This document shows, piece by piece, positions 1 through 64,000 of a stretch of DNA of 64,000 bases. A program made the position numbers and the translations under genes. This DNA comes from Pedobacter ureilyticus (GTDB lineage Bacteria > Bacteroidota > Bacteroidia > Sphingobacteriales > Sphingobacteriaceae), in assembly GCF_005925345.1 (NCBI RefSeq), contig NZ_SSHJ01000012.1, positions 78,395 to 142,394 on the forward strand. The letters run 5' to 3'. The stretch's first letter is position 1; each line of letters opens with the position of its first letter. The notes below the pieces were generated by a model. The model ran no database searches. It was given only the letters and a program-made list of their open reading frames with translations, and was not told where the DNA came from.

Positions 1-1060
1 ATGACCAACTTTATGAATGCCAATTCAAGTTGTATGGCAATTTACTATACCATGACTGGACCATCTCAAATTTGTACCACTGCAACTTATAGTATTCCCA
101 ATGTTCCTCTAGGATCTACTGTTACCTGGAATGTTGCAGGCACTTATAGTATAGTTGGCGGTTCTAGTACTGTCAACCCCGTAACAATACAGCGCACTTC
201 AAATGGTTATGGTACACTCACTGCAACAATTACTAACAACTAATTGCGGAGTTTATACAGTAACCAAAAATGTAAGTCCTTTATCACTCATTGTTTCTCC
301 AGGTGGCAATGGCTACTGTGGCGAAGCCACAATAAGTGTAGGCATTCCTTCGGGCAATAGCTTTTATTGGGAAGCTACTGGAGATTTAGAAATTAATGCG
401 AACGGCCAAACACTCTCTACAACAGATAACAACATTGGAATAACTGGAACCAATGGAACCATTGCTGTTACTACATCAGCATGTGGCAGTCTTCTCACAT
501 TGTATTACGATTATCAACCATATGCCAGACAACTTAGCATTGCAGTAAGCTCGATAATAGGCAGCGAGCCTTTAAGTGTAACTATACCAGACCTCGACTA
601 TGCTTTTGACAATATATATTGGTATATTGACAATGATTTAGTTGAGACTGGTATAGGCACTTTATTCTTTAGCAATCCACCTTGCGGTGAGCATGAGGTA
701 AGGGCAGAAGTTTTACTGCCTTGCGGAACTACCGTAGTGGTAGGTTCATCCTATTTCGAACGTTATTGTGGAGGCTGGTGGCGCAGCATGATCATTTACC
801 CAAACCCTGCGAGCAGTTATTTAAACATTCAACCAGATACAGAGAAATTGAAAACGCTTTCTGCAACAGAAAAATCGGCCATGAAAGAATATGAAGCATT
901 ATTGTATGACATCAGTGGCAAACTGCTATTAAAAGGCAAAAGCAATGGTTATAAGCTTAATTTAGATACTCGTCATTTAAAATCTGACTACTATTTCATC
1001 CATATTAAAATTGATGGGGAGAAGGAAATCATTAAAAAACAGGTGATTATTAAGAATTAA
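1..1060 (+). pseudogene. T9SS-secreted surface protein, C-terminal part, frameshifted
   Basis: The reading frame open from position 1 ends at a TAA at 241-243, and the same protein continues one frame over from about 240 to 1060. Frame 1 carries an Ig-like segment rich in Ser, Thr and Gly, and the second frame resumes with NCGVYTVTKNVSP, the usual continuation of such domains. Dropping one T near 241 restores a single frame. The last 85 or so residues (from MIIYPNPASSYLNI to KKQVIIKN) form a type A T9SS sorting domain, so the intact protein would be exported through the outer membrane and anchored or released. The true N-terminus lies outside the window. It could be a real frameshift or a sequencing error. 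Confidence 0.75.
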
Positions 1061-1112
1061 TTTTAAGCAACACGCTATTCTCCCTTCAGAGAGATGTCAG
1101 CAGGACAGAGGG

Positions 1113-1607
1113 CTATAGTTCCTTCTCCATTACATAATCATTCATATAGAAACCGTTACCAATATCAAGGTCAACGGTTTCTTTGATTTTGAAGCCAGCC
1201 TTTTCGTAGAAATCCTTGGCTTTATTATCCCTATTTACGTTAAGCTGCAAAAACTCACCTCCTTGTGCTTTTACGAGACTTACTACTTCGTTCATCAGTA
1301 TTTTGCCTACGCCTTTACCATGCATTTTAGGCAACACGTAAAGCTTATGAAGTTTGAAAGTTTTGGCCTCTAAATTAAGCGCAGAAAATCCTGCAAAACC
1401 AACATCTTCTTTCAATTCAGAAGCAAGAATAAAATGATGGCCATTCCTCATTTGTTCTAACAATTCGCCTTTGTTGTACATCTTATCCAGCATAAAGCTA
1501 ATCTGCTCTGCCGAAATGATCTTGCCATAAGCAGTTGGCCAAGTGTGCTCAGCTAAGCTTCTAATCGTTAGTAAATCTTCTTCCTTTGCTTTTCTTAGGT
1601 AAATCAT
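1113..1607 (-). CDS. GNAT family N-acetyltransferase
   Basis: This 164-residue protein has the GNAT fold signature. The acetyl-CoA pyrophosphate loop is seen as LPKMHGKGVGKILMNEV (about residues 92-108), followed by the late motif with NRDNKAKDFYEKAGFK. It would transfer an acetyl group from acetyl-CoA to an amine; the acceptor cannot be told from sequence. Length is normal for the family and the ATG start is preceded by an A-rich spacer. It stands alone, convergent with the preceding surface-protein fragment. Confidence 0.85.
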   Translation of the reverse strand: MIYLRKAKEEDLLTIRSLAEHTWPTAYGKIISAEQISFMLDKMYNKGELLEQMRNGHHFILASELKEDVGFAGFSALNLEAKTFKLHKLYVLPKMHGKGVGKILMNEVVSLVKAQGGEFLQLNVNRDNKAKDFYEKAGFKIKETVDLDIGNGFYMNDYVMEKEL

Positions 1608-1730
1608 TTTTTAAAAGTGGTTAGGTATTAGGGATCTGGTATCAGTTTAGGTTAAAAGTAGAAAGACAAAAGTAAAAAGTTTTGAACAATAGCTTTGTCT
1701 AAATACTAACTACTAATAGCTAAATACTTC

Positions 1731-2300
1731 TTACAACAACTCCCCAATAAACAAATAAGGTGCTTGGAAACGGAAAGCCACCAAACCATCTTCTACTACC
1801 AAAAATTTACCTTCTTCTTCTTGCTGCATTAAATTATCAGCCTCAAAATAAGCGATGATATCAATCAAGAAAATGCTGCCGGCTGGTTTCCAAATACTAA
1901 AACCACTTTTAATGGCAAAATGCTTACTGGTTTCCGTAAATAAAACAAGGTTGATATCGGGCAAGTAGCAGGTTAAATCATCAAAGCTGTTAATTTTGCT
2001 AATTACATTTACCGCTGGATATTTTTCCTTTACCAAAAACTCCATAGCATCCTCAATTCCGTTTTTAGCCTGAGGAATGATGCGGGTATTCTCTTGTAAC
2101 GCAATGCCAGCTTCGAGGTTTCCAACAATGATATCGACTTTTAAACCCAAAGAAACAACTTTTTCATATTCATTTGCCAGTACAATTAAAGTTGGGCTCC
2201 ATTCCAACAACTGACCGAGATATTCTTCGCTAAAATTTCCCAACTCATGGATATACAAAGCGGGTTCTTGTTTTTCTTTTACAATGTGATGTGACGACAT
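1731..2300 (-). CDS. Thiamine pyrophosphokinase-like protein with degenerate active site
   Basis: The 189-residue protein aligns by eye with thiamine pyrophosphokinase (EC 2.7.6.2). A nucleotide-binding alpha/beta half holds the segment SLGLKVDIIVGNLEAG, and a beta-rich C-terminal half ends in FLVVEDGLVAFRFQAPYLFI. The family normally has GDxDS in the first segment and an acidic DGG upstream. Here these read GNLEA and ANEYE, and the KT/D-E motif is weakly kept as KNGIEDAMEF. The fold is probably retained while catalysis may be reduced, lost or changed. No THI-element (TPP riboswitch) is visible upstream. It is monocistronic, and its spacer is full of degenerate repeats. Confidence 0.65.
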   Translation of the reverse strand: MSSHHIVKEKQEPALYIHELGNFSEEYLGQLLEWSPTLIVLANEYEKVVSLGLKVDIIVGNLEAGIALQENTRIIPQAKNGIEDAMEFLVKEKYPAVNVISKINSFDDLTCYLPDINLVLFTETSKHFAIKSGFSIWKPAGSIFLIDIIAYFEADNLMQQEEEGKFLVVEDGLVAFRFQAPYLFIGELL

Positions 2301-2343
2301 TTTGTGAAGTTAAAAGTAAAAAGGCAAAAGTAAAAAGTTTTCA

Positions 2344-2380
2344 GTTGGCAGTTTACAATTTTCAGTTAACCGATTAAACA
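2344..2380. repeat. 37-bp near-direct repeat, left copy
   Basis: This 37-bp stretch, from GTTGGCAGTTT to GATTAAACA, recurs with a few mismatches at 2957-2993. The two copies bracket the DUF1579 gene. Shorter relatives (AACCGATTAA and AACAGTTAACC) occur at 2381-2398, 2994-3010 and 32229-32365. Such degenerate AT-rich spacer repeats are common in this group. Confidence 0.7.
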
Positions 2381-2452
2381 GTTCAAACAGTTAACCAAGT
2401 GTTAACAATATAACAATTTTACAATTAAGCAATTATGATGTATCTTAGAATT

Positions 2453-2953
2453 ATGAGCAAAAGTAAATTCGAAATTTCAAAAGAAAGCGGCCCACATTTG
2501 AGGTTATTAAACTTAGTGGGCAACTGGGATGGCCGTACCCGCACCTGGTTCGAGAAAGATGTATTAGCTGATGAGTCGGCAACTACCAGCAAAATTATTG
2601 GTTTGCTAAATAAAAGATTTATCCGTTACGAATATCGTGGCGTAATTAATGGCAAAGCCCACGAAGGGTTAATGGTTTGGGGCTTTGATTTGGGCAATAA
2701 CAAGTGTGTTTGCACTTGGGTGGATAGTTTCCACATGGGCACCGGCATTATGTACTCCGAAGGTGTAGAAACCCGAAATGGCTTCTCTGTAACCGGGCAG
2801 TACGACAACTCGGAATGGCCAGAACCTTGGGGTTGGCGTACCGAGCTAGAAATCTTGAACTCAGATCAGTTTATTCTACGTGCTTACAATATATCGCCAA
2901 CAGGCGAAGAAGCCAAAGCCGTAGAAACCATTAATTTGAGGATAGAGCTGTAG
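2453..2953 (+). CDS. DUF1579 family protein
   Basis: Starting at the third in-frame ATG gives MSKSKFEISKESGPH, which matches the usual N-terminus of this family better than the ATG codons at 2435 and 2438. The 166 residues form a beta-rich, lipocalin-like domain with the hallmark segments LVGNWDGRTRTWFE (about residues 21-34) and CTWVDSFHMGTGIMYSEG (about 86-103), then GFSVTGQY. Biochemical function is not established for the family. No signal peptide is seen, so it is likely cytoplasmic. The gene sits alone between two near-direct 37-bp repeats. Confidence 0.75.
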   Translation: MSKSKFEISKESGPHLRLLNLVGNWDGRTRTWFEKDVLADESATTSKIIGLLNKRFIRYEYRGVINGKAHEGLMVWGFDLGNNKCVCTWVDSFHMGTGIMYSEGVETRNGFSVTGQYDNSEWPEPWGWRTELEILNSDQFILRAYNISPTGEEAKAVETINLRIEL

Positions 2954-2956
2954 CTG

Positions 2957-2993
2957 GTTGGCAGTTTCTGATTTACAGTTAACCGATTAAACA
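2957..2993. repeat. 37-bp near-direct repeat, right copy
   Basis: This is the right-hand partner of the repeat at 2344-2380. It begins three bases after the stop codon of the DUF1579 gene and continues into further AACCGATTAA/AACCGGTTAACC variants. Confidence 0.7.
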
Positions 2994-3016
2994 ATTTAAC
3001 CGGTTAACCAAATCAG

Positions 3017-3952
3017 CTATTTCTTTTCTGCTGGCTGTTTTTGTCCCATTTGCATGGCCATCATTTGCTTCATGGTGTTATTCATGCCTTCGGTGCTGCC
3101 ATCTAAGAAAATTACATTGCCTTCGCTGTACTCGGCAAATTGTTTAATGGCTTCTGTCCACATGGTGAATAAAATTACTGAAGTATCTAAATTGGCTTGC
3201 TGCATTTCGTGAGCAGCATTGGTCATACCTTTTGCTACTTCTTCCCTAAACAAAGCAATACCTTGTCCACGTAATTGCGCCGCTTCACGTTCTGCTGTAG
3301 CGGCAATTTTAATGGCGTTGCCATCTGCCTCGGCACCTTTAGTTTTGGTAATTAACAGTGCCTGGCCTTCGTTTTCTGCTGCTGCTTTTAGGTTGTTAGA
3401 AGCAACTACCCTACTCATAGATCGCATAATCTCTTCATCAAAAGTGATATCGTTTAACTGCAAATCTTGCAAATGGTAACCCCAGCTTTCTAACACTTGG
3501 TCTATTTGATGTTTTACGTGCTCCACAATTTCATTACGTTGCGCCAATACATTCGCTTGCTTTTGCGTAGCTACGTAAGCACGAATTGAACCCTCAATAG
3601 TGCGGATTAAGGCTTGCATTAGGTTGTTCGAATCCACAAATTTAAAGGCCACATTTTTAATGGTTTCTTCATCATGGTTTAGTACCGAATAAAGTAACAT
3701 CGCCTTAAAATATACATTGGCCTGATCTTGGGTTACAGCTTGGAAAGAAAGCTCTACCGATCGGTTTTGAATGGAAATTCTAGAATGGATAACTTCAATT
3801 AATGGAATTTTGAGGCTTAAGCCCGGACGTAGCAATCGTTGGTACTTACCGAAAATGGTGATGACCGCAATGGTACCTTGTTTAACAGTTACAAAAGAAC
3901 TGAAGAGAATGATGAGCGCAAATACTAATACGCCATAACCTAAATATTCCAT
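3017..3952 (-). CDS. SPFH/Band 7 domain protein (stomatin or prohibitin-like)
   Basis: The protein has one N-terminal membrane helix (about residues 1-22) followed directly by a Band 7 domain starting VKQGTIAVITIFGKYQRLL. It contains the usual strand SVELSFQAVTQDQANVYF and the helix IRAYVATQKQANVLAQRNEI. A long Ala/Glu-rich region with AEADGNAIKIAATAEREAAQ predicts coiled-coil oligomerisation, and the tail is Met- and Gln-rich. Such proteins make membrane microdomain rings and often protect or scaffold membrane proteases. No partner NfeD-type gene lies next to it. At 311 residues it is normal length for the family. Confidence 0.85.
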   Translation of the reverse strand: MEYLGYGVLVFALIILFSSFVTVKQGTIAVITIFGKYQRLLRPGLSLKIPLIEVIHSRISIQNRSVELSFQAVTQDQANVYFKAMLLYSVLNHDEETIKNVAFKFVDSNNLMQALIRTIEGSIRAYVATQKQANVLAQRNEIVEHVKHQIDQVLESWGYHLQDLQLNDITFDEEIMRSMSRVVASNNLKAAAENEGQALLITKTKGAEADGNAIKIAATAEREAAQLRGQGIALFREEVAKGMTNAAHEMQQANLDTSVILFTMWTEAIKQFAEYSEGNVIFLDGSTEGMNNTMKQMMAMQMGQKQPAEKK

Positions 3953-4078
3953 ATCATTTGAGTTTGATACCCAATGATACTAAAAAATAATCACTAAGTG
4001 CCATCATTAAACCATTCTTAGCTAAAGAAAAACAAAAAAAGCAAAATCGCTGTTATAGGATGGAATTAATCGATAATT

Positions 4079-4264
4079 ATGAACGTAAAACGGACTTTTG
4101 GAACCATCTTAACCATACTAGGTATTGTAGGATTAATCTATGCTGGTTGGGGTTTTGTAAATCATAGCGTAGGCAACAGAGAACTCATCGTAGTAGGTGT
4201 TATCGGTTTGATTTTTTTTACATCTGGAATTGGCTTGGTAAAGAACACTAAAGACGTAGCTTAA
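4079..4264 (+). CDS. Small two-helix membrane protein
   Basis: A 61-residue protein with two hydrophobic segments (about residues 8-26 and 34-52), separated by a short polar turn and ending in VKNTKDVA. I do not recognise a characterised family. The ATG is followed by a Lys/Arg stretch typical of an inside-positive N-terminus. It lies convergent with another tiny two-helix membrane protein 14 bp away. Function unknown. Confidence 0.6.
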   Translation: MNVKRTFGTILTILGIVGLIYAGWGFVNHSVGNRELIVVGVIGLIFFTSGIGLVKNTKDVA

Positions 4265-4278
4265 TTGCCTTATTTACT

Positions 4279-4461
4279 TTACTGCTTTTTTTTCTGCCTT
4301 ATAATAAGAATTTGCCCAACGCCAACCAACGAACATCCGATAATGGTAATGATTAATGATTTGATCTGATCAGGATTGATGTAAAGCAAATACAGCGCAC
4401 AAGCTACCACTGCAAAAGCAGCAGCGGCAATTACATAATGTAACGTTACTCTATTTTTCAT
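4279..4461 (-). CDS. Small two-helix membrane protein, overlaps the end of the CapA-like gene
   Basis: This 60-residue protein has two predicted membrane helices (about residues 8-27 and 34-53) and a basic C-terminus (IIRQKKKQ). Its ATG lies 11 bp inside the 3' end of the upstream CapA-like gene on the same strand, so the two are probably translationally coupled. I recognise no family. Confidence 0.6.
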   Translation of the reverse strand: MKNRVTLHYVIAAAAFAVVACALYLLYINPDQIKSLIITIIGCSLVGVGQILIIRQKKKQ

Positions 4462-5572
4462 TTAAGGATATTCTATTGTTTTCAAATTTTAATCCGTGCC
4501 CTTTAAAATCCATATCTGTTAGTGATTTAATTTTATGGAAAGCGGCATGAGTTTCATCTACAGTTAAACGGTTAATTTTATCTTGCTTTACCGAAACTAC
4601 ATCGGCATAAAGAAAATCTCCCTTTGAGTTTAACTTTAACTGCAGCAGCGGAGCAATACCATTTGGGCCTTTTAGGCTGAACATACCATAAGTACAAAAG
4701 TTGCCCAAACTATAAGCAATAAACTTATTCTTGTACACCTCAACAGCTCTAGTCACATGCGGACCATGGCCTAACACTACATCTGCCCCGGCATCTATGA
4801 CCCCATGAGCAAAAGCATAAACATTACCACGATTTTCTTTGTAGAAGATTTCCTTTTTACGGGTAACGTGTTCGAACCTTGCTCCTTCGCCACCGCCATG
4901 AAAAGAAACAATCACAATATCTGCCTGTTCTTTTAGCTTCTTTACCAACATTTTTGCACTGTCAATTTTTCTAATGTCTACCGTATTTTCGTTAGGGGCA
5001 AAAGCTGCAAAAGCATATTTCACACTGTCAATGGTAAACAAATCAAATGGTTTATCCAACTGGCCTGCATAGTTGATTTGCAAAGAATCCAAAATTTTTG
5101 CCGTGTTTTTTCTTCCTTTGGCATTAAAATCGCCAACGTGGTTATTGGCTACACTTAGCACATTAAAGCCTGCTGTTTTAAAAATTCCAGCATAACGATC
5201 GGGCATTCTAAAAGCATAGCAATTGTTAGGATTAATGCCTTTGCATTTAGATGAATTGCCCGAATTTAGGAAGCATCCCTCTAAGTTGCCAAAAACAATA
5301 TCGCCTTTTAAGAAAGTATCAACAGCTTTAAAACTATTTATGGCATCGTCTGGCGGCAAATTTAATTTGCTCGGAAAAGCCGAACCCAACATGATATCGC
5401 CTACAGCAACAATACTAATGGTATCTTTAATGCCTCTTTCAACCTTTGCCAAAGAAGAGGATTTTTGCAAGCTGTCTGTTACAGTCGTATCTTGCGTTTG
5501 CCTACCCTGGCAGCTCAAAAAAGTAGCTAACCCAATAAAAAGCACAAAAAATCCAAAAATTTTCTTCATCAT
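4451..5572 (-). CDS. CapA family lipoprotein (metallophosphatase fold)
   Basis: The signal peptide ends in a lipobox (LATFLSC, Cys21), so this is a lipoprotein. The body follows the CapA/poly-gamma-glutamate synthesis fold: SIVAVGDIMLGSAFP gives the first metal-binding Asp, NVLSVANNHVGDF the NNH motif, and ADVVLGHGPHVTRAVE the GHGPH motif, with SLGNF after it. No capB or capC neighbours are present, so a role in polyglutamate capsule is not supported. A phosphoesterase-like role at the cell surface is more cautious. At 373 residues it is normal length. Confidence 0.85.
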   Translation of the reverse strand: MMKKIFGFFVLFIGLATFLSCQGRQTQDTTVTDSLQKSSSLAKVERGIKDTISIVAVGDIMLGSAFPSKLNLPPDDAINSFKAVDTFLKGDIVFGNLEGCFLNSGNSSKCKGINPNNCYAFRMPDRYAGIFKTAGFNVLSVANNHVGDFNAKGRKNTAKILDSLQINYAGQLDKPFDLFTIDSVKYAFAAFAPNENTVDIRKIDSAKMLVKKLKEQADIVIVSFHGGGEGARFEHVTRKKEIFYKENRGNVYAFAHGVIDAGADVVLGHGPHVTRAVEVYKNKFIAYSLGNFCTYGMFSLKGPNGIAPLLQLKLNSKGDFLYADVVSVKQDKINRLTVDETHAAFHKIKSLTDMDFKGHGLKFENNRISLNEK

Positions 5573-5576
5573 ATTC

Positions 5577-5606
5577 CAAAAAAAATCCTCCCCAAAATGG
5601 GAAGGA
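5577..5606 (-). terminator. Intrinsic terminator after the NlpC/P60 gene
   Basis: Read on the minus strand, TCCTTCCCA pairs with TGGGGAGGA (nine pairs, one a wobble) across a three-base loop and is followed by eight T residues. It lies between the NlpC/P60 stop and the CapA-like start, so the two same-strand genes are likely separate units. Confidence 0.8.
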
Positions 5607-5643
5607 CAAATCTAATATCGTAAATCTAAAATCGTAATTCAGA

Positions 5644-6195
5644 TTATTCTACAATTGCGCCATCTCCAGGCTCTAAAATACGACCGCCTTTATAAAAATA
5701 ACGGCTATAGTAAGGTTCGTTCAAATTACTAATTACTACACCTCTAGAGCTTGAGGCATGAGCGAAACGATTTTCGCCTAAGTATATACCTACGTGAGAA
5801 ATACTGCGGCTCTTAATTTTGAAGAAAACTAAATCTCCTTCCTTAAGTTCATCTTTAGACAAAGGATTTACCATGCTAAAAATATCACGAGAGTTACGAA
5901 GAATTGTGGTATTAAAAACCTTATCGTAAATGGCTTTGGTAAACGCAGAACAATCGATACCTTTTTTAGTATTTCCACCAAAGCGGTAAGGAGTACCAAT
6001 CCATTCGTAAATAAACTTATATAATTTTAGGTTTGAAGTTGCATCTACTGCAACACCCATTACTTGCGAAAAATATTGCGAAGCTAAATTGTCTGGATCT
6101 TCAACTTTAGCGGCTTCTTTAGCTTTACTTTGGGCAAACGTTGCCGCAAAAGAAGCGAGAACAATTAAAGTAGAAAACAAAAACTTTTTAATCAT
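5644..6195 (-). CDS. NlpC/P60 family cysteine peptidase (C40), cell-wall hydrolase
   Basis: A Sec signal peptide (residues 1-21, ending ATFAQ) leads to a C40 domain. The catalytic Cys82 sits in GIDCSAFTKAIY and the catalytic His is His134 in SISHVGIYLG. The preceding YRFGG and the later FAHAS segments match the family. Such enzymes cut peptide stems of peptidoglycan in the periplasm. The 183 residues hold just signal plus catalytic domain, with no LysM or SH3 module. A good promoter lies upstream and a strong terminator downstream, so it is monocistronic. Confidence 0.9.
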   Translation of the reverse strand: MIKKFLFSTLIVLASFAATFAQSKAKEAAKVEDPDNLASQYFSQVMGVAVDATSNLKLYKFIYEWIGTPYRFGGNTKKGIDCSAFTKAIYDKVFNTTILRNSRDIFSMVNPLSKDELKEGDLVFFKIKSRSISHVGIYLGENRFAHASSSRGVVISNLNEPYYSRYFYKGGRILEPGDGAIVE

Positions 6196-6266
6196 GTTAT
6201 ACTATTAAGTTTGGGTAAACAACACTTACACTTAACGTACCCATTATGGGCTTATTGTTAGCGCCA

Positions 6267-6298
6267 CAAAATTATAATCAAAAGTTCGCTTATCCAAA
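6267..6298 (-). promoter_or_regulatory. Bacteroidota sigma-ABfr type promoter for the NlpC/P60 gene
   Basis: On the minus strand TTTG (6298-6295) is followed by exactly 20 bases and then TAATTTTG (6274-6267), matching the consensus TTTG and TAnnTTTG. The predicted start of transcription near 6262 gives a leader of roughly 65 bases containing a small CCCATTATGGG palindrome. Confidence 0.65.
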
Positions 6299-6646
6299 TA
6301 TAAAATGTTAAAAAAAGCAAGTTATTAACACTTGTCTCTTAGAGCCCCTGCCAAGCGCAACTTTTTACACTTTTTTACTAGAATAACTTTTCTGCTGTTG
6401 CTAAAATTAAAAATTAGGTTAAACTATCTCTATGCCAAATAAAATTTCTGTTTTGAAAGTCTTTAAGTTTTAGCAAATAATCGTAAAACGATTAGTGTAA
6501 AATTTACCATTTCTTAAAACGGTATAAAAAGCAGGACAACAATGGGTTTAATTCATAGTTCATGTTGTTTTTACATTGGTAGGTATACAAAAATCCAAGA
6601 AAATAAATTAGATTTGCTCTCGTAAATAAAAATTTATCATCAAAAC
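6299..6646. other. Non-coding spacer upstream of pdhA
   Basis: No open reading frame of convincing codon use is seen on either strand. A possible minus-7 box for pdhA, TAGATTTG, lies at 6609-6616 without a well-spaced TTTG partner. The remainder is AT-rich with no clear repeat or RNA motif. Confidence 0.4.
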
Positions 6647-7642
6647 ATGAGTGCAGTAGAAATTAATAAAGATACCTATTTGAAGTGGTTTGAATCGATG
6701 TTGCTGATGCGCAAGTTCGAAGAGAAAACTGGTCAACTTTATGGTCAACAAAAAATCAGAGGTTTTTGCCATTTATATATCGGTCAAGAAGCCGTAGTTG
6801 CAGGAGCGATATCTGCAATGCAAAAAGGCGATTCGATGCTTACTTCTTATAGAGATCACGCTCATGGTTTAGCTTTAGGCATGAGTGCGAATAGCATCAT
6901 GGCCGAAATGTACGGTAAAGTAACCGGTTGCTCTAAAGGTAAAGGTGGTTCAATGCACATTTTCAGTAAAGAACACAACTTCTACGGAGGTCACGGTATT
7001 GTGGGTGGTCAAATGCCATTAGGTGCTGGTATCGCTTTCGCAGAAAAATATAAAGGTACAAACAACGTAAATATTTGCTACATGGGCGATGGCGCTGTGC
7101 GTCAGGGAGCTTTAAACGAGTCATTCAATATGGCGATGTTGTGGAAACTTCCAGTAGTTTTTGTTTGTGAGAACAATGGTTACGCCATGGGTACTTCGGT
7201 AGAGCGTACTACCAACATGATGGATATCTACAAAATCGGTTTAGGCTTTGATATGCCATGTGCACCAGTTGATGGTATGGATCCGGTTGCGGTACACAAT
7301 GCTATGGACGAAGCTATTCAACGTGCTCGTGCTGGCGAGGGACCAACTTTCTTAGAAATGAGAACTTACCGCTATAGAGGTCACTCCATGTCTGATCCTG
7401 CTAAATACCGTACCAAAGAAGAATTGGAAGAGTACAAAGCAAAAGATCCAATTGAGCAAGTAAGAGAGGTTATCCTTAAAGAAAAATATGCTGACGAGGC
7501 TTGGATTACCGAAATTGAAGAAAAAGTAAAAAGCATTGTAGACGAGTCGGTAAAATTTGCTGAAGAATCTCCTTGGCCACAACCAGAAGAGTTATTCGAT
7601 GATATTTACGTAGACACGAACTACCCTTTTCAAGAAGTTTAA
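6647..7642 (+). CDS. pdhA: Pyruvate dehydrogenase E1 component, alpha subunit
   Basis: This 331-residue protein is the thiamine-diphosphate-binding alpha subunit of the pyruvate dehydrogenase E1 (EC 1.2.4.1). The TPP/magnesium motif is GDGAVRQGALNE (GDG at 147-149) followed by ENNGYAMGT (Asn176-177), and the phosphorylation-loop region TYRYRGHSMSDPAKYR is conserved. It decarboxylates pyruvate and passes the acyl group to lipoyl-E2. The E2 gene follows after 33 bp in the same direction. The E1 beta and E3 genes are not in this window, so the complex is encoded at split loci. Confidence 0.95.
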   Translation: MSAVEINKDTYLKWFESMLLMRKFEEKTGQLYGQQKIRGFCHLYIGQEAVVAGAISAMQKGDSMLTSYRDHAHGLALGMSANSIMAEMYGKVTGCSKGKGGSMHIFSKEHNFYGGHGIVGGQMPLGAGIAFAEKYKGTNNVNICYMGDGAVRQGALNESFNMAMLWKLPVVFVCENNGYAMGTSVERTTNMMDIYKIGLGFDMPCAPVDGMDPVAVHNAMDEAIQRARAGEGPTFLEMRTYRYRGHSMSDPAKYRTKEELEEYKAKDPIEQVREVILKEKYADEAWITEIEEKVKSIVDESVKFAEESPWPQPEELFDDIYVDTNYPFQEV

Positions 7643-7675
7643 TTTTTAAACAAGCATTCAAATAAAGATATATAG

Positions 7676-9337
7676 ATGGCTGAAGTAATTAAGATGCCTA
7701 AAATGAGCGACACCATGACCGAAGGGGTTTTGGCTAAGTGGCACAAAAAAGTAGGCGATAAAATTAAAAGTGGCGATGTTTTAGCAGAAGTTGAAACAGA
7801 CAAAGCAACTATGGACATGGATTCATATTGGGATGGCACTTTATTATATATTGGCGTACAAGAAGGTCAAGCTGTTCCAATTGATGCGGTAATGGCGGTA
7901 GTTGGTAAAGAAGGCGAAGACTACAAAGCTGCTTTAGAAGCAGAATCGGGAAGTCAAAAGTCCGAAAGTCCGAAAGCTGAAAACGAAAAACCAGCAACCA
8001 AAGACGAAGAAACTAAAGAAGCTCCTGCACAAGGTGGTGGTTTAAGTGAAGCAGAACTTTCTGCTAAAGGAATTACGGTAATTCGTATGCCTTTGTTAAG
8101 CGATACCATGACTGAAGGTGTAATTGCTGAATGGCATAAAAAGGTAGGTGATAAAGTAAAAGATGACGACATTTTAGCTGACGTAGAAACTGATAAAGCG
8201 ACTATGGAAGTAATGGGTTATGCTACTGGAACTTTATTGCACGTTGGGGTACAAAAAGGCGAAGCGGCTAAAGTAAATGGCATTATTGCGATAGTGGGTC
8301 CAGAAGGAACTGACGTAAGTGGAATTTTAGCTGGTGGCGATGCTCCTGCTGCTCCTAAGTCTGAAAGTAAAGAGACCGAAAGTCCGAAAGCTGCTGAAGC
8401 ACCAAAAGAAGAAGAAAAAGCGCAAGTAGTTTCTAATTCAAACGGTGGTCGTATCATTGCATCGCCTTTGGCTAAGAAAATTGCAAAAGATAAAGGCATT
8501 GATTTAGCGCAAGTTGCTGGTAGTGCAGAAGGTGGTCGTATCATTAAGAAAGACGTAGAAAACTTCACTCCATCTGCGGCTCCTGCTAAAGCTGATGCAC
8601 TTGCTTCATCTGAAAAAGCTGCTGCAGCTCCGGTAATTCCAACTTATGTTGGCGAAGAAAAATACACAGAGAAACCAGTTTCGCAAATGCGTAAAGTAAT
8701 TGCTAAACGTTTGGGCGAAAGTTTATTTACTGCTCCACATTTCTACTTAACCATTAGTATTGATATGGACAACGCCATGGCGGCTCGTACACAAATCAAC
8801 ACTGTTGCGCCGGTAAAAGTATCTTTCAACGATATCGTAATTAAAGCGGTTGCTGTAGCATTGAAAAAACACCCAGCGGTAAATTCATCATGGGGTGGCG
8901 ATAAAATCCGTTTCAACGAGCATACTAACATTGGTGTAGCTATGGCGGTGGAAGATGGTTTATTGGTTCCTGTGGTTCGTTTTGCTGATGGTAAATCTTT
9001 ATCTCACATTTCTGCTGAAGTTAAAGAGTACGGAGCTAAAGCAAAAGCTAAGAAATTACAACCATCAGATTGGGAAGGCTCAACTTTCACCGTATCTAAC
9101 TTAGGTATGTTCGGTATCGATGAGTTTACATCCATCATCAACTCTCCAGACGGAGCTATTTTATCTGTAGGCGCTATCCAAGCGGTTCCTGTAGTTAAAA
9201 ATGGTGCTGTAGTGCCTGGAAACGTAATGAAATTAACTTTAGGTTGCGATCACCGCGTAGTAGACGGCGCAACTGGTGCAGCTTTCTTACAAACGTTAAA
9301 GCAATTGTTAGAAGCACCTGTTACGTTGTTAGCATAA
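7676..9337 (+). CDS. pdhC: Pyruvate dehydrogenase E2, dihydrolipoamide acetyltransferase
   Basis: The 553-residue E2 has two lipoyl domains (about 3-76 and 134-208) with lipoylated lysines expected at Lys43 and Lys174 in ETDKATM. Ala/Pro/Lys/Glu linkers join these to a peripheral-subunit-binding domain (about 258-295, IIASPLAKKIAKDKGI), and a catalytic core follows from about 325 to the end. The core has the HxxxDG motif in CDHRVVDGATGAAF near residue 525. It moves acetyl groups from lipoamide to CoA. The two lipoyl domains are close copies of each other, as is usual in this phylum. A terminator follows. Confidence 0.95.
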   Translation: MAEVIKMPKMSDTMTEGVLAKWHKKVGDKIKSGDVLAEVETDKATMDMDSYWDGTLLYIGVQEGQAVPIDAVMAVVGKEGEDYKAALEAESGSQKSESPKAENEKPATKDEETKEAPAQGGGLSEAELSAKGITVIRMPLLSDTMTEGVIAEWHKKVGDKVKDDDILADVETDKATMEVMGYATGTLLHVGVQKGEAAKVNGIIAIVGPEGTDVSGILAGGDAPAAPKSESKETESPKAAEAPKEEEKAQVVSNSNGGRIIASPLAKKIAKDKGIDLAQVAGSAEGGRIIKKDVENFTPSAAPAKADALASSEKAAAAPVIPTYVGEEKYTEKPVSQMRKVIAKRLGESLFTAPHFYLTISIDMDNAMAARTQINTVAPVKVSFNDIVIKAVAVALKKHPAVNSSWGGDKIRFNEHTNIGVAMAVEDGLLVPVVRFADGKSLSHISAEVKEYGAKAKAKKLQPSDWEGSTFTVSNLGMFGIDEFTSIINSPDGAILSVGAIQAVPVVKNGAVVPGNVMKLTLGCDHRVVDGATGAAFLQTLKQLLEAPVTLLA

Positions 9338-9384
9338 ACAGTTAACAATTTTCAGTCTACAGTTTTAGACTAAAAAATAAATTC

Positions 9385-9413
9385 AAAGCTACCTCAAAAG
9401 GGTAGCTTTTTTT
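9385..9413 (+). terminator. Intrinsic terminator after the pdhA-pdhC operon
   Basis: AAAGCTACC pairs perfectly with GGTAGCTTT across a seven-base loop and is followed by a run of seven T residues ending at 9413. Confidence 0.85.
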
Positions 9414-9483
9414 ATTATAAAAGCAAATTATTGCCGTCATTATCGTTAGTCCCGCTTTCTGTTACAATCTTTTGCCATGGCCG

Positions 9484-9606
9484 TTACTGCGAGGCACGAA
9501 GCAATTTCAAGCAAAAGGATTTCCACGACAATCGGGTTTAATGAAAGAAAGACCTTGCTACTTATATTAGCGCTACCGTCATTGCGAGGCACGAAGTAAT
9601 CCCTAA
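9484..9606. repeat. Two copies of a dispersed TGCGAGGCACGAAG repeat
   Basis: The motif TGCGAGGCACGAAG followed by CAAT or TAAT appears near 9488-9505 and again near 9591-9608. A degenerate copy (CGTCATTGCAAGGCGCAAAA) is present near 47254-47273. This is a widespread intergenic repeat type in Bacteroidota; no mobility gene accompanies it here. Confidence 0.6.
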
Positions 9607-10412
9607 GCTAAGTTATAACACACACCTTATCTACCAAAATGACAAACAACTTTGCGTTCTTAGCGACACTCTTCTTTTCTCTGCGGCTATTTTAACGCAA
9701 AGGAATTTTAAGTTTTCGCAAAGTACCGCAAAGACAAAACCGAGAAACAGTTATTAAGCTAAATCGAAATGTAGCTAAGGTATAACATACACTTTATCCT
9801 ACCAAAATGACAAACAACTTTGTGTTCTTAGCGACACCCTTCTTTTTCTTTGCGGCTATTTAACGCAAAGGAATTTTAAGTTTTATCAAAGTACCGCAAA
9901 GACAAAATCAAGAAACAGTTATTAAGCTAAATAGAAATGTGGCTAAGTTATAAAACACCTTACCTAACAAAATGACAAACAACTTTGCGTTCTTAGCGAC
10001 AATCTTCTTTTCTTTGCGGCTATTTTAAAGCAAAGGAATTTTAAGTTTTCTCAAAGTACCGCAAAGACAAAATCAATAAACAGTTATTAAGCTAAATCGA
10101 AATGTAGCTAAGTTATAAAACACCTTACCTAACAAAATGACAAACAACTTTGCGTTCTTAGCGACACCCTTCTTTTTCTTTGCGGCTATTTTAACGCAAA
10201 GGAATTTTAAGTTTTCGCAAAGTACCGCAAAGACAAAATCAATAAACAGTTATTAAGCTAAATCGAAATGTAGCTAAGTTATAAAACACCTTACCTAACA
10301 AAATGACAAACAACTTTGCGTTCTTGGCGACAATCTTCTTTGCGGCTATTTTAAAGCAAAGGAATTTTAAGTTTTCGCAAAGTACCGCAAAGACAAAATC
10401 AAGAAACAATTA
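9606..10412. repeat. Tandem array of about five 165-168 bp units
   Basis: The anchor AAAATGACAAACAACTTTG starts at 9636, 9804, 9969, 10134 and 10300, giving periods of 168, 165, 165 and 166. Units differ by scattered substitutions and small indels, so they are not recent exact copies. Within each unit TCTTTGCGG can pair with CCGCAAAGA, and several CGCAAAG/CTTTGCG half-sites allow alternative hairpins. The array fills the spacer between two convergent genes and its last unit runs up to the stop codon of the symporter gene. Each unit also has a short ATG-led frame of 18-39 codons, without a clear ribosome-binding site. Confidence 0.9.
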
Positions 10413-12131
10413 TTAAGATATCTTCGTTATTGGAGCGGGTCTCAAAGTATCTTCTTTAAGTAACTTCTGCATCAGATAAGCAATAATCACTACAGCTAAG
10501 CAGCCAATTACGTTGAGCCATAAATAGGCTACAACTTCTGCAAAACCTAATACACAAACAATAATTTCCGCTAAAATAGCTGCATAAAAAACAGCTTTAC
10601 TGCCTACACGTTTTAAATAAAAAGCCACTAAAAAAACACCTAGAATGGTGCCATATAAAAAAGAACCCAAAATATTCACCGCTTCTATTAGGTTTCCAAT
10701 TTTACTGGTAAATAGCGCCATAATAATGCAAACAACACCCCATAAAATAGTTGCCCACCTCGAGGCATTTACATATTGACCATCGTTGCCTGTTTTATTG
10801 ATTAAGCGCTTATAAATATCCACCACGGTGGTAGAAGCCAAAGAGTTTAAGGCACTTGCCGTAGAACCCATAGAAGCTAAGAAAATAATTGCAATCAACA
10901 AACCAATCAGCCCCTTTGGCAAATATTCGGTAACGAAACTTAGGAAGATATAGTTGTTGTCATTCGTAGAAGCATTGGCATCGTTCTTCTTCATTAGGGC
11001 GGCCAGTTCTTCGCGAATTACTTTTCCATCATCGTCAGCTTGCTTAACCAAAATGCGCTGTTGGTCAATTAAAGCTTGGTTATCTTGCGACAATGCCACA
11101 TCTAACCTTTCTATCTCTTTTTTCTTCCTCTCAAATAATTGGTCGTATTTTGTTTGAATTTGAGCTAATTCTGCTTTGTGCGGACTGTTTTCGAGTTTAT
11201 TCAGTTCGTAGCTATTGAAAAACAAGGGTGCTTTATTGTATTGATAAAAAGTGAAAACCAGCACCCCAATCAATAAAATCAAAAACTGCATCGGTATTTT
11301 TACCAAACCATTCATCAACAAACCTAACCGGCTTTGGCTCACAGAAGAACCTGTTAAATACCTGCCCACCTGACTTTGATCGGTACCGAAATAAGACAAT
11401 TGCAAAAAGAAACCACCAATAATACCACTCCAAACATTGTAAGGATTGGTCCAACTGAAATCGAAATCAATGGCATTGGTTCTGCCCATTTTTCCGGCAA
11501 TGCTAATGGCTTTTCCAAAACCTACGCTTTCTGGCAAGAGGTGTACTACCATCACTCCCGCAGCGAATAAACCGCAAAAAATGATGGTCATTTGCAGCAA
11601 TTGTGTATAAGATACGGCTTTTGTTCCACCAAAAACAGTATAAAAAATTACCAAACCACCCATAAACAAAGTGGTGTAGGTAACGTTGATGTTTAAGATA
11701 GTAGAGAGGATAATTGCAGGTGCGTAGATGGTAATTCCAGTAGATAGTCCCCGCTGGATCAAAAACAGAAAAGCAGTTAAAGCACGGGTTTTAAAATCAA
11801 ACCTTTGTTCTAAGTATTCGTAAGCGGTGTACACTTTCAATCGATGAAAAATAGGTACAAAAGTGATACACAAAACGATCATCGCCAGTGGCAAACCAAA
11901 GTAGAACTGCACAAAACTCATCCCCGAAGAATAAGCCAAACCTGGCGCCGAAAGAAAGGTAATGGCACTGGCCTGTGTAGCCATCACCGAAAGGCACACC
12001 GTGTACCAAGGCATACTTTGTCCGCCCAATAAATAGGCATCCATGCTCTTCGTCCCTCGACTTTTATAAATGCCGTAACCAACGATGCCCAATAGGGTTA
12101 ATAATAAAACCGCCCAATCTATATTGCTCAT
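10413..12131 (-). CDS. Sodium:solute symporter (SSS family)
   Basis: This 572-residue membrane protein of the SSS family has about 13-14 predicted helices. The typical SSS segment SVMATQASAITFLSAPGLAY lies near residues 49-68 and the second conserved region GLIGLLIAIIFLASMGSTAS near 405-425. Between them, at roughly residues 303-392, is a long charged stretch rich in Lys, Glu and Gln that predicts a coiled-coil loop. The substrate cannot be read from sequence. Its start ATG overlaps the stop of a 41-residue membrane peptide (ATGA), and a PIG-L deacetylase lies upstream in the same operon, so a sugar or amino-sugar product is possible but unproven. Confidence 0.9.
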   Translation of the reverse strand: MSNIDWAVLLLTLLGIVGYGIYKSRGTKSMDAYLLGGQSMPWYTVCLSVMATQASAITFLSAPGLAYSSGMSFVQFYFGLPLAMIVLCITFVPIFHRLKVYTAYEYLEQRFDFKTRALTAFLFLIQRGLSTGITIYAPAIILSTILNINVTYTTLFMGGLVIFYTVFGGTKAVSYTQLLQMTIIFCGLFAAGVMVVHLLPESVGFGKAISIAGKMGRTNAIDFDFSWTNPYNVWSGIIGGFFLQLSYFGTDQSQVGRYLTGSSVSQSRLGLLMNGLVKIPMQFLILLIGVLVFTFYQYNKAPLFFNSYELNKLENSPHKAELAQIQTKYDQLFERKKKEIERLDVALSQDNQALIDQQRILVKQADDDGKVIREELAALMKKNDANASTNDNNYIFLSFVTEYLPKGLIGLLIAIIFLASMGSTASALNSLASTTVVDIYKRLINKTGNDGQYVNASRWATILWGVVCIIMALFTSKIGNLIEAVNILGSFLYGTILGVFLVAFYLKRVGSKAVFYAAILAEIIVCVLGFAEVVAYLWLNVIGCLAVVIIAYLMQKLLKEDTLRPAPITKIS

Positions 12132-12253
12132 TGGAAATATTTAGTAAAAGCGTAAAACAAAGCGATGAGTAGTACTAACCAAAAGATAAGGAGGTAATAA
12201 AACTGTTTCCAGGTTTTTACGAAAGGGGGTAACTCGTTAGGGTTTTCTTGCAT
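12128..12253 (-). CDS. 41-residue single-helix membrane peptide coupled to the symporter
   Basis: A short gene begins with ATG at 12253 and ends with TGA at 12128-12130, overlapping the symporter start as ATGA. The product starts MQENPNELPPFVKTWKQF and then has one strongly hydrophobic helix (about residues 19-36), ending TKYFQ. The polar Pro-rich N-terminus, Trp/Lys at the membrane edge and overlap make chance unlikely. Other SSS transporters have tiny companion subunits, so an accessory subunit is a reasonable inference. No named family is recognised. Confidence 0.7.
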   Translation of the reverse strand: MQENPNELPPFVKTWKQFYYLLIFWLVLLIALFYAFTKYFQ

Positions 12254-12292
12254 GGTATTATTTTTATGTGGTAGCAGCTGCATTAAATACTG

Positions 12293-12377
12293 CGTCATTT
12301 CGAACGTATGTGAGAAATCTGCAAGCTAAGCACTTTTAACAAACAGATTTCTCAGTCGTACCTCCTTCGAAATGACG
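12293..12377. repeat. Palindromic extragenic element with nested arms
   Basis: The outer arms CGTCATTTCGAA (12293-12304) and TTCGAAATGACG (12366-12377) are perfect complements. The inner arms GAGAAATCTG (12312-12321) and CAGATTTCTC (12344-12353) are also perfect. A related element is at 33790-33911. It lies between the PIG-L gene and the 41-aa gene and may modulate read-through. Confidence 0.8.
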
Positions 12378-12383
12378 ACAGTG

Positions 12384-14792
12384 CTATTTGGCCAAAAAAT
12401 TCGCAAATAAACGATATGCTCCTGGCACACCTGCCGGCAACTGCCTAAAAAATGATAAAGAAGTGTAAACAAACTTCCCTTTGCCGTAATTGGCAATGAG
12501 CAGCGAGCCATCATTGGCCGTCTCCCCAGTATCATTCATTCTTAAAATGGTTTCATATTGCGGGTCAATATTATCGGCAAAGTACAAGCCTCGCTCCTGC
12601 ACCCAGCCTTCAAAATCTTTTGCCGTAATCTTATTGGGAGAATTTAAGGCCACATGATTAGGCTTGATAAAGGTAACCTTCGCATCCTCTTCGGTTACCC
12701 TTTTGTTAACCAACCTAAAAGGATAAGGTCCAAAGTTAGCTGATTTCAGCCCGTTGTTAACATTGTACTGCTCTAACAAAACACCTCCATTTTTCACATA
12801 ATCCATCAGCTTTGTATGTACATTTCTTGCTTCCTCATTTACATTGAAAAATCTAACACCGGTAACAATGGCGTCGTACCCAGAAAGCTCGCTTAGCATC
12901 ACTTGCGAAGTACTCAAATGCACCACCTCATAACCAATTTGTTGTAATGCGCCCGCTACCAAATCTCCGGCACCATCAAGGTAAGCAATGCGTTTACCTG
13001 CAATTTTTATATCCACTACTTCTAACTTAGCCGTAGCATTGGGGAATAAAGTAATGTTGGGAATATGGTCATAACGAATAGTTTTGAAACCTTTGCTTTC
13101 GGTATCGCCTGCAATGTTAACGTCGAGGCTTAGTACCGCTGAGCTAGCATTTGCAGCCGGAGTAATCGTAAAGATAGCGAGTTGTCCGTCTCCTTTTTGG
13201 GTAAGGCTAAAGCTAATTTTCTCCGGGCTACTTTTCCATCCGACAGGTAAAACAGGAATTAAATCTCCTGCTACATTTTTGGTAAAACTTTTTAGGTTTA
13301 CCTCTATCGCCTTTGGCTGCCCGTTTACAAAAAGATAAGCCTGATCGCTCAACGTTGCCGTTACTTTTGGCGCAATGACTAAGGGTTGGTATTGCTCGCC
13401 TTTTATTGGATCGGTAAATTTATAAAGGATGGGCAGATTGACGTCTATTTTTTCTCCCTCAACGTCAAACTGAACTTTAGCCGTTAAGCCATTTGAATTT
13501 TCGGGATGGCCTATTTGCTCTTGTTTATGGATGATATAGTAACCGATGGGATGCTCATTTTGCAAATAATACGGCTGAGTAACATCTGATTTTGATGCTT
13601 TTACCGCATACTTCATCGATGAAAGACGATTGTCCTGCAAATTGATAGTGCTACCTTTCAGTTGACCGCTAACTTTAACTGGACCTGAAGCTCTGTAAAT
13701 CGCATTTACCGTTACAGGAATGCTATCCCCCACGGCATAATTCACTTCCGGAACAACTGCTTCTGCCCATAAGCCAGCACAAGCCATAATCATTTCATTT
13801 AATAATTGATGATTAAAGTGCTGTTCATTTGCAGCTAACTTTTTCAGCTTCAACAAACTTGGTAGTGACGCCGATGGCTGACTGATTTTGTATTGTTCTT
13901 GTATTTGCTTTAATAAGGCTAAAATCTGTTTGTTTTCGACAGAGATATTGATTCCATCGAACAAAGAAGTTTTTGCAGGCTCTCCAGCTGTATGACTGAA
14001 ATACTCGAAAGCTTCGCCACGTTGTAAAGCAGAACCAAACCCCTGACTTTTGTGGTTAGTACGACTAATAGCCGCAATTTCGCCGTAGTTTTTTCCTAAT
14101 AAGGGATTGAAAAGCCCAACGTTAATCTTAAGTTGGTCGGGAGCGGTTGTATTGTTGTTGCCAAAGTTATAAGTGTTCCATAAAATACGTTTTGTCCGCC
14201 AAACCGTTACTCCATTTTTTAGCTGCTCTGGAAACATTTTTGGATCTGCCGCAGCCACAAAAGCTTCTCTGGCAATAATTGCCGAAGCAGCGTGATGACC
14301 GTGTCCTGCTCTGGCATCTTCTGGAAAGCGGGTAATGATCACATCTGGTCTAAATTTTCGGATAACCCAAACCGCATCGGCCAAAATCTGTTCTTTACCC
14401 CAAATTTTAAAGGTTTCATCTGATGTTTTAGAGAAACCAAAATCATTTGCTCGGCTAAAAAACTGCTCGGCGCCGTCTACTTTTCTGGCAGCCAAAAGCT
14501 CTTGTGTTCTTATCTGCCCCAACAATTCTGCCTGTTCGTTGCCAATTAAGTTTTGGCCTCCATCGCCCCTGGTTAGAGATAAATACGCCGTTCTAACTTT
14601 GGCTTCCTTGGCCAGATAAGCAAGCAGTCGGGTGTTTTCATCATCGGGATGGGCGGCAATATACAGCACACTACCTTTTACCGAAAGGGTAGCGATGCCT
14701 TGAGCAATTTCTGCACTATTTAGCTGTTTCATTTGCCCTATTGCAAAGCAAGGCCAAAGCATAACGGCAAGAAAAAATGTCTTAATATTCAT
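12384..14792 (-). CDS. PIG-L family deacetylase with C-terminal amidotransferase-like domain
   Basis: After a signal peptide (residues 1-19) the 802-residue protein carries a PIG-L/LmbE deacetylase domain (about 35-260). Zinc-binding AAHPDDE (about 46-52) and the later ARAGHGHHAASA histidines are present, so it probably removes acetyl groups from N-acetylglucosamine-type substrates. The middle is beta-rich. The last 200 residues (IAYLDGAGDLVAGALQQIG, then YDAIVTGVRFF) look like a class I glutamine-amidotransferase or ThuA-like fold. It heads an operon with a small membrane peptide and an SSS symporter, which suggests periplasmic processing coupled to uptake. The exact substrate is unknown. 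Confidence 0.85.
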   Translation of the reverse strand: MNIKTFFLAVMLWPCFAIGQMKQLNSAEIAQGIATLSVKGSVLYIAAHPDDENTRLLAYLAKEAKVRTAYLSLTRGDGGQNLIGNEQAELLGQIRTQELLAARKVDGAEQFFSRANDFGFSKTSDETFKIWGKEQILADAVWVIRKFRPDVIITRFPEDARAGHGHHAASAIIAREAFVAAADPKMFPEQLKNGVTVWRTKRILWNTYNFGNNNTTAPDQLKINVGLFNPLLGKNYGEIAAISRTNHKSQGFGSALQRGEAFEYFSHTAGEPAKTSLFDGINISVENKQILALLKQIQEQYKISQPSASLPSLLKLKKLAANEQHFNHQLLNEMIMACAGLWAEAVVPEVNYAVGDSIPVTVNAIYRASGPVKVSGQLKGSTINLQDNRLSSMKYAVKASKSDVTQPYYLQNEHPIGYYIIHKQEQIGHPENSNGLTAKVQFDVEGEKIDVNLPILYKFTDPIKGEQYQPLVIAPKVTATLSDQAYLFVNGQPKAIEVNLKSFTKNVAGDLIPVLPVGWKSSPEKISFSLTQKGDGQLAIFTITPAANASSAVLSLDVNIAGDTESKGFKTIRYDHIPNITLFPNATAKLEVVDIKIAGKRIAYLDGAGDLVAGALQQIGYEVVHLSTSQVMLSELSGYDAIVTGVRFFNVNEEARNVHTKLMDYVKNGGVLLEQYNVNNGLKSANFGPYPFRLVNKRVTEEDAKVTFIKPNHVALNSPNKITAKDFEGWVQERGLYFADNIDPQYETILRMNDTGETANDGSLLIANYGKGKFVYTSLSFFRQLPAGVPGAYRLFANFLAK

Positions 14793-14889
14793 TTATGTAT
14801 CGGTTGTATGGCTAAAATAGTTAATTTTTGCAAAAGCGTTTGGAAATGGAACACTGTTTGCATGACTGACACTATATTTTTACAAGCCT

Positions 14890-14952
14890 CAGATGCACAA
14901 ATGATAATTGATGATGAAAAATGAATTTGCGCATCTGTGGCTAATCTAAACA
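14890..14952. repeat. Inverted repeat of the CAGATGCACA family, copy 1 (short)
   Basis: Arms CAGATGCACAAAT (14890-14902) and ATTTGCGCATCTG (14935-14947) pair with one mismatch, and the right arm continues into TGGC. The same arm sequence ends the larger inverted repeats at 21314-21452 and 39092-39212. Confidence 0.65.
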
Positions 14953-14960
14953 CACATAAA

Positions 14961-15560
14961 ATGAAAAATTTACTTTTAGCCTGCTTTATCATCCTAGGTT
15001 TAGGATCATGCGGTATCAACAAGCAAGCACAACAGATTAAAGCGCTAGAAAACTGCGACTATCGGTTGACTGATGCAACTAACATTACCATAGCAGGCGC
15101 TGATGTTAAAAAAATAATCGAAAGCGGTGGCACCTCGGCAGCAAACTTACCCGGTTTGGCCTTGGGCTTACTGAGAAAAGACATCCCATTGAGAGCTAAG
15201 CTAAACTTGGAAATCACTAATCCCACTAACGCCTTGGCGGCGATCAACAACTTCGATTATATTGTACTTATTAACAGACAAGAAGTTTTTAATGGCTCGG
15301 TTGATCAAAGTGTAAGCATTGGTGCCGGACAAACCACCCAAGTGCCGGTACAAGTAAATGCCAATATTTATCGGTTTTTAACAGATAATAAAATGATCGA
15401 TGAGATTGGTGCATTTATTAGCGGTGCTAACAATGGCACAGAGAAAAAAGGATTGGTAACCTTAAAAATTCGTCCATCAATTAAAGTTGGAGGAGGCTTG
15501 GTTAAATATCCAGGCTATATTACTATTGATAAAGAAGTAAGTAGTAAGATTTTGTTGTAG
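14961..15560 (+). CDS. LEA type 2/WHy-like lipoprotein
   Basis: The ATG at 14961 gives a proper lipoprotein signal (MKNLLLACFIILGLGSC, Cys17); an upstream in-frame start at 14937 would spoil it. The mature 180 or so residues have the beta-sandwich pattern of LEA14/WHy proteins: a strand with PLRAKLNLEITNPTNA (about 74-89), then DYIVLINRQEVFNGS and alternating hydrophobic strands to the end. Such bacterial lipoproteins are linked to stress or envelope maintenance, without an assigned reaction. It is monocistronic and followed by a terminator. Confidence 0.75.
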   Translation: MKNLLLACFIILGLGSCGINKQAQQIKALENCDYRLTDATNITIAGADVKKIIESGGTSAANLPGLALGLLRKDIPLRAKLNLEITNPTNALAAINNFDYIVLINRQEVFNGSVDQSVSIGAGQTTQVPVQVNANIYRFLTDNKMIDEIGAFISGANNGTEKKGLVTLKIRPSIKVGGGLVKYPGYITIDKEVSSKILL

Positions 15561-15589
15561 AAATTAAGAAATTAAATCAATAGATAAAA

Positions 15590-15620
15590 CCGCATGAGAT
15601 TTACTTGTGCGGCTTTTTTT
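15590..15620 (+). terminator. Intrinsic terminator after the LEA-like lipoprotein gene
   Basis: CCGCA pairs with TGCGG around a loop of about 13 bases and is followed by CTTTTTTTG. The stem is short but GC-rich, and position and T-run fit. Confidence 0.7.
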
Positions 15621-15698
15621 GTTTAAGGCTATAAAACTAACTTCTAGAGTTTATGCAACATTACGCTTCACCTTGCGTCTTGTGGTAAAATAAAATTC

Positions 15699-18479
15699 AT
15701 GAAGAAAACTCTACTACTTATCGCTCTCTTTTCTTGCTCACAACTTTTATTTGCACAAAAAGGCAGTGTTACTGGCACCTTACTAGACAGCGCCAACACC
15801 AAAACCACACTAAATTTCGCTACAGTCTCCGTTTTTAAAGGGGCCGATACCGTACTTCACACCTACAAACTATCAGACGACAAGGGTGTATTTAAAATCA
15901 ACAATCTCGAAATAGGTGTGAGCTACCGCTTGGTCATTAACGCATGGATGTACAATGTGCATCGGAAAGAAATTCAGTTAACAGCCAGCCAGCCCAACTT
16001 AAACCTAGGTAACATCCTACTTTCTGAGAAAACCAATACGCTGAATGAGGTGGTGATCCAATCAGAGCGTCCGCCCATTATTGTGCGCAAAGATACCATT
16101 GAGTTCAATGCAGAATCTTTTAAAACTTTGCCAAGTGCAGTAGTTGAAGATTTACTGAAAAAACTTCCAGGTGTTGCTATAGATGGTGATGGCGGTATTA
16201 TGGTAAATGGAAAATCAGTAAGTAAGATTTTGGTAGACGGAAAGGAGTTTTTTGGTGGCGACCAACAAATAGCAACGAAGAATTTGCCCGCAAATATTAT
16301 CGATAAAGTACAGTTGACTGACGACCCCGAGGCGAAACGTAGAGACCCTGATATTGTTGCTGGAAATATCCCGCAGATCATCAATTTAAAACTTAAAAAA
16401 GCTATTAAAAGTGGGGCTTTTGGAAAACTTTATGCTGGCGGCGGACCTAACGACCTTTTCGAGACGGGCGGTATTATGAGTTTCTTTAGAGATACCACAC
16501 AAGTAAGCGTACTGGGTTACGGCAATAATGCCAACAAGCCGGGTTTCAGTATATCGGATGTGATGCGCATTGGCGGCATGCAGAGAGCGGGTGTAAACTC
16601 TACTTCGATCAACTCAGATGGTGCCTTTAGCTTAAATGGGATTTCTTTCGGAGGCTCTATGAACGGAGGGGTACAACAATCTGCAGGTGGAGGTGCAAAC
16701 TTTAATACCCTCACTAAAAAAGGAGTTAAGATTAACGGAAAATACTTTTTAGGTTACAGTGATAACTTCACTAACCAAGAAACCGACATCGATCAAACGC
16801 TGGGCACTAGAAGATTATACATCAATACCAATTCACTACAAACCAATAGAAGCTATAGCCACAACTTTGGCGGCAGAATAGAGGCCAAGCTAGATAGTTT
16901 AACAAAGTTGACCATAGAGCCAAATGTGTCTATCGGGCTTACAAATAACAATGGCACCTTAAAAACTAGCACGTTTAATAATAACTTGGTATTAGAAAGC
17001 GATGGCGATAATACCAGTAAAGTAAAAGGAAATAGTAACGACATTAATTTAAGTACAAGCCTTTGGAAAGACTTTAAAAAAACAGGCAGATCGTTGAACG
17101 TAACGCTAAATCTTTCACGTAGAGAAAACCTAACGGATAATTACACCCTAAACCAGAGCAATTTTTACGATCCGGCTAACCCATCAGAATTTTTAGACCA
17201 ATGGAGGGATAACAACATTTCTTATTTTAATGTTAACCTAAATGCAAATTACAGTGAGCCGATAAGCAAAGTGTTAACTTTTAATATTGCGAGTAATGCT
17301 AATTATATCGACAATAAGAATGCCTTGGCAACCTTCGTAAGAAATCCGAGCAACCAAGCTTATGATATCGCCATACCAAACCTAAGCGAAACTGTAATGC
17401 AGAGCGGCTATAAAACCAATAACCGCGTAAGCTTAAGATGGAAAATAAATAAAGACCTAAATATACAACCAGGCTTTGTCTTTAACACCATCGACCTAAA
17501 AAATGAATTTAATACTGCCGAAGGTTTTAACCAGCGTTTTCAATTCTTTGCCGGGCAACTTACGGTACGTTATAAAAATCTAAACCTAAGCTATTCGCCA
17601 TCATTTAGAGAGGCTTTGGTAACATACCTACAACCCGTAGCAAATAATACCAATCCTTTCTTTATCCAAAACGGTAATCCTAACCTAAAGCCATCAAAAA
17701 CACATCAAGTTAATTTGAACTTGTATAAATACGATACGCAGAAAACATTAAGCTATAATGTGTATCTAGGCGGAAGTGTACAAAATGACGGCGTAATTAT
17801 GTCCAGAGAAATTAGTGACGGTGGTGTGCAAACCGTAACGCCAATTAATCAGGATGGGATTTGGCAGTTTCATAGTAATGGTAATATTTCTAAAGATTTT
17901 AAGGGCACCAAACGACAGTTTACCGTGAGTACCGGATATTGGGGGAACTACAACAGAAGCTTTGTAATTGTAAACGGAAATGCAAGTACTAGTCAACTTA
18001 TTAACGGTGGGCCTAGACTTGGGGGTAGGATTAACTTGAACGATAAATTCGAATTGGGCGAAACTTACAGTTTTGGTTTCAACAAGAGTTTCTACGAAAA
18101 CGATTTCTACACCAATTTGAACTACTACAACCACAGCAGCGATACTGAAGTGATTCTCCGCTTCCCTAAAAAAGTGGTTTGGGAAACTAACTACCGCTTG
18201 CAACACAATACACAAACCGTAAACGGGCAAAACAACACCATTAGCTTTTGGAATGCGGCGGTTACTTTTCTTTTCTTGAAGAATGATAGGTTGCAATTAA
18301 AATGTAGTGTGAACGACATTTTGAACACCAACAACAGACGCTACATCTACCTGAGTGAAAACACTGTAAGAGATATGAGAATAAATAATTTAGGTAGGCA
18401 CGGGCTTTTTACCCTCACTTATAACATCCAAAATTTTGGTGGTAAGGTTGGCGGTAAAGACACCATGTTTAGGTTCTAA
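15699..18479 (+). CDS. Outer-membrane beta-barrel protein with carboxypeptidase-regulatory-like domain
   Basis: A signal peptide (1-19, ending LLFAQ) is followed by a CarboxypepD_reg-like beta-sandwich (about 22-115), a plug-like segment (about 120-230, with LLKKLPGVAIDGDGGIMVNG) and a large C-terminal barrel rich in alternating aromatic strands. This is the TonB-receptor relative often labelled outer membrane protein beta-barrel family (OMP_b-brl_3), 926 residues. No SusD partner is next to it, so the cargo is unknown. It is flanked by terminators, so it is probably its own transcription unit. Confidence 0.85.
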   Translation: MKKTLLLIALFSCSQLLFAQKGSVTGTLLDSANTKTTLNFATVSVFKGADTVLHTYKLSDDKGVFKINNLEIGVSYRLVINAWMYNVHRKEIQLTASQPNLNLGNILLSEKTNTLNEVVIQSERPPIIVRKDTIEFNAESFKTLPSAVVEDLLKKLPGVAIDGDGGIMVNGKSVSKILVDGKEFFGGDQQIATKNLPANIIDKVQLTDDPEAKRRDPDIVAGNIPQIINLKLKKAIKSGAFGKLYAGGGPNDLFETGGIMSFFRDTTQVSVLGYGNNANKPGFSISDVMRIGGMQRAGVNSTSINSDGAFSLNGISFGGSMNGGVQQSAGGGANFNTLTKKGVKINGKYFLGYSDNFTNQETDIDQTLGTRRLYINTNSLQTNRSYSHNFGGRIEAKLDSLTKLTIEPNVSIGLTNNNGTLKTSTFNNNLVLESDGDNTSKVKGNSNDINLSTSLWKDFKKTGRSLNVTLNLSRRENLTDNYTLNQSNFYDPANPSEFLDQWRDNNISYFNVNLNANYSEPISKVLTFNIASNANYIDNKNALATFVRNPSNQAYDIAIPNLSETVMQSGYKTNNRVSLRWKINKDLNIQPGFVFNTIDLKNEFNTAEGFNQRFQFFAGQLTVRYKNLNLSYSPSFREALVTYLQPVANNTNPFFIQNGNPNLKPSKTHQVNLNLYKYDTQKTLSYNVYLGGSVQNDGVIMSREISDGGVQTVTPINQDGIWQFHSNGNISKDFKGTKRQFTVSTGYWGNYNRSFVIVNGNASTSQLINGGPRLGGRINLNDKFELGETYSFGFNKSFYENDFYTNLNYYNHSSDTEVILRFPKKVVWETNYRLQHNTQTVNGQNNTISFWNAAVTFLFLKNDRLQLKCSVNDILNTNNRRYIYLSENTVRDMRINNLGRHGLFTLTYNIQNFGGKVGGKDTMFRF

Positions 18480-18503
18480 AATGGTTAATAGTTAATTAAG
18501 ATC

Positions 18504-18536
18504 AAAGACCGTGGATGCGGTCTTTTCTTTTTTTTG
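18504..18536 (+). terminator. Intrinsic terminator after the beta-barrel gene
   Basis: AAAGACCG (18504-18511) pairs perfectly with CGGTCTTT (18518-18525) across a six-base loop, followed by a C-interrupted T-run to 18535. Confidence 0.85.
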
Positions 18537-18569
18537 CTATTTTTAATATTCCTCAAAAACCTATGGAAG

Positions 18570-19160
18570 ATGGCTGAGAAATTCCAAAACAAATACCGAA
18601 TTCCGTCGGCACGTGCCGCTTGGTGGGATTATGGCCTAAATGCCACTTATTTTATAACCATTTGTACCAAAGACCGCAAGCATTACTTTGGCAAGGTGGT
18701 TAGCGGCGAAATGATTTTATCTCCCTTTGGGAAATTTGCGCAGCAATGCTGGAATGAAATACCTTTACATTTTCCTTTCGTGATATTGGATGAATTTGTG
18801 GTGATGCCTAATCATATTCATGGGATTATCATTATTGATAAAATGGATGATGATACGCTGGGTGTAAAGACGCAAAATTTTGCGTCTCCTGATGGCATGA
18901 AATCAAAAGAGACACAAGATTTTGTGTCTCTACCAGACGGTGCAAATAACAAATTCGGGCCTCAATCTCAAAATCTGGCATCTATTATCCGTGGATTTAA
19001 AATTGGCGTAACCAAATTGGTCCGTACACAAAATCCTAATTTTGCTTGGCAACCTCGTTATCACGACCATATCATCCGCGACCAAAAGGCCTACGAAAAC
19101 ATTTCAAATTACATCAGAAATAATCCATCTAATTGGGAAAAAGATAAATTCAATCTTTGA
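18570..19160 (+). CDS. REP-associated tyrosine transposase (Y1, IS200-like fold)
   Basis: Starting at ATG 18570 gives 196 residues beginning MAEKFQNKYRIPSARAAWWD. The HUH motif is VMPNHIHGIIII with His82 and His84, and the region YHDHIIRDQKAYENISNYIR (about 164-183) contains the candidate catalytic tyrosines, followed by NNP. This is the RAYT type, single-copy transposases that act on REP palindromes. Residues 100-121 replace the usual short linker with peptide encoded by two DNA palindromes (see that entry). An alternative TTG start upstream overlaps the previous terminator and is less likely. No IS ends are seen around the gene. Confidence 0.85.
   Translation: MAEKFQNKYRIPSARAAWWDYGLNATYFITICTKDRKHYFGKVVSGEMILSPFGKFAQQCWNEIPLHFPFVILDEFVVMPNHIHGIIIIDKMDDDTLGVKTQNFASPDGMKSKETQDFVSLPDGANNKFGPQSQNLASIIRGFKIGVTKLVRTQNPNFAWQPRYHDHIIRDQKAYENISNYIRNNPSNWEKDKFNL
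18868..18931. repeat. Two REP-like palindromes inside the transposase gene
   Basis: The first, 18868-18887, is a perfect 20-base palindrome with half-site AGACGCAAAA. The second, 18908-18931, is a 24-base palindrome with half-site AGAGACACAA and one central mismatch. Both keep the reading frame and encode the related peptides KTQNFAS and ETQDFVS. They look like two copies of one element inserted in the gene, then diverged. Confidence 0.9.
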
Positions 19161-19190
19161 TAAAAAATTAATCAAACAAAACCCACAAAA

Positions 19191-19215
19191 AAGCCCCGAA
19201 CAAAATTCGGGGCTT
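19191..19215 (-). terminator. Intrinsic terminator between convergent genes
   Basis: AAGCCCCGAA (19191-19200) pairs perfectly with TTCGGGGCTT (19206-19215), loop of five. The T-run is on the minus strand (A-run at 19184-19192), so it mainly ends the unknown gene at 19219-19848, though the stem also faces the transposase gene. Confidence 0.85.
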
Positions 19216-19218
19216 CCA

Positions 19219-19848
19219 CTATATCTTCTCTCCTTTTTCGAGTTTCTCTTTTCTATGCTCTTGTGATAGATAATGTAACAAGGTATTTAAAACCACCGCA
19301 TTCCAATCATTATGCAAACTCACATTGATGTTTTTCTTTTTATCGTACATATCTTGCACATGCAAAATGCCTTTATCTAAAAAATATTTGGTTTGGCTCC
19401 AAGGCAAAATGGTTGTTTTGGTCTTACCTAAAAACCATGTTTTATACGACACTTCAAAACCTCGATAATCAAATTTGGCAGCACCAACTTCTAATTGCTC
19501 TTGGTTATTCAGCTTCTCTATAAATTCATTTACCAAGTGTTTTTTTACATACTGCCACAAACCCGACATGATGTAATAATACGTATGATCTTCCTCCAAA
19601 AGTTCTTCAACCTTGCTACTTTCGAACTGCACACTTAACGATTTACCATCCTTACCTTTTACGTCAATGGTATATTTCTTTTTAGTAGGTTTTTTTACCG
19701 GCCCAATTAAAGAAACCCCATATTTTACCGCAGCGACATCTGCGCAGGCAATACGGGTTTGATTTACCTCAATAACTTCGGCTGTAATTTTTACTTTTTG
19801 CTTTGATGAAGGAATGACGATATCTACGTCGAAATTGTGGTGTTGCAT
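19219..19848 (-). CDS. Protein of unknown function, 209 residues
   Basis: I do not recognise the family. There is no signal peptide or membrane helix. The N-terminal half is beta-rich with a Lys-rich stretch PVKKPTKKKYTIDVKGKDGK (about 51-70). The middle has an aromatic cluster HTYYYIMSGLWQYVKKHLV (about 88-106). The C-terminal half (about 125-180, RGFEVSYKTWFLGKTKTTI to ILHVQDMYDKKKN) resembles a PH-like or YcxB-like strand pattern, but this is only impression. Codon use matches its neighbours. It is bounded by a terminator and the chloride-channel-type gene, transcribed the same way 56 bp upstream. Confidence 0.6.
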   Translation of the reverse strand: MQHHNFDVDIVIPSSKQKVKITAEVIEVNQTRIACADVAAVKYGVSLIGPVKKPTKKKYTIDVKGKDGKSLSVQFESSKVEELLEEDHTYYYIMSGLWQYVKKHLVNEFIEKLNNQEQLEVGAAKFDYRGFEVSYKTWFLGKTKTTILPWSQTKYFLDKGILHVQDMYDKKKNINVSLHNDWNAVVLNTLLHYLSQEHRKEKLEKGEKI

Positions 19849-19903
19849 GGGTTCGAATATACAGATATTTTAGGAATACAAAATACCTATTAACTGTGAT
19901 TTT

Positions 19904-21205
19904 TTAAATTTCATCGATACGTTTACCGGTATAAAACAAGTACCTTCTGTGTTTCGGTTCGCCAATAACCTGTTGGCCGTAAATACCAGTATGTCCAGAC
20001 AATAGGTAGGAAACGATACAAGCAATCCCCGCGTAGATACCACATTGCGCACCAAACAATTCTATAGCCATAAGTGTACAGGCGATGGGTGTATTGGTGG
20101 CGCCCGCAAACACAGCCACAAAGCCTATTCCGGCGGCCAAGGCTACCGGAAGGGGAATAAAGAACGCTAGGGCACTGCCTAATGTAGCACCAATAAAAAA
20201 CAGTGGTGTTACTTCGCCTCCTTTAAAACCTGCAGATAGGGTGAGAATCGTTAATGCCATTTTTATCGCAAAACTGTACATCGGCATTTCGTGCTCAAAC
20301 GCCTCTACAATGGTAGGTATGCCCAAACCAATATATTTTGTGGTGCCCGATAAATAGATAATTACAACTAAAATTACGCCGCCTACTACCGGCCGTATTG
20401 GAGGATAATTAATTTTTTTGAATGCCTTGGTAGCAAAGTGTATGCCTTTACTAAAAGCAGCCGCACACAAGCCAAAAATTACTCCTGCAATAACGGTATA
20501 TGCGAGGTTCGCAAATGACATATCAGGTACAACATCAATATGGTAATGCGTATGCGGCGTGCCCCAAAGTTTAGTAACCACATCGGCGATAACGGCTGCA
20601 GCAAAAGCTGGAAAAATAGCGTCGTATTTTAATTTTCCAATCAAGAAAAACTCCATGGCAAATATGGCTCCCGCCAAAGGCGTACCAAACACCGAACCAA
20701 AACCGGCAGCAATAGCGGAAATGATCAAAATCCTTCGCTCTTCGTTACTAAGCTTAAAGGGCTTGCTCAACTGGTCGGCAATAGCACCAGCCATTTGTAG
20801 TGCAGTACCTTCTCGTCCGGCAGAGCCGCCAAACAAATGTGTAATGATGGTGCCTAAGTAAACAAAGGGCATCATCTTAAAAGGAATAGTTTGTTTGGGT
20901 TGGTGTATGGTATCGATGAGCAAATTATTACCTGCAGCTACCTCTTTACCATAATAATGATAAAGCAAACCAATAGCCAAGCCCGCTAGCGGTAGCAAAG
21001 CGATGATCCATAAGTGAGACTCCCGATAGTTAGTTACCCAGTTTAGCGATTGCAAAAATCCAGCCGATGCGGTACCAATAAGTACACCCACCACCGAGGT
21101 AATAACAATCCATTTGAATAGATACGGGACAGCACCGTATTGACGAAAGAAGGCTAAAAAACGAATTTTACTGCTTTTAGTAATTGATTTTGGCTTTTTT
21201 GACAT
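19904..21205 (-). CDS. CLC family antiporter, CLC-F (fluoride/proton) type
   Basis: The 433-residue protein has the CLC fold with about 10-12 helices. The gating glutamate is Glu132 in GGSAGREGTALQ, and GFKGGEVTPLFFIGATLG is the second anion-path helix. In place of the chloride-type GSGIP motif it has AGNNLL (Gly92-Asn93-Asn94), the pattern I associate with CLC-F fluoride exporters. A fluoride riboswitch sits directly upstream, which makes export of cytoplasmic fluoride the best assignment. It is in a single-gene unit; a good Shine-Dalgarno (AGGAGA) precedes the ATG. Confidence 0.85.
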   Translation of the reverse strand: MSKKPKSITKSSKIRFLAFFRQYGAVPYLFKWIVITSVVGVLIGTASAGFLQSLNWVTNYRESHLWIIALLPLAGLAIGLLYHYYGKEVAAGNNLLIDTIHQPKQTIPFKMMPFVYLGTIITHLFGGSAGREGTALQMAGAIADQLSKPFKLSNEERRILIISAIAAGFGSVFGTPLAGAIFAMEFFLIGKLKYDAIFPAFAAAVIADVVTKLWGTPHTHYHIDVVPDMSFANLAYTVIAGVIFGLCAAAFSKGIHFATKAFKKINYPPIRPVVGGVILVVIIYLSGTTKYIGLGIPTIVEAFEHEMPMYSFAIKMALTILTLSAGFKGGEVTPLFFIGATLGSALAFFIPLPVALAAGIGFVAVFAGATNTPIACTLMAIELFGAQCGIYAGIACIVSYLLSGHTGIYGQQVIGEPKHRRYLFYTGKRIDEI

Positions 21206-21236
21206 GATTCTCCTGATTAAATGTGAAGCATTTATT

Positions 21237-21290
21237 AACCAGGCGCCATCAGCTTTTTAGGGCGGTTCGAATAGGAAGACACCATTTCCT
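21237..21290 (-). promoter_or_regulatory. Fluoride riboswitch (crcB motif)
   Basis: Read on the minus strand, GGAAATGGTGTCTTCC is followed by AACCGC, a short loop and GCTGATGGCGCC. This matches the crcB-motif consensus, in which a GG.GATGG.G..C.CC hairpin precedes AACCGC and GCTGATG.CGCC. GGAA/UUCC forms the first hairpin stem with compensatory changes from the consensus. GGUGUC can pair with GGCGCC to give the pseudoknot-closing helix, with two wobble pairs. An AAATG-CTTCA-CATTT hairpin just before the AGGAGA site could be the expression platform. It lies 32-85 bases before the CLC-F start, exactly where it would control that gene. Confidence 0.88.
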
Positions 21291-21295
21291 TAGCA

Positions 21296-21302
21296 CAAAG
21301 TA
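21296..21302 (-). promoter_or_regulatory. Probable minus-7 box for the fluoride-riboswitch transcript
   Basis: TACTTTG on the minus strand (one base short of TAnnTTTG) ends six bases before the riboswitch begins, so transcription would start at the aptamer's 5' edge. No clear minus-33 TTTG is seen. Confidence 0.4.
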
Positions 21303-21313
21303 AATGAAAATTT

Positions 21314-21452
21314 GCCACAGATGCACAGCTATTTTTTTTTCTTATCGTTTAAAAGATAAAATTCAGCACAAAATGAAAATTTTTGCACCTTTCAACTCTC
21401 CGCTATCTTCACGCTATTGCGATGGCAAAATGGCTATCTGTGCATCTGTGGC
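21314..21452. repeat. Long inverted repeat, copy 2 of the GCCACAGATGCACAG family
   Basis: Perfect 15-bp arms GCCACAGATGCACAG (21314-21328) and CTGTGCATCTGTGGC (21438-21452) enclose 109 bp. It occupies the spacer between the divergent/tandem CLC-F and hutU genes. No coding content is credible inside, so a MITE-like or REP-type element is likely. Confidence 0.8.
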
Positions 21453-21457
21453 TAAAA

Positions 21458-23098
21458 CTATAATCCCAACCTATGCTTTCTTAGTGTATCTTTTGCAATA
21501 TCATAGCCAGCATCTGCATGGCGAATTACACCCATCGCCGGGTCGTTGTGCAATACCCGTTTCAATCTTTTAGCCGCATCTTCCGTTCCATCGGCCACAA
21601 TTACCATCCCAGCGTGGATAGAATAGCCAATGCCCACACCACCGCCGTGATGTAACGAAACCCAACTTGCGCCCCCAGCCGTGTTGATCAAGGCATTTAA
21701 AATTGGCCAGTCGGCTACGGCATCCGAACCATCTAGCATGGCTTCGGTTTCTCTATTTGGCGAAGCCACAGAGCCAGTATCTAAATGGTCACGACCAATA
21801 ACGATAGGTGCTTTTACCTTACCTTCGGCTACCAATTTATTAAAGGCCAAACCAGCTATTTCCCGTTCGCCCTGCCCCAGCCAACAAATTCGGGCTGGCA
21901 AACCTTGAAAAGCGATACGTTCTTGCGCCATGGTAATCCATCGTTTCAAACTTTCGTTTTCTGGAAATAATTCTAAAATTACTTTATCAGTTTCGTAAAT
22001 ATCTTGAGGGTCGCCACTTAAAGCAGCCCAACGGAAAGGCCCTTTACCTTCGCAGAACAACGGACGAACATAAGCAGGCACAAAACCAGGAAAATCAAAA
22101 GCATTTTTTACACCGACCTCTAATGCTCGGCCACGTAAGTTATTACCATAATCAAAAGTGATTGCACCTCTTTTTTGCAGCTCCAACATCTGTTCTACGT
22201 GTTTCGCCATGGTTGCGTAACTGCGTTTAACGTATTCTTCCGGATCTTTCAAGCGCAAATCCGAAGCTTCGGCAACAGACAATCCTTCCGGAAAATATCC
22301 AATTAACGGATCATGTGCTGAGGTTTGGTCGGTTAAAGTATCTGGAGTGATATCCCTATCGATCAATCGCTGCAAAAGCTCCACAGCATTGCAAACCACG
22401 CCGATAGAAATCGCCTTTTCTTCCTTCTTATATTGTAATGCTTTGTCAATTGCCTCATCAATATCATAGGCAATTTCATCGATATACCGAGTTGCTAAAC
22501 GTTTTTGGATACGCCATTCTTCTACATCTGCCGCTAGACAAACACCTTCGTTCATGGTAATGGCTAAAGGTTGTGCCCCACCCATGCCTCCTAAACCAGC
22601 AGTTACGTTGAGTTTTCCTTTTAAATTTCCATCGAAATGCTTTTTGGCCAAAGCTGCATAGGTTTCGTAAGTGCCTTGCACGATGCCTTGCGAGCCAATG
22701 TATATCCACGAACCAGCAGTCATTTGCCCGTACATCATCAAACCTTTATCTTCCAACTCGTCGAAATGTTGTTGTGTAGCCCATTTTGGCACCAATTGCG
22801 AATTGGATATCAATACTCTCGGTGCATCTTTATGCGTTGGCAAAACACCTACAGGTTTTCCAGATTGGATGAGCAAAGTTTCATCATCTTCCAAGTTTTT
22901 CAACGCTTTAATGATGAGTTCCAGTGCCTCTTTATTCCTTGCCGCTTTACCTCGTCCTCCGTACACAATTAAATCTTCGGGTCTTTCTGCAACTGCCGGA
23001 TCTAGGTTGTTCAACAACATCCTTAATGCCGCTTCTTGTACCCAACCTTTGCAGTTTAAAGTTGCTCCGTGCGGTGTTTGACTTTCTTTCAGGTTCAT
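21458..23098 (-). CDS. hutU: Urocanate hydratase
   Basis: This 546-residue protein is urocanate hydratase (EC 4.2.1.49), the second step of histidine breakdown, turning urocanate into imidazolone propionate with tightly bound NAD. The family start is clear ([20 protein letters not shown]), the NAD-binding [19 protein letters not shown] lies near 168-186, and the C-terminal catalytic stretch with [15 protein letters not shown] and [10 protein letters not shown] is intact. Length is normal. hutH is 3 kb away on the same strand, but hutI and hutG are not in this window, so the pathway is split. Confidence 0.95.
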
Positions 23099-23118
23099 AT
23101 ATTTGGTTATATTTTTTT

Positions 23119-23163
23119 GTTTACCACCTTAGATACCTAAGAAAACCTAAGGCTGAGGTAAAC
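23119..23163. repeat. Small inverted repeat in the hutU upstream spacer
   Basis: GTTTACC (23119-23125) and GGTAAAC (23157-23163) are complementary, with internal CCTTAG/CCTAAGG half-sites. A further CCTAAAGTGG variant follows near 23170. Confidence 0.5.
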
Positions 23164-23285
23164 TAAAGTGCCTAAAGTGGTGTATTTCATCAACGAATAG
23201 TCATAGAAATCTAAAATCGTAATTCTAAATTCGTAAATACCTTCATTGTTACAAATTCAAATCTAATGAATAATTATTATTTGAT

Positions 23286-23293
23286 TAATTTTG
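23286..23293 (+). promoter_or_regulatory. Minus-7 box placing a start next to the His/Cys-rich gene ATG
   Basis: TAATTTTG fits TAnnTTTG perfectly, and the ATG at 23301 follows after only seven bases, implying a leaderless or nearly leaderless transcript. No well-spaced TTTG is seen upstream. Confidence 0.4.
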
Positions 23294-23300
23294 CATTTGC

Positions 23301-23636
23301 ATGCGAGCGAAGAAGCGTCAATTCTTAAAACAACTTTTTGCGGTGATAATCCTAGCGATATTTTCGTTGGCTATTACACCTTGGGGAGCCTTGCATCATC
23401 ATGAAAGCGAAAGCATTGTTCATGAGAAAAACTGTACACATACGGTACATGTCAAAACATCTACTGAAACTTGTTTGATTTGCAAAGCACATTTTGAGAA
23501 AAGCTTTACCGCCGATTTCCAAAATTACCTGGCTTACTTAAAGAGCAATCAGGTTAAAACAGTATTTCCATTAGTTGGCAATTCCTTTACAGAAATTATT
23601 GCCAGTTGCCTGCGTGGTCCTCCTAGCGTTTCATAA
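23301..23636 (+). CDS. Small exported His/Cys-rich protein upstream of a TonB receptor
   Basis: The 111-residue product has a basic start and one hydrophobic signal segment (about 8-28). The mature part is metal-ligand rich: LHHHESESIVHEKNCTHTVH (about 31-50), then CLICKAHFEKSF with a CxxC. It ends CLRGPPSVS, a tail reminiscent of copper-related small proteins such as DUF2946, though I cannot confirm homology. It is 116 bp before the TonB receptor in the same direction, with a strong hairpin between. A role in metal capture or sensing at the envelope is inferred. Confidence 0.7.
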   Translation: MRAKKRQFLKQLFAVIILAIFSLAITPWGALHHHESESIVHEKNCTHTVHVKTSTETCLICKAHFEKSFTADFQNYLAYLKSNQVKTVFPLVGNSFTEIIASCLRGPPSVS

Positions 23637-23653
23637 ACAAACTTTCATTCGTT

Positions 23654-23689
23654 TAGCTTATCTGTTGCCAAAGGCGATGAGATAGGCTA
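23654..23689 (+). promoter_or_regulatory. Strong intercistronic RNA hairpin before the TonB receptor
   Basis: TAGCTTATCTGTTGCC pairs with GGCGAT-G-AGATAGGCTA over 16 pairs (with wobbles and one bulged G) around an AAA loop. No T-run follows, so it is not a standard terminator. It may stabilise or process the mRNA, or act with a regulator. Confidence 0.65.
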
Positions 23690-23751
23690 ATTCAACTATT
23701 CATTATTTACTCCTCAATGGTCTAAATCCGTTGAGCTATATTTTTTCGTTT

Positions 23752-26049
23752 ATGAAAAGGTTACAACTTTTAATAACTGCTTTTGGCGTATTGCTATCCT
23801 TAAATACGTTCGCTAATGCTCTGGTTAGCATTAAGGGAAAAGTGGTCGATGCCACCACACAAGCCCCTTTAGTTGGTGCAACATTATATATTTCTGATTT
23901 AAAAGCTAGCACCAGCACCAATAGTAATGGCGAATTTACTTTCAATAATGTTCCTGCTAAAGGCAAATTTTTGTTGGAAGTTCGTTATCTAGGTTACAAA
24001 ACATCCTCAAAACTCATTGATTTGGCCGTACCGCAAGACATCAGCTTTGCTTTAGCGCCATCGGTAATTGAAAGTGCCGAAGTGGTCATCACTGGAACTC
24101 CTTTTAGCTCCAACAATAAAACCAATAGTTTGGCGGTAGTATCTGTTAGCCGTGATCAATTGGCTCAATCAGCTGCCACCAACTTGGTAGATGCGATTGC
24201 CAAAGTTCCAGGTGTTTCTCAAGTGACTACTGGTGGTGCAATATCTAAACCCACCATAAGAGGTTTAGGCTACAACCGCGTGCTAACCATGGTTGATGGT
24301 GCGAGAGAGGAAGGCCAGCAATGGGGCGACGAACATGGGGTACAGGTAGATCAGTTTTCTGCTGCCCGCATCGAAGTCTTGAAAGGCCCAGCGAGTTTAC
24401 TCTACGGCTCTGATGCTTTGGGTGGTGTAATTAACATCATCGATGATTTAGTACCTGCCGAAGGCACTTACAACGGCAACTTTACCACCAATTACAATAC
24501 CAACGGTGGTTTAACGGGCTCTTCGTTAATGATGCAAGGTAATACCAATGGCTTTGTCTACCGTGGACGTGTTTCTTATAAAAATGCTTATGGCTTTGGC
24601 TACAAAGATCATGTAGTGCCAAATGCTGGCTTCAACGAAATCAATACCAGTGCCATGTTAGGCTTAAACAAAACTTGGGGTTATACCCATTTAAGTTTAT
24701 CTCGCTTCGCCACAAACATTGGCTTGGTAGAGGAAGGCCCAGATGCAGATGGAAACTATGCCGACGAAGATGGAAATATCATTAGCAATAGCGATGCTAA
24801 AAAAAGATCTTTAAATCTACCTTTCCAAAATATCAACCATTATCGTGCGGCCTTAAATAGCAACGTATTACTTGGCGGCGGTCAGTTAAAATCTACCTTT
24901 GCTTTTCAGCGCAACATTAGAAAAGAGTTCGAAGAAACTAAAGACGAGCCGGGCTTAAACCTAGGTTTAAACTCTTACACTTACGATGTGAAATACTCTT
25001 TCGCTAACAATGGAGTATGGGAGCCTACCATTGGCTTACAGGGCATGTACCAAACCAACAAAAACAGTGGCGAAGAATTCTTAGTTCCAGATTACAACAG
25101 CAATAACGTTGGTGCTTTTGCCTATTTGAAACGTAATTTCGAGAATGGAGCCATTAATGCTGGTGTACGCTACGATTACAAAAAAATAGACGGCAAAGAT
25201 TTGGTCAACGAAGATGGCGACCAAGTTTTTAATGCCTTCAACAACAAGTTTTCTAACGTTACTGGCTCAGTAGGTTTTGCATTTGATATCGCTAAAAACT
25301 TGAACCTAAAAGGAAACATAGGCTCTGGATTTAGAGCGCCAAACATTGCAGAGTTAGGCGCCAATGGTAAACACGAAGGCACGTTTAGGTACGAAATTGG
25401 TAACAGTAGCCTCAAACAGGAAACTAGCTTACAGTTCGACCTAGGGTTAACTTATCAAGCAGAGAATATCACTTTAGGCTTAAATGCTTACAGCAACAAA
25501 ATCTACAATTACATCTATTTAAGTAACCTAAATAGCGAAACCATAGACTATACTGGCGAAGAAGGAGATGTAGAAACCCTACCTGTGTATCGCTTCTTGC
25601 AAACGGATGCCAGTTTAATTGGTGGCGAGGCTTCGGTAGATTTTCACTTGGTAAAAGCGCTGCACTTTGAAAATACTTTCGCTTATGTAAAAGGAACCAA
25701 CAACGCAACCAATTCACCTTTGCCTTTTATTCCGGCGGCAAGTTTAAATAACGAAATCCGCTTTGAGCCTCAGATTAAAGGTTTAAACGATAGCTTCATT
25801 AAAGTGGGTTTAACCAATGTATTTAAGCAAGATAGAATTGATGCCTTTGAAACAGAAACTGATGGCTATACCTTGTTTGATGCCGGAATTGGCACTTCAT
25901 TTAAGACCAAAAAAGGTAAGTTCAATGTTTGGGTAACCGGACAAAACTTAACCAATAAACTTTATTATAATCATTTAAGCCGCTATAAATTGGCTAATAT
26001 TTACAACCCTGGCCGTAATGTAAGTTTTGGAATTAGTGTGCCGTTGTAA
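23752..26049 (+). CDS. TonB-dependent outer-membrane receptor
   Basis: ATG 23752 gives a signal peptide (MKRLQLLITAFGVLLSLNTF, cut near residue 24), better than the TTG at 23731. A carboxypeptidase-like domain follows (about 26-110, IKGKVVDATTQAPLVGATLY), then a plug (about 125-235, TNLVDAIAKVPGVSQVTTGG and RIEVLKGPASLLYGSDALGG) and a 22-strand type barrel to the C-terminus (GRNVSFGISVPL). At 765 residues it is in the size range of siderophore/metal-type receptors, not SusC. The upstream His/Cys-rich protein suggests a metal or metal-chelate cargo; this is inference. Confidence 0.9.
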   Translation: MKRLQLLITAFGVLLSLNTFANALVSIKGKVVDATTQAPLVGATLYISDLKASTSTNSNGEFTFNNVPAKGKFLLEVRYLGYKTSSKLIDLAVPQDISFALAPSVIESAEVVITGTPFSSNNKTNSLAVVSVSRDQLAQSAATNLVDAIAKVPGVSQVTTGGAISKPTIRGLGYNRVLTMVDGAREEGQQWGDEHGVQVDQFSAARIEVLKGPASLLYGSDALGGVINIIDDLVPAEGTYNGNFTTNYNTNGGLTGSSLMMQGNTNGFVYRGRVSYKNAYGFGYKDHVVPNAGFNEINTSAMLGLNKTWGYTHLSLSRFATNIGLVEEGPDADGNYADEDGNIISNSDAKKRSLNLPFQNINHYRAALNSNVLLGGGQLKSTFAFQRNIRKEFEETKDEPGLNLGLNSYTYDVKYSFANNGVWEPTIGLQGMYQTNKNSGEEFLVPDYNSNNVGAFAYLKRNFENGAINAGVRYDYKKIDGKDLVNEDGDQVFNAFNNKFSNVTGSVGFAFDIAKNLNLKGNIGSGFRAPNIAELGANGKHEGTFRYEIGNSSLKQETSLQFDLGLTYQAENITLGLNAYSNKIYNYIYLSNLNSETIDYTGEEGDVETLPVYRFLQTDASLIGGEASVDFHLVKALHFENTFAYVKGTNNATNSPLPFIPAASLNNEIRFEPQIKGLNDSFIKVGLTNVFKQDRIDAFETETDGYTLFDAGIGTSFKTKKGKFNVWVTGQNLTNKLYYNHLSRYKLANIYNPGRNVSFGISVPL

Positions 26050-26072
26050 GCTAAACCGACTTTCATATCTAC

Positions 26073-26105
26073 AGACTTACGAAGTTTTAGAAACTTCGTA
26101 AGTCT
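26073..26105. terminator. Perfect 15-bp hairpin between convergent TonB receptor and hutH genes
   Basis: AGACTTACGAAGTTT and AAACTTCGTAAGTCT are perfect complements across a TAG loop. The stem ends one base before the hutH stop codon. Weak A/T tails on both sides fit a bidirectional terminator, although the same sequence may be a dispersed palindrome. Confidence 0.7.
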
Positions 26106-27608
26106 TCAAAAACAATCATTTGTCAAGCCTCTTAAGTGGATAAACCGAACCGCAGCATTAATATCCTTCGCCAATAACCTATCCGCCTCGTTAAAACTAA
26201 CTACTGCTCTAAAATCGCTCAACAGTTTTTCGATTTTTGGAGATGATTTTAAAGGCCTTCTCAACTCCAAAGCTTGGGTTGCTGTAATTAACTCAATGGC
26301 TAAAATGCGCTCCACATTTTCTGCTACACGCAAACATTTAGTGGCTGCGTTGGCACCCATACTTACATGATCTTCCTGCCCGTTGCTACTTACAATGCTA
26401 TCAATCGATGCTGGCGTACACAATTGCTTATTTTCACTGGCAATAGAAGCCGCAGTGTATTGCGTAATCATTAAACCCGAGTTTAAACCTGCGTTCTTTA
26501 CCAAAAATGGTGGTAAACCTCTCGTTCCCGAGATCAACTGGAAAGTTCTTCTTTCAGAAATAGAACCAATTTCGGCCAATGCCATACACAGAAAATCCAA
26601 GGTTAAGGCCAATGGTTGGCCATGGAAATTACCAGCAGAAATGATTAAATCCTCTTCAGGAAAAACGTTTGGATTATCTGTTACCGAATTAATCTCTGTC
26701 TCAAAAACCGATTGTATGTATAACACACTATCCTTACTGGCACCATGAACTTGTGGCACACAACGAAAAGAGTAAGGGTCTTGTGTTTGTTTGCCTGCTT
26801 GCACAATCAACTCGCTTCCCTCTAACCAGTTTTTAATATTTTCTGCGGTTTGCAGCTGCCCTTTATGTGGACGAATGATGTGGCTTTGTGGCAAAAAAGG
26901 ATCAATTCTGCAATCAAAAGCATCAATGGCGGTAGCTGCAATCCCATCGGCCCATGCCAATAAATGCTGAGCTTTTAACAAGCAATACACACCATAAGCA
27001 CTCATAAACTGTGTGCCATTAATAAGCGCCAAACCTTCCTTGCTTTGTAAAGTTAAAGCCTGCCAACCCAGTTGCTGGTACAATTCTGCAGTGCAGATTT
27101 TTTGGTCTTTATACCAAACTTCTCCCTCCCCAATTAATGGAAGTGCCAAATGCGCTAATGGAGCCAAATCTCCCGAAGCACCTAATGAGCCTTGCGTATA
27201 AACCACAGGTAAAATGTTATGATTGTAGAAATCTACCAGCCGTTGTACCGTAGTTAAGGCAATTGCCGAATGTCCATAACTTAAGGATTGAATTTTGAGC
27301 AACAGCATCAATTTGACAATAGGCTTCGGCACTTCTTGTCCGGTGCCGCAAGCATGAGACAAGAGTAAATTATGCTGTAGTTGGGTAAGTTGATCTGCCG
27401 CTATCTTTACATGTTGCAAGTAACCAAAACCTGTGTTAATGCCATAAATCGGATCTTCGGTTTTGCTCATTTTATCATCCAAATAAGCTCTGCATTTAGC
27501 AATTTTTTCTTCGGCAATAGCCGATAAAGCAATATTTTGCGACGATTGAATAATTTCTTGAATAGCGGAAATCGTTAGCCTATCAACGCCTATTTCGTAC
27601 ACGGTCAT
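26106..27608 (-). CDS. hutH: Histidine ammonia-lyase
   Basis: This 500-residue protein is histidine ammonia-lyase (EC 4.3.1.3), converting histidine to urocanate and ammonia. The MIO cofactor forms from Ala144-Ser145-Gly146 in GSLGASGDLAPLAHLAL. Tyr55 in IYGINTGFG and the segment SAGNFHGQPLALTLDFLCMA are also in place. A TACTTTTG minus-7 box lies at 27629-27636, giving a leader of about 15 bases. The product feeds hutU 3 kb away. Tyrosine ammonia-lyase is possible for this superfamily, but the pairing with hutU favours histidine. Confidence 0.92.
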   Translation of the reverse strand: MTVYEIGVDRLTISAIQEIIQSSQNIALSAIAEEKIAKCRAYLDDKMSKTEDPIYGINTGFGYLQHVKIAADQLTQLQHNLLLSHACGTGQEVPKPIVKLMLLLKIQSLSYGHSAIALTTVQRLVDFYNHNILPVVYTQGSLGASGDLAPLAHLALPLIGEGEVWYKDQKICTAELYQQLGWQALTLQSKEGLALINGTQFMSAYGVYCLLKAQHLLAWADGIAATAIDAFDCRIDPFLPQSHIIRPHKGQLQTAENIKNWLEGSELIVQAGKQTQDPYSFRCVPQVHGASKDSVLYIQSVFETEINSVTDNPNVFPEEDLIISAGNFHGQPLALTLDFLCMALAEIGSISERRTFQLISGTRGLPPFLVKNAGLNSGLMITQYTAASIASENKQLCTPASIDSIVSSNGQEDHVSMGANAATKCLRVAENVERILAIELITATQALELRRPLKSSPKIEKLLSDFRAVVSFNEADRLLAKDINAAVRFIHLRGLTNDCF

Positions 27609-27698
27609 ATCAAATCCATTTGGTCGCTCAAAAGTATAAATAATGATAAATTTAAACTAATTTGTTGCCCTTGCGTTTATATAATTATTTGATTTCTC

Positions 27699-28682
27699 AT
27701 GAAAAAACTATTGCTATTTGCCCTCGCTTTCGTCTACAACATCAACCTTTTCGCACAAAAAACGGATACTTTATCCATTACGTTAGAACAAGTGCAATAC
27801 GCTTATCCAATCAAGTATTTCAAAATACAAATAGAAGGGCAGGATTTACGTATGGCCTACATGGACGTGCAACCAAGTGCAGAAGCCAATGGACGTACCG
27901 TAACGCTGTTTCATGGCAAAAACTTTGGTGGTTACTACTGGACAAATGTGATCAAGGTGCTAAGCGCAAATGGTTATCGAGTAATTATTCCAGACCAAAT
28001 TGGTTTTGGCAAATCTTCCAAAGCGTTTATCCACTACAGTTTTCACCAAATGGCGAAGTGGAACAGCCAACTATTGGATAGTTTGAAAATTAACAAATCT
28101 ATCATCTTGGGGCATTCTATGGGTGGGATGCTCGCTACTCGTTTTGCTTTGCTATTTCCGGAAAAAACAGAGAAACTGGTGCTTGAAAACCCTATTGGAT
28201 TGGAAGACTACCGAGCTTTTGTGCCTTATGTAAATACGCAACAGCAATATCAAACAGAATTAAAAACTACGGCAGCAAGCGTAAAAAAATATTATCAGAA
28301 TTCTTATTTTACCGAGTGGAGACCTGATTACGATGAATTGGTGCGCATTGCTGGTGGCGTAACTTTTAGCGCCGATTACCCGCGTTGGGCTAAAGTGGCT
28401 GCATTAACTTTTACCATGATTTACGAGCAGCCCGTTGTGCATGAATTTGCAAACCTGAAAGTACCTGCCTTGTTGCTTATTGGTAAAGAAGATAAAACCA
28501 TTGTAGGCAAAGGATTGCTGAGCACCGAAGATCAGAAGAAATACGGGCAATATAAACTTTTGGGCAAGGCAACTGCGGCAAAAATACCAAGTGCCAAGCT
28601 AGTAGAATTTGACAACGTTGGACACATTCCGCATTTGGAAAAACCCGAGGAATTTATGAAAGCATTGATCGGAAATTTATAA
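27699..28682 (+). CDS. Exported alpha/beta hydrolase
   Basis: After a signal peptide (1-19, ending NINLFAQ), the 327-residue protein has a standard alpha/beta hydrolase fold. The oxyanion segment is LFHGKNFGGYYW, the nucleophile is Ser140 in LGHSMGGMLATRFAL, the acid is probably in LLIGKEDKTI (about 263-272), and the base is His in DNVGHIPHLEKPEEFM near residue 309. A lid region lies around 170-235. Substrate is unknown; esterase or lipase activity in the periplasm is likely. It stands alone between hutH (divergent) and the rfb operon (convergent). Confidence 0.85.
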   Translation: MKKLLLFALAFVYNINLFAQKTDTLSITLEQVQYAYPIKYFKIQIEGQDLRMAYMDVQPSAEANGRTVTLFHGKNFGGYYWTNVIKVLSANGYRVIIPDQIGFGKSSKAFIHYSFHQMAKWNSQLLDSLKINKSIILGHSMGGMLATRFALLFPEKTEKLVLENPIGLEDYRAFVPYVNTQQQYQTELKTTAASVKKYYQNSYFTEWRPDYDELVRIAGGVTFSADYPRWAKVAALTFTMIYEQPVVHEFANLKVPALLLIGKEDKTIVGKGLLSTEDQKKYGQYKLLGKATAAKIPSAKLVEFDNVGHIPHLEKPEEFMKALIGNL

Positions 28683-28693
28683 CTACATAAAAA

Positions 28694-28755
28694 AGCTATC
28701 GTTTCGATGAAACAGATCCATTTACAAATCTAATTTCAAACCCGAAACGACAGCT
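28694..28755 (-). terminator. Long-loop terminator of the rfb operon
   Basis: On the minus strand AGCTGTCGTTTCG (28755-28743) pairs with CGAAACGATAGCT (28706-28694) over 13 pairs, one a wobble, with an additional internal GAAA..TTTC pairing, then TTTTTTATG follows. It ends the rfbB-rfbD-rfbA transcript. Confidence 0.65.
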
Positions 28756-28781
28756 ATAAGCAGTTGAAGATATTAAATCAG

Positions 28782-29642
28782 CTACTTAACAATCTTTAAA
28801 AGGTATTCGCCATAGCCGCTCTTTACCAATGGCTTGGCAATTTCTCTTAACTGATCAGCAGTGATGTATCCCATACGGTAAGCTATCTCTTCAATACAGC
28901 CAATTTTTAGCCCTTGTCTTTCTTCTATAATTTGAACAAATTGGCCAGCTTGCATTAACGAAGCAAACGTTCCTGTATCTAACCAAGCTGTACCTCTACT
29001 TAAAACGCCTACTTTAAGCCTTCCACTTTCTAGGTAAACCTTATTTACATCGGTAATTTCGTACTCGCCACGCTGAGATGGCTTAATATTTTTGGCAATT
29101 TCTACTACATCATTATCATAAAAATATAAACCTGGCACGGCGTAGTCTGATTTTGGTTGTGCAGGCTTCTCTTCAATAGATATGGCCTTGTTATCTTTAT
29201 CGAATTCTACCACACCATATCTTTCTGGATCTGATACTTGGTAAGCAAACACTACTCCGCCATCGGGATTAGCGCTATTTTGCAATAATTTGGCCATTCC
29301 ATCCCCATGAAAAATATTATCGCCCAACACCAAGGCCACCTTATCCTCACCAATAAATTCCTCGCCTATTACAAAAGCCTGTGCCAAGCCATTTGGCTCG
29401 GGTTGCACTGCATAACTAAACTTACAACCTAGTGTACTTCCATCGCCCAAGAGCTTTTCGAAATTTGGTAAATCATGTGGCGTAGAAATGATCAAGATTT
29501 CATTGATACCGGCCAACATTAAAGTAGATAACGGATAATAAATCATCGGTTTATCGTAAACCGGCATCATCTGCTTACTACAGGCCAAAGTTAATGGATG
29601 TAACCTTGTGCCGCTTCCGCCAGCTAATATTATTCCTTTCAT
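28782..29642 (-). CDS. rfbA: Glucose-1-phosphate thymidylyltransferase
   Basis: This 286-residue enzyme (EC 2.7.7.24) makes dTDP-glucose from dTTP and glucose-1-phosphate. The nucleotidyltransferase signature [11 protein letters not shown] is at residues 8-18, followed by [20 protein letters not shown], and [11 protein letters not shown] holds the magnesium-binding Asp. It is the last gene of the rfbB-rfbD-rfbA run, 27 bp after rfbD. Confidence 0.95.
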
Positions 29643-29669
29643 AATTGAATTGGATTTTTTGTTGTTTGG

Positions 29670-30536
29670 TTATTGGTTGTTTAGTCGAAGTTGCTCAATA
29701 CATTCCTTTAAGCTGTCCATCCAATAGGGTACGCTTATGCTGTAATCTTTTTTAATTTTTGTTTTATCCATTACCGAAAAATGTGGGCGTTTTGCCCTAG
29801 TTGGATAAGCACTCGTAGGAATTGGATTTACCCTAACCTGCGTACCGCTAAAATCAAAAATGGCTTTGGCAAAATCGAACCAAGAAGTTACGCCTTCGTT
29901 ACTGAAATGATACAGCCCATATTTTTTTTCTGGATTTTGGATGATATCGAAAATGGTATTGGCCAAATCTATAGCGTAGGTTGGCGTACCTACTTGATCT
30001 GCAATGATGTTTAATTCATCACGCTCAGCGCCCAATTTCAGCATGGTTTTCACGAAGTTGTTGGCAAACTCAGAATACAACCAACTGGTACGAAGAATGA
30101 TATGCTGATCTAGTTCTTCGGCGATAGCCAATTCGCCATCCAACTTTGTTGCCCCATACACACTAATTGGCTTCGTTACATCTTCTTCAATTAACAACTT
30201 AATTTCATTTCCTTCGAAAACAAAATCTGTAGAAATATGAATTAAGGTAGCTTGGTGTTGCTTGCATAATTGTGCTAAATTACTAGCTCCAGTTTCGTTT
30301 ACCGCTTTCGCCAAATCGGCTTCGTCTTCTGCTTTATCTACTGCGGTATAAGCCGCACAATTGATTACGTAATTAGGTTGTTCTTGATGAAACAGCACCG
30401 AAAGGTCTGCTACATTTAAAATATTTGCCGCTCCTTCTTCTGGAAACACAACTGCTGTAATGCTTCGCTTAGCTACAATTTTTTTAATGCATTGACCCAA
30501 TTGGCCGCCAGCACCTATTACTAGTACTTTAGCCAT
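29670..30536 (-). CDS. rfbD: dTDP-4-dehydrorhamnose reductase
   Basis: This 288-residue short-chain dehydrogenase (EC 1.1.1.133) has the N-terminal NAD(P)-binding GAGGQLGQCIKK (about 8-19) and the catalytic YGATKLDGE (Tyr/Lys pair near residue 128-132). It reduces dTDP-4-dehydrorhamnose to dTDP-rhamnose. Its ATG begins immediately after the rfbB stop with no spacing. The epimerase rfbC, needed between rfbB and rfbD, is absent here and must lie elsewhere if rhamnose is made. Confidence 0.92.
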   Translation of the reverse strand: MAKVLVIGAGGQLGQCIKKIVAKRSITAVVFPEEGAANILNVADLSVLFHQEQPNYVINCAAYTAVDKAEDEADLAKAVNETGASNLAQLCKQHQATLIHISTDFVFEGNEIKLLIEEDVTKPISVYGATKLDGELAIAEELDQHIILRTSWLYSEFANNFVKTMLKLGAERDELNIIADQVGTPTYAIDLANTIFDIIQNPEKKYGLYHFSNEGVTSWFDFAKAIFDFSGTQVRVNPIPTSAYPTRAKRPHFSVMDKTKIKKDYSISVPYWMDSLKECIEQLRLNNQ

Positions 30537-31589
30537 CTAATTATGATTGTATTGTTTTTCGTAGTACGATTGGTAATTACCCGATGTTACATTACTTAAC
30601 CACTCTTCGTTAGCTAAATACCATTCTACCGTTTTCTCCAAACCTTCCTCAAATTGTAAGCTTGGTACCCAGTTTAGTTTCTCTTGCAACTTAGTAGAGT
30701 CGATGGCATAGCGCAAATCGTGGCCAGCTCTATCGGTAACAAAAGTAATCAGCTTTGCAGATTCGCCTGCTTCTCGACCTAATTTTTGGTCCATGATCTT
30801 ACACAACAAGTGAATCAAATCAATATTCTTCCACTCGTTATGCCCGCCAATGTTATAAGTTTCGCCAGTTTTAGCTTCGTGAAAAATTACATCAATTGCT
30901 CTAGCATGATCTTCTACCCAAAGCCAATCTCTCACATTTTCGCCTTTACCATAAACAGGCACAGGCTTATTATTTTTAATGTTATTGATCGCCAAAGGAA
31001 TTAACTTTTCTGGGAAATGGTGCGATCCATAATTGTTAGAGCAATTTGAAATTACGCAATCTAAACCATAAGTATCATGATAAGCCCTTACAAAATGATC
31101 AGAACTTGCTTTCGAAGCCGAGTATGGACTATGCGGATCGTAAGCTGTAGTTTCGGTAAACATTCCCTCTTCTCCCAAGGCACCATAAACTTCATCTGTA
31201 CTTACATGGTAAAATCTCCTTTTATCGTAATCGCCTTTCCAGTATTCTCTGGCTGCGTTTAAAAGATTTACGGTACCAATCACGTTAGTCATTACAAATG
31301 CAGTTGGATCCGTAATGGAACGGTCTACATGGCTCTCTGCTGCCAAGTGGATCACTGCATCGAAATTTTCTTCTTTAAACAACTCATTGATTGCGGTAGC
31401 ATCAGTAATGTCTATTTTAACAAAGCGATAATTTGGCTTGTCTTCAACATCCTTTAAATTAGCTAGATTGCCTGCGTAAGTTAATTTATCAAGGTTTATA
31501 ACTTGATAATTTGGGTAGTTATTTACAAACCTACGTACTACATGCGAACCAATAAAACCCGCACCTCCTGTTATTAATATTTTCTTCAA
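30537..31589 (-). CDS. rfbB: dTDP-glucose 4,6-dehydratase, TTG start
   Basis: This 350-residue NAD-dependent enzyme (EC 4.2.1.46) has ITGGAGFIGSHVVRRF at the N-terminus, the active-site STDEVYGALGEEG, and YSASKASSDHFVRAYH with the catalytic Tyr and Lys. It makes dTDP-4-keto-6-deoxyglucose. The only start that fits the conserved MKKILITGG beginning is TTG (31589-31587); upstream in-frame codons offer no ATG before a stop. A TATTTTTG minus-7 box is at 31613-31620. Confidence 0.95.
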   Translation of the reverse strand: MKKILITGGAGFIGSHVVRRFVNNYPNYQVINLDKLTYAGNLANLKDVEDKPNYRFVKIDITDATAINELFKEENFDAVIHLAAESHVDRSITDPTAFVMTNVIGTVNLLNAAREYWKGDYDKRRFYHVSTDEVYGALGEEGMFTETTAYDPHSPYSASKASSDHFVRAYHDTYGLDCVISNCSNNYGSHHFPEKLIPLAINNIKNNKPVPVYGKGENVRDWLWVEDHARAIDVIFHEAKTGETYNIGGHNEWKNIDLIHLLCKIMDQKLGREAGESAKLITFVTDRAGHDLRYAIDSTKLQEKLNWVPSLQFEEGLEKTVEWYLANEEWLSNVTSGNYQSYYEKQYNHN

Positions 31590-31659
31590 AGCGATATTTA
31601 TGTTGTTGGTTGCAAAAATATAAGAAACTATCTATTAAATAGATGCTTTTGATTATTTA

Positions 31660-32226
31660 TTAAGAATTTGAAGCAATATTGTCTTCGAGCTCAGTGTACC
31701 AGTCGGCACCATACTTTCTAATCAAGGGATCTTTTAAGAATTTGTAAACAGGCACTTTCAGTTCTCGGCCAAAAGAACAAGCGTCTTTACAGATATGCCA
31801 CCTGTCATAATTTAGCACTTCAAATTCAGGGTATTTCGTAATTCGGATAGGATATAAATGGCAAGAAATGGGCTTTTTCCAATCTACAATTCCTTGCTCA
31901 TAAGCTTTTTCTATAGCGCATTTGGTAATGCCATTTTCGAAGGTTACATAAGCGCATTCCTTATGCCCATCCACACATGGAGTAGTTAAATCGCCATCCA
32001 AATCTAAAACAGATGTACCATATTCTTCAATTGCGGCAATCCCTTTGGGTGCCAGCAAATGTTTAATTTTTGGGTAAATTTCCTCTAAAATTGCTTTTTC
32101 CGACTGCTCTAAGGGCGCACCTGCATCTCCTTCTACACAACAAATTCCTTTACACTTGCTTAAATTACATACAAAATCTTCGTTAATCAGATCTTCATGC
32201 AATAAGGTACTTTGAACTTCTATCAT
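31660..32226 (-). CDS. DUF3109 family cysteine-rich protein
   Basis: The 188 residues contain a cysteine pattern of the YkgJ/DUF3109 type: CNLSKCKGICCVEGDAGAPL (about 20-39), later CVDGHKECAYV, CAIEKAYEQG, SCHLYPIRI and CKDACSFG. These probably bind an iron-sulfur cluster or zinc. Cellular role is not established. The protein is cytoplasmic, and the gene is 135 bp downstream of the DUF3108 gene on the same strand, separated by repeat-like AT-rich DNA. Confidence 0.85.
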   Translation of the reverse strand: MIEVQSTLLHEDLINEDFVCNLSKCKGICCVEGDAGAPLEQSEKAILEEIYPKIKHLLAPKGIAAIEEYGTSVLDLDGDLTTPCVDGHKECAYVTFENGITKCAIEKAYEQGIVDWKKPISCHLYPIRITKYPEFEVLNYDRWHICKDACSFGRELKVPVYKFLKDPLIRKYGADWYTELEDNIASNS

Positions 32227-32228
32227 TT

Positions 32229-32365
32229 TATGGTTAATTGTTTAAAACTGTGTAATTGGTTAACTGTTACTTCATTCAAAATCATCAGCGAAAAGTTCTG
32301 CTTAGCCATTTTGCACTACAGCTAAGCGATTAAAACAATTAACCGATTAACCAAATCAACAATTA
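32229..32365. repeat. Degenerate GTTAACCGATTAAAC-type spacer repeats
   Basis: The spacer between the DUF3109 and DUF3108 genes holds several variants of TGGTTAA, ATTGGTTAACTG and ACCGATTAACC, related to those near 2367-2398 and 2970-3010. No gene or RNA is seen in it. Confidence 0.5.
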
Positions 32366-33136
32366 ACCCTTTCCTATCGGGTACTTTAGGCCATCGGCCG
32401 ATTTTATTTCTAACGTTACCGAACCTACCAAAATTTCCACCTGTGCTTTTACCGGAACTCGATTACCATCATCAGTAATCCAAAGGTACAACTTACTATC
32501 CTTTTTAAAAATTCGTCCGGGCTTAATAGATGGACTAAATTTTAGACAACTGATATTTCCCAACTTCGTTTTAATAGTTTCTTTACCTACATATTGGATC
32601 TCCAAAGCCGAAATTTCGTCGCTTAAAAAGTAATTCAACTTAAAAGTATCGTTTACTTTAATTTTTGACATATCTAAACTACGGGCAAAATAATAGGCAG
32701 AAACCAAATCAAAAGTTTGTGTGGTAGGTGCAGCAAATGTGCCTTTATTGGCTATTACCTTTTTACCATCTTGGTAAAACCTGGCTTTATCTTGCCTGCG
32801 ATATTTGGCTTCTCTTACATCTTCTTGATAAAAATAAGGGGTTAATTCTGTCTTATCGATATACGAATCGTAGTGATCTCTAATTTTATAAAACACATCG
32901 AAGGTACCAGATGTACGAGCATCTACCACTAATTTATAGGTTGGCTTGCCATCAAATTTCATATCAGAAGATTCTACTTTTATGGTAGCTTCTGCCGCAG
33001 TAATAAAACCGTATTTTAATTTGTAGCTTAAAACTTCTCCTTCTTTAAATGCAGCTTCTTTCTTTACTGGAAGTTCTTGGGCAAACACAAAACTAGCTAT
33101 TGCGACCAAGGCTAATATCAACGACAATTTTCTCAT
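32363..33136 (-). CDS. DUF3108 domain-containing exported protein
   Basis: A signal peptide (1-19, ending SFVFAQ) precedes a DUF3108 domain over most of the 257 residues. Typical strands are GEVLSYKLKYGFITAAEATI (about 33-52), the AYYFARSLDMSKIKVNDTF segment and LYLWITDDGNRVPVKAQVEI. The domain is beta-rich and predicted periplasmic, with no assigned reaction. The gene is between the DUF2480 and DUF3109 genes on the same strand. Confidence 0.8.
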   Translation of the reverse strand: MRKLSLILALVAIASFVFAQELPVKKEAAFKEGEVLSYKLKYGFITAAEATIKVESSDMKFDGKPTYKLVVDARTSGTFDVFYKIRDHYDSYIDKTELTPYFYQEDVREAKYRRQDKARFYQDGKKVIANKGTFAAPTTQTFDLVSAYYFARSLDMSKIKVNDTFKLNYFLSDEISALEIQYVGKETIKTKLGNISCLKFSPSIKPGRIFKKDSKLYLWITDDGNRVPVKAQVEILVGSVTLEIKSADGLKYPIGKG

Positions 33137-33242
33137 ACAGTTATTAAAACAAAAAGTAATCCAAACTTTTGTATGCAGGTTTAGTTGTTTAAATCACTCG
33201 AAGTTAAATATACATCTATCTCAATCAACGCCGTTATCTTCA

Positions 33243-33758
33243 TTAATCCTTGCGTTTGTAGATTGGAACTGTAGAACAAGGTTCGCCATACATGATACTT
33301 TTAACCACTGGGGTAAGTAAAGCTGTAATTTCTACATAAGCAGAAACTGGAATTTGGGGATTTGCACAACCCTTAACCACCACTCGCTGACTAGCGTAAT
33401 CTTCTAAATTTACTTTTGCCAAGGCCTTTGAGAACAAGATGGTATCTAACAAGTCTAAATCACCAAATACAATCTCGTTGGCGTAGGGCTTCATTTTGTT
33501 AGCCAACAGCATATATGCCCAAGTAGGTACAATTGCATCCGCAGAACAAGTTATTGCTACGTTTTTACCTTCGTATTGTTGCCAGTTGTGTTCTTTTACA
33601 AACTCACGAAAATCTTTCTCTCGCAACATCAATCCGTGAAAAAGATTGTCTTTTATATCATACAGTACACGCTCGCCTTTATCTAAATAATCCTCGAGGT
33701 TAAACGTGATCAATCCGCTAGCGGCAACTTTATTTACGATGTTTTCTTGAATATCCAT
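33243..33758 (-). CDS. DUF2480 family protein
   Basis: This 171-residue cytoplasmic protein matches the DUF2480 family, which is largely restricted to Bacteroidota. Seen segments are LITFNLEDYLDKGERVLYDI (about 16-35), CSADAIVPTWAYMLLA (about 71-86) and VVVKGCANPQIPVSAYVEI. The last contains a Cys that is typical of the family. The function is unknown. Confidence 0.8.
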   Translation of the reverse strand: MDIQENIVNKVAASGLITFNLEDYLDKGERVLYDIKDNLFHGLMLREKDFREFVKEHNWQQYEGKNVAITCSADAIVPTWAYMLLANKMKPYANEIVFGDLDLLDTILFSKALAKVNLEDYASQRVVVKGCANPQIPVSAYVEITALLTPVVKSIMYGEPCSTVPIYKRKD

Positions 33759-33789
33759 TTTACAAAAGTCAAAAGTGTAAATGCTGTTT

Positions 33790-33911
33790 CGTTATTTCGA
33801 CTGTAGCAAAGCGAAAGGGAAAAATCTTTTAAGTGTGATAAGACACAACTTTACGGGGCTACACAAAGGTTAAAGATTTCTCGACTACGTTATACTTCGC
33901 TCGAAATGACG
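33790..33911. repeat. Palindromic extragenic element, relative of 12293-12377
   Basis: Outer arms CGTTATTTCGA (33790-33800) and TCGAAATGACG (33901-33911) are complementary with one wobble position. Inner AAAAATCTTTT/AAAGATTT segments echo the inner arms of the element at 12293. It lies between the PPIase terminator and the DUF2480 gene. Confidence 0.65.
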
Positions 33912-33921
33912 ACCAACAAAA

Positions 33922-33954
33922 TAAAAAACCGCCACAACTAAAGCTGTGACGGTT
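33922..33954 (-). terminator. Intrinsic terminator of the coaX-to-PPIase gene run
   Basis: On the minus strand AACCGTCACA pairs with TGTGGCGGTT (one wobble) and TTTTTTATTTTG follows. It is 20 bases after the PPIase stop codon. Confidence 0.85.
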
Positions 33955-33974
33955 ACAAAATTAAGTAAATAAGC

Positions 33975-36074
33975 TTAATAGAATTTCACTCTATTGTCTT
34001 TTATATCGCTTTTTTCTTGCAATGCTTGGAAAGCACTACCCAATGCACGTTGGCTAATGTTCATTAGCATGCTTTCTTTTTGTTTAAATGTATTTGCCAA
34101 AGGCGCTGGATTTGTAAAACCGTCTACCACAAAAACATATACACCTCTATCGCCGGTAATAGCTTTAGATAATTTACCAACTTGAGAACCAAATACCGTA
34201 CCCACCACTTTGTTTTCTTGTGATAAACCCGGAATAATTGGATTAGCAAACACCATATTTTGAACTGGAACGGCTGTTTTGCCAACTTTAGAGGCTACTG
34301 CATTGATATTTGAAGCACCTGACAAAGCTTTATCAAACTTCTCGGTTAACATTTTAGCTTTTTTAGCGTTTAAAACTTGAGGCTCGATTTGTTTCTTCAC
34401 ATCTTCTAAAGAAAGCTGTCCTTTAGGTTTAATGCTAGTTACCTGAGCAACTACATAAGCATTATCCATATTGTAAACTTGCGCTAAAACTTCGCCTTTA
34501 TCTGCCTCATAGGCATCTCTAATTAACTGACGTGGATTATCTAAACCTGGAGCATAACCTTGAGTAGCTGTAATTCTATCTGCTAAACCAACGGTGTAAC
34601 CTTGTTTTTGAGCTAAAGCACTAAAGTTGTCAGATTTAACTTCGGCTAAGAAAGCATTTGCTTTTTTATAGGCCGCATCTCTTGTTTTTTGGCTAGGAGC
34701 TAAAGTTTTTTCGATGTAAGCTAGCTTTACTACTTTAGAAGAACCTACTTGTTTTTCGATTTTGATAACGTGAACGCCAAATTGAGATTTAACTACTTTA
34801 ATATCGCCAGGGCGACCATCAAAAGCTGCATTTTCAAACTCTGGCACCATAGCACCACGTGCAAACGTACCTAAATCGCCTCCCTGGTCTTTAGAACCAT
34901 CAACACTGTATTTTTTAGCTAATTCTGCAAAACTACTTCCGCCTTGTGCTAAGGCTTTTAAAGAATCTGCTAACTTAACGGCTTTATCATCGCCACCAAC
35001 TTGAGCTGGGTTAATTAAGATATGACTAGCCTTTACTGAATCTGGAGAGAAACGGCTATCAATCACTTTAACTAATTTATATGAGTTGCCAGAGAATTTA
35101 GGTCCGTAGAAACTACCTGCTGAATAGTTAAAAATTACCGAATCTACGGCTGGATCTAATTTACCTTTAGAAAGGTAAGTATAAGGCACTTTAACATCTG
35201 AATTGTTAGCAGCAAACAAAGAGTCGTTTGGTGTGGTTTTGAAATCTGCCGCCAACTTCTCTACTTGAGATTTTACAATTGCACTGTCTGCAGCAGTTGG
35301 TTGGATACTGAAAGACACATATTGCAAATCTCTTGTTTCTTGAGGATTATCGAAACGTTTTTTATTTTCTTCGTAGTAAGCTTTATAGTCTGCATCTTCT
35401 AGCTTAACGTTAGCATCTAAGATAGAGCTATAGTCAAGGTTTACATATTTAAAGTTTACCAGTTTGTTACGGTTCAGGTATTCATCGTTAGCTTCTAAGC
35501 TAGAAACGTAAACAGAATTGCTGATCAACTTGGTGTATTTTTGTTGTAAAGCTTGTTTTTCGATTTCACTTTCTAGCAGCAACCATTGTTGAGCCAATTG
35601 AGGGTTTTGGCTTTTTGATTTTAAAGAAGAGATGACAGCAGCTCTATCAAATTCTCCAGTTTGTGGATTACCGAAATACTGCGTAATCAATGGACTAGGG
35701 TTTTTGCCTTGTACCAGATCAAAAAGTTCATCTGCAGATACAGTTAAACCAACACGTTCAAATTCTTTACCCAAAACCACGGTAGCAATTTCAGATTGCC
35801 AAGCTTGATCTACCGCCATTGCTTGCATTTGCGGGTTCATTACACCACCATATTGTTGCTTAAATTGAGCAGAAGTTTGCTCTACTTTAGCATTAAATTG
35901 ATCGTATTTAATAGCTTCGCCATCAATAGAACCTACTTCAGTTCTTGAACTTGCTCCAAATATTGCCGAACCTTGTTGCAATAATGGTTCTAAAACAAAT
36001 AACGCCAATACTACTGCGATACCTCCTACCAAGAAATAGCCCATTTTGGTACGCATGAAAGTCATTAAACCCAT
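33975..36074 (-). CDS. SurA/PpiD-type peptidylprolyl isomerase, membrane-anchored
   Basis: The 699-residue protein starts with a basic stretch and one membrane helix (about 12-33), then a SurA-N-like chaperone region (about 40-200). A PpiC rotamase follows (about 345-440), with VKASHILINPAQVG, GGDLGTFARGAMVPEFENAA and VKSQFGVHVIKI. The arrangement matches PpiD, a periplasmic foldase anchored in the inner membrane that helps outer-membrane proteins fold. It ends the run coaX, OMP, lptC, PPIase, which fits an envelope-assembly operon. Confidence 0.88.
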   Translation of the reverse strand: MGLMTFMRTKMGYFLVGGIAVVLALFVLEPLLQQGSAIFGASSRTEVGSIDGEAIKYDQFNAKVEQTSAQFKQQYGGVMNPQMQAMAVDQAWQSEIATVVLGKEFERVGLTVSADELFDLVQGKNPSPLITQYFGNPQTGEFDRAAVISSLKSKSQNPQLAQQWLLLESEIEKQALQQKYTKLISNSVYVSSLEANDEYLNRNKLVNFKYVNLDYSSILDANVKLEDADYKAYYEENKKRFDNPQETRDLQYVSFSIQPTAADSAIVKSQVEKLAADFKTTPNDSLFAANNSDVKVPYTYLSKGKLDPAVDSVIFNYSAGSFYGPKFSGNSYKLVKVIDSRFSPDSVKASHILINPAQVGGDDKAVKLADSLKALAQGGSSFAELAKKYSVDGSKDQGGDLGTFARGAMVPEFENAAFDGRPGDIKVVKSQFGVHVIKIEKQVGSSKVVKLAYIEKTLAPSQKTRDAAYKKANAFLAEVKSDNFSALAQKQGYTVGLADRITATQGYAPGLDNPRQLIRDAYEADKGEVLAQVYNMDNAYVVAQVTSIKPKGQLSLEDVKKQIEPQVLNAKKAKMLTEKFDKALSGASNINAVASKVGKTAVPVQNMVFANPIIPGLSQENKVVGTVFGSQVGKLSKAITGDRGVYVFVVDGFTNPAPLANTFKQKESMLMNISQRALGSAFQALQEKSDIKDNRVKFY

Positions 36075-36204
36075 ATTATTCTTTATATTAATTTTATTTT
36101 AAGAGGGCGCAAGATACAAATTTGAAACAAATTAGGAAATATTAAATTTCAATTGTTTTTCGAGTTGAAAACTAAGGAGATACAGCAGCCAAATATGGTT
36201 CAAA

Positions 36205-36837
36205 CTATGGCAGTTTCCCATTCTCTACATTAGCCTGCCCTGATGGCATGGTAATACTGTAAGTGCTAAAATCTTGCGGTGCCGAAAAACTTGTACCATT
36301 AAGAATATTGCCATCTTTTGTGGTTACTGTACCTGCAGGAGAAGTATACAAACGTTTATTTTCGTCCCAAGTAAGTTCTTCGGTTGTAAAGGTCATGTTA
36401 TCGGTAACTACTACCACGTTTTTCCGGAAAATGGTTATTCTTTCTGTTTCCTTATTTATAGCGTAATCTGATGTGATACTGCCTTTGGTTTTCAGAAAAT
36501 CATCTAAAAAATAGATTTTTACCCCTTTTGGCATTTCGCTGTAAACCGCACCAGTAGATGGCTTAACCTTATCTAAAATTGGGGCATAACCTTTAGCCTT
36601 TACTTTAGCAGAATCGCTGTAAATTACTTCTACGCCATAAGTGCGGTCTTTACTTAGCGTAACTTTTTTAGCATCAATGGCAGATACTTTTTTTAAGTCG
36701 TCACCTTCGCAGGAAGAGAGCAGAAGGAGCAAAGACCAAAGACCAAAGGACAAGGAGTATAGGAGTCTGACTTCCGGTTTTCGGAAACCGAAGATCAAAC
36801 ACCAAATACTAAAATCTTTCCTATTACCGCTATTCAA
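36205..36837 (-). CDS. lptC: LPS export periplasmic protein LptC, start uncertain
   Basis: The mature part (from CEGDDLKKVSAIDAKKV) fits LptC: a lipoprotein-type Cys at about residue 43, GVEVIYSDSAKVKAKGYAPI, MPKGVKIYFLDDF, VVVTDNMTFTTEELTWDENK and NILNGTSFSAPQDFS. LptC links the inner-membrane LptBFG extractor to LptA in LPS export. There is no ATG or GTG between the upstream in-frame stop and the lipobox; only TTG codons (36837, 36795, 36750) could start it. The DNA encoding the signal region is a low-complexity CTTTGGTCTTTGG-type repeat, so the N-terminus looks rebuilt by repeat DNA. Confidence 0.8.
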   Translation of the reverse strand: MNSGNRKDFSIWCLIFGFRKPEVRLLYSLSFGLWSLLLLLSSCEGDDLKKVSAIDAKKVTLSKDRTYGVEVIYSDSAKVKAKGYAPILDKVKPSTGAVYSEMPKGVKIYFLDDFLKTKGSITSDYAINKETERITIFRKNVVVVTDNMTFTTEELTWDENKRLYTSPAGTVTTKDGNILNGTSFSAPQDFSTYSITMPSGQANVENGKLP

Positions 36838-36896
36838 TATGCTGTTCTTTTAACGCTATACTTCTTTGGTCTTTCAGCTTTTTGCTTTTAGCCTTG

Positions 36897-38207
36897 TTAA
36901 TCAAACTTAAACCTTTGGAACCACTTATCGTTTAACATGAAACCTAAATGGAAAGTAACATAACGCTCTTGGATTAGCCCATTAGTTATTTTACCTCTTC
37001 TGCCCACCTCGGCAGAGACATTCATTTTGTAGAACGATGACCTTCCATAAGCAGATTTCAACGGCAAACCTAATCCGAAAGTCACCCCCATTTGTTTCAC
37101 ATCTTGGTTATTCATTTGGATATAGGTTTTATCGTAAGTTAAGCCTAAGCGATAATCTACCCTATTGAAATAACCATTAATTGAGGTTATGTCTGGCGTA
37201 AATTGCCCACCAACAGAAACGCCATAGGTATTTTGAAGGTTTTGATTTACATTATCGATAGTCATTTGAGACCATTTACCCATACGATAATCTGCACCTA
37301 TTAACCACTTGTTTTCTTTCTGTAAAGTAAACCCGAAGTTGTGCATTAACGGCAGCTTAAGATTTGTCTTTCCGTTTTCTATAAAATCTAACGTATCTAG
37401 CGCTGATTGTGCATTGCCCTGAGAGTCTTTGTTGTAAATAGTAGTGTATTGGCTTCTTTCTGAATTTAATTTAGAACTAGCAGAACCTGAGTAGCCAAGC
37501 ACTAAAGATGTTTTATTGCCTAAACGGAAATCGTACTGCACACCGTAGCTAAAATTCATACCGTAAATGCTATTCTTTACTTGGTCGCGAGAATTAACCG
37601 CACCTAATTCTGCTATTTCTGTAGCCCTGCTCTGAATTAAGTTACCGAAAAGATATTCTGCATTTGCTCCTACCCTAAAATGATCGCCAAATTGGATACC
37701 ATAACCAATGTAAGCCTTAGATAATCCTCCTTCGCCATTATATAAATAATCCACTGTTTTAGCGTTAGTGCCCGTACCTATGGTAGTGGTGTTTTTAAAA
37801 TCGTAACCAAGCTCTGAGTAAGGTAAAATACCAATGCTCACTGCCGATTTTTGAGTTAGCGGAAATGCCATAGCAACATGGCTTAACGAAGAATTGAAGC
37901 TTGTTTCGCTCAAATTACTGGTTCTTAACTCGGTAGAGCTACCAGACACGCCAATATCTAAAGTTGTTAAGTTAATACCCGCATAAGAAGCCGGGTTTTG
38001 CATATTGATATTATTGATATAGCTAGACCTGAAAACACCTGCGCCAATACCACCCATACCTCTTTGTTGCGGCAATACAGAACCTCTTAGGTTACCTAAG
38101 CCAAATTTAGAATAGGGAGACTGTACTGTTGTTTGCGCATAAGCACCTATCGAAAGCGTTAGCAAAGAAAGCGTTGCAATATATACACACTTAATTTTAA
38201 TGTTCAT
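36897..38207 (-). CDS. Outer-membrane beta-barrel protein (FadL/OmpP1-like)
   Basis: The second in-frame ATG (38207) gives MNIKIKCVYIATLSLLTLS and a signal peptide cut after AYAQ, leaving one base between it and the coaX stop; the ATG at 38228 would overlap coaX. The mature 410 or so residues begin with TVQSPYSKFGLGNLRGSVL and show alternating strands with an internal aromatic pattern and a terminal Phe (KFD preceded by WFQRF). This is the FadL-like barrel commonly found between coaX and lptC in this phylum. The cargo is unknown. Confidence 0.8.
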   Translation of the reverse strand: MNIKIKCVYIATLSLLTLSIGAYAQTTVQSPYSKFGLGNLRGSVLPQQRGMGGIGAGVFRSSYINNINMQNPASYAGINLTTLDIGVSGSSTELRTSNLSETSFNSSLSHVAMAFPLTQKSAVSIGILPYSELGYDFKNTTTIGTGTNAKTVDYLYNGEGGLSKAYIGYGIQFGDHFRVGANAEYLFGNLIQSRATEIAELGAVNSRDQVKNSIYGMNFSYGVQYDFRLGNKTSLVLGYSGSASSKLNSERSQYTTIYNKDSQGNAQSALDTLDFIENGKTNLKLPLMHNFGFTLQKENKWLIGADYRMGKWSQMTIDNVNQNLQNTYGVSVGGQFTPDITSINGYFNRVDYRLGLTYDKTYIQMNNQDVKQMGVTFGLGLPLKSAYGRSSFYKMNVSAEVGRRGKITNGLIQERYVTFHLGFMLNDKWFQRFKFD

Positions 38208-38208
38208 T

Positions 38209-38946
38209 TTATAATGTAATAACTTCATTCAAGCCTTTTAAAACCAAATATGGTTCGTGAGTAATCTGGGCGGCAAATATGCTATTTTTTAATTGCTTAG
38301 TCAAAAAAACCGAGTCGCCTCCAGTCATTACCACCTTTAAATTTTTATTTTTTTTATGCTCTAGGGCAATAAATCCCTCTATTTCGTTAAGTGCCCCTTG
38401 CAAAACGCCTCGTTTAATTGCCTTATTTGTATTGGTTCCTTCTTCAATTTCTGCTTCTGTTTTATCCCACTCTACCAAAGGCAAACGGCCAGTATAATGG
38501 TTCAAAGCCTTAAAACGCATATTTAAACCTAAACTTATACTTCCGCCAAAGTATTCGTCGTTCGCCGTAAGCACATCATAAGTGATACAAGTCCCAGCAT
38601 CAATCATCAAGGTATGATCTCCGTTGTATAGACAATGTGCCGCTACAACTTTTGCCCATCTATCTAGTCCCAAAGTTTCAGGACTTTCGTAGTAGTTTTT
38701 AATTTTACCCGTTATTTTAGTGCTAAAACGAATATAATTGGTGTGCACATTTAGCAATGCTTCTAGATTTTCTATCTGATTGCTCACACTAGAGACCGTA
38801 GAATTTTCTATCCGATATTCGGTAATGAGCTGTAAGAGATTTTGCTCTTCAACCCTTTCAAGTTGCTGGAAATAAATGAGTTCTTTTTGCTCAAAGATTG
38901 CTAGTTTACTATAGGTATTGCCGATATCTATGACCAGATTATGCAT
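38209..38946 (-). CDS. coaX: Type III pantothenate kinase
   Basis: The 245-residue enzyme (EC 2.7.1.33) carries out the first step of coenzyme A synthesis. The ASKHA-fold signatures are visible: phosphate-1 motif VIDIGNTYSKLAIF (about 5-18), GLDRWAKVVAAH (about 93-104), the DAGTCITYDVL motif (about 116-126) and the GGDSVF segment near the end. Coexistence with envelope genes in one operon is common in this phylum and probably not functional. It heads the run to the PPIase. Confidence 0.92.
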   Translation of the reverse strand: MHNLVIDIGNTYSKLAIFEQKELIYFQQLERVEEQNLLQLITEYRIENSTVSSVSNQIENLEALLNVHTNYIRFSTKITGKIKNYYESPETLGLDRWAKVVAAHCLYNGDHTLMIDAGTCITYDVLTANDEYFGGSISLGLNMRFKALNHYTGRLPLVEWDKTEAEIEEGTNTNKAIKRGVLQGALNEIEGFIALEHKKNKNLKVVMTGGDSVFLTKQLKNSIFAAQITHEPYLVLKGLNEVITL

Positions 38947-39091
38947 TAAATATTTACGTTACCCAACAACAAATTACGAATAGGAAGAAACGTCTATTAG
39001 TTTCATGCCACAAAGCTATTAATCTTTGGCAAGTTTCGAGGTATCAATTTGTTAAAAAAGGTTAAAGCAAGACGTTTAGTTAATAATACCA

Positions 39092-39212
39092 GCCACAGAT
39101 GCACAGATTTATCATACTTAAATAATAGAACTAATGCGCCAATTCGTAACCTATACTAGATATCGGACGATGTATAATTATTTCTAACCAAATAAATCTG
39201 TGCATCTGTGGC
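39092..39212. repeat. Long inverted repeat, copy 3 of the GCCACAGATGCACAG family
   Basis: Perfect 20-bp arms (39092-39111 and 39193-39212), beginning GCCACAGATGCACAG, enclose 81 bp with a GATATCGGACGATG core and no convincing coding content. It fills the spacer between coaX and the DUF6427 gene. Its loop differs from that of the copy at 21314-21452. Confidence 0.85.
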
Positions 39213-39217
39213 AAAAC

Positions 39218-40195
39218 CTAAACAAACAGAAAGTACTGGATACAGATAACCAGAATGGCGAAGAGCGTTTCGTAAAACCAGCGCTTTTTGGCATTTGAGA
39301 AATAGTAGGCCAACAAAACGGCGCCCGCAGGTACGCAAAGCAAGAAATGAGCCACGGTAACTCCTCTTTTTGTATAGAAACTAAATATGCTTACCAAAAA
39401 CATAAAAAACAACATCTGAAAGGCTTTACGAGTACTGATAAAGCTCCTAAAAAAGTTTTCACGCAGTTGCAGAGCGGCCAATATCATGATAATGCCTACT
39501 GGAATAAGCACTAGGTAATCGTCATAATTAATCTGCAGGTTATGAGGAAATTTGTTGGTTAAAGGTTGCCAAATATCAATGAAACGATGAATATTGTCAT
39601 TCCAATAATAAAACACCGCTACAAACATAAAAATGGTTAAAAAACCGAGAAGACCAGAAATCCACTCACGCCAGCTAAAAGCACGATACATCAACAAACT
39701 TAACCACAACATTAACAACATGAGAATAAAAGGAAAGTAAATTAGTGTACCTATGGCAATGATCATTCCCACATCAAACATGATACTCATTGCACTACTG
39801 GTTTTAGACAACTTTAAGAATTTATCTATGATAATGATGAGGAGGAAATTACAAATTAAAGCGGGGCTCAGTATAAGGAACTGAAGAAACAAACTAGTTC
39901 CGGTAACGTAAAGCAGTGCTGGCAAATAGCTAGGCTTAGCCAACAAACCGTGGTTGTTTATAATTCTATTGAAAATAAGCGCTTGCACCAAAGTAATTAA
40001 CGCGGCAAGAACCACATTTGCTTCAGAAGAAAGGGCATCTTTAGGAAGGTTAATGAACAGTTTGGTGTAAGGTTCTAAGATTTCGAAACTTAGCTCCGGA
40101 GGCAAATTTAAAAAGATAGCAATCCGCATAAAGATGAGGTATGCCACCAATAGCAATAAATTAAGAGGATGTAAGCTTCTAAACTGGTTAATCAT
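39218..40195 (-). CDS. DUF6427 family integral membrane protein
   Basis: The 325 residues contain about 9-10 predicted membrane helices, beginning MINQFRSLHPLNLLLLVAYL. A conserved look is seen in AFSWREWISGLLGFLTIFMF (about 173-192) and the C-terminal ITTKRG-like basic loop. The family is almost confined to Bacteroidota and no function is assigned. The stop lies six bases from the 39092-39212 inverted repeat, so that element may end its transcript. Confidence 0.75.
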   Translation of the reverse strand: MINQFRSLHPLNLLLLVAYLIFMRIAIFLNLPPELSFEILEPYTKLFINLPKDALSSEANVVLAALITLVQALIFNRIINNHGLLAKPSYLPALLYVTGTSLFLQFLILSPALICNFLLIIIIDKFLKLSKTSSAMSIMFDVGMIIAIGTLIYFPFILMLLMLWLSLLMYRAFSWREWISGLLGFLTIFMFVAVFYYWNDNIHRFIDIWQPLTNKFPHNLQINYDDYLVLIPVGIIMILAALQLRENFFRSFISTRKAFQMLFFMFLVSIFSFYTKRGVTVAHFLLCVPAGAVLLAYYFSNAKKRWFYETLFAILVICIQYFLFV

Positions 40196-40281
40196 GCTTT
40201 TTTAGTGCCAAAAGCTGAATGCTAAAAGCGGAAAGCGCCTTTACTCTTTTTTAAATCAACACTACTACAAAGTAAAGAAAT

Positions 40282-41268
40282 TTATCTGGCAAAAGTATTT
40301 ACCGTATGCGCAATAATTGCGGCAGTTTCATCAGGAAAATCGAATTGATGCTCTTGTGGCTTAGTTACAAAATCCTTTAAGATAGGCACCCAATTGTGAT
40401 TACTACCCCAAATTACAGGCAAACCAAACTGCTTTAAAGCATAAGCGTTACACTGTTGCTCGTACTGAAAACGCATGGGCGCAACCATCAATTTTTTACC
40501 TAAATGCAGTGCCTCTGCCGGGCCTTCGAAACCACCACCTGTAAAAACCCCTTCGCAACTTGCCATGCTCTTGTTAAACTTTTCGTTATCGATTGGTTCT
40601 ACAAAAACATTTCCATCAGCATAAGCTACTTTGGTGTGCTTAGAAAAAACCTCCCATCGCACCAGTGGTATTTGTTTTAGCACATTCACTAAAGCTTTGT
40701 CATCAATTGCTGGCAAATACACGGTGTAATGTCCCAAATTTGTTGGCTGCAACTGTCTAATCTCACTCCTGATTACAGGTTTGTAAATAAAATCATCGTA
40801 CCTATCAAAATGGAAACCAATATGATGTGTGGTGGGCGCATACCTACTTAAAATGAGCTTACCCCAATCTACCGTTTTTGGGCGAGGAACCTTTTTTGAT
40901 TTAAAAGAAGCCTGATGGCTCAACGATACACTTTCCACACCTTGCATCCTGCAAGCCCAAGCAGAAATAGGTTCAAAATCGTTCAAGATGAGGTTATAAT
41001 CTTTTAATGGAATGGCATTCATGTCTTTTCTAAATTGAAAAAGATTCATGTTTTTCCAGGTTTTATAATGATCTACACCTCCTTTTTTACCAAAAACAAA
41101 GCTAAATCCATGAAAATTATACTTAATTTCTTGACTTAGTTTTACGTCTACCTGCGTACCCGAAATCAGCAAATCTACCTCACCATGTTGCTGTAAAAGT
41201 GGAACTATTTCCCTTGCTCTGCTCACATGTCCGTTTCCCGTTCCCTGTATGGCATAAAGTATCTTCAT
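40282..41268 (-). CDS. Glycosyltransferase, GT-B/MurG-like
   Basis: The 328 residues open with ILYAIQGTGNGHVSRAREIV, the glycine-rich loop of GT-B glycosyltransferases similar to MurG. The C-terminal half has the nucleotide-sugar region GVFTGGGFEGPAEALHLGKKLMVAPM. No membrane segment is present. Acceptor and donor are not readable. It follows a UDP-2,3-diacylglucosamine-type phosphoesterase in the same direction, and this pairing suggests a lipid A or envelope glycolipid role. Confidence 0.85.
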   Translation of the reverse strand: MKILYAIQGTGNGHVSRAREIVPLLQQHGEVDLLISGTQVDVKLSQEIKYNFHGFSFVFGKKGGVDHYKTWKNMNLFQFRKDMNAIPLKDYNLILNDFEPISAWACRMQGVESVSLSHQASFKSKKVPRPKTVDWGKLILSRYAPTTHHIGFHFDRYDDFIYKPVIRSEIRQLQPTNLGHYTVYLPAIDDKALVNVLKQIPLVRWEVFSKHTKVAYADGNVFVEPIDNEKFNKSMASCEGVFTGGGFEGPAEALHLGKKLMVAPMRFQYEQQCNAYALKQFGLPVIWGSNHNWVPILKDFVTKPQEHQFDFPDETAAIIAHTVNTFAR

Positions 41269-41363
41269 TCGGCTTCTAATATCTAGATTTTTCGGCAGTA
41301 TTTATAGTTTTAATTGATTTGACGCTATTAGCATTTTTTGGCCAATGATGATGATTTTAGCTC

Positions 41364-42215
41364 TTAGGCAATTTCTAACTTAATTTTCTGCAATAATATA
41401 TTTACATCAAGCTTTCCATGTAGATCTTCACTATCAGAGAGTTCGCCCATTTCAACTTCATCTTTCACAAAGTCTTTTGCCTCATATTTAAAAATCTCCC
41501 AATTACCTTCGTAGTACTCTAAGGCAGTTAAATTTTCTACCCAATCGCCACTATTCAAGTACGTCACCTCTCCATTATTTGCAAAAATGTTTCTTTTTTC
41601 TGGCTGATGGATGTGCCCACAAACTACATACTGATACCCATTTTCTATAGCCAGCTCTGCTGCGGTTTCCTCAAAACTATTGATAAATTTTACGGCATCT
41701 TTAAATTTGGCTTTTATTTTTTTAGAAAAACTCATTTTTTCCCTACCAAAAAAAGTAAGCATAGCGTTAACTATGCTATTCAGTAGAATTAACGTATCAT
41801 AACCCACCGCACCCAACTTGGCTAGCCATTTAGAGTGTTGCATGGTTACATCGAAAATATCGCCGTGAAAAAACCACGCCTTCTTCCCGTCTAACTCCAA
41901 AATGAGCTTGTTTTGTAAATGGAAAGAACCTAAATTCATATCTGCAAATTTTCGAAGCAGCTCATCGTGGTTGCCCGTTAAGTAGTACACGTTTACACCC
42001 TCGGCAACAAATTTCATCAGCTTTCGCAAAATTTTCATGTGCGTTTCTGGCCAATAACGCTTGCTAAACTGCCAAATATCAATAATATCTCCATTAAGAA
42101 CCAGTGTTTTTGGCTTAATACTTTTGAGGTATTTTAACAATTCTTTGGCATGGCAGCCATAGGTGCCCAAATGCACATCAGAAATCACTACAATTTCTAC
42201 ATTTCTTTTCTCCAT
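41364..42215 (-). CDS. UDP-2,3-diacylglucosamine pyrophosphatase-like metallophosphoesterase
   Basis: The calcineurin-type metallophosphoesterase motifs are all present: VVISDVHLG (about 9-17), LVLNGDIIDIWQF, YYLTGNHDELLRKF, AWFFHGDIFDV and YVVCGHIHQPEK. The 283-residue length and the region between GNHD and GHIH fit the LpxH/LpxI-replacing enzymes of Bacteroidota that release lipid X. It is next to a MurG-like glycosyltransferase on the same strand. Confidence 0.85.
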   Translation of the reverse strand: MEKRNVEIVVISDVHLGTYGCHAKELLKYLKSIKPKTLVLNGDIIDIWQFSKRYWPETHMKILRKLMKFVAEGVNVYYLTGNHDELLRKFADMNLGSFHLQNKLILELDGKKAWFFHGDIFDVTMQHSKWLAKLGAVGYDTLILLNSIVNAMLTFFGREKMSFSKKIKAKFKDAVKFINSFEETAAELAIENGYQYVVCGHIHQPEKRNIFANNGEVTYLNSGDWVENLTALEYYEGNWEIFKYEAKDFVKDEVEMGELSDSEDLHGKLDVNILLQKIKLEIA

Positions 42216-42283
42216 GAGTAAATTTTAGAGATAAAAATTTTAGGCCTTCTAAGCAGAAAGCTCCAATTTCTTTGTAAGACTTA

Positions 42284-42376
42284 TCAATCTTCGTCTTCGC
42301 CAACGGTTAACTCGTAAGGACTAAAGAAAAAAGCTACAAAAAGAACCAAGCACACAATCAGAAATAGTTCAAGCAT
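42284..42376 (-). CDS. Possible 30-residue membrane peptide
   Basis: An ATG at 42376 opens a 30-codon frame ending at a TGA. The product starts with a hydrophobic helix (residues 3-19) and ends in an acidic tail (SPYELTVGEDED). The hydrophobic-then-acidic plan is coherent, but the frame is short and no Shine-Dalgarno is obvious, so it may be chance. It lies 68 bp upstream of the LpxH-like gene in the same direction. Confidence 0.35.
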   Translation of the reverse strand: MLELFLIVCLVLFVAFFFSPYELTVGEDED

Positions 42377-42504
42377 AGTATGAATAATATCTTTCACAAA
42401 AGTCTCCAACACTAATTAACTGATTGTTAAGGCACTGTTATTTTATTTTTTTTAGAAAAGCCAAAACTGTGCTTCTATCTGCTTAGGCCCTTCTTTTCGC
42501 TGCT

Positions 42505-42522
42505 CCCGATAAAAAAATCGGG
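42505..42522. repeat. Dispersed CCCGAT-ATCGGG hairpin
   Basis: CCCGAT and ATCGGG pair around six A residues, inside the longer CGCTGCTCCCGAT..ATCGGGATACGCTG context. This is a common spacer palindrome in this group. The rest of the spacer 42377-42586 shows nothing else convincing. Confidence 0.5.
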
Positions 42523-42619
42523 ATACGCTGCAACAAGGTTTATGTAACAACGTATGTACATCAAAACCTTGCCCAAGCCAAGCTAAATGCTTATTCTTGA
42601 AACTTATTCTAAAACAAAT

Positions 42620-43687
42620 ATGAGCGCAACTTCTTCATCCTATTCGTTAACATCCAAAGCACATTTCGAAATTTTAGATGGTTTGCGTGGTATAGCTGCT
42701 CTTGGTATTGTGGTGTTCCATTTTATTGAAATGTACACCCCTCATCCAGATGATTTGATTGCTCATGCTTACTTAGCAGTAGATTTTTTCTTCTGTTTAT
42801 CGGGCTTTGTGGTTGCCTATGCCTATGATGATCGCTTGCCGCAAATGGGACTAAAAACTTTCTTCAAGCAGCGGTTAATTAGGCTACATCCGCTGGTAAT
42901 TTTGGGCACCCTTTTAGGCTTATTAGGTTTCATATTTGACCCATTTGGCAACCATTGGGAAGCTTACAGTGGATTAAAAATAGCATTACTTGTTGGCGCA
43001 TCAGTATTGATGATCCCCTATCCTATTATTGCAGAGCGAGCTTTTAATAATTTTGGTTTAAATGCCCCTGCTTGGACACTTTTTTGGGAATATGTAGCTA
43101 ACATTGTTTATGCCTTGGTATTACATCGCCTTAAAAGAATTTGGCTGTTGCTGTTAACCGTTGTAGCCGCAGCTGGTCTTTTTTACGTTGCAAAGGCGGT
43201 TGGCAACGTTGGTGGCGGTTGGGCAGGAAGTAATTTTTGGCACGGGGGAGTTAGGGTGGCTTTTTCATTTTTAGCCGGCATGTGTATATTCCGTTATCAG
43301 TTTATTATTAAAAACCGCTTAGGGTTTCCTTTAATAGCATTGCTGTTAGGCTTGGCATTTTTTGTGCCTTTTAGAGACAACTGGAACTGGCTTGTAGAAC
43401 CGCTAATTATTGTGCTATATTTCCCTTTATTGGTTGCTTTGGGTGCAGGCGCTGCTTTAAACCCAGCGCACCAAAGTATTTGTAGGTTTTCAGGACAAAT
43501 TTCTTATCCGCTTTACATTACCCATTATTTTGTACTTTGGGCTTTTGGCAATTATTACGCACAAGTGCAACCCAACCACCAAACTTTGGCTTGGGTAATT
43601 CCGTCGTTAATTACCGGACAAATTATAATTGCCTATTTGGCTATGAAATTTTACGATTTACCAATTAGGAAGTGGCTTTCGAGATAG
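42620..43687 (+). CDS. Acyltransferase family 3 membrane protein (OafA/YrhL-like)
   Basis: The start MSATSSSYSLTSKAHFEILD at 42620 is preferred over 42587 because it brings the conserved opening FEILDGLRGIAALGIVVFHF to the usual place. The 355 residues form about 10 helices. The catalytic His is in the VVFHFIEMY region, and DFFFCLSGFVVAYAY and the RLIRLHPLVILG segment are typical. Such enzymes O-acylate sugars of LPS, capsule or glycans in the membrane. The gene abuts the convergent DUF4834 gene with no spacing. Confidence 0.88.
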   Translation: MSATSSSYSLTSKAHFEILDGLRGIAALGIVVFHFIEMYTPHPDDLIAHAYLAVDFFFCLSGFVVAYAYDDRLPQMGLKTFFKQRLIRLHPLVILGTLLGLLGFIFDPFGNHWEAYSGLKIALLVGASVLMIPYPIIAERAFNNFGLNAPAWTLFWEYVANIVYALVLHRLKRIWLLLLTVVAAAGLFYVAKAVGNVGGGWAGSNFWHGGVRVAFSFLAGMCIFRYQFIIKNRLGFPLIALLLGLAFFVPFRDNWNWLVEPLIIVLYFPLLVALGAGAALNPAHQSICRFSGQISYPLYITHYFVLWAFGNYYAQVQPNHQTLAWVIPSLITGQIIIAYLAMKFYDLPIRKWLSR

Positions 43688-43936
43688 TTATTTAACTTCT
43701 TCGTAATCTACAAATTCGCCTAAATTATCGGCATTGCCCTTCCTCTTCTCCTTTTTAGGCATGTGATCTATAGAAATTGTACCCTCTGGCCTAACCGGAC
43801 GTTGCTGTTGACCCGTGGCCTGTTGTTGCATTTTGCTAAAGGCATTTTTAATTACCATAGGAAATATAATCCTCATCAGTAATCTAATTACCCATAAAAC
43901 AATGATTGCTATTATTAAAAACTTAATTATACCCAT
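43688..43936 (-). CDS. DUF4834 family protein
   Basis: The ATG at 43936 gives 82 residues beginning MGIIKFLIIAIIVLWVIRLL, one membrane helix. A Gln/Arg-rich segment and the tail GNADNLGEFVDYEEVK match DUF4834. A longer frame from 43987 adds a non-conserved N-terminus. The function is unknown. Its stop codon directly abuts the acyltransferase stop on the other strand. Confidence 0.75.
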   Translation of the reverse strand: MGIIKFLIIAIIVLWVIRLLMRIIFPMVIKNAFSKMQQQATGQQQRPVRPEGTISIDHMPKKEKRKGNADNLGEFVDYEEVK

Positions 43937-44026
43937 TTTTATACTGTTACTACAAATATAGACTTTGCCTTGTGCTTTTTGTTTCAAATAACGACTTTCA
44001 TTGCAATTTCATTACAATTGAAAAAA

Positions 44027-44791
44027 TTATGCGGGAGCGCTCCACCACGGTGTCATCATTCCCGTTAAACTGAAGGCGGTTAGATAAATCAAAGCCAACA
44101 TGCAGTTCATTATGAGTAATACAAGTATCATTTTAAAGATTGAAGCTTGATTTTTTCTAATTAATCCGCCGAAGGCATAACCATAATAACACATGAACAA
44201 TACCATGAACATGGTGTAATTAACACTTAGACTGCCCAATACATAAAATTTAAGCAGCTGATAAAAGTTGACGAATATTAAAAAAACATTTAGATAGGCC
44301 GCCAAGTAAGTATTGATTAGGAAATGCTCCCAATAATTATATTTATTCTTGATTAGAAAAACCCAGGTTACCAAACTTAACAATGGGATGAGTAAAAAAA
44401 TGAGTAAACTGGGGTAGTGAGCGAAAAAGCTATGGTTAATTTCTATGCTAGCGCCTGGATTTTGCGTTTCGTACCTTACTTGCAACAAATAATTTACCAC
44501 CTTTGCAAAAAGCGTTGATAAGGTGCTCATAATTACCACAAAGGCAAAAGGTCGAAAATGCTTTACCCGTTTCCCAGAGAGGTAGTCGTTTAGTGCTTTG
44601 CCTGGCCTAGAAATTAAATGCCTTAAGGTGTAGAAAAATCCGCGATCTACATGAAAAACAGAATGAGGTATATCGTGAAGAAAGTAATGGAAATCTATTT
44701 TATCGACATTGGCTGACTGCCCACACTCGGGACAATATTTTCCTTGGTAACGATGACCACAATTCTTGCAGGTTATAGCAGCTCTTTTCAT
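44027..44791 (-). CDS. DUF3667 membrane protein with N-terminal zinc ribbon
   Basis: The N-terminus has a CxxC-x9-CxxC zinc ribbon (CKNCGHRYQGKYCPECGQ, residues 9-26), followed by the DUF3667 conserved region FHVDRGFFYTLRHLISRPGK and KHFRPFAFVVIMSTLSTLF. Four or five membrane helices fill the rest of the 254 residues. No function is assigned to the family. It is in a minus-strand series with YwbE and uvrB but with gaps. Confidence 0.85.
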   Translation of the reverse strand: MKRAAITCKNCGHRYQGKYCPECGQSANVDKIDFHYFLHDIPHSVFHVDRGFFYTLRHLISRPGKALNDYLSGKRVKHFRPFAFVVIMSTLSTLFAKVVNYLLQVRYETQNPGASIEINHSFFAHYPSLLIFLLIPLLSLVTWVFLIKNKYNYWEHFLINTYLAAYLNVFLIFVNFYQLLKFYVLGSLSVNYTMFMVLFMCYYGYAFGGLIRKNQASIFKMILVLLIMNCMLALIYLTAFSLTGMMTPWWSAPA

Positions 44792-44836
44792 AGATTACTG
44801 AAGAAGTTTGATTTAGCTAGTCCTAAGTTAAGAAAA

Positions 44837-45037
44837 CTAATTGTCTTCTACTATTTCACAAACGCGACCTATTTGGCCATCTTCTAAACGAACTTTTATC
44901 CCTCTAGAGTGAAATGCTGAGGAGGTTAATAATTTTTCGACCACGCCGTAGGTTACATTGCCGTTTCTTTGATCCTTTTTAAGGATGATACCCACTTCCA
45001 AACCTGGGTAAATTTCGTTTCTATTCTGTCCTTGCAT
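44837..45037 (-). CDS. YwbE family protein
   Basis: The 66 residues fit YwbE over the whole length: YPGLEVGIILKKDQRNGNVT, GVVEKLLTSSAFHSRGIKVR and GQIGRVCEIV. This small beta-barrel-like family has no assigned function. The gene is 45 bp upstream of the DUF3667 gene and downstream of uvrB on the same strand. Confidence 0.85.
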   Translation of the reverse strand: MQGQNRNEIYPGLEVGIILKKDQRNGNVTYGVVEKLLTSSAFHSRGIKVRLEDGQIGRVCEIVEDN

Positions 45038-45131
45038 ATATTTTGTTGCAATTTACGGGTTATGAGTTGACACTTTTCCGTTTGTCGAATTAGTTCATTG
45101 GTTAAGCCCTCAAACTAGCTCTTTCGTTGAG

Positions 45132-45151
45132 ATTCCCGCCTACGTGGGAAT
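45132..45151. repeat. GATTCCCGCCTACGTGGGAAT spacer palindrome
   Basis: ATTCCC pairs with GGGAAT across a short GC-rich loop, followed by GACGGC. This is the widespread palindrome type also found in other bacteria; it lies 16 bases beyond the uvrB stop and could end its transcript weakly. Confidence 0.55.
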
Positions 45152-45166
45152 GACGGCAAGGAGCGC

Positions 45167-47206
45167 TTATTTCCCAAACCTTTCTTCAAACACTTTCTCT
45201 AAAGCAAACATTTCGTCGCGTAGTCGGGCTGCTAGCAAGAAATCCATTTCTTTGGCTGCTTTTTGCATTTCCTTACGAGATTTATCTAATGCTTTTTGCA
45301 GTTCTGGTTTGGTCATGTACTGCACTACTGGATCTGCCGCTACACTTACCTCATCCACTTCTACGTAAGCTTTTGCCCTTGCTTTTTGCTTTTCCGAAAC
45401 CTCTAACACAGAAGTTTGCTCCATAATTTCTTCCTTAGATTTGCCAACCGTTTTTGGTGTAATGCCATGCTCCAAGTTGTAGGCAATCTGCTTTTCCCTC
45501 CGTCGGTTGGTTTCGCTAATGGTACGCTCCATCGATTCGGTAATGTCATCCGCGTACATAATTACACGGCCTCTATCGTTACGGGCAGCACGACCTATGG
45601 TTTGAATCAATGCCCTGTCCGAACGTAAAAAACCCTCTTTATCAGCGTCTAAAATCGCAACAAAACTTACTTCTGGCAAATCTAAACCTTCTCGCAGCAA
45701 GTTAATCCCAATTAATACATCAAACTCGCCCAAACGCAAGCCACGCAAAATCTCTACACGCTCTAGGGTCTTCACTTCAGAGTGGATGTAACGACATTTG
45801 ATGTTCAATCGGTCCATGTATTTAGTCAGTTCCTCTGCCATTCTTTTGGTCAGTGTGGTTACCAAAACACGGTCGCCTTGCTTAATGGTTTTATCAATCT
45901 CGTCCAACAAATCATCTACTTGGTTTATCGCGGGACGAATTTCGATCAATGGATCTAACAACCCAGTAGGTCTAATTACCTGCTCAATTACCACTCCCTC
46001 AGATTTTTGAAGCTCATAATCGGCCGGTGTTGCACTTACATAAATGGTTTGTGGGGCTAAACGCTCAAACTCTTCAAAGTTTAATGGACGGTTATCTAAT
46101 GCTGATGGTAAGCGGAAACCATATTCTACCAATGATAACTTTCTCGACCTATCGCCACCATACATGGCCCTAATTTGCGGAACCGTTACATGACTTTCAT
46201 CTATTACCATCAGGTAATCATCTGGAAAATAATCTAGCAAACAGAAAGGGCGCATACCGGGTGTACGGCCATCGAAAAAACGAGAATAATTCTCAATTCC
46301 AGAGCAGTAACCCAACTCTTTCATCATTTCTATATCGAAATTAACACGCTCTTCTAAACGTTTGGCTTCTAAATTTAAACCATCTCCTAAAAGCTGTGTT
46401 TTACGAGCTTCTAATTCTTCTTGTATGCCCCAAATAGATTGGTTAAACCTGTCTTTTGGCGTAACAAAAAGGTTGGCAGGGTAAATGGCAATGTCCTCCA
46501 ATTTCTCTAAAGTTTTTCCCGTAATCGGATCGATAGCTGATAGTTCTTCAATGTCATCCCCAAAAAATGAAATACGATAAGCGTAATCCATATAGGCTGG
46601 ATAAATATCTACGGTATCACCTTTTACTCGGAAAGTGCCACGTTTAAAATCATTGATGGTACGAGCATATAAAATTTCCACCAGGTGGTGTAAAAAAGCA
46701 TTTCTACTTACCCTTGTACCTACGCCAAAACGGTACACAGACTTAGAAAAATCATCTGGATTACCCATACCATAAATACAGGAAATGGACGAAACGATAA
46801 TCACATCTCTGCGGCCCGAAATTAATGAAGAAGTAGAACGTAGGCGTAATTTTTCTATCTCTTCGTTAATTTGTAAATCTTTTTCGATGTAAGTATTGGT
46901 GGTAGGCATATACGCCTCTGGCTGATAATAATCGTAGTAAGAAACGAAGTAGTTTACCGCATTTTCGGGAAAAAACTGTTTCATCTCGCCATAAAGCTGC
47001 GCCGCCAAAGTTTTGTTGTGACTAAGAATTAGTGTGGGCTTTTGCGTTTGCTCAATTACATTGGCTATGGTAAAGGTTTTACCAGAACCTGTAACTCCTA
47101 AAAGAGTTTGATAATGTTCGGCAGCATTTACGCCTTCTACCAATTGCTTGATTGCTCCGGGCTGATCGCCAGTAGGTTTATAATCTGAGATGAGTTTGAA
47201 CTTCAT
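45167..47206 (-). CDS. uvrB: Excinuclease ABC subunit B
   Basis: The 679 residues include Walker A GVTGSGKT (37-44), the beta-hairpin motif [12 protein letters not shown], the DEAD-like [19 protein letters not shown], helicase motif [11 protein letters not shown], and the C-terminal UVR domain (about 636-670). UvrB loads at DNA damage with UvrA and positions UvrC for nucleotide excision repair. Length is normal. A TATCTTTG box ends five bases before the ATG, pointing to a leaderless mRNA. Confidence 0.96.
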
Positions 47207-47211
47207 TAGTA

Positions 47212-47219
47212 CAAAGATA
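47212..47219 (-). promoter_or_regulatory. Minus-7 box immediately before the uvrB start
   Basis: TATCTTTG on the minus strand fits TAnnTTTG and ends five bases before the uvrB ATG. No TTTG is found 19-21 bases further upstream, so this is half a promoter at best. Confidence 0.4.
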
Positions 47220-47372
47220 CAGTTTAGGTATTATACGTTATTATTAAATCTCATCGTCATTGCAAGGCGCAAAACAATCTCTTTTGAAGAAGATTATAGC
47301 TTTAAGATTGATTAGTACCGAACCAGGACGAATAATAAAACAGCTGCTCGGATAAAATGTTATGAAAAAAGA

Positions 47373-47396
47373 AAGCCCCGAAAAAATCGAGGCCTT
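47373..47396 (-). terminator. Terminator of the M1 peptidase gene
   Basis: GCCCCGA pairs with TCGAGGC (one mismatch) across an A-rich loop, and on the minus strand TTTTTT follows. It is 23 bases after the peptidase stop. Confidence 0.65.
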
Positions 47397-47418
47397 CAGG
47401 GTATTTATCCGAGATTTA

Positions 47419-49788
47419 TTATTTGCCTTTTTTAACTTCCAACTGCATTGGGTTTATACCCTCAGATTGACCCCTGCCCGCAGCAGCTTGAGCCGCCTTA
47501 AACAATTGAAATTTAGATGGGACAGCTTCTACCGCTCCCCAAGTATTGTTGCTCTCGTCTATATCGGCAGTTTCGCGAAGCGGATCAATTTTTATCGCTG
47601 CCACTTCCTTATCTAACGCATAAAATTTAGACGTTTTAATTTCGTTCAGCCTCCAAATTTGCGCTGGTATCTTATCCACAGTTTTAGTGCCATCTTTAAA
47701 TGTAAACTCCACTATAATTGGCATTACCAAGCCACCTTTGTTACTAAAGTTAAGCTCGTAGAAATGCTTATTGCTATACTTAGCTTTCTCCTCGTTGGTA
47801 AACTCCTCTAGGGGCAACCTTATCTCTTGGGTTTTTACTTTGCTACTATCTATTTGTACCAAACCTCTGGCGTATTTCCAATAGAAATCTCTCGCTTCCA
47901 AATCTTGATCTGTATAGAACTTGATGCTTTTATCTGCTCTGTTTCTTTGCTTACTGATATCGTCATCCGTTAGAATAGGTTTGTCTACAGTTGGCTTTTG
48001 CTTGCTTGTTTTTGCCGGCTTCGGAAAATCAGCTTTGGCATATTTTACCTCGTCTAAAGAAATATCACAGGCATCGGTACTGTAAAACCACCCTCTCCAA
48101 AACCAATCCAAGTCTTCGCCGCTGGCATCTTCCATCGTTCTAAAAAAATCTGCTGGCGTTGGATGCTTAAAAGTCCATCTTCTCGAATATTCTTTAAAAG
48201 CATAATCAAAAAGTTCGCGGCCCATAATGGTTTCACGTAAAATATTTAAACCTGTTGCAGGTTTAGCATAAGCATTAGGACCAAACTGTACAATGTTTTC
48301 TGAGTTAGACATGATGGGCTCTAACTGGTCTTTTGGCAACTTCATGTAAGGCACAATGGCATAAGCCGGGCCACGTTTGCTCGGAAATTTATCATCCCAA
48401 GACGATTCGGTTAAGAATTGCGTGAAGGTGTTCAGTCCTTCGTCCATCCAGCTCCATTGCCGTTCATCACTGTTGATGATCATTGGAAAAAAGTTGTGGC
48501 CCACCTCGTGGATCACTACGCCAATCATCCCATTTTTTACTGTTTCGCTGTAAGTTCCGTCTTCGTTGGTTCTTCCATAGTTGAAACAGATCATCGGGTA
48601 CTCCATTCCGTTTGCAGCTTCGATACTTTGAGCTACCGGATATGGATAAGGAATGGTAAAATCGGAGTAGGTTTTGATACTGTGCGCCACCACCCGGGTA
48701 GAATACCTACTGTAAAGGTTGTAAGCTTCTTTTCCGTAAAAGCTCATGCAAAGCACATCTTTGTCTGCTACTTTTTGGTTCATGGCGTCCCAGATGTACT
48801 TGCGTGATGATGTCCAAGCGAAATCTCTCACATCTTTGGCGTGGAAGATCCAAGTTTTTTTAGCGGTCGATTTTTTGGCTTCTGCAGCTTTTGCCTCGGC
48901 TAAGGTTACAATTTCTACCGGAGCTTTGGCTGTTTTTACTGTATTAAAACGAGATAGCTGCGTTGGTGTAAGTACTTGGGCGTAGTTTTGACATTCGCCG
49001 GTTGAGCCCACCAAGTGATCTGCCGGAACGGTCATTTGCACTTTAAAATCGCCAAAGGTTAAGGCAAACTCGCCACGACCGGTAAACTGGTGGTTTTGCC
49101 AGCCTTGGAAATCGCTATAAACACATAAACGTGGATACCATTGCGCCATCGTAAATAAATAGTTTCCATCTGCTGGAAAAAACTCATATCCGCCTCTTCC
49201 GCCCTTGGCAATCCTATCTACAATTTTGTAATTCCAATCGATACTAAAAACGAACTTATCCCCAGATTTTAACACCGGGGTTTCTATACGCATCATGGTT
49301 TTATTGATGGTATATTTCAGGCTTTTGCCTTGTGCATCGGTAATTTTCAGGATATTAAACCCAAAGCCATTATCAGCGGAGTTAAGCGCAAAATTTTCCA
49401 GTTGCTTATCTGTTGCTCTTGCAGGCATTTTAGTTGCGCTCTGATAATTGGCATTGTTAAGACTGTTATGCTGATTTTCATCTAACTGAATCCAGATGTA
49501 GGTTAGCGGATCTGGCGAATTGTTATGGTAGGTAATGGTTTCGCTACCTTTTAAGGTCTGCGTATTTTCATCTAGCTCGCACTTGATATCGTAATCAGCA
49601 TGTTGTTGCCAATACTTAACTCCGGGCGCACCACTGGCGGTACGTTGCTCGTTGGGCGTAGGTAAAATGGTGCCCAATTGCTCAAACTTATTGCCATGGT
49701 TGCTCCCCGGATTATTTTGGATATTTTGTGCCACTGCTACCGAAGCGAACAAGATAGCACTTAAACAAAAACCGTAAACTTTTTTCAT
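47419..49788 (-). CDS. M1 family metallopeptidase (aminopeptidase N-like), exported
   Basis: A signal peptide (1-20) precedes a 789-residue M1 peptidase. The zinc site is His427-Glu428-Val-Gly-His431 with Glu450 exactly 18 residues later (DEGLNTF), as required. An upstream YPMICFN segment probably marks the substrate-binding loop. An N-terminal beta-domain (about 50-220) and a C-terminal domain of this phylum's large M1 proteins follow the catalytic part. It probably trims peptides in the periplasm. The HupE/UreJ gene is 10 bp upstream in the same direction. Confidence 0.9.
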   Translation of the reverse strand: MKKVYGFCLSAILFASVAVAQNIQNNPGSNHGNKFEQLGTILPTPNEQRTASGAPGVKYWQQHADYDIKCELDENTQTLKGSETITYHNNSPDPLTYIWIQLDENQHNSLNNANYQSATKMPARATDKQLENFALNSADNGFGFNILKITDAQGKSLKYTINKTMMRIETPVLKSGDKFVFSIDWNYKIVDRIAKGGRGGYEFFPADGNYLFTMAQWYPRLCVYSDFQGWQNHQFTGRGEFALTFGDFKVQMTVPADHLVGSTGECQNYAQVLTPTQLSRFNTVKTAKAPVEIVTLAEAKAAEAKKSTAKKTWIFHAKDVRDFAWTSSRKYIWDAMNQKVADKDVLCMSFYGKEAYNLYSRYSTRVVAHSIKTYSDFTIPYPYPVAQSIEAANGMEYPMICFNYGRTNEDGTYSETVKNGMIGVVIHEVGHNFFPMIINSDERQWSWMDEGLNTFTQFLTESSWDDKFPSKRGPAYAIVPYMKLPKDQLEPIMSNSENIVQFGPNAYAKPATGLNILRETIMGRELFDYAFKEYSRRWTFKHPTPADFFRTMEDASGEDLDWFWRGWFYSTDACDISLDEVKYAKADFPKPAKTSKQKPTVDKPILTDDDISKQRNRADKSIKFYTDQDLEARDFYWKYARGLVQIDSSKVKTQEIRLPLEEFTNEEKAKYSNKHFYELNFSNKGGLVMPIIVEFTFKDGTKTVDKIPAQIWRLNEIKTSKFYALDKEVAAIKIDPLRETADIDESNNTWGAVEAVPSKFQLFKAAQAAAGRGQSEGINPMQLEVKKGK

Positions 49789-49798
49789 TTTGATTTTA

Positions 49799-50383
49799 TT
49801 AAAAAGGTACGCGCTGTAAAGCCATTTGTAAAGCTAAAGCAAAAACAGCAGAAGATAAAAATATAACCCAATCTCTTTGCCTTATTTTAAAGAAATATAG
49901 GACCACACTAGAAATCAACAAAGTAAGTGCTACAAAAACAATTTGGCCTACTTCTAGCCCCAAGTTAAAGCCAAACAAGCCCCAGCCTATATATTGGTCT
50001 TTTGCCAGCATCATACGGACCGAATTTGCAAAGCCCATACCATGAATTAAACCAAAAAACAGCGCTAAAAAATAATTGACTTGTACGTTTTTGCTCCTTT
50101 TTCCGTTCTTAAACAAGTTAACTAAAGCCGTAATAAAAATGGTGCAAGGAATTAAAAACTCTACCCATTTGCTATCAAAGCGGATAATATCTAAAACGCT
50201 TAGTGCCAAAGTAGCCGAATGGCCAAGGGTAAAGGCGGTAACCAATATCAAAATTTGCTTAATTTGTTTGGTAGTGTAAATGGCTACCAATGCCAATATA
50301 AAAAGTTGATGATCTAATGCTTCTAAACTTACAATATGCGACCAACCTAACTCAAAATAAAACATGAAATCGGAGAACGGCAT
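49799..50383 (-). CDS. HupE/UreJ family membrane protein
   Basis: The 194 residues have six or seven membrane helices. The family signature is TLGHSATLALS (about 52-62), with GLIHGMGFANSVR (about 112-124) and FNLGLEVGQIVFV later, the histidines of which bind nickel or cobalt in the family. No urease or hydrogenase genes are near, so a metal-import role is uncertain. It is probably co-transcribed with the M1 peptidase gene and is divergent from a DUF6702 gene. Confidence 0.85.
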   Translation of the reverse strand: MPFSDFMFYFELGWSHIVSLEALDHQLFILALVAIYTTKQIKQILILVTAFTLGHSATLALSVLDIIRFDSKWVEFLIPCTIFITALVNLFKNGKRSKNVQVNYFLALFFGLIHGMGFANSVRMMLAKDQYIGWGLFGFNLGLEVGQIVFVALTLLISSVVLYFFKIRQRDWVIFLSSAVFALALQMALQRVPF

Positions 50384-50460
50384 AGTAAAGTTGAATTTTA
50401 GCTTGTGAAATATTACCTAAGTTAGGTTCTTTCTATTAATTTTAAAGTCTATTTCGTAAA

Positions 50461-50976
50461 ATGAGCCCAATATCTTCAAAATTGTTACTTTTTTTGATCA
50501 TTCCTTTTGTTTTTCTGTCTAAGGAAGCCAACAAAAGACATCCCTTTCACGTAAGCACCACTGAAATTACACACAATGCAAAAAACAAATCTTTAGAAAT
50601 TACTTGTAGAATATTTACCGATGATTTTGAAAACGTTTTGAGCAAACAATTTAAAACTAAAACTGATTTGTATGCGAAAAATAAAGAAAAGGAGATGAAT
50701 GCCTTGATCGAGAGTTATATTGAGACTAATTTAAAATTTACTGTTGATGGCAAGGCTGCCAAATATAACTACCTAGGATTTGAGAACGATCATGAAGCGA
50801 CCAATGTATATCTAGAAATTGGTAATGTGCCCGTATTTAAAACATTGACCGTATATAATGGTGTGTTGTATGATTTGTTTGACGATCAAATGAATATTCT
50901 TCACGTTGAAAAAAGCGGCAAAAGAAAAAGCACAAAAACAAGTTTTCCTGAAAAGAAAATGAGTGTTGCTTTTTAA
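50461..50976 (+). CDS. DUF6702 family exported protein
   Basis: A signal segment (about 5-20) is followed by RHPFHVSTTEITHNAKNKSL (about 26-45), the typical start of DUF6702. The 171 residues are mostly beta with a basic tail and no membrane helix. This family is usually found next to the HupE/UreJ and M1 peptidase genes, as here, but its function is not assigned. The gene runs divergently from HupE. Confidence 0.75.
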   Translation: MSPISSKLLLFLIIPFVFLSKEANKRHPFHVSTTEITHNAKNKSLEITCRIFTDDFENVLSKQFKTKTDLYAKNKEKEMNALIESYIETNLKFTVDGKAAKYNYLGFENDHEATNVYLEIGNVPVFKTLTVYNGVLYDLFDDQMNILHVEKSGKRKSTKTSFPEKKMSVAF

Positions 50977-50982
50977 AAGCAA

Positions 50983-51004
50983 AGCCCCAAGTCACCTCGG
51001 GGCT
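50983..51004 (-). terminator. Terminator at the 3' end of the PUL operon
   Basis: AGCCCC and GGGGCT pair around a short loop. Read on the minus strand TTTGCTTTT follows, so it mainly ends transcripts arriving from the GH16 gene; it also lies seven bases beyond the plus-strand DUF6702 gene stop. Confidence 0.65.
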
Positions 51005-51043
51005 CATTCAAATAATCACTTAACTAACGTGATGATGATAGCT

Positions 51044-52141
51044 CTATTGAAATACCCTCACATAATCTACAATATATTTTTGCGGAAATACAGTGCTCGC
51101 ATTAGGGGCGCCAGGCCAATTACCGCCAACGGCTAGGTTTAGCAACAGAAAATATGGGCGTCTGAACTCGTCTTTATTTGCACCTGTAGTATCGAAACTA
51201 TAATATTCAGTGTTATCTAAATACCATTTGATTGAATTTGCCGTCCAAACAATGGAGAACACATGGAATTTATCGTAAAAATCTCCCGTTTGTAGCGTGG
51301 TCGAACCACCAATATACTTATGTCCGCCATCTTCGTAGTGTACCGTACCGTGTAGCGTATTGTCTTTTCCTGGGCCGCCGCCTACCATTTCCATGATGTC
51401 AATTTCTCCGGAGAATGGCCAATTTACTGTTGCAATATTGGCTCCCAAAGCCCAAAAAGCTGGCCAAATACCTTGGCCTTTAGGCAGCTTTGCCCTCATA
51501 TCTATTCGCCCGTAAAGGAAATCTTTTTTATCCTGAGTTTTTATTCTCGACGAAGTGTATTCTTTACCTCCGAAGCTTTCTTTTTTAGCCGTAATGGTTA
51601 AGTAGCCATTGTGAACTCTGGTGTTTTCTTTGCGATAATATTGTAATTCCCAATTACCCCAACCTTCGGTACCGTTTCCCTCTTCAAAAGTCCAAAACTT
51701 AGCATCAAGCTCAGTACCGTTAAATTCGTCTTGCCAAACCAGGCTCATACCGGGGTAAGTTTGTGGCGAAATATAACCCGTGTTATCAATCACTTCATTT
51801 TTATCTACAGTTATCTGCTTTGTGATTTCGATTGATTTATCGCTTGCAGAATAGGCGGTCACTTTTACAGTATATGTCCCTCCTTCGGGATAAACATGGG
51901 TGGCCTTTCCGTCGGTGGATCTGATGCTTTCATTGTTTGCACCACCAAATGTAAAAAAGTATCGATTTGCGTTAGTAGCCGTTGCGATAAAATCTACTCT
52001 GCCACTTCCATCAGCGCTTACAGTTGCTACCAAGCTTAAATCGGTAGGTTCTACGGCTTTTGCATCTTTCTTACAGCTGAAGCTAAAAACCAATAATGGC
52101 AACATCAGTAGCCAGTGCTTAAAAAACGTATGTTTCTTCAT
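51044..52141 (-). CDS. Glycoside hydrolase family 16 lipoprotein with PKD domain
   Basis: A lipobox (LVFSFSC, Cys23) anchors the protein. A PKD-like domain spans about 35-115, and a GH16 domain (about 130-365) opens with LVWQDEFNGTELDAKFW. The catalytic motif GEIDIMEMVGG gives Glu246 as nucleophile and Glu251 as acid/base. This is the laminarinase/beta-glucanase branch, so it probably cuts beta-1,3-glucan outside the cell. It is the last gene of the SusC/SusD operon and starts 11 bp after the previous glycosidase gene. Confidence 0.9.
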   Translation of the reverse strand: MKKHTFFKHWLLMLPLLVFSFSCKKDAKAVEPTDLSLVATVSADGSGRVDFIATATNANRYFFTFGGANNESIRSTDGKATHVYPEGGTYTVKVTAYSASDKSIEITKQITVDKNEVIDNTGYISPQTYPGMSLVWQDEFNGTELDAKFWTFEEGNGTEGWGNWELQYYRKENTRVHNGYLTITAKKESFGGKEYTSSRIKTQDKKDFLYGRIDMRAKLPKGQGIWPAFWALGANIATVNWPFSGEIDIMEMVGGGPGKDNTLHGTVHYEDGGHKYIGGSTTLQTGDFYDKFHVFSIVWTANSIKWYLDNTEYYSFDTTGANKDEFRRPYFLLLNLAVGGNWPGAPNASTVFPQKYIVDYVRVFQ

Positions 52142-52152
52142 CTTTAAGATAT

Positions 52153-53454
52153 TTATTTTACATAAAATGGAATGTTCGCCGTAGCCACTTTATTTTTCCC
52201 ATCGGCAACATAAACAAATAAACGGTAAGCTCCCGAAGTTTTAGGTGCAGTAAAGCTAACTTTTCCTTTACCTGTTTCTTTGAAATTCGTCTCTACGGTT
52301 TCTGGTTTGTCTTCATGATCACCACCTTCGCCAACTTTTGTAGCTTCTGGCAATAACTCCCAACGATAAGTTAGCGCATCGTTGTCTGGATCGAAAGCAT
52401 CTGCGGCTGCGCTATACGTTACTCCAGATTTAAGATAAACACTTTGATTTGAGCGCCTGCTATCCAAGGTAAAACCATAAAGGTGCGGTGCTCTATTTTT
52501 TGCAAACGCACCACTCCAAAGATACTGCATTACGTCTACCACTTCACTTTCTTCGCCTTTGGCCGTAAAAAGACCATACCACGTTGGCGTTCTTTCTTGC
52601 TTCTGGCCCCATAAAAAAACATAAGATCCTAAACAAACATCATTATCTTTCTCTACAGAATATTTATACCTGCTTAGGTAAACTGCTGCTTTTTCGCTGC
52701 TGGTTTCTTCTACTGGTGCCTTCCAGTCCGTTACCAAACCTTCCCAATGACCCGTTGGGCCCCACTCGGTAACCATATATGGACCAGTCCAGCCAACGCT
52801 TTTAACTCTGGCTGGGAGCACACTCAAATCAGCATAAATATTGATAGACAGAAAATCTAAATCGTTAGCTACTGCCTTAATATGATCTACTTCTTTTTTG
52901 TTAATACCTGCGAGCACAGTGGTAGCTGGATGGTTTGGATCTATCTCATGGATCATCTTTGCAATATCATTTACTGCTTGCCAAACTTTTGGGTTAGCAT
53001 AAGAAAGGTTCAGCTCATTTCCAATACCCCAACTCAACAAAGCCGGATGATCTTTATATTTGATTACATCGGCCTTAACCCGCTCAAACTGTTTCCTAAC
53101 GGCAACAGAATCGTTGTAATCAAAACCGTGGCGCTCTGCCACAACAGCAAGACCCATCATTACGGTTAATCCATTTTTTTGAGCCGAATCTAAGATGTTT
53201 TTTGCACCATTTGTACCCCAAGTACGAACAGAGTTGCCTCCGTATGCCGCTATCCTGTGATAGTAAGAGGTACCTCCAGCCCCTTTAACAAAGTAAGGTT
53301 TGCCGCCCCGCAGCAACTCAAATCCGTTTTGAGTTTTTCTAACTTCTACTTTAATAGGCTGCAGTGGGTTTTCTACGGGAGTAAGATCTTTGGCAGATGC
53401 TACGCTAGAGAACGTTAACATAGAAGCTACTATACCATAAATTAATTTTTGCAT
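52153..53454 (-). CDS. Exported TIM-barrel glycoside hydrolase (GH-A clan) with C-terminal Ig-like domain
   Basis: A signal peptide (1-21, ending SVASA) precedes a clan GH-A TIM barrel (about 40-320). The acid/base is Glu147 in LLSWGIGNELNLSYA and the nucleophile Glu230 in MVTEWGPTGHWE. An Ig/FN3-like C-terminal domain runs from about 335 to the end. The barrel resembles GH2-type or GH158-like beta-glucanases, and GH158 is a known partner of GH16 in laminarin loci, but I cannot settle the family. It sits between SusD and GH16 genes. Confidence 0.8.
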   Translation of the reverse strand: MQKLIYGIVASMLTFSSVASAKDLTPVENPLQPIKVEVRKTQNGFELLRGGKPYFVKGAGGTSYYHRIAAYGGNSVRTWGTNGAKNILDSAQKNGLTVMMGLAVVAERHGFDYNDSVAVRKQFERVKADVIKYKDHPALLSWGIGNELNLSYANPKVWQAVNDIAKMIHEIDPNHPATTVLAGINKKEVDHIKAVANDLDFLSINIYADLSVLPARVKSVGWTGPYMVTEWGPTGHWEGLVTDWKAPVEETSSEKAAVYLSRYKYSVEKDNDVCLGSYVFLWGQKQERTPTWYGLFTAKGEESEVVDVMQYLWSGAFAKNRAPHLYGFTLDSRRSNQSVYLKSGVTYSAAADAFDPDNDALTYRWELLPEATKVGEGGDHEDKPETVETNFKETGKGKVSFTAPKTSGAYRLFVYVADGKNKVATANIPFYVK

Positions 53455-53473
53455 GTCGGCGGTTTCATATAAG

Positions 53474-53517
53474 GAAATTTGCCTTTCCTTTTAGGTTACA
53501 AAGAAAAGGCAAATTTC
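53474..53517 (-). promoter_or_regulatory. Perfect 13-bp intercistronic hairpin between susD-like and glycosidase genes
   Basis: GAAATTTGCCTTT (53474-53486) and AAAGGCAAATTTC (53505-53517) are perfect complements with an 18-base loop. On the minus strand no T-run follows, so it is not a simple terminator. It would shield the upstream SusC/SusD mRNA from 3' decay or reduce read-through, keeping enzyme levels below transporter levels. Confidence 0.75.
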
Positions 53518-53525
53518 ATTTTTGT

Positions 53526-55211
53526 TTAAGGATTAGGTGTCAGTTTTCTATTTCTCTCTCTTTCTATTTGAGGAATAGGGAACAGGTTATAGGTTTCTTT
53601 ATATACCCTGTTTTCTAATACCATTTTTGTGTAGGTAATAGAGCCGTCGGTATTTTTAATCACGTTCATTCTGTAAACAGGTTGATTAAAATAGGTCATT
53701 CCTGTTTTCCAACGACGAACATCGTAAACACGGTGCTCTTCGAAACAAAGCTCTACCCTACGCTCATTACGGATTTTCTCTCGCAAAGTAGTTTGAGTAA
53801 AGTTTCTTGTCAATAGAGGCAACCCTCCCCGTTGACGCACTTCATCCAAAGCATCATAAACAGTTCCGTCTGGACCGCTAAATTCGTTTTTAGCCTCTGC
53901 ATAGTTTAAAAGTACTTCTGCATAGCGCATAAAAATCCAATCGTTATCGCCACCTTGATAAACCGCATCTGCAGTCATATTTTTTTCATCGATAAATTTA
54001 CGTAGTCCATAGCCAGTTTTGGTTCTATCTCCGTTGGTACGGCCATTGGCATTGCCGTCAGGAAAAACGTTCAGATCTGCACTTTGGAAAGTTTCTACTG
54101 TAATGCCTTTAAAAGCTGAACCATTCATCAGCATTGCTTTATCTAAACGAGTATCGCGATTAGCATAAGGATTTTGAGGATCGTAACCAGAGCCCGCTTC
54201 GTCTGGACGCAAGCCTGTTGTTTTCATCTCAAAAGCATCTACCAAATTTTGCGTAGCGTGGAAAGCACCCCAACCTCCCCAACCTGTTGGTGTAAAACTC
54301 ATGTGCAACATCCAAGCGCTTTGGTGTGTACGGTTAGGACGGCCAAATTTCTTGGCAAAAATTACCTCTTTGTTCCCTGCTTTATCCATAAACAACCTGT
54401 AATAATCTGGGTGTAAAGAGTAAGTAGCTGGAGACATATCCATTACCGCTTTAGCTGCTTTAGCTGCGTCATCCCACCTAGAAGCAACATTACTTGGGTT
54501 GTTAAGCGGGCTAGCGTGATATAGCAATACTCTCGCTTTTAAAGCCAATGCAGCTCCTTTTGTTGCTCTTCCCAGCTCGGCATCAGGATAAGAAGGCGCC
54601 AATACCTCAGCGGCCTCGTCACATTCCTTAATGATAAATGCTACACATTCGTCATAAGTATTTCTTGGCACTTCTAAATCATCGTTTACATTCTGTTCTG
54701 TAATAATTAGCGGAACGCCGCCAAAAGACTTTACCAAATCTGCGTAAGCGAAAGCTCTTAAAAATTTAGTTTCTGCTTTTAAACGATCTCTTAATGCCGT
54801 ATTTGTTGTTGGCACACCGTCTATACGTGCAATTAGGGTATTGGCTTTTCTAATTAACGTATAGTTTGCTGCCCAAAGTTGTGTGCCCATTGAGAAATTA
54901 GAATTTAAATCTCCTTCTTGCACTCTGTTCATTGGCAAATCATTGTGGCCCTCAATGTCATCGGTCATCATATCTAAATTGGCAAAGCCAGCTGCCCAAC
55001 CTTCGGTATAACCAAAATCACGACGCTCGAAACCACTTAACAAAGTACCATAAATGTCGTTTACAAACTGATTGGTAAGTGTGATGTCTTCAAAAACAGC
55101 AGCATCCGACACGAAATCAATTGGTTTGATATCTAAGAGGTCTTTTTTACAAGAGAAAGTTGCTAGCGTAACCACCATTACGCCAACCAACCATTTATAT
55201 CTTTTAATCAT
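53526..55211 (-). CDS. SusD/RagB family nutrient-binding outer-membrane lipoprotein
   Basis: ATG 55211 (MIKRYKWLVGVMVVTLATF) gives a lipoprotein signal with Cys at FSCKKDLLDIKP; an ATG at 55232 adds only seven residues. The 561-residue body has the SusD fold: N-terminal GFERRDFGYTEGW, TPR-like RLKAETKFLRAFAYADLVKS (about 130-149), and C-terminal RRVELCFEEHRVYDVRRWKT. It captures oligosaccharide for the SusC-type receptor encoded just upstream. Confidence 0.95.
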   Translation of the reverse strand: MIKRYKWLVGVMVVTLATFSCKKDLLDIKPIDFVSDAAVFEDITLTNQFVNDIYGTLLSGFERRDFGYTEGWAAGFANLDMMTDDIEGHNDLPMNRVQEGDLNSNFSMGTQLWAANYTLIRKANTLIARIDGVPTTNTALRDRLKAETKFLRAFAYADLVKSFGGVPLIITEQNVNDDLEVPRNTYDECVAFIIKECDEAAEVLAPSYPDAELGRATKGAALALKARVLLYHASPLNNPSNVASRWDDAAKAAKAVMDMSPATYSLHPDYYRLFMDKAGNKEVIFAKKFGRPNRTHQSAWMLHMSFTPTGWGGWGAFHATQNLVDAFEMKTTGLRPDEAGSGYDPQNPYANRDTRLDKAMLMNGSAFKGITVETFQSADLNVFPDGNANGRTNGDRTKTGYGLRKFIDEKNMTADAVYQGGDNDWIFMRYAEVLLNYAEAKNEFSGPDGTVYDALDEVRQRGGLPLLTRNFTQTTLREKIRNERRVELCFEEHRVYDVRRWKTGMTYFNQPVYRMNVIKNTDGSITYTKMVLENRVYKETYNLFPIPQIERERNRKLTPNP

Positions 55212-55247
55212 ATCTTTTCTTTTAATATTCATTTCAACGATTGGTTA

Positions 55248-58200
55248 TTAGAACTGTATGTTAACTCCAAAAGTGTAGGTCTTTTGTTGAGGATAATACC
55301 TACCGATGCCATTGGTATTCTCTGGATCTAGGTTAATGAGATCGGTAATGGTAAATAAGTTCTGTCCTTGCGCATAAATCCTTAAGTTGTTGGCTCCAAT
55401 TTTAGATAACAGCTTAGATTTTAGTGTATAGGCAAACTCCACGTTTTTTAAACGCAGGTAACTTGAGTTTTGTACCCAGAAACTACTTACCAAATAGTTG
55501 TTACCATTGGTATTTAAGGTTAAGCGAGGTAGTGGGGCATCCGGACGTTCAGGCGTCCACCTGTCTAACCACTCCGCATTAACACGGCCACTGTTGTGGA
55601 AAGCCCATGCTGCATTTTGGGTAAACAATTGTTGCGACTGTGCTGCTCCTTGCAGTAAGAAATTTAACTCGAAACCTTTGTAATTTACACCACCATTAAT
55701 ACCATATAAAATTTGTGGCAGCGAACCGTTGCCTAAATAGGTGATATCGTTATCGTCAATAATACCATCTCCATTAACATCTTGGTATTTGATATCGCCA
55801 GGCCCAGTAGAGCTTAAATAAGCACTATGTTTTGGCGAAGCTGCATAGTCGGCAGCATCTCTAAATATACCTACGGCTTTGTATCCGAAAATACCTCCAT
55901 TTGGTCTGCCTGTAATGCGTCTATATTCTGGAATGTTTGATGCTTCGGCTGCTTCTACAATCTTATTTTTTGCGTAGGTAAAGTTTCCGCCAATAAAATA
56001 AGAGAAGTTGCTAGACAGTTGTTTGTTGTGCGTTAAAATTACTTCTAAACCCTTATTGTCTACAATACCAAAGTTTTCGCTAGGTAAAGCAGCACCAAAA
56101 CTTAATGGCACAGATAAAGATTTTGTTGCTAAAATATCTTTTCTTCTTTCTTTAAATAAAGTCACGTCTACGCCCAACTGATTTTTGAAGAATTTAGCTT
56201 CGATACCCGCATCCATTTTAATAGAAGTTTCCCAAGTTAAGTTCTCGTTAGCAATAGCACCAGGAGTTAGGCCTGTAACAAACGTGCCTCCAAATGGATA
56301 AACGTTTGGCACCAAGTTGTAACGGTTATAATAGCCAAAACGGCTTGGGATACGATCGCTACCCAAGGTACCGTAAGATGCTTTCACTTTCAAGAAATCC
56401 ACAAACTTTACGTTTTGCATGAAACTTTCTCTTGTTAATAACCATCCGGCAGAAAATGCTGGAAAATAACCTACTCTTTCGCTTGGCGCAAAGTTCTCCG
56501 ACTCGTCTCTCCTTAAACTGGCCTGGAAAAGGTATTTGCCATCAAAATCGTAGTTGATACGGAAAGCAGCACTTCTTAATGCAGTTTTATCTTCACCATC
56601 GCTTAGCACTTCGTTTAATGCAGGCCCGAAATTTAAAATCTGCAAAGCCGAACTTTCGTAAGAATTTCTAGCTGCGTAAATTCCAGTACCTTGGTTTTGT
56701 TTCTGCAGTATCAAGGCTAAAGCCGAAATACCATGCTTACCAAATCTTCTGTCGTAGTTGATATGACCTTGCAATTCTGTGCTTTGTCCTTCGCCATAAC
56801 CTTTAGAAAGCGATGATTTTGACTGTGCATTGATGGTATAGGTACCGTCATTTGCTCTAGCATAAAGTGGCACCCACTGATTCCAAGTTTTGTTTTGGTT
56901 AAAATTTCTATCGAAAGCTAAAACCCCTTTAATAGACAAGCCCTCTACCCCCGGAATTTGCTGTACCACCTGAAAATTACTCATAAAGAAGCTAGCATTG
57001 TTCCTATTGTAACCACTCTCTTCGCTAATTAACGCTAGAGGATTTGGATAAACCCCTGGTGCAGCTAACAATCCGTTAGAGAACCTAGCCGGCTGCACTG
57101 GTGGATTACGCATAGTGTGTTCAAAAATATTGTCTACACTTGCCGGCGGAGATAGCTTGTTCTCAAGCCTTCCAGACAAATCAACCGAAATTTTAGTAGT
57201 AGAAGTAGCCTGAATATCTATGTTGCTTCTTACGTTGTACCTGTTGTAGTTTAAAGAACTGTACAAACCATCTTCGTTTAAATAACCAAACGAAGTAAAG
57301 TATTTGATTTTCTCACTACCACCGGATAAAGACAAATTGTGCTGCATTCTTGGTGCAGTACCTCCAAGCACTAAGTCCATCCAATCGGTATTGGGATTAG
57401 CATCCGGGTCGGTACCATTTCTAAATGCCTCTAAGCGCTCTAAAGAAAATTCTGGCGTTGCTAATGGGTTATCATTTAATTTAGCTTCGTTATACAAAGT
57501 AGCGTATTCAAAAGAACCTAAAGCATCTGGCAAGCGTGTAACTTGCGAGAAGCCATAGTTAAACGAATAATTTGCAGTTAACTGCCCAGCTTTACCACGC
57601 TTTGTAGTTACTAAAACCACGCCATTTGCTCCTTTAACTCCAAAAATTGCGGCAGAAGAGGCATCTTTCAAGATACTTACGCTTTCAATCTCGTTAGGGT
57701 CCATCTGTCCAAAATCACGGCCAGAACGTACCACCCCATCAATTACAAACAAAGGCTCCATGCTACCGCCGCCAAAGGTAGAGTTACCTCTGATGAAGAT
57801 TTGTGTACCATCAGCCCCTGGCTCTCCAGAAGGTTGTTTGGTAATTACACCCGGGGTACGACCCGCTAGGGCATTACTTAAATCGCCTACTGGGGTTTGC
57901 ACTAACTGCTTGTTGTTTACCGTAGCTACAGAACCAGTCACATTGCTTCGCTTCTGCGTACCAAAACCCACCACAACTACATCATTTAGGGTGTTGGCCG
58001 CATCGTCCATTACAATGTTAATCGTTTCTGATTTGGTAACGATGATTTCTTGGGTAGTCATCCCGATAAATGAAAACACAACTGTGGTACCTGGTTTGGG
58101 CACAGTAATAGCGTATTTGCCATCTGCTGTAGTAGATACACCAGTAGTAGTTCCTTTTATGATAACCGAAACCCCTGGAATTTCTTGTCCAGTTTTGTCC

Positions 58201-58295
58201 TTAACCACACCAGATACGGTGATGCTCTGGGCAAAGGCCTCTGGCAAGGCTACTGAAAAAATCAGTAACACGATTAATAGTCGAATTCTTTTCAT
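55248..58295 (-). CDS. SusC/RagA family TonB-linked outer-membrane protein
   Basis: This 1015-residue protein has a signal peptide (1-22), a carboxypeptidase-like domain (about 25-105, VSGVVKDKTGQEIPGVSVII), the SusC-specific plug segment (about 115-235, with SVSILKDASSAAIFGVKGAN), and the barrel. The hallmark LLQGAAQSQ and C-terminal RIYAQGQNLFTITD, then YTFGVNIQF, are present. With the SusD gene 16-37 bp downstream it forms the import pair of the PUL. Confidence 0.96.
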   Translation of the reverse strand: MKRIRLLIVLLIFSVALPEAFAQSITVSGVVKDKTGQEIPGVSVIIKGTTTGVSTTADGKYAITVPKPGTTVVFSFIGMTTQEIIVTKSETINIVMDDAANTLNDVVVVGFGTQKRSNVTGSVATVNNKQLVQTPVGDLSNALAGRTPGVITKQPSGEPGADGTQIFIRGNSTFGGGSMEPLFVIDGVVRSGRDFGQMDPNEIESVSILKDASSAAIFGVKGANGVVLVTTKRGKAGQLTANYSFNYGFSQVTRLPDALGSFEYATLYNEAKLNDNPLATPEFSLERLEAFRNGTDPDANPNTDWMDLVLGGTAPRMQHNLSLSGGSEKIKYFTSFGYLNEDGLYSSLNYNRYNVRSNIDIQATSTTKISVDLSGRLENKLSPPASVDNIFEHTMRNPPVQPARFSNGLLAAPGVYPNPLALISEESGYNRNNASFFMSNFQVVQQIPGVEGLSIKGVLAFDRNFNQNKTWNQWVPLYARANDGTYTINAQSKSSLSKGYGEGQSTELQGHINYDRRFGKHGISALALILQKQNQGTGIYAARNSYESSALQILNFGPALNEVLSDGEDKTALRSAAFRINYDFDGKYLFQASLRRDESENFAPSERVGYFPAFSAGWLLTRESFMQNVKFVDFLKVKASYGTLGSDRIPSRFGYYNRYNLVPNVYPFGGTFVTGLTPGAIANENLTWETSIKMDAGIEAKFFKNQLGVDVTLFKERRKDILATKSLSVPLSFGAALPSENFGIVDNKGLEVILTHNKQLSSNFSYFIGGNFTYAKNKIVEAAEASNIPEYRRITGRPNGGIFGYKAVGIFRDAADYAASPKHSAYLSSTGPGDIKYQDVNGDGIIDDNDITYLGNGSLPQILYGINGGVNYKGFELNFLLQGAAQSQQLFTQNAAWAFHNSGRVNAEWLDRWTPERPDAPLPRLTLNTNGNNYLVSSFWVQNSSYLRLKNVEFAYTLKSKLLSKIGANNLRIYAQGQNLFTITDLINLDPENTNGIGRYYPQQKTYTFGVNIQF

Positions 58296-58332
58296 ATTTA
58301 TATTTAGCTTTAATTAAAAATTTGATGTGCTC

Positions 58333-59166
58333 TTATTTTTTCACGAAACGCATGGTATGCACTGGTTCGTTAATTTTCCCCGAACGTAGAACCATTTCCG
58401 TATCTGAAATAGAAATAATTCGGTAATTGTTCGACTCAACATCGGTTACCCCAATAAACCTATTTGGTGGCGTGTTAGGAATTGTGATAGTAGCAATACC
58501 TGCGCCTTCTACTGCTGTACTAAATGTAAATGCAGATTCGTAAGACCTATCTGTACCACAATTATAGTTTGGATCTACGTTGCCTCCATTAAAGGTAGCC
58601 CCATTTGCTCGGTAGGTTAACTTAAAAGCATTGTTTGCAAAAGAAAAAGTATAGTCGTCATCAATTTGGCAATCTGCTAAACTACCCCCCTGAAAATACT
58701 CAGAAGGATTACCTTCTGTACCTACAATGATAGGGGCAGCACCTACAGGGTCTAGTTTCCAGGCGTGTGCTGTTAACAACTTGTAGGTTTCATTATTAAG
58801 CGTTGGCGTAAAATCGTCTTGTTCTACCACTATCGGTTGGGTTGCGATATCATACCCACCTTCGCCGTACGCATACAATTTCACGTTATACGTGCCTTTA
58901 AAAATAAAATAAGCTTCAATAGCGGCACCGCCAGATTTCAAACCTTCGTTTAAACCAAAATCCCATTGGTAACGATAAGCGTCTTGAGAAGTACTCTCTA
59001 AAAGATAGGTATTTGGTTTGCCTTGTACTTTGGTCACCTTAAATGATGCCTTTGCGGCAGTTCCTAATTTGCTAGCGTAATCTTCTTCTTTACAACCAGA
59101 GATGAAAAGAAAAAAGAATGCTACCAGCGGAAGACAATATTGCCTTACTAACAACTTGTAGTTCAT
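58333..59166 (-). CDS. PKD-type surface glycan-binding lipoprotein (SGBP-like), first gene of the PUL
   Basis: A lipobox (FLFISGC, about Cys25) is followed by a PKD-like beta-sandwich (about 45-120) with YRYQWDFGLNEGLK and FKGTYNVKLYAYGEGGYDIA. The region beyond about 130 (TAHAWKLDPVGAAPIIVG onward) looks like a lipocalin or DUF5004-like binding domain and ends MRFVKK. It has no catalytic motif. It is transcribed first, ahead of SusC, whereas such binding proteins usually follow SusD. Confidence 0.75.
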   Translation of the reverse strand: MNYKLLVRQYCLPLVAFFFLFISGCKEEDYASKLGTAAKASFKVTKVQGKPNTYLLESTSQDAYRYQWDFGLNEGLKSGGAAIEAYFIFKGTYNVKLYAYGEGGYDIATQPIVVEQDDFTPTLNNETYKLLTAHAWKLDPVGAAPIIVGTEGNPSEYFQGGSLADCQIDDDYTFSFANNAFKLTYRANGATFNGGNVDPNYNCGTDRSYESAFTFSTAVEGAGIATITIPNTPPNRFIGVTDVESNNYRIISISDTEMVLRSGKINEPVHTMRFVKK

Positions 59167-59227
59167 ACGATTTAAAAATTTGGTTAATGATTTTGATGTA
59201 AAATTATCTGTAAAACCATTAAGCTTC

Positions 59228-59260
59228 CAAATTTACAGCCCCTACAAAACTACATCAAAA
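59228..59260 (-). promoter_or_regulatory. PUL operon promoter
   Basis: TTTTG (59260-59256) is followed by exactly 20 bases and TAAATTTG (59235-59228), matching the Bacteroidota consensus. Predicted initiation near 59223 gives a leader of about 57 bases before the SGBP-like gene. Confidence 0.7.
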
Positions 59261-59301
59261 CCGCTTAAAATAACATAATAAAGCAGTTTGCACCTACAAC
59301 A

Positions 59302-59332
59302 TTTGAAGAAGAGAAGTTTTTACCTATTTTTA
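59302..59332 (+). promoter_or_regulatory. Candidate promoter for the PUL regulator
   Basis: TTTG (59302-59305), 19 bases, then TATTTTTA (59325-59332), one base off consensus. The start of transcription would fall only a few bases before the ATG at 59341. Confidence 0.4.
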
Positions 59333-59340
59333 TTTCAGTA

Positions 59341-62217
59341 ATGAAAAGCCAAATATTTTCCATACTTCTGATATCTCTAAACATTTTGGGTTTTGCCCAA
59401 AATCCTATAGGTATGCCCGACATTGTAAACTACGACAACAATGTTTATAGTGCCGGCACACACAACTGGGATATTCAACAAGATCGCAATGGCGTAATGT
59501 ACTTTGCCAATGATGAAGGTGTACTCACTTTTGATGGTAGCCGCTGGAAGATATATCCCCTACCAAACAAAACCATTGTAAGATCAATCAAAATAGGTTT
59601 CGATCATAAAATATATGCAGGTGGCCAAGGCGATTTTGGTTTTTTCTCTCCTAACGAAAGCGGCAAGCTGATATTTACCAGCTTAAAGGACAAAATACCA
59701 AGCCAACATCGTTCATTTGCAGATATATGGAATGTGCAAAGTGTAGGAAAAGCGATCTTTTTTCGTGCCGAAAACAATATCTTTAAATGGCAAAACGAAA
59801 AAATAACGGTCTTAGCAACAAAAACAAAGTGGCTTTACATGGGCATGGCCAACAACACCATTATTGCTCACGAAAAAGACAGAGGTCTGTTAAAACTTTC
59901 GGGGAACAATTGGCTACCGCTTTTAACCGAAGCCATTCCGTACGATTTCATGGTAAGTTCCATTTCTCAATTTGGAAAAGACACCATTTTGGTAAGTTCT
60001 TTTGCACATGGTTTACACACCATACAAGCCGGACAGATTACACCGGTAAAAGTAACTAACAATATCCTTAACATTAGCAACGCTCGCAGAATAAGTCCTA
60101 ATTCGATCTCAATAGCCACCCTAAACAATGGCTGCTTTTTAATGGAAACAAATGGGAAATTAATTTACCATCTGTCTAAAAACTCGGGATTACAAAACAA
60201 TGCAGTTATAAGCTCCTTTAAAGACCACAACAATAATATTTGGTTGGGCTTGGCAGATGGCATTAGTTTTATTGCCAACAACAATGCCATTAAGCATATT
60301 AACCCAGCAATATTTGACAATGCCGCAGGACACACTTCGATAATTTACAACAATAAACTGGTTGTAGGTTTATCCAATGGTATTTATAGCCTTCCTTTAT
60401 CCACAGAAAAGGATATCAGTGCTACTCAGAATAACTTTACGGCAGTACCTAACACTGACGGGCAAGCCTGGGGAATGAATATCGTTAACGGAAAGTTGCT
60501 ACTTGGAAGACATGAGGGTGCTTTTGAACTCAATGAAAAAGAAGTGCAACCAGTATCTACTGCCCAAGGTTATTGGAATTTCTTGGGTTACAATTGGCAA
60601 AAAGGCACTTCTCCGTTGGTTTTAGCAGGCAACTACAATGGCATTTCCGTTTTCAATTACGAAAACAATAAATTTAACGTAGTTGGCAATATTAATAATT
60701 TTAATGAATCTGCCAGGTTTTTATTAGCTGATAATAAAAACAACATTTGGGTTTCTCATCCATACAAAGGTGTCTATAAAATCGCATTGGCTGATATGCG
60801 CACTAAACGTGTAACACTTTATACTGATAAAAAAGGATTACCCTCTACCTTTAACAACCACATTTATCAAGTTAAAAATAAAATTGTAGTGGGTACAGAA
60901 AAAGGTGTTTACGAATATAATGCTGGTAAAAACCAATTTGAAGTTTCGAGCTATTTTAAACCTGTTTTTGGGAGTAAATACATAAGGTACTTGAAAGAAG
61001 ATGCAAAGGGGAATATTTGGTTTATTGAAGAAAAGAAGCTTGGCGTGGCGCAATACAATGGTAAAACTTACAAGCTATTGTACATTCCAGAGCTCAATGG
61101 TAAAACCTTAGGCGGTTTCGAACACATCAACTGTGTAGACCAAAACAATGTATTTATTGGTGCCCAAAAAGGATTTTACCACCTTAATTACGAAAAATAT
61201 CTAGCTAATGAAGGCAAACAGCAAGTACGTATCAGCTTGGTTAAGGCTTTTGGAAAATCTGATATTGGCTTATTTGGCGGCTACTTTGGCGAGGTAAATG
61301 AAAACATAGCGCAGAAAGAAATCCCTACAATTAAGCATGGTTGGAACTCATTTCACTTCGAATATTCATCAACCACTAATCAAAACAAAGAGAACACGTT
61401 CTACAGTTGCTACCTAAAAGGATTTGACGAGAAATGGTCGGCACTGGACAAAAAAAACGAAAAAGACTACACCAATTTACCAGCGGGGCATTACACCTTT
61501 ATGGTAAAAACCCAGGATAACTTGGGTAACGAATCACCGGTTGCCACCTACGAGTTTACCATTTTACCTCCCTGGTACCAAAGCATTGTAGCTTATTTAG
61601 TGTATGGATTAATTTTCTTGGGTATTATCTATCTGGTTTACAAAAGGCAACAACGAAAAATTACCAACCAACGTATCGCTTTCCAAAGAGAGCAAGAGCA
61701 TACCAAATATATGCACCAATTGGAGATGGATAAATCTGAAAAAGAAATCATCAAGCTTAAAAACGAGAAATTAGAGCTAGAAATCGAGACTAAAAACTCG
61801 GAGTTGGCATCGAACACCATGCATTTGGTGCAAAAAGCAGATATGATGTCGAAGATTAAGAATGAACTGTTTAAGCTAAAAAAAGAACTAAAAGACGATA
61901 CACAAGCTGCCGATTTTAACAAAATCATCAGGCTGCTTAGCGCCGAAGAAAAATCTGACGAAAGCTGGGAACAGTTCTCTGTACATTTCGACAAAGTTCA
62001 CGTTGATTTTATCAAACATTTAAAGGATACTTTTCCAAATATTACAGGTAACGAATTGCGTTTATCGGCTTACCTAAAAATGAATCTTTCTACCAAAGAG
62101 ATCGCTACGTTAATGAAAATATCGCCAAGGGGCGTAGAAATTGGGAGGTATAGGCTACGGAAAAAATTGAATATTCCAAGTCATGTAAATTTGTTTGAGT
62201 TTTTTAACGCGGTTTAA
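59341..62217 (+). CDS. Propeller/Y_Y_Y-domain regulator with LuxR-type HTH, PUL regulator
   Basis: The 958 residues run in this order: signal peptide (1-19, ending LGFAQ), periplasmic two-component-regulator-propeller repeats (about 40-690), a Y_Y_Y domain (about 695-745, with FSCYLKGFDEKWSAL-like triple tyrosine region), one membrane helix (about 748-768), a coiled coil (about 775-870) and a LuxR-like helix-turn-helix (about 895-950, LSTKEIATLMKISPRGVEI). There is no histidine kinase or receiver, so it couples glycan sensing outside directly to DNA binding inside. It is divergent from the PUL operon, the usual position of its regulator. Confidence 0.88.
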   Translation: MKSQIFSILLISLNILGFAQNPIGMPDIVNYDNNVYSAGTHNWDIQQDRNGVMYFANDEGVLTFDGSRWKIYPLPNKTIVRSIKIGFDHKIYAGGQGDFGFFSPNESGKLIFTSLKDKIPSQHRSFADIWNVQSVGKAIFFRAENNIFKWQNEKITVLATKTKWLYMGMANNTIIAHEKDRGLLKLSGNNWLPLLTEAIPYDFMVSSISQFGKDTILVSSFAHGLHTIQAGQITPVKVTNNILNISNARRISPNSISIATLNNGCFLMETNGKLIYHLSKNSGLQNNAVISSFKDHNNNIWLGLADGISFIANNNAIKHINPAIFDNAAGHTSIIYNNKLVVGLSNGIYSLPLSTEKDISATQNNFTAVPNTDGQAWGMNIVNGKLLLGRHEGAFELNEKEVQPVSTAQGYWNFLGYNWQKGTSPLVLAGNYNGISVFNYENNKFNVVGNINNFNESARFLLADNKNNIWVSHPYKGVYKIALADMRTKRVTLYTDKKGLPSTFNNHIYQVKNKIVVGTEKGVYEYNAGKNQFEVSSYFKPVFGSKYIRYLKEDAKGNIWFIEEKKLGVAQYNGKTYKLLYIPELNGKTLGGFEHINCVDQNNVFIGAQKGFYHLNYEKYLANEGKQQVRISLVKAFGKSDIGLFGGYFGEVNENIAQKEIPTIKHGWNSFHFEYSSTTNQNKENTFYSCYLKGFDEKWSALDKKNEKDYTNLPAGHYTFMVKTQDNLGNESPVATYEFTILPPWYQSIVAYLVYGLIFLGIIYLVYKRQQRKITNQRIAFQREQEHTKYMHQLEMDKSEKEIIKLKNEKLELEIETKNSELASNTMHLVQKADMMSKIKNELFKLKKELKDDTQAADFNKIIRLLSAEEKSDESWEQFSVHFDKVHVDFIKHLKDTFPNITGNELRLSAYLKMNLSTKEIATLMKISPRGVEIGRYRLRKKLNIPSHVNLFEFFNAV

Positions 62218-62248
62218 GTTTCTCTTTCTCTTCCACTACTTGTGATGG

Positions 62249-62360
62249 GTGTTACTACCAAACCACTTCAAATTAAACATTACAAAAATGTACTCCCCCG
62301 CGGTTGGCTTTATTACCAAGCCAATTAAACATCATAAAAGTGGGTGACTGGTAATAACAC
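62249..62360. repeat. Nested inverted repeat between regulator and deacetylase genes
   Basis: Three nested pairings are visible: GTGTTACTACCA (62249-62260) with TGGTAATAACAC (62349-62360, one wobble), CCACTT (62263-62268) with AAGTGG (62338-62343), and TTGGCTT with AAGCCAA (62304-62324). The segment AATTAAACAT also occurs twice as a direct repeat. It may be a structured RNA, a REP-type element or a terminator complex; no T-run follows. Confidence 0.65.
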
Positions 62361-62465
62361 CAACCATAGGGAAATTTTTCAAAGCAGTATAGACAAAATT
62401 AGAAATCGTAAGAATTTCCTCAAACCTTTTCGCTTTAAAACGCTTTATTCATTAACTTAGTGAAT

Positions 62466-63779
62466 ATGCAGCTGCTCGTTTATAGTCCTCAGGTTACCCC
62501 ACGCATCAAATATATCTTCAACTTTATTTTTAGGGAGGTGTTGCATTGCGATTTTGATTTTACCAGCGTGGCCAACCAATTTACAGCTTACCATGGGCCA
62601 AAGTTCAGTTACGCAGAAAATCCGCTAGGGAACGAGCTTTTTTTTAGGGCTACGGGCTTGTTAGCTAAAAACAACATAGAGAAACAAAATATTAGCCTTA
62701 CAGATTTTGGAAGTCAAAGCGTTCCGTTTGCTGTAGCAGATAGCGCATTGCCTTTCGATATTTTTGCGGCTTCTTTTTACTTTATCAGCAGATACGAAGA
62801 GTATTTGCCTTTTACAGCAGACCACCATTTGAGATTTACGGCAGAAGCCAGCTTACAATACGAACTTGGCTTACTAAAAACTCCGGTAATTGATCAGTGG
62901 TGCCTGATTTTAAAAAACCTGCTGCTTAGCAAACTCACTAATTTGCATTTTGGCAGCAGAAAATTTGAGTTTATCCCAACTATTGATATTGATAGGGCCT
63001 ATCATTTCAAATCTAGTGGCGTAATTAAAAACACGGCACGCTTACTTAGGGCTTTAGTTAAAGGCGATACCGAGCGATTGAGCAACATTGTTAACACAGG
63101 TTTAGGTAAAAGGAAAGACCCTTTCGATACTTACCAATTTTTACATCAAATACACGAAAAACACGGTTTAGCACCGATCTTCTTCTTCCTGCTTTCTCAT
63201 AAAGGAGATAAAGAACACGATGTCAATATTCATCCAAACGATGAACTATTACAGCAATTGATCAAAGACACGGCAAAAATCGCAAAAATTGGTATGCACC
63301 CCTCTTACGCATCTAATATCCATACCACAAAGTTGAGAGAGGAAAAAGCACTACTCGATGCTTTGTTAGAGAAAAACATTGATATATCCAGACAACACTA
63401 CCTTAAACTTCATTTGCCTAAAACGTATCTGCAATTGATAAAAGTGGGAATTAATCACGATTATACGATGGGTTACGCAGCTCAAGTTGGTTTTAGGGCA
63501 GGCACTTGTACGCCTTTCTTTTGGTACGACCTGCAGCTCGAAAAACAATCCCACTTAAAAGTGCATCCGTTTGCCGTAATGGATGCCACCTTACAGAAAT
63601 ATTTAAAGTTACAGCCTAATCAAGCAGTCATGCTAATTAATGAACTCATTGAAAGTGTGAAAATGGTAGACGGCACTTTTATCAGTCTCTGGCATAATGA
63701 AAGTTTATCGGAAACAGGAAATTGGAAGGGCTGGAAAGCCGTTTATGAGAAGATGATAGCCCTATCAGCGAATAGTTGA
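62466..63779 (+). CDS. Polysaccharide deacetylase-like family protein
   Basis: ATG 62466 starts the conserved MQLLVYSPQVTPRIKYIFNF; a GTG six bases earlier is less likely. The 437 residues have an N-terminal domain (about 1-140) of the kind found ahead of Bacteroidota deacetylase-like proteins and a NodB-like barrel (about 165-430). The metal-binding opening is IPTIDIDRAYHFKS; GMHPSYASNIH and SLWHNESLSE supply the later motifs. It probably acts on a surface polysaccharide or peptidoglycan, but whether it hydrolyses acetyl groups is unproven. There is no signal peptide. Confidence 0.75.
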   Translation: MQLLVYSPQVTPRIKYIFNFIFREVLHCDFDFTSVANQFTAYHGPKFSYAENPLGNELFFRATGLLAKNNIEKQNISLTDFGSQSVPFAVADSALPFDIFAASFYFISRYEEYLPFTADHHLRFTAEASLQYELGLLKTPVIDQWCLILKNLLLSKLTNLHFGSRKFEFIPTIDIDRAYHFKSSGVIKNTARLLRALVKGDTERLSNIVNTGLGKRKDPFDTYQFLHQIHEKHGLAPIFFFLLSHKGDKEHDVNIHPNDELLQQLIKDTAKIAKIGMHPSYASNIHTTKLREEKALLDALLEKNIDISRQHYLKLHLPKTYLQLIKVGINHDYTMGYAAQVGFRAGTCTPFFWYDLQLEKQSHLKVHPFAVMDATLQKYLKLQPNQAVMLINELIESVKMVDGTFISLWHNESLSETGNWKGWKAVYEKMIALSANS

Positions 63780-63933
63780 TAGTCTCAAATTCACATTTCA
63801 AACAATATTGCAACAATCATAATCATATTCTGATAGCTATCGGAACTAAAATCGTAAATTTAGAACATGATATACAGGGAAATCGCTTTTAACATTTGAA
63901 AGACAAGAATAATTGTTATATTTATGATATAAA

Positions 63934-64000
63934 TGACTAAGGTCAAAAAAATGGCCTTTTCAAATCCCGACTATTCATCTCACCAAGTTTTTTCTCGTTA
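63934..64000 (+). other. Possible start of a gene cut by the window end
   Basis: An ATG at 63934 opens a frame to the window edge (MTKVKKMAFSNPDYSSHQVF and on). The length is too short to judge and no family is recognisable. AAGGTC and GGCCTT at 63939-63958 can also pair as a small hairpin followed by TTTT, so this could instead be a terminator. Confidence 0.25.

Follow-up and report, generated by a model that had tools for sequence, protein, structure and literature searches.

The locus analyzed here lies in a 64-kb stretch of the Pedobacter ureilyticus genome (64,000 nucleotides, hereafter the window) and raises the question of whether a gene of the kind usually labeled as a chloride channel belongs to a fluoride-responsive unit and, if so, how an RNA sensor in its leader would control it in a bacterial group with ribosomes reported to be blind to Shine-Dalgarno (SD) sequences. 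A first-pass annotation of the window had pointed to a crcB-motif leader on the minus strand and to a downstream gene of the fluoride-exporting CLC branch.

The aptamer and the CLC-F protein

The comparison with the Rfam fluoride riboswitch model (RF01734), which had been suggested as a check in the first-pass annotation, yielded a significant match on the minus strand (21298-21233) that spans the whole model (positions 1-64) and scores 39.1 bits, above the gathering threshold of 34 (E = 2.6e-7 in the 64-kb window and 4.8e-9 in the whole genome). This is the sole match in the 4.98-Mb genome. The crcB-motif assignment is thus upheld by the covariance model, and the segment originally delineated (21237-21290) falls inside the actual element but captures only part of it because the aptamer together with its expression platform extends from approximately 21298 to 21205. 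Both helices described previously are present. The P1 hairpin (21274-21289) pairs GGAA (21289-21286) with UUCC (21277-21274) and is invariant and paired in all 21 aligned leaders, the window being counted among them; its loop contains the 5' strand of the pseudoknot, GGUGUC (21278-21283), which, according to both the RF01734 alignment and the aligned leaders, pairs with the 3' strand GGCGCC (21242-21247), with five of the pairs kept in 21 of the 21 close leaders. The third stem (21252-21263), as seen in the sequence, the RF01734 match and the leader survey, indeed consists of two G-C pairs (GC/GC) closing an 8-nt loop, CCUAAAAA. The description of this stem as unusually short does not hold, given that a simple script, for which one of the 98 leaders was unreadable, found a 2-bp stem in 32 of the 98 CLC-linked leaders of the host's family, 18 of these with an 8-nt loop. 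The start of clcF is located 27 bases past the end of the model, and the aptamer is predicted to bind fluoride.

Immediately upstream, at 21296-21303 on the minus strand, we identified a candidate promoter box, TTACTTTG, with one mismatch to TAnnTTTG, which we take to be the -7 consensus of Bacteroidota. Using 97 of the 98 CLC-linked leaders and, as a control, the stretch 118-150 nt upstream, we found the exact pattern in the 30 nt preceding P1 of 68 of the 97 leaders versus 1 of 97 controls; when up to one mismatch is allowed, as in the window, the counts are 95 of 97 versus 37 of 97. Because the exact box so often lies just upstream of the aptamer and so rarely in the control stretch, the transcript probably starts near the aptamer 5' end, which would make the aptamer the 5' end of the mRNA. 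The upstream neighbor on the same strand (21458-23098) is the unrelated urocanate hydratase gene (hutU). Between hutU and the riboswitch promoter, there is an imperfect inverted pair of GCCACAGATGCACAGAT (21436-21452 and 21314-21330), the 16-base core of which occurs at 64 places in the genome with at most one mismatch, compared to 0 when the pattern is reversed; several of these places form inverted pairs lying near each other, as in a REP-like family. The product of an open reading frame on the plus strand (18534-19160) resembles a REP-associated tyrosine transposase (61.7 bits, below the model cut-off of 80) and may serve this repeat family. A 209-aa reading frame directly downstream of clcF (19219-19848, minus strand) has no match in Pfam or NCBIfam. 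The window also contains a Flavo-1 RNA (RF01705; 9543-9444, minus strand; 56.5 versus 42 bits), another copy of which is found downstream of clcF in locus L154.

The gene itself, clcF (19904-21205, minus strand), encodes a 433-aa protein that matches PF00654 with 255.7 bits. Its best matches among solved structures are three sequences of a CLC-type fluoride/proton antiporter, 6d0j, 6d0k and 6d0n (209.5-212.8 bits), compared to 55.4 bits at most for the Escherichia coli ClcA entries. The claim that GNN replaces GSGIP was confirmed, with GNN standing at the position of the GSG of ClcA, and ClcF contains all three CLC-F signatures in the form GNNLL, GREGT and GGEVTP (given as GNNLI/GMGLI, GREGT/V and GEVTP in PMC11139923). 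All 98 riboswitch-linked CLC proteins of the host's family, the window's included, share GNN, GREGTA and GGEVTPLF. In a quick maximum likelihood tree of 54 CLC proteins, built without bootstrap, ClcF, 20 riboswitch-linked CLCs and 6d0j (the single characterized CLC-F in the set) formed one starred group of 22 rows on a long branch (SH-aLRT 100), apart from E. coli ClcA and ClcB, the second CLC of the same genome and 29 CLCs of the phylum, which were the best Pfam scorers, a choice that favors other CLC branches. The tree program warns of long branches, and therefore we claim only the separation of the CLC-F group; this answers the call in the first-pass annotation for phylogenetic placement, with ClcF grouping with 6d0j and away from the CLCs that carry GSGIP. 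No match to CrcB/Fluc was detected in the genome; CLC-F and Fluc are usually mutually exclusive, as stated in PMC11139923. The named relatives of ClcF (59-77 % identity) come mostly from Pedobacter and other Bacteroidota. Among the best 120 homologues listed, those with names are mostly called 'voltage-gated chloride channel family protein' or 'H+/Cl- antiporter ClcA', and one is named 'Chloride/fluoride channel protein'; with names so generic, the fluoride reading improves the annotation. Taken at the level of protein sequence, ClcF is likely a fluoride exporter, a CLC-F type fluoride/proton antiporter predicted to transport fluoride.

The association of the aptamer with CLC-F genes extends well beyond the window. 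RF01734 matches above the cut-off were found in 99 of the 201 genomes of the host's family. Considering the 112 matches above the cut-off and 4 of those below it, a CLC-F reading frame is adjacent to 96 of the former and 2 of the latter (98 of 116 altogether), and some of the other 18 (L100, L103) have a CLC-F gene located further downstream in the same orientation. The aptamer is present at each of the 12 named CLC-F loci, three of which apparently come from genomes already in the family sample. Conversely, of the 148 family genomes that match CLC-F strongly, the set left after 30 weak ones were removed by hand, 97 have a linked aptamer, with the filters of the RF01734 genome search losing weak matches; for the CLC-F genes L048, L052 and L056, no RF01734 match was obtained even at E<=1. 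In several family clusters headed by such leaders, the next genes include enolase (L087, L100, L103, L105, L125, L128), and PAP2-like or metallophosphatase-like genes come next in others (within the set L087, L098, L100, L103, L105, L125, L128 and L132); one gene of each type was confirmed by Pfam and the others were read by eye. Enolase is inhibited by fluoride and is known from such operons (PMC5533749, PMC11139923). Three genomes of the window's genus (L219, L220, L221) share, at 99.0-99.6 % identity, a stretch of about 6.5 kb that encompasses a fluoride aptamer, enolase and CLC-F, and 9 genomes have its leader in identical or almost identical form, which suggests recent transfer of this stretch.

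A start-site hairpin that shares bases with the pseudoknot

Beyond what had been described at this locus, we identified an expression platform. Helix search, folding and the aligned leaders converge on a 9-bp hairpin between CCUGGUUAA (21235-21243, minus strand) and UUAAUCAGG (21212-21220, minus strand). Its 5' arm begins with the last two bases (CC, 21243-21242) of the pseudoknot 3' strand GGCGCC, and its 3' arm ends 6 nt before the AUG, so that an alternative helix predicted to compete with the aptamer is present in the start region. In an alignment of 21 leaders (the window and 20 relatives), 98.2 % of the 168 cells of this helix are paired, versus 11.4-50.0 % when the 3' arm is slid by 1-3 columns, a control that favors a structure derived from the same sequences. 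These 21 leaders comprise the window, 13 family loci with proteins at least 60 % identical, L123 (included for its similar leader, with a more distant protein) and 6 named loci, L156 being left out as identical to L137; the leader stretches were trimmed partly using the CAG of the arm. No hairpin pair changes on both sides in this set, and hence the support that it lends is conservation rather than covariation. The folding energy of the whole leader is no better than that of shuffled sequences (z +0.60, 147 of 200 shuffles as good), an uninformative measure with pseudoknots outside the model, and the platform alone folds mildly better than shuffles (z -1.54, 14 of 200 as good).

The lack of two-sided changes among the close leaders led us to examine the wider family. 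A helix of at least 5 bp was found in 65 of the 98 CLC-linked leaders, and 48 of the 98, taken singly, beat simple shuffles at p<=0.05. The arms come in several types (CCUAC/GUAGG, CCUGC/GCAGG, CCUGA/UCAGG and UCUAC/GUAGA), and a helix score of 5 is reached by 59 of 93 leaders paired with their own arm (the 98 after removal of identical arm-and-region pairs) versus 11.6 % of the 5962 pairings across types. For 54 of the 65 leaders carrying a helix of at least 5 bp, the end of the 3' arm falls between -1 and 11 nt from the chosen start. The other 33 leaders have no such helix starting from the shared CC: the hairpin is shifted in 20 of them, 12 have at most 4 bp, and one (L080) was missed through the choice of start; the shifted hairpin, CGAUUUU/AAAAUUG, is found in 20 of 21 tested leaders of a subgroup of the window's genus. 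Elsewhere in the phylum, 11 of 26 further aptamers precede CLC-F, and 10 of these 11 reach a helix score of at least 7, although 6 of the other 15 do as well.

Of the two bases that the folds share, the first forms a pair with its pseudoknot partner in all 98 leaders (81 G-C, 17 A-U) and matches its hairpin partner in 60 of the 65 leaders where the position of the hairpin could be fixed independently of this base (50 C-G, 10 U-A), whereas permutation of the hairpin partners, which ignores relatedness, gave a mean of 42.8 and a maximum of 53 in 10000 trials. The 65 leaders here and the 65 with a helix of at least 5 bp are sets obtained under two definitions, with 62 members in common. On the tree of the 98 proteins, the shared base changed at least four times; three independent starred pairs are available for it, and in these the change was accompanied by one in the pseudoknot partner in 3 of 3 and by one in the hairpin partner in an average of 2.8 of 3, too few events for a sign test to attain 0.05. 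The joint change seen at the fourth hairpin pair carries a bias, complementarity having been used to locate the 3' arm, but the shared-base test is free of that bias because this base was left out of the anchor. One shared base thus covaries with both of its partners, as G-C-G or as A-U-A.

A proposed translational switch and its alternatives

We are confident that these elements make up a fluoride riboswitch that turns on clcF translation via the start-adjacent hairpin, the product expelling fluoride. In the proposed scheme, the riboswitch, with which the clcF mRNA would begin, senses rising cytoplasmic fluoride. Without fluoride, the pseudoknot would open and the CC of its 3' strand would zip into the CCUGGUUAA/UUAAUCAGG helix beside the AUG, denying the 30S subunit access to the start. 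In the presence of Mg2+ and F-, GGCGCC would be locked against GGUGUC in the pseudoknot and the hairpin would lose its base, so that the start opens, ClcF is made and fluoride is expelled; the first shared base would then belong to a pseudoknot pair with fluoride and to a hairpin pair without it. We infer a translational ON switch because there is no terminator-like site, no U run follows the hairpin and the 3' arm lies near the start in most leaders with the helix.

Several other readings have to be weighed against this scheme. The gene could be a chloride channel or a chloride/proton antiporter that stands by chance behind a degenerate crcB motif, in line with the generic Pfam family and source names and with an aptamer score merely 5 bits above the cut-off; given the CLC-F signatures, the grouping in the tree and the retention of the aptamer in all 12 named relatives, we find this barely credible, and the aptamer above its gathering score, the three signatures and the starred group with 6d0j support the fluoride interpretation that had been proposed for the locus. 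Transcriptional control, in which a hairpin that overlaps the pseudoknot would terminate transcription when fluoride is absent, as in Bacillus cereus and Thermotoga petrophila, is the best-studied mode of these riboswitches (PMC11077080, PMC13273304), and some aptamers of the phylum with no CLC gene following end in a hairpin and a T run (L204, L206, L214 and L216, as judged by eye). In the window, however, a scan of 21150-21480 that allowed loops of 3-8 detected 0 terminator-like sites, the hairpin is followed by AGAAUCAUG with no U run, and the placement of the 3' arm in the 54 leaders noted above ties the hairpin to the start; we therefore rejected the terminator reading, which appears improbable. 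As regards the phylum, other aptamers not preceding CLC-F have long hairpins resembling those of the CLC-F leaders (6 of 15 with a helix score of at least 7), and because both T-run and long hairpins are seen before non-CLC genes, the platform type may vary with the downstream gene.

Alternatively, the hairpin could act in the style of a classical translational riboswitch by hiding the SD sequence: AGGAG lies 4 nt before the AUG in the window and begins within the 3' arm of the hairpin, the AGG of which hardly varies among the 21 close leaders. That AGG, however, is accounted for by its pairing with the CCU of the aptamer, the complete AGGAG is present in merely 4 of the 21 leaders (the window counted), for which reason SD masking was rejected as the main device, and the ribosomes of Bacteroidia are reported not to recognize SD sequences (PMC9976891). 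We accordingly regard masking of the SD as doubtful, if less so than termination, and favor structure at the start site itself as the means of control, in keeping with the report that initiation in Flavobacterium is tuned by mRNA structure (PMC6847099). In its general form, toward which we lean with some reserve, the proposal is that the clcF riboswitches of Bacteroidota achieve SD-free control of translation through one base shared between the sensing fold and the start-site hairpin and co-evolving with both partners (G-C-G or A-U-A), such that the ligand would determine if a structure-reading ribosome is blocked by folded RNA beside the AUG.

Relation to known fluoride riboswitches

The pairing of a riboswitch with CLC-F is of an already known kind, fluoride aptamers in front of CLC-F genes being established (PMC7266159, PMC11139923). 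Competition between the pseudoknot and the expression platform is likewise established for terminators (PMC11077080, PMC13273304); the second of these sources, a 2026 covariation study of whole fluoride riboswitches, was filtered for terminators and names the translational riboswitches of Pseudomonas syringae and Burkholderia pseudomallei. In the open-access literature, a scope that leaves out most subscription papers and so gives no proof of absence, we found no published Bacteroidota platform for a fluoride riboswitch, nor any description of a start-site hairpin that shows three-way covariation in a phylum poor in SD sequences. The present analysis offers a well-founded prediction of function, fluoride export, for genes mostly labeled as chloride channels and suggests how a well-known sensor was fitted to a group with ribosomes reported to be SD-blind. 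The three-way covariation could seed a matching model for translational fluoride riboswitches, and SD-free riboswitch control becomes testable in Flavobacterium or Pedobacter.

Riboswitch-controlled CLC-F antiporters, namely eriC-F of P. syringae and others, were reportedly described in 2012 by Baker and by Stockbridge. As in the window, the aptamer of these systems lies directly upstream of CLC-F and the proteins have the same signatures; the window differs in its Bacteroidota host, in the rival hairpin at the start region and in belonging to a group reported to lack SD initiation. P. syringae and B. pseudomallei, hosts of translational fluoride riboswitches, differ from the window's group in that they use SD pairing. 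Their riboswitches, which PMC13273304 lists as translational controls, are like that of the window in that there is no termination and control is presumably exerted where the ribosome lands. In B. cereus and T. petrophila, the platform invades the 3' strand of the pseudoknot and the two folds are mutually exclusive, as proposed for the window (PMC11077080, PMC13273304), but the invading structure is an intrinsic terminator there, whereas in the window it is a hairpin set against the start codon with no U run. On the protein side, the closest characterized relative is the CLC-F of Enterococcus casseliflavus (6d0j), which matches ClcF with 212.8 bits over residues 35-412, has GREG and GGEVTPLF in common with it and belongs to the same group in the tree, with GMNL where the window protein has GNNL.
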